Shown: positions 1 through 64,000 of the stretch, one piece after another | Position numbering within the stretch: the first letter of the stretch is position 1 | Layout: the number at the start of each line of letters is the position of its first letter | Source: Ascidia mentula | Taxonomy: Eukaryota > Chordata > Ascidiacea > Phlebobranchia > Ascidiidae | Direction: 5' to 3' | Length of the DNA stretch: 64,000 nt | NCBI GenBank assembly: GCA_947561715.1 | Contig: OX387200.1 | Location: 16,122,501 to 16,186,500, forward strand | Program-made: the position numbers and the translations under genes | The notes under the pieces: model-generated | Seen by the model: only the letters and a program-made list of their open reading frames with translations | The model's database searches: none | What the model was told of the DNA's origin: nothing

Positions 1-43556
<43,556 letters not shown>

Positions 43557-46010
43557 CGTCGCAGGACAAAGTACTTTTCGACTAAGCCACAACGATTGGC
43601 ATTATTGAATCAGCCTTTTGAAATCATACCTAGTGTAAATAGCCAATCACTACTGTATAAAAGACCAACAGGCTGTCACAAAGTAATGGTACAAAGCACA
43701 AAGTTTCAACTGCCGAACATAGGAAACTCGTTCTCGAGCAGACAGCGTACTTATTATTCCTTCTGTTGTCATCCCCGCGGCTATTTCTTAATGGCAGTTT
43801 ACGGCGCTTTTCACGCATAGTAGGAGTTCCAGTCGAACACGCTGTTATTTACTGACTTGGATCGGTTCGGAGAATTAAAATCTCTGTGTGAGAAAAGCTG
43901 TCTGATATGCTAACATGCAGTCAAAACTTAGTAATTTCACTTCACTAGACCAGAATCTACAACAGCGTGTTGATTTTTACATTACACTAAGCATACTTTT
44001 GGGTTCGCCCGAGAGTACGACTGATATACTTCAAAATCCACAAAACTCCTAATCCTTTTCATGTTTTAAGTGACATCTGCCTGTGACTACAACACCAATG
44101 GAATGTCTGACTACACGAGCTTAGTTTTGGTCCCTCTCTCCTACGACATTGTTTGCGAACAACCGTAAAATTATAAAGCAAGGAGGGAACGCATCGCGAC
44201 GACTCCTTTTTTCTGCGTGGTGACGTTCCCCGTTCGAAAATATTTGCGATCCGGGCGGGCGTTAACTTGGTTGTACACGCTTCAGCGATTTACCTCGCGA
44301 TTACGTTGATTTCTTTTAACTTTTCAACACTACAGCGCGGAGCCAATATTTTCATAAATGCTCACATATTATTCCATAAACATAATTACCAGAGCTGCGT
44401 TTATGTACTCGCTCCCGAGGGCCCAATTTTTGTGCTATACCGATACACAAACTTTCCCCGAAGCGCAATGTTTGCAGAGTTGTAAAAATCAACCCCCCAA
44501 CAGTAAAGGTTTGCGGATATAAATGTACAAATACTTTGACATTTCGCAACGACATGGAATATAAGAGAACAAAGAAAAAAATGAGTGAAATATTTTTGGG
44601 GTTGATGAACACGCCCCGACGAAAATTCCCGACCGATGAACTGCCTAGGACAGGGAAAACCATCCAATTCTCACTTCCCTGTCTGAATAATTTATGTTCA
44701 AGGAGCCAATGCCCAAACCCCAACCTAAAACGTAGTGTTATATGTAGCAGCCTGGTATTGCGCGGTTTAACGGCGTCCGCTCACATCTATTTTGCGGTGT
44801 AATGGTAAATGGATATGTGGCATACCCCGTCTGGAGTTTGTATATAGGTTTGGGAGATGAGAAATTTTCAAATCTTCCTCTTATTCCCTACTGTCTCGTT
44901 TATCTTTTATCTGCATCAACCGTAAATGTTAACATTTGGCAAAATTTCTGCATTGTTTTAATATGCTGCAAGTAAAGAACGCAACAGTATGTTGGTAGAT
45001 AAACGTGGATTCAACTTATTTACGAAAATCAATGACATTCCTAGGTGTTTTTCAATTGCAAACTATTTGTCAATGCCAAATAAACTGCAACAGCATGACT
45101 TGTTAAAGAGATGTCCAAAAATAAATGCTACAAGAGGGAACAGTTTTCGTTACTTGCAAAAACATTACTGTGGGGACTGGCTATGTAGTATTATGACATT
45201 ACAGAAAAACCGCTCGCTGATAAATGAACGGCAAATCTTTGCAGGCTTATCCTAATCGGTGAAAATTTGTCAGTTCCTTAAAAAAGGTAGCTAAATTTTA
45301 ATCAAACCAATATGAAAAGCGATCCAAGCTGAACATAGGTTTTGCATACTTTTGATCGAAATAATTTGAAAATTTCAAACAGAGAGATGCAACAGAAGCA
45401 AAATAAATCAGATAAATTGTTTCTTTCCGACTAAAGTCGTTTTGCCATCCAATCGGGTTTCGGGACACAGAAGAGAACGGCAGTGCGCGATAGTCTTTTT
45501 TGCCACCAAACGGTAAATAAAAAAATGGTGTCATGCAAAATAACCTAATGGCTACGGGGTGTTGTTTAAAATAAACTATGTTCAATGCCTAACTGCAATT
45601 CGTCAGTGTAGTACTGTATTTCCCAATTATAAAAAACATCAAAAGTAAAATACAGAAAAATTAGTAAAATCGACCGGCAATAAAAGTTATTTGAAAGAAT
45701 AACGTTTGTTTCATTCATTTTTCGTCTAACAGTACATCGTGGGTAAGTAAAACACCAAATCATTATAAGCCACAACCAAAGCAATTACCAAACGTAAGCA
45801 GGTTGGTGCTCATGCATGCGGTGTTGCAACAAGTTTGTAAACAAACGCCGATCCGTTTAATTCGTAAATGATTCAACTGGCAACTTATTTGCCAAAGATT
45901 TACGTGTCGCATTCGCGACATCCCCAATACAGTTGGCTAAGTCATGCATTTGGCCGATACGGGACAAACTGTTACCGTGTTTTGTTGATGCGGTCTTAGA
46001 AGAGCCAGCA
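43557..46010. other. Intergenic region between divergent otoferlin and two-pore channel genes
   Basis: 2.45 kb separating two start codons pointing away from each other. It contains only short open frames without recognisable products and no clear repeat. It must hold both promoters and any untranslated first exons. I see no convincing TATA box at a fixed distance from either ATG. Confidence 0.7.
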
Positions 46011-49000
46011 ATGGCAGACGGTAAAGAGCTTCCGCTGTCGTTTAATTGTCTATCTGCCAAAGACCATGAACTGTCGGAACTAAAGGAAAACGCCCGTTCC
46101 TCGTCTGAAAAACCTGACGAAGTTTATGCATCAGTGGACTTTTTTACAGCAGACAACATCATTTCCAGTGATCATGTTCACAACGGATCTGCTTTTTCGG
46201 AAAGAATTCCCGGCGACGGAAGCGAGATTGTTACGGAGGTAGAAGGTCATGGCAACACTTTCGCTAAAACTCGGACGATTAAAGACAATTCAAAGGTACA
46301 CGAAGCATCTAGAGCAGCTTTTTTCTATTTGTTTTATTAGCTACTCCTTCAGCGTAAAATATATGTTTTCTAGGTCTAAGCTCTATAAATTAAAATCTTC
46401 GTGGATATTTATTGTATTTTAAGTAAATAAATATATTAAATCACAAGGATAAAGATATATTTTCCATAATTAATCCAGAATATTACATCAATATCAATAT
46501 TTTGTAAAAACTTTTGTTTATCCAAGCGTAACATGTAAATAAATCAACACATGTGCTGAAACAACACAGCAGCTGATTACAGTGAGTGTATGCACACTTT
46601 TATGATTTTGCAACCCTTACCCTTAACGAAACTTGCATTTGTAAATTAACTTCAATTTTTGTACAGAATATACTTCTGGCTGCGACCTGCATTGAAGACG
46701 CGATTCTAGGACGGACCCTTGATTACAATACAGACGATGAATCCCTGCGTCATTACAGGAATTACAGCCGACCAATATTTCAAATTGGAACTATCCTTTT
46801 CATGTGGCTGATTTTATTACTTGCAATATTTGAAGATCCTGCAGTTCCTGGTGTTAAGATTGTTTATTGGGTAATTCCCGACACCCTAAAATGTCATACT
46901 GGTGTTAAATTAAACATACTTGATCAAAATTTAAAATTAGGTCCTTATTTGATAAAAGTGTTGATCTGTATTTTTAGCAAACTTTCTTTTGTTTACATAA
47001 TTGCAATGCATTTCTTTTAGGGGACCATGATCATTGAAATAGTGTGCTTGGGAGTAATTATGTTCAGAATGTATCAGTTGTCCACCTTTGTTCCCAGGAG
47101 AACTCTTCTTACTGATCCCAAAAACATAGTCATAGCTTTAACCATCATTGTAAGTGAATTTATAACTATGTGCATTAAATTTATCATGCATATATATCAT
47201 TTAACTGCTTCTTCAAGGTGACTATAATTGATATGATGGTCTACATTATTATGATGAGTACAAGCAATACAGGAATAAGGGTATCCAGGTGCTTAAGGCC
47301 ATTATTTATGATCAATATGAATGAAAGCAGGCAGGTATAATATTTGGTTTTTTAGTTGTGTATAATACTGCTAAATTTAAATACTGCATTGTACCATTGC
47401 TATTTGGGGTATGGAATTCATTGATGGACTTGTTTAGGTGGTGGGGATGCAATAGAAATGGTTTTGTAAACTTTTTTTTAGATAACAGGGCTTCCCAAAT
47501 ATTTGCCTTGCTGTGGAATAGTTGTATTTGATTAATAAACTTGTTTCAATGACTGTGTATGGTTTTTATTTGAATACTTCAGCATCTCTCCTTGGAAATA
47601 AAAACAAGTGGACAATACTATTGCTTTACTGTCTGTGTGTTAGCATGTCAATATGAAGTATCAAATATGCAAACAATGTTTTAAAACAGTTTGTTTGCAG
47701 GTCAGAAGAGCATTCCGGAATATCCGCATGACTGTCCCAGAAATCCTCAATGTTTTGATCTTATTTATGTCAAGCATTGCATTGTTCACACTTTTGGCTT
47801 TCAAACTTTTCCAGTACAGAGGTTTGTACTACAGAGATGGAGAAGAGTATTTCACAGATTACTGGGATTCATTTTTTGACCTTTATGTATTGGTGACAAC
47901 AGCAAACAGTCCAGATGTTATGTATGTCACAGAATGTGTTGTGTTGAAGAGATACCTTGCTCTAATTGCTTCTGTTATTTTCCAGGATGCCTGCTTATGA
48001 TAGTAGTGGATGGTTTTCTCTGTTTTTTATCACTTACATCGTAATCAACACATACATTTTCATGAACTTATTTTTAGCTGTAATCTACAACAGCTACAGA
48101 ACTCATTTAAAAGTAAGTTACATCACTTAATTGGTGAATCAATTTTGCAAAAAGATCTTTATTCTCATGTGATGAAGCAAGTTATGTACATGTTAATGAT
48201 TTGTGTTTGTTATTCAAGACTGAAATAAGAGGTGCAGTCTTGTGGAAAAGAAACAAGCTGGAACGTGCTTTTGAACTACTGAAGGATCTTGGGGAAGACA
48301 CCACAAAACCAGCAGTTTCGTACAAGACTTGGTGTGCAGTGATGAACAATTTGACAGCACCACCATCAAACATAAAAGTAGGCAATTAGATATAAAATTT
48401 GATATATTGTTGTTTGTCCTATTGTGTTTGCTGGTTTTGAATAAATTCCTTTTTAAGTTACCGAAACACTGATCAGTGTATTGAGGTGCGATGTGTACTG
48501 CACAGTACATCTATGCTAGTTTATAATGGCAAAACTTTTTAGGCATGTTTTAATTATGAACTGCAGTTATTTCTATACTGTAATTACATCTGTTTGTTTC
48601 TGTTTTTCACCAGGCGCAGTTGTCATAACTTACGTTGCCTTTAGGTAAAATATAGTTTTCTGATTAAAACATCAACTAAGCTGCCTGCATAATCATTGTC
48701 TCGAACTTACATGGAAATGCATCTGTTTCATTAGAATATCTCAGTTAAAATGATTTTCATGAAATTACCAACTATATAATTATCACAAAACTGAACATGA
48801 AGTTTTGTAGAAATGGTTTACAGACATAAAGTAAATGTTTCTGAAATTTCATGATTTAATGTAACATCGTCCATGAGCATAATTGTGTTAGCCACATGTA
48901 TTTAACTGACTTGGCTGTTAAAAATTGTCTTTACATTCGATTGGTGTCATTTTAGGTCAACCTTTACTGGGAAGTCCTAAGCAGTGACAGTGATAATGAT

Positions 49001-51408
49001 GATGGAGCTTCAGGTAACTCAAGACAAGGTGGAATAGAAAAGAAACAGTTTTTACAAGTTGCCAATCTGCTCAATGTTTATGTGGTTGAAGATGCATCCG
49101 CAGTGAATTGGTTCCTGAAAACTGTACCTGAACTATTTTTGTCCAAACCAAGCAGGTTTATTCAATTTTGTGTCAAACACAGGTATGTGTTTTTAGAAAG
49201 GTTATTTTGCTTCATGGTGTGTTGTATACTACATATTCAATGCTGCCCATGTTGCAGGATGTTCATATGGTTTTTTGATCTCTTAATCATTGCCAATGCT
49301 GTCTGCATTGGTGTTGGAGCTGAAGATACTGAATGGTTCTTTTTGTCCATGTTTATTCTGGAAATCTTGGTGAAGATATATGTTTATGGTCCACGGGAAT
49401 ACTTCAGTTTTCACAGACTGTGGAATTGGTAAGTCGTTGCAAAGTACTAAATTAAGTAGGACTTTTATGATTGAGAAATAGGTTTTTCAACTACATATCA
49501 CTTATTATTAATAGACACAAGGTAGCATGTTCTCTTCAAGAGAAATGTTAAATTGCTTTGATTTCATTTTTTGTTTACCTTGAATATATTTTATTATTAG
49601 GTTTGATTTTATCATCATAATGGCTGCTTTTATTGCAACTGTTGCTGAGGCAAGTTTGAATGAATGTAAGTACAATAACATTACAAAGTTTCAAAGAAAA
49701 ATAAATTGCAAAAGAAAATATTTTTACATCACTTGCATTGTGATTTTAAATTTGAAGATGTTTTGCCACCATAAAAAGGCAGGTAATACCAGCATATGTT
49801 TTGTTATAATTGACCTACTGAATGCTGGCAGCTTCACTTTTTGGTGGAAACGTAAAAGTAAACGTAACAAAATAATTAAAATCTATGTTGGATTTTCAAA
49901 TTGAAAGTTTTTTTGCAGTGAACTCATTCCCACGGGAGGTTTTGGACTTCATCATGGTGCTCAGATGTTTAAGGCTAGTGAGAATTGCAGGGAATGTGCA
50001 AGGATTCAGGACTGTTATCATGACTATTGTGAACATTTTGCCATCTCTTTTAACATATGGAGTTGTGCTGCTGGTAAAATAAATGCCAATTTACAGGAAA
50101 ACCTTGAAAGATGACATCATTTTTTTTGCTTTTAGATGCTTTATTATGCCTTCGCCATAGTTGGAATGGAAGCATTTCAGGGAAAAATCAAATTTGTCAA
50201 CGATGGAACAACACCTGCAGAAAACTATTGTGGCAATCCTAAACTAGACGAGTCAGAATTCTTAAGAATGGGTTATTGCAACAATAACTTCAATGATCTT
50301 CTACATTCATTGGTTACCCTTGTGATTTTGACGGTGGTCAACCAATGGCACAATATCCTTTCATTTTCCGCTATCGAAGGCGTTATTAGTGATGTGTATT
50401 TGCAGTAACATTTATTATGCTATTAGTTTTAATCCAATAATGCAGGCCAACAAAATGGGTAATTTCTAAATTTATTGTGAACCCTAGATATATAAGGCTC
50501 ATTTCAATAGGCTGTATTAAATGAATGGGGTTTTGGAAAACAATTAGTTGTGAAAGTGTGTCATTCTTCCTTAAAAGTAGTTACTTATTACCCTTGGTTA
50601 TACTCTAGTTACCAGCAAGGCTGCAAGACTGTACTTTGTCATGTTTCACCTTATTGTGGTTATTTTGATCATGAAGTGAGTGTGGTGACCGAAATTCCAC
50701 TCTATAAAGCTCCAGTAAACAGCATGTACTTTATTTATATAGTATTATTGTTGCATTTGTGCTTGAGGCTTTCATATTGGAATACAGCTTGTCCAAAACA
50801 ACAATTGAAAGCAAAGTGGAAAAAACAATTCATGAGCTTGGTCTCAATGCTGATGAGTAAGTGAAATTACTTAAGGCTTATATGCAACAGTGTATTTCCA
50901 AGTTAAAATTTTTGTCGGGGTTTTGTGTTGTAAAATATTGTCAGGTAGTTAATTCTAATGATTTAAAAATATGCTCTTTTGACTCGATGGCTGACGGCCA
51001 TGGTTTTAGACACATGCCATTTTATGCATTACATTTATTGTTCATTATAACTTTGCGCGTAAAATAAGCAAAAGTTTATATTTTTTATAGAAATGTGACG
51101 AGCACTAATACTGACAGAACTGGTATAATTGATACAGCTGATCCTACTGAGGATGTTCCCTACTCCGGAAGACGGGACCCGAGAGGGGAACAGTCAAAAA
51201 TTAAATTTAGAATTAAAGAAGGTTGATAACCTGACCCCTAACACTTCTATAGAAGTTTCTACAAGTCATAAATTTATTTTCAGGTCATAAAAACATTGAA
51301 GTCATTCTTCAAAAAATGTTCGAAGGAGAGATTGGGGATGATGGGTTGGTGCCACCCTCTCAAGAGCTTACACTTGACGGTGTTACAGGAACCACCGTAT
51401 CTGTTTAA
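46011..51408 (+). CDS. TPCN3: Two-pore cation channel, TPC3-like, 16 exons, complete
   Basis: Endolysosomal or plasma-membrane cation channel with two six-helix repeats, 849 aa. Exons: 46011-46295, 46667-46870, 47021-47149, 47218-47334, 47701-47921, 47986-48112, 48219-48377, 48956-49182, 49258-49428, 49601-49665, 49919-50073, 50136-50388, 50609-50675, 50743-50856, 51091-51221, 51284-51408. Repeat I has IEDAIL before S1, S4 RVSRCLRPLF and filter TTANSPDVM (about 311-319). Repeat II has S4 VLRCLRLVRIAGNVQG and filter TVVNQW (about 686-691). VRRAFRNIRMTVPEI, the linker TSKAARLYF and the tail IEVILQKMFEGEIGDDG favour TPC3 over TPC1 or TPC2. The start is the first in-frame ATG and gives an Asp/Ser-rich cytosolic N-terminus. 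The exon 12 donor (A|gtgatg) is the weakest border. Known TPC3 channels are voltage-gated and sodium-selective (family knowledge). Confidence 0.93.
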
Positions 51409-51591
51409 CTGCTTCTATTCCAAGAAATACCCTGCTGTTCCATATTGGTGGCAATTAATGAGTGTGCAATACTTCTACCTTTGTAACAAAAGTTGTGCAA
51501 TGTCCGTTGCCACTAATGTGGAGTTTACTGCTTGCTAAATATATTAAAGCTGTTCTTATTGTCAACATTAGAAAACACTATTTGTTTTGTT

Positions 51592-51597
51592 TTTATT
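51592..51597 (-). terminator. Polyadenylation signal for YIPF4
   Basis: AATAAA on the minus strand, about 95 bp after the YIPF4 stop at 51693. Confidence 0.5.
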
Positions 51598-51660
51598 TCT
51601 GCACTTTATGTCCATATAACGCTTAAATGCATTTATAAAAAGATAACGCTTGTTGAAAAA

Positions 51661-51666
51661 AATAAA
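51661..51666 (+). terminator. Polyadenylation signal for the two-pore channel gene
   Basis: AATAAA about 250 bp after the stop at 51408. It lies beyond the opposite-strand signal of YIPF4 and just before the YIPF4 stop, so the two 3' ends may overlap. Confidence 0.45.
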
Positions 51667-51692
51667 ATCAGTGGAGATCTATTGCAAACATT

Positions 51693-53845
<2,153 letters not shown>

Positions 53846-54311
53846 GCTGCTGTGAACTTACCATTCACTGATATCAAATTCTGGTTTGCTGCGACAGGCC
53901 GAGAGCGTCTCGTTTAAAACAATTTCCGAAAAGAGTGCAAAATGCTGCAGCTTACTGTATTGTATTTGATTAAACGTCATCTATTAGCGGTCGATCTATA
54001 AACAGGTATAAATCCTGGATAATATCAAACACAAGAGCGCTAGAGAGCGAAAACTTTTGCAAGCTTCTCAGACAACTTTGTTCATTTAATATGTGTCCAC
54101 TTCGTCAAATTGTATATTGCATCCTGGACGTAATCTTCCGTGAGGTCATCTAAGATGTTAGTGCAGTTTTGTTTATTTTTGTATTTTTCATGCAATTCAA
54201 AAATATTAAAACATAGCTTCAGTATGCATTATTAGGAAACAACGCACACAATAGAACCCAAAGACAGGATAATTATGCCCTCTTCAAAAACGCAATTTAA
54301 ATCTTTGCAAT
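53846..54311. other. Short intergenic region, YIPF4 promoter side
   Basis: About 470 bp between the YIPF4 start and the 3' end of the left-hand receptor kinase gene. AT-rich, with no open frame or repeat worth naming. Presumably contains the YIPF4 promoter. Confidence 0.6.
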
Positions 54312-54317
54312 TTTATT
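54312..54317 (-). terminator. Polyadenylation signal for the left-hand kinase-sushi gene
   Basis: AATAAA on the minus strand 27 bp after the stop codon at 54344, supporting this as the true 3' end. Confidence 0.6.
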
Positions 54318-54343
54318 TGGAGAGTAATATTCGCCAATGAATG

Positions 54344-57300
54344 TCAGCATATTATCGGCATCCTTTCTCTGTCACAGGGGTATTCGTATAGTCCACTAGA
54401 GGCGTGATGCCGAAGAAGTTGCGATGCAGCATTGCGGCAGGATTTCCGCGGGGTGAAGTAGTGAAGGCACTTGGCTTTCCAGTTGCTTCGTGAGTCGTGA
54501 CAAGCGCAGTTGAAATACCATGGAAGGACAAACTCGGCTTCGCAGGTGATAATGCGATCGCCGTAAGTCAACTAAAAAAAATTAAAAAAACTTGGCGTTT
54601 CAAGAGTTGCATCCAATGATTATATAAGTCTACAATCTTACGTAATAAGTATCTAATTTTCAGCATATGGCTTTTGAAACATAATAATACACAGTAATAT
54701 AAACACAAAATAACAACTTGGCATATTGCAACAAATATGTCAATAGGTATTAGATTTAAGTGGCTGGGCCCTGGCTAACTAGATGCATTTACACTGATCT
54801 GTTCATTTTTCAAAATTACCTGCATTGGCTTTTTAAATTTCGAAATTTTCAGTTTCTCCAGTTGTTTACGTAAGTTTTTAAATGTCAACTCGTTTTCGCA
54901 ACTTTCACCAAAATGGCACTCGGGGCATTTGCAAGCTGGATACGGACTGCTCCATTCTCCATTTACCAAGCAAGTTCGCTCAGTCAGCCCCTTGAAAAAA
55001 GTAATAAGATAAATGGAGTTGTAAAAATATGGCAGTTTACTTCAACATCACAAGCACATACAGTTTTTCCGAATTTTTTTCATGCGAAACAAATTATAAA
55101 ACGTTGTGGTGTATTTGTACTTCTGAAGTTCAATTTTACGCTTGAATGAGCACACATTAATAATGGACACTTTCTGTGGCGAATACAAACATGTATTTGC
55201 AGAAAAAAATCGCCAACATTCAGTTGCTGTATATGGTTGCTTTAACTACAATCTGGGGTGTTTGCAAATCAGCAATTTTCAGAGAAATGGTAAATGAATA
55301 TGTCTAACACGATGTGTTACCTGTGCCTTCTTGCCACCAGTGCAGCGATAAGTGCAAATCGACCCTTGAAGGTGGTGATTGGTACATAATATCTCATCAA
55401 TGCCCGATGGAATTGGTTGTTTTTGACACACTACATAATAAACCCTGGGTAATTTTTTCTACAAATACAACCAAACTAAATATCGCCGCGCGTCGAAAAG
55501 GCGCACAATTCATTTACTTGTGTACTTCAAAGAGTTGCAGAATTTGTCATTACAATCATTGCAATGCTTAAAACCCTTTTAAAAAAGCTTACTCGGTGAA
55601 AATGTTGAGTCTCCGTTGTGAGAAGAATGATTAAATAAAAGGGTTTTTTCAGTTTCTTCGTTCACATTTGTCGTGCCCGAGTGGATCGCCATTACACACA
55701 GAACGCAAGTGGAGGCAAACAATAGCAATGCCACGGAAAAGGCAATCCAACACTTCCTCGAGTAACCATTTGACCACCAAATCCCTGCAAGTAAAACAGA
55801 ATAATGACCCCACACAGCTCTTCTTATACCAACCTTGTATAGCATATTAACATGATAGACACATTACATAATTATGGATTAATGCAGCACATCGGAAAAC
55901 GCACAATAAGCACCTTTTTGGTTTCCAATTTCAAACTTATCTGTCGCGTGATCAACTGATTCGTGTCTGATTGTACGTTTTTTGTAACCACCAAAGGCTT
56001 TTGTCCTGGGTCTTTTATAGCCCAAAGCCTTCGAATTTCCGACAATCTCCGAACCCGTAGGAGATACTTTCAATTCAGCGCAGACAGTTTCTTTAGAAGC
56101 GTGTTTGGTTTCGGGGTTGCGCACACATTGATTTACGTATCGCGCGCTATGGGGTGATTTATCAGCCAAACATGTAGGCGAAACTGACTGGTGGTTGCCG
56201 ACCACATCGCTGTTGACAGTAGTTGGGGTGTCCGATAAGGAGTGCGCATGCTGTGAAACAACAAAAACGCCTGATATGACCATAGCAGGTATCATTTCAC
56301 CGCTTGATCAATCCAGTTTTATTCATACCAAGTAATAAGCGTATTTTAAAACTAAATATTGCATTGTGATAGTTACTCGTATAAAAAGTAGAATACTTGT
56401 GATAAGTTTCGGTAAATAACAGTTTACTTTCATATTACCTGCAGACAAACAACGGCTGCCTTCACCTTGTGTGAATGTTTTTCAAAGTTTGGCTCCAAGG
56501 TTTCCTGAAGTTCTATTTGCAACACAACAAACTACTATGCAAATTAAACCCTTATAGTATGCAAATTTCAAATTTATTGGATGTCATTTTATTACCGACG
56601 AAGGACGGTCTTTGCTCAGGAACCTGTTTCCAGCTTTTCTGCATAGCTTCCTGTAAAAATTTTGGAGCATCTTCTGGTATTTCATTCAGTTCGGGTCGAT
56701 TGTATTTGGTTGGTTCCCTCAGAGCTCTTAGTACGTTTAAACTTAAAGCGTCTGCATATGACAAATTCGCAAGTTTATGGGCTATAAGTAAGTATACAAA
56801 ATGTTTAATACACTTACTGTGGTAAGGTATTCCGTTGGACAACAATTCCCAGAGAAAAATCCCGAAACTAATAAAGAAAAGGCTTTAGCAAAAACGTTTA
56901 TAGTAGGCTACTAATTGGTAACGTAGGCCTAATTTCCAAACAAACTCCAAATTGGACCAAGCAAACTTTACCAACTCGGTCATCTGCCTCATGCACAAGC
57001 TGAATTGAATACCAACCATACATAAGTCCAAACACTATGTATATATATATATTCAGAATCAGACAAAACACCTATATGTGTCCGACTTTTCTGTTGCACT
57101 TCTGTTGGGATCCAACAAATGCTCGGGTGCGATATGACTTATTGTTTCTTCCACTTGACGCTTGGTCTCGCTGACGTTTTCTATCACGTAACATAAATAT
57201 TACGCAATAGTGTTGTGCAAAATAGTCAATAAAAATACCAACCGTATTTAACATGGTTTGACATGACACGGGTAAGCTTGGCAAGCGTGTGCATTTGGAA

Positions 57301-58172
57301 TAAACCGAAGTCACATATCTAAGGATATATTTGCTTTTAATACATTCATTTATGTTCAGTTATTTACTTGAATACCTTCACGCAAAGATCTCGATCAAGT
57401 AACACATTGGTCGATTTCAGATTAAGATGCAAAACATTTTTTGGCTTTTGTCCATTAAGAAACACCATGCCCTCCACCACCTAAACGAAATAACATGACC
57501 TAAACTAAAAATAACAATAAAATAAATGGTAGTCCCAAAATTTTGTGTTGTTGGGACTATCTTCTTAAAATTAGCACAATCTAGCCCTCGATAAGTATAC
57601 CAGCGACATCAAATTCAAAAGATAGATGTTATAGATATATAAAAGGCAACGTCAACTATTTTACTTTATTTCGTAAAATCGGTTTCGCCTATTTCGTGTA
57701 TTTAAAATACCTGCATTGCGATGCGACATTTCAAGGCCCAAGTTTTCAGCCTGTTTTCCTTCGTTGTAAGGAAGGCTTTCAGTTTTTGGAAGAAACAAAA
57801 ACACGACCCGTACTTGACATACTCGGTCACAATACACAGTTCATTGTCGGAACAAATCATCCCAAACACATTCACGATGCGGTCGAACTTCAAATCCCAC
57901 AAAAGCGTCGCTTCACGTTTCAAATGACGTAGATCGCTGAAAACAAGATTTTGTTGTCAATGGCAACCTTAATATGGGGCATGACCAAACGACGCGCTGG
58001 TAACTTACTCATTTGTCATATGACATTTCAGGAGCTGCTTCACCACCACATATCTATCCGAAGCAACGACAGTTCGAAATTTGTACAGATCAACTTTCCC
58101 AAACGTCCCAACGCCAAGCGCGCTTACGTATGTTAGGTCTTGTTTTTTGATCAAGGGTATTGTCTTTGTCAT
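54344..58172 (-). CDS. Type II membrane RIPK-like pseudokinase with one sushi domain (copy B)
   Basis: 665 aa, 13 exons: 58009-58172, 57711-57936, 57376-57480, 57243-57318, 57072-57180, 56818-56867, 56596-56751, 56439-56512, 55914-56250, 55593-55784, 55321-55430, 54820-54990, 54344-54571. The ATG at 58172 follows an in-frame TAA, so nothing precedes the kinase. Gly loop GVGTFGKV (20-27), VVVK Lys45, DFG 168-170, APE 208-210. The catalytic loop reads HLNLKSTN (148-155), with Asn150 replacing the catalytic Asp, so it is probably inactive. A polar cytosolic stretch rich in Lys/Arg follows, then one membrane helix (about 445-466) with Arg/Lys on the N side, implying C-terminus outside. The ectodomain has one CCP (497-590) and a seven-Cys domain (591-665, starts LTYGDRIITCE). 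Paralogous to the gene to its right; exons 2, 3, 4, 6 and 11 match the corresponding right-hand exons in length. Confidence 0.85.
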
Positions 58173-59969
58173 GTTTTACTCAGTAAAAGCTACTTTCATT
58201 GAACTACACTGTCAACCAAAGTTAGAAATCAGACAAATATATCAAGAAAATCATTTAAGCACATTTGATTCTTTAAATTATACTTTTTTCACTGCTAAAA
58301 CAACGTATTTTGGGAAAAAACGCAAGCTAAAAACTTGCCACCGGTAAAGCTGCTGTTCAATACGTGACATGAAATAAACTGCACAGCACGATTTACGAAC
58401 TAGGTATCAGCAATATCTTGAAACACATCACTGCGACGAAATATTATTGTCTCCGTTCACTTCATGTGCAACTGGGCCTACTTTGTGTGAACTGTGTGGC
58501 GACAACCCATATTATATGAGGGAGAAGAAAAGGCTCGCTCGTCCGCAGTAGACAAGTTTCCTATTACACTTGGCCACACAAAAGAGTGAGACACGTTTAC
58601 AACCTTATCGCAGTGCGGCGAAACTCGTCGTAACAATTCATTTTGATGACAGGGGATGTACCTGAAGCGCAAACGGCGAAATCCCCATTGTATTTTGGCG
58701 CAGACAAAGAATGTTTAAAATCATTTATAAGTGTGACCTGCTGGGTAAACTAACACGCGAACCTGAGGTTACACATAGGTGCGTTGACCTATGTTTACCA
58801 ATCGTGTTAAAATCAGGAAATTTGTCATACATTACTGACGTAAAGTTTATTAGAGACAGACCACCTATACTATAAACAAAAACATCCAATGAGAAAAACG
58901 CTGTTAACTGCTTCAAGTGTAATATACGTTCCTATTATTAAGTGTAATATACGTTCCCCAGCAACAGCCTCGTAACGGCCACCAACTATAAAACTTTTGT
59001 ATCGTCTGTGGTTCGGCGGTATTTACTCTCCTGTAAGCCTGGTTTGATGATTAATTTAACTCAAGGTGAACTTTTTTTCATGATCTTATCATTCCACGGT
59101 ACGAAAGTTGGTAAATAAGCAATAACCTTACATTTAGCTGGTATATTGACAAACAGTTACGTTTCGAATCAATCAGCCAAATATTTTGCCAAAACAATCT
59201 TTTGTGAAGTGTTTGCGACAGTAAATCTAAGCAAATCAAATACATAGATCATTATCTTATATTTTGTAGTATAATTGTCATCTGAAGCACTGCCAGTGGC
59301 GCGTGTTGCTGCATGCAATGGTCGTGTCCCAAAATTGCTGTCTATTTTAGCAAACACAAAAGCAAAATTGATTATACGTTTCAAAACTTTTTAGCATGAG
59401 CAATCAAGGAAATGCAAACACTGCATTTATCAAGAAAACTACCGTATGTGTTGTTTTAGATTTGAAACATTCCAGACAAATGGATTCACTAACCCGATGT
59501 ATTACATCTCAGTTCATCACTTGAAGCAAAGGCTGACATGTTTATTTACAGTAAATCTGTTAAAATGAAGGTGTTTTAACCAGTTATTTACATTCGTGCA
59601 CCCCGATTCAGTGCAAGCATTCAAGATCCAACATTATAGTACAGTAAATAAAAAACAGTGCACAAAACACTTAACACGGAGCCTCATTTTGTGCTTTAGA
59701 CTCTGCCATAAATGTTGAAATGATTTGATATTGGAGATGTGTAATTCGACAAGGTGCGAATCTTAAGCGTCATCATATCTATTCGAAACAACGGTTTAAT
59801 AATATTTATAGTAGGCAGTCAGGTACAGTAAGACAGTTCATGGAAGCGCATATTTACGATAATACTACCACTAAAACATTTACACAAACCTAAACTAATA
59901 AAGTTACAGAACATAGTTAGATCTTTGTGCAATACTGATGTGCAAAAGTGTAACCCCCAACAAAGCACA
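58173..59969. other. Intergenic region between the two kinase-sushi paralogs
   Basis: 1.8 kb, AT-rich, with short open frames only. Contains a 21-bp tandem duplication (gtgtaatatacgttcc repeated near 58.92-58.96 kb) and a minus-strand ATTAAA at 59795-59800 that may serve the right-hand gene. It must hold the promoter of the left-hand gene. Confidence 0.6.
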
Positions 59970-62900
59970 TCAACATTCAGATGGAACACTGCCAATATCG
60001 CAAGGGGCTTCGTACAATCCGTTAGCCACGTGGTGTCGTAAGAGATTAGCAACAGCATGACGACATGCTTCACGTCGATTCAGATAATCGTTACAAGTTC
60101 CGTCCCAGTTATCTATCGAATCACTACACGTGCAGTCGTAGTTGATAAACCAAATATCGACGTCACTTTCACACGTGATTGTACGATCTCCATACGTCAG
60201 CTGTTCGGTACAAAGTTTTGAGCTCAAATGTAAATAAAACATAGGAAATTGGATTATAAACTGTGGCAATACGTTGGCACCTCAATTGGAGTTTTGTCGT
60301 CATCCAACCGAGAAAGCTGCGAACTCAAATACGAATACCGGAGGGATTGTCCGCATGTTGGTCCGTATCTACACGGAGCACACTCGCATGTTGGTAAAAG
60401 AACATTCCAATTACCGTTTGCTTGGCACGACCTTTCGCTGAAACCCTGACATAAAGAATTCCATACGGGTTGAGAAGCGTAACCATTTTTATGGTGGACA
60501 AGCCTGGTTAATTGCGTATTGTGCAAAATGGTGTGAAGCGTAAAATGACATGCAAACAACCACATATAGGCCATCAAGCGGCGAACATAAGGTGTAAACT
60601 TACTATAATTGTATGGCCAGTGTAGCAACGATACGAACAAATCGACCCTGCAAAATATTCGCTGGTGCAATTTAGTTCATTTAAATTTTCAGGAAGTGCT
60701 TCCACGGGACACACTACGAAACAAAATTGGGTTTGACGTAGACTTTCTTACGGTCCTCCCATCATCTTACCTCTTATACATTCGGAGTTGGAAGCTGACC
60801 AGTCGCCATTAGATAAACACGTTTTGTCAGGTACCCCGTTGAGTTCGTAGCCGACATCGCACCTCACTGTGCAAACAGTGCCGTTTTTCACCTCCGATAA
60901 ATCGAATCCGTTACAAACCAACCTTCCGTTCACGATTGACGGGACCAGGCATGTTGCTGCGCCTTACCAAAGAAACGATACATCAGGCAAAGGCATATTA
61001 TTAATCACAAAATGCCCTTTATGAGACAGATACATTTTACTAAAACTGGAAACATCAATATTTCTCTGTTCGCATAAATGATGAAATGCAGTAAACAAAA
61101 ATTAAATATGACACAAAATTGCGGTGTTTTAGCCAAAGTATGTTTGACAGTTACTTTGGGGAAAGTCACGTACACAGACCTATGGTGCAGGTAGGTGTGT
61201 CGCCAGTCCAAGTGCCTTCGATGCTACACGTAAGAGTGGACGAACCAGTCAAAACGTAACCATGGCGACAGTCAAACTCGCAAACGTCGCCAGCAATAAA
61301 TTGATCTTCCGAGGAGAAACACGTTTTAATTCCGTTTGTGATGTTATTCAATCGTGGGCATCGTGAATCTGGAAACATTGCGCAAATGGTTCAGTCAACA
61401 TTGCTTTACGACGCGAACAACTGTATAGCAACGTGGGTGGTTGTCATACACAAAGGTTCATTAACTTGTAAAAACTTTTAAACTTCTGGAATATAACCTG
61501 TGTTTCCGCACTCCCCAGAAATGAAGCAGAAGCTCCGATTGTTGGCGAGAAACAATATTAGGAATATCAAACCCAGGAGGGCAAGAGCGACAAACAAGAT
61601 ACAGCAACCCCTTTTCGTGCAGAAGCACTGCATACAATTCGTACCCCTGTTTCGTAACTTGCTGCCAGCGGAGGCGATGCTGAAATAAAATCGCGATGAC
61701 GTTGTGCCTTGGGCTGATCTGCTTGCAGCACATGTGGCCGGGTTGGTGTAACTGTGTGGAAGACCCGAAGTATTTGTGTTATGCGATACGCAGGCAAGTG
61801 CATTGGGGCGGGATGTATTTCTGGCAACAACATAAGGTTGACTTATCCGTGTGGTACTTGACCGGGTCGGCATTGAATTGTAAGCGCTGTCGTCGTGTTG
61901 ATGACGTTGAGGGCTATGAAAAGGTAGATCGTGTATGCGGGAGGCAGGGGATATCTCCACGTTGATATCATTTAGCATACTGCTGGTTGTCACTAATGGA
62001 TCCTGAAAATAATTGTTTGGCAAACGTATAGGCCCATGACATTGCTATCAACCTGTAATAAACCGATGAAGACAAACCTCTTCGCCGAGCACGATTCTTG
62101 CCGACCTTTCTGATTGGGGCAGTATCGTGTTAAAGTCTTCTTGAAATCCTGCGCGAAGCTCTAAAACACGGGAATTATAATTACATGCGTTTATGTTTTT
62201 TGATGAAAAAACTTCGAGACAAAGCAAATAAACCCAAACTATCCGTATTCTCACGTTTCTTTGCGCCGCCATTACAGCGTTCCCATACTTTGTTCATTAT
62301 AACTAACGTGAAAAGCTTGGTCGCTGTTCTGGAATTCCCGCCCATGATTGTCGCATCATTTTGACAAGAAAGTTTGGTGTGTCCCGGGGTACATCGCTCA
62401 TTTTTGGTCGCAAGTCATCATAAATTATTTTGTCAATAACGAAACGATTCAGAGTACCTTTTACAGCAATTAAAGCATCTGAGAGCAATGTTTGAAATTA
62501 TTTTGGTAATTTACTTTAGAATGATCATTGTATCACCTTTGTATGGAAAGTCGTTGGCCACGAGTTCCCAAATAAATATGCCAAAGCTGCAAAGTAAATC
62601 AGCAGTTTCCTTAAAACAATCCTCAAATAATTTGGCTGCCTCAATGACAAGCATATTAAAAAAAAGTTAACAAAAGGCTTAAAAAACAGGTATTTGTGTC
62701 ATCCAGTAAAACAAATCTGCAGAGACTGCCTTCTTGAAAATTTCGCAAAATAAAATACAAACATGGTAACAAACAATACCTGTATGTGTCCAGTTTTACT
62801 GAAGGTTTTTGATCGGGATGTTTTAACCGCTCTGGTGCACAATGGGTGGGTGTGCCTCCTACTTTTTCTGCAATTAAACATCGTCATGAAAAAGTCACAG

Positions 62901-63976
62901 TTTGTTAAAATAAATAGTAAAAACAATTGCCAGCTCTGATTTAAAGACAACAGACATACCGACTCTCTGATATATCGATGTAGCGTTCGATAAGCCTGTG
63001 AGGACCTGCATTTGGGATAAACCAAAATCGCATATCTGAAAAAATTGTGTTTACGCTCTTGTTTGAGTATATATGTATTACATGTTTCTTGTTTGTGTTT
63101 TGGTGCGAAGATGCAGAGTCGCTTACTTACTTTAGCGTGAAGCTTGTCATCAAGCAAAACGTTCTGTGCCTTCAGGTCAAGGTGTAAAATTCTTTGCGGA
63201 CTTTTTCCGTGAAGGTATTTCATGCCTTCTATTACCTGTAATTATATAAACGAGAACAAACCTACGATGCTATAACACCTACCTTTAAAAATCATCGTAC
63301 CTCATATACGATGCGACATTTTAACGGCCACACGTTACGACGTCCCTGGGGTGTTTTCGAAAAATCACGCAAGTGACGAAAAAAGTTGGAGCAAGATCCA
63401 TGAATTGCGTATTCCATCACAACGCAAAACCCCCCATCGCTACAGAGAAGTCCCACCATGTTGATAATATGCTCACACTTGAGATTCCACAGTAACTTGG
63501 CTTCATTCTTTAGTAACTCCCGATCACTTCAAGGTGAAAATAAAGCCCAATTTAAGAATGATAACAGACAAAAAACAAAGAGATATTCTGATATTAAGTC
63601 ATTAATGGCAAAAATCTCATTACGTTTTAATGACATTGAACATATAAATTTAGCTCGTCCAGCAAATAAAATAATATATTGTCAATATTTTGTACACAGT
63701 AATAACACTACGTCTGACACAGAAATTCGTTTACATAGGTTTTGCATTGTTAATGTACTCGTTTGCACCTTTCATACGTGTTTACAATTTTACAGTCCAT
63801 ACTTACTTTTCCTCAACAAAACCGTCGATGAGTTTTTTAACTGCCACCTGTTTGGTAATCTGCTTGCCATCCTGAAATGTAAGATAATCGTGCAAAGTAA
63901 CAACCCCAAATCCACCTCTTCCGATTTGTTTGACCAATTTCAACTTTGTCTGGTCAACTTCAGGAGGACGTTCCAT
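59970..63976 (-). CDS. Type II membrane RIPK-like kinase with three sushi domains (copy A)
   Basis: 784 aa, 14 exons: 63807-63976, 63301-63526, 63131-63235, 62960-63035, 62780-62867, 62537-62586, 62308-62478, 62078-62160, 61498-62002, 61180-61368, 60771-60956, 60604-60713, 60281-60445, 59970-60200. The ATG at 63976 has TAA immediately before it in frame. Kinase motifs: GRGGFGVV (19-26), VAVK Lys47, alpha-C Glu65, HLDLKAQN (150-157), DFG 170-172, APE 203-205. All catalytic residues are present, with Leu for Arg in HRD. Overall closest in feel to RIPK-type TKL kinases (IEGMKYLH..ILHLDLKAQNVLLD). A Ser/Thr-rich segment and one helix (about 456-476) follow, with TKRGCC on its N side. Outside are three CCP modules (492-554, 555-616, 617-672) with N-glycosylation motifs, then a seven-Cys domain (709-784, starts LTYGDRTITCE). 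Confidence 0.87.
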
Positions 63977-64000
63977 TTAGAAAGTTTTAGGCCGCACAAA

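Follow-up and report, generated by a model that had tools for sequence, protein, structure and literature searches.

Ordinary animal receptor kinases of type I place a signal peptide and an ectodomain before the membrane helix and the kinase after it, RIPKs are soluble cytosolic proteins, and Drosophila PGRP-LC has a type II topology. Four papers describe systems that come close to the family considered here. According to PMC12119088, RIPKs have RHIM, a death domain, CARD or ankyrin repeats at the C-terminus, and a RIPK1 homologue (kinase, RHIM and death domain) was not found in tunicates. PGRP-LC is an immune receptor whose cytosolic signalling part holds a cryptic RHIM, and its relative PGRP-LF, which lacks it, inhibits (PMC9496462). 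The fester and FcoR proteins of Botryllus are type I and combine Ig and Sushi domains (PMC12065747). Finally, bacterial PASTA kinases have a cytoplasmic kinase at the N-terminus and, after one helix, an outside sensor at the C-terminus, and are thought to dimerise on ligand (PMC4601284). An earlier, sequence-only reading of the present DNA knew of no described receptor family with such a kinase-first order; this has to be given up for bacteria, where PASTA kinases already have it, and stands for animals, for which our literature searches listed no example.

The window, a stretch of 64,000 nucleotides from the ascidian Ascidia mentula, contains two genes, A and B, on its minus strand, where they had been placed as a tandem pair. 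The tandem arrangement stands, but the family is larger than a pair: A and B are two of nine tandem loci spanning ~69 kb, seven with intact full-length models and two with damaged kinase exons. Our preferred reading, to which we assign a probability of about 0.7, is that these loci encode type II membrane receptor kinases of one tandem family, with the kinase in the cytoplasm, the CCP modules and a Cys-rich C-terminal domain (CTD) outside, and signalling by trans-phosphorylation. The spliced models of A and B were built by hand, those of the five other intact loci by a stop-avoiding aligner. Together the seven contain 94 introns (92 GT-AG and 2 GC-AG), and the phases of kinase exons 1-8 are common to all of them. 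Pfam detects both kinase and Sushi in all seven proteins scanned, namely six gene models and protein P0001 of Clavelina lepadiformis.

Gene A (59970..63976, minus strand, as are all features below) has 14 exons encoding 786 aa in a spliced model with GT-AG introns throughout. It encodes a RIPK-like kinase (residues 12-298), a tail, a helix, three Pfam Sushi stretches and the CTD. The kinase domain lies in exons 1-7 (62308..63976) and retains HLDLK (non-RD), DFG and the VAVK lysine. Exon 9 (61498..62002) carries, in a single frame, the tail with its EIS motif and the membrane helix CILFVALALLGLIFLILFL (residues 457-475; 61547..61603). Exons 10-13 (60281..61368) encode the CCP modules, the last of them divided between exons 12 and 13, and the start of the CTD, whose core is in exon 14 (59970..60200). 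Spliced alignment guided by P0001 recovered 10 of the 14 exons identically and exon 14 identically except for the stop codon; exons 1, 7 and 10 differ at one edge each, and one spurious 12-base exon was added. Gene B (54344..58172; 13 exons, 665 aa, a spliced model supported by its splice sites) has a kinase-like domain, the helix FSVALLLFASTCVLCVMAI (residues 448-466; 55684..55740), one CCP and the CTD, with its core in exon 13 (54344..54571). The expectation of CCP modules in both genes holds for A, which has several, and fails for B, which has a single one. Similarly, a kinase-first domain is present in both, as had been claimed, but the catalytic loop of B, HLNLKSTN in exon 3 (57376..57480), has Asn for the catalytic Asp (HLNLK versus HLDLK), so that gene B is probably a pseudokinase.

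In the hand-built models of A and B the kinase, hydrophilic tail, single helix, CCP and Cys-rich CTD share one frame. Exon 9, which connects the kinase tail to the helix, has no coding-frame stop at any of the nine loci and 1-12 stops in each other frame (6 and 3 in gene A); at loci C-I the exon edges come from the stop-avoiding aligner, so the open exon there is supporting rather than independent evidence. It could be argued that our models and the Clavelina annotation have merged what are really two genes or transcripts, one for a soluble RIPK-like kinase and, behind it, one for a CCP-CTD membrane protein. The joining is carried by predicted exon models, and CCP-CTD exons with no detected kinase are present elsewhere in the genome. 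However, one frame links the kinase, by way of the tail, to the helix in A and B and in the five other intact loci, exon 9 is open throughout the family, no separate signal peptide was seen, and C. lepadiformis has the same arrangement. Separate transcripts, which had been named as what would overturn the proposal, are unlikely because the seven intact paralogues and the protein of a second species all keep an unbroken frame, and we regard such a merger as very improbable indeed. We infer that kinase, helix and CCP/CTD belong to one protein, presumably from a single transcript.

As regards topology, one strong hydrophobic peak (mean 2.5-3.3) is found in each of the nine proteins, in gene A the sole Kyte-Doolittle peak of at least 1.6, and the models lack a strongly hydrophobic N-terminus, the best 10-residue mean being 1.42, in gene B. 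The 15 residues on the N-terminal side of the helix carry a higher net charge than those following it in 8/9 proteins, with a tie in one (+3 before and 0 after in gene A), and the cysteines of gene A number 13 in 456 residues before the helix and 30 in 311 after. Charges, cysteines and missing signal peptide together favour a kinase on the inside, much as the sequence-only reading had argued from charges and disulfides; the single helix and the lack of a signal peptide that it described also stand. It had also allowed for an upstream signal-peptide exon that would reverse the topology. This is unlikely because an in-frame stop precedes the ATG by 0-30 codons at all nine loci; at A, B and C there is no AG acceptor between stop and ATG, whereas at D-I an AG is present, which makes an upstream exon formally possible there. 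The same protein in the same orientation could instead hold its CCP/CTD side in the ER/Golgi lumen or be shed, and hence be no surface receptor, since a type II anchor leaves the final compartment unfixed. The translations of two kinase-less relatives contain acidic dileucine-like stretches that resemble sorting signals. CCP modules, on the other hand, are characteristically found in cell-surface and secreted proteins, and those found here match complement receptors and factor H best in the PDB, so that we consider a lumenal or shed protein unlikely.

The kinase was rightly called RIPK-like. Among the best 60 of 2515 profile matches, RIPK1 is first (178.8 bits), followed by RIPK2 (143.8) and RIPK4 (137.2), all three ahead of plant CTR1 (135.6) and B-raf (113.6); RIPK3 (126.8) falls below a JAK-type chain (134.1), ZAK (129.5) and an EGFR construct (128.6), so that 'RIPK-like' denotes a best match, not proof of family. 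In a tree with RIPK1 as the only RIPK row, the family groups with it, apart from JAK, RTK, MLK, plant and fungal kinases (support 91/89). RHIM, death domain, CARD and ankyrin repeats had no Pfam match in the seven proteins at E<=1, nor did the tails of A, G and P0001 match any of these families at E<=10.

The CTD model (from three sequences; three strands and one helix, pLDDT 78.5) may resemble the dsRNA-binding fold (alpha-beta-beta-beta-alpha), but the sequence lends this no support: dsRBD PF00035 is absent from all seven proteins at E<=1, and hhalign of the CTD against six dsRBDs of the same genome is at chance level (33 of 150 shuffles as high). About 19 CTD-like places lie elsewhere in the genome; the four that were read have helix-CCP-CTD exons, and no kinase was detected in the sequence examined around them. 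Selection is purifying in nearly all measurable comparisons (G-I dN/dS: kinase 0.13, CCP 0.41, CTD 0.25). Between the nearly identical genes E and F, dN is above dS in the tail (0.046 versus 0.013) and in the last CCP (0.022 versus 0), on few changes.

If the family indeed comprises type II receptor kinases, the single helix would act as a signal anchor, holding the N-terminal RIPK-like kinase in the cytoplasm and 1-4 CCP modules with the disulphide-rich CTD outside. Ligand at the CCP/CTD tip may cluster the receptors, whose kinases would undergo mutual trans-phosphorylation; the tail might recruit NF-kB/MAPK or cell-death signalling. Gene B and the kinase-less relatives could be inhibitory or decoy partners, and a RIPK-like kinase likely joined a pre-existing type II CCP-CTD receptor. 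It is possible, if rather unlikely, that these are genuine type II receptor kinases directed not at microbes but at self/non-self recognition, at fertilisation or at adhesion during development: ascidian Sushi-bearing receptors (fester) act in allorecognition (PMC12065747) and CCP number varies from 1 to 4 among the tandem copies, but the fester proteins are of type I, combine Ig and Sushi domains and have no kinase in the architecture described for them. A bolder idea, which we hold to be quite improbable, is that tunicates, reportedly without a canonical RIPK1, joined a RIPK-type kinase directly to a membrane sensor in one molecule. Its outermost tip, disulphide-locked and related to the dsRNA-binding fold, would detect nucleic acid or some other polyanion outside the cell and set off RIPK-type death/NF-kB signalling without TNF-receptor-type adaptors. 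Were the preferred reading correct, tunicates, the sister group of vertebrates, would most likely be home to a multi-copy animal family of receptor kinases in which the kinase precedes the membrane. Such a family would use the type of kinase that controls inflammation and necroptosis in vertebrates, and it bears on RIPK wiring outside RHIM/death-domain adaptors, because PMC12119088 reports RIPK1 homologues as absent from tunicates. A predicted active kinase, a probable pseudokinase (B) and kinase-less relatives also provide a natural series on one ectodomain type for studying topology and signalling.

The only full-length relative in the protein database is Clavelina P0001 (897 aa; 'unnamed protein product' at NCBI, 'Protein kinase domain-containing protein' in UniRef), for which we found no published description. 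It has the same kinase-tail-helix-CCP-CTD order end to end; BLASTP with gene A gives two blocks (query residues 5-428, 35% identity; 440-786, 34%), and the CTD core motif SDVDIWFINYDCTCSD is identical in both, while the tail of P0001 is longer. RIPK1-5 share with the family a catalytic loop without the HRD arginine, and RIPK1 is the closest PDB chain (best 60 of 2515), but soluble RIPKs end in RHIM, death domain, CARD or ankyrin repeats where these proteins have a strongly hydrophobic helix and an ectodomain. Relative to type I receptor kinases the order is reversed, kinase first in all models, as had been proposed. PASTA kinases (PrkC, StkP, PknB) share the kinase-helix-outside sensor plan, here by sequence order and charge; they are bacterial and use PASTA repeats, none of which Pfam finds in the family, instead of CCP and CTD, and no common origin of the order is implied. 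Fester/FcoR are likewise ascidian, Sushi-bearing and multigene, but type I with Ig, for which Pfam finds no family in the seven proteins, and not kinase-first. Finally, PGRP-LC and PGRP-LF offer the parallel of a signalling receptor with an inhibitory relative minus the signalling part, in their case with a PGRP ectodomain and without a kinase.

Two complete genes lie on the minus strand of the window, gene A (63976 to 59970; 14 exons, 786 aa, all introns GT-AG) and gene B (58172 to 54344; 13 exons, 665 aa), and both encode, in this order, a kinase, a hydrophilic tail of ~150 residues, a single membrane helix, CCP (Sushi) module(s) and a Cys-rich C-terminal domain (CTD). The sequence-only reading had the coordinates and domain order of both genes correct, as judged by spliced models and Pfam; kinase and Sushi both score over the Pfam cut-off in gene A and are matched in all seven family proteins (A, B, D, F, G, I and P0001, a full-length relative from Clavelina lepadiformis). 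Its assignment of CCP modules to both genes holds for A, but B has one CCP only; the kinase it gave to both is present in B as a domain, but the catalytic loop there reads HLNLK versus HLDLK in the others, so gene B is probably a pseudokinase.

Genome searches with the CTD and with the kinase (195.8-Mb genome) show that family copies continue past the window's right edge, and the whole cluster comprises nine loci, A to I, from 16176844 to 16245530 on C67, the contig on which the window spans 16122501-16186500, all on the minus strand except C. Gene models came from a purpose-written spliced aligner, with some exon edges afterwards moved to real splice sites. Seven models (A, B, D, E, F, G and I) are intact and full-length; locus C, which has lost the exon 5 donor, and locus H, where the kinase stretch around the catalytic loop is missing, are counted as damaged. 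The introns of the seven intact genes are GT-AG in 92/94 cases and GC-AG in 2/94 (one in G, one in I), kinase exons 1-8 have identical phases throughout, the exon 9 phase deviates in the F model, and the number of CCPs ranges from one (B) to four (G and I). Two CTD-like fragments between genes on the plus strand (C67:16199193-16199420 and 16208888-16209124) contain five stops and one stop, respectively, which suggests birth-and-death of copies. CTD dS of A against G/I (0.59-0.69) is far lower than kinase dS (1.77 for A-I, saturated for A-G); the CTD exon of A, G and I looks as if exchanged by gene conversion. Near the cluster, two ion channel gene exons (PF00520; cut-off 25 bits) lie on the plus strand at 49876-50408, one scoring above the cut-off at 26.1 and the other slightly short of it at 23.5.

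The strongest rival reading has two neighbouring genes, one for a kinase and one for a CCP protein. Exon 9, which follows the kinase tail and enters the helix in A or ends at the helix exon in the others, argues against this, with no stops in the coding frame at 9/9 loci and 1-12 in each other frame, although its edges in C-I were set by a stop-avoiding aligner and its openness there is supportive rather than proof. Two proteins matched when the C-terminal part was searched against proteins: P0002, which has CCPs only, and P0001 (897 aa; Clavelina is a tunicate of the Aplousobranchia), which aligns with gene A in two blocks in the same order (residues 5-428, 35%; residues 440-786, 34%); a search with the C-terminal part of P0001 returned P0001 itself and no further relatives. 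Checked by sequence, the separate kinase and CCP transcripts that had been raised earlier are unlikely, given the unbroken frame in the seven intact paralogues and in P0001. A P0001-guided aligner run on gene A gave 10 of 14 exons identically; exon 14 was the same except for the stop codon, exons 1, 7 and 10 differed at one edge, and one spurious 12-base exon was added. For computed pairs with unsaturated silent sites, dN/dS is below 1 in both halves (G-I: kinase 0.13, tail 0.29, CCP 0.41, last CCP 0.24, CTD 0.25; D-G: kinase 0.23, tail 0.47, CCP 0.29, last CCP 0.16), with exceptions in the near-identical pair E-F, which has few changes (tail dN 0.046 versus dS 0.013; last CCP dN 0.022 versus dS 0).

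As for the orientation of this single protein, hydropathy and charge were computed for nine proteins (A, B, D-I and P0001; C was left out). A single strong hydrophobic peak stands out in each (mean Kyte-Doolittle 2.5-3.3), with an additional weak one (1.77) within the CTD of E and F. A strongly hydrophobic N-terminus is seen in 0/9, the highest mean over any 10-residue stretch of the first 45 being 1.42 (B), in agreement with the single helix and lack of signal peptide read earlier. Net charge over 15 residues is higher before the helix than after it in 8/9 proteins and equal on the two sides in F. In gene A, cysteines number 13 ahead of the helix (456 residues) and 30 behind it (311 residues). 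An upstream signal-peptide exon, the other possibility raised earlier, is unlikely: all nine loci have an in-frame stop 0-30 codons 5' of the ATG, with no AG acceptor between stop and ATG in A, B and C, though with one in D-I. From these data taken together, the best reading, by rule, is a type II orientation with the kinase predicted inside.

The RIPK-like character of the kinase is upheld by sequence searches of PDB and by a tree. RIPK1 came first there with a single sequence (128.8 bits) and with a profile (178.8), the latter followed by RIPK2 (143.8), RIPK4 (137.2), plant CTR1 (135.6), a JAK-type chain (134.1), ZAK (129.5), an EGFR construct (128.6) and, lower still, RIPK3 (126.8) and B-raf (113.6 bits). 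The tree, of 19 rows, has a branch (support 91/89, outside the starred class) that separates JAK, RTK, MLK, plant and fungal kinases from a group made up of RIPK1, P0001, the kinases of the seven intact family genes and three from a further expansion in the genome; the family with P0001 has 100/99, the inner placement of B and P0001 being without resolution. RIPK1 was included and RIPK2-5 were not rows, and the tree thus supports 'RIPK-like' rather than 'RIPK1'. A, D, E, F, G, I and P0001 carry a non-RD loop, HLD; a missing HRD arginine has been linked to innate immune kinases in different kingdoms (PMC8463890). Pfam found no RHIM, death or CARD domains in 7/7 family proteins at E<=1, nor in the tails of A, G and P0001 at E<=10. 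Outside the cluster lie 113 of the 128 kinase matches listed, including loci L043-L052 (C2 0.36-3.3 Mb, C69 19.28-19.62 Mb, C1 2.0-2.74 Mb, and C70), many in tandem and mostly single open frames of ~280-370 aa; the kinase translated from L048 best matches RIPK1 (91 bits; RIPK4 67), and the three in the tree group with RIPK1 and the kinase-CCP family. With 124/383 candidates scored, the genome seems to hold a very large expansion of RIPK-like kinases.

Beyond the cluster, CTD-like exons occur at ~19 places: C52 has 15, C73 has 3 and another part of C67 has 1. The weakest reaches an E of 0.12 at best, and a still fainter hit on C69 (E 0.44) is not counted. Four of the 19 were read with flanks (L055; L056+L061; L057+L060; L058+L059), and in all four a helix-coding stretch, seen by eye in six-frame translations, lies ahead of CCP and CTD exons, the alignment of the split CCP and CTD exons being clean for L057 and L058 and less so for L055 and L056. 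L057 (C73 5.53 Mb) and L058 (C52 18.26 Mb) have tails of ~90-120 residues and share a cytoplasmic motif, YD(V/I)CIIRAKR, followed by an acidic dileucine-like stretch; the L058 tail has no Pfam match at E<=10. No kinase was found near the four places by tblastn of six kinase domains against 32.8 kb (best E 0.11). The simplest history would begin with a family of type II CCP-CTD receptors, one branch of which later acquired a RIPK-like kinase before the split of Ascidia mentula and Clavelina. Dense Sushi-exon arrays also occur at C72 11.885-11.928 Mb, C67 12.99-13.016 Mb and C72 2.08-2.106 Mb (among 150 matches scored), several exons having identical scores, as if recently duplicated.

The kinase-first, CCP-last family is probably one of type II receptor kinases; P0001 is already public as an unnamed predicted protein. 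Tunicates are reported to have no RIPK1 homologue that carries RHIM and death domain (PMC12119088), and unusual RIPK architectures are reported in amphioxus (PMC9573974), in a paper whose main text lacks the terms tunicate, ascidian, urochordate and Ciona. By the likely mechanism, a ligand would cluster the CCP/CTD tips, the clustered kinases would then trans-phosphorylate, and signalling would follow via the variable tail. The earlier statement that no described family has this order holds for animals, in that no kinase-first, CCP-last receptor of an animal came up in the literature searched, but not for bacteria, as PASTA kinases, thought to dimerise on ligand (PMC4601284), share the order of kinase, single helix and outside sensor; the likely mechanism would resemble theirs. 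It would also resemble that of PGRP-LC, a signalling member, whose relative PGRP-LF is an inhibitor of the pathway without the signalling part (PMC9496462); on this view, gene B and the relatives lacking a kinase would be candidate inhibitory partners.
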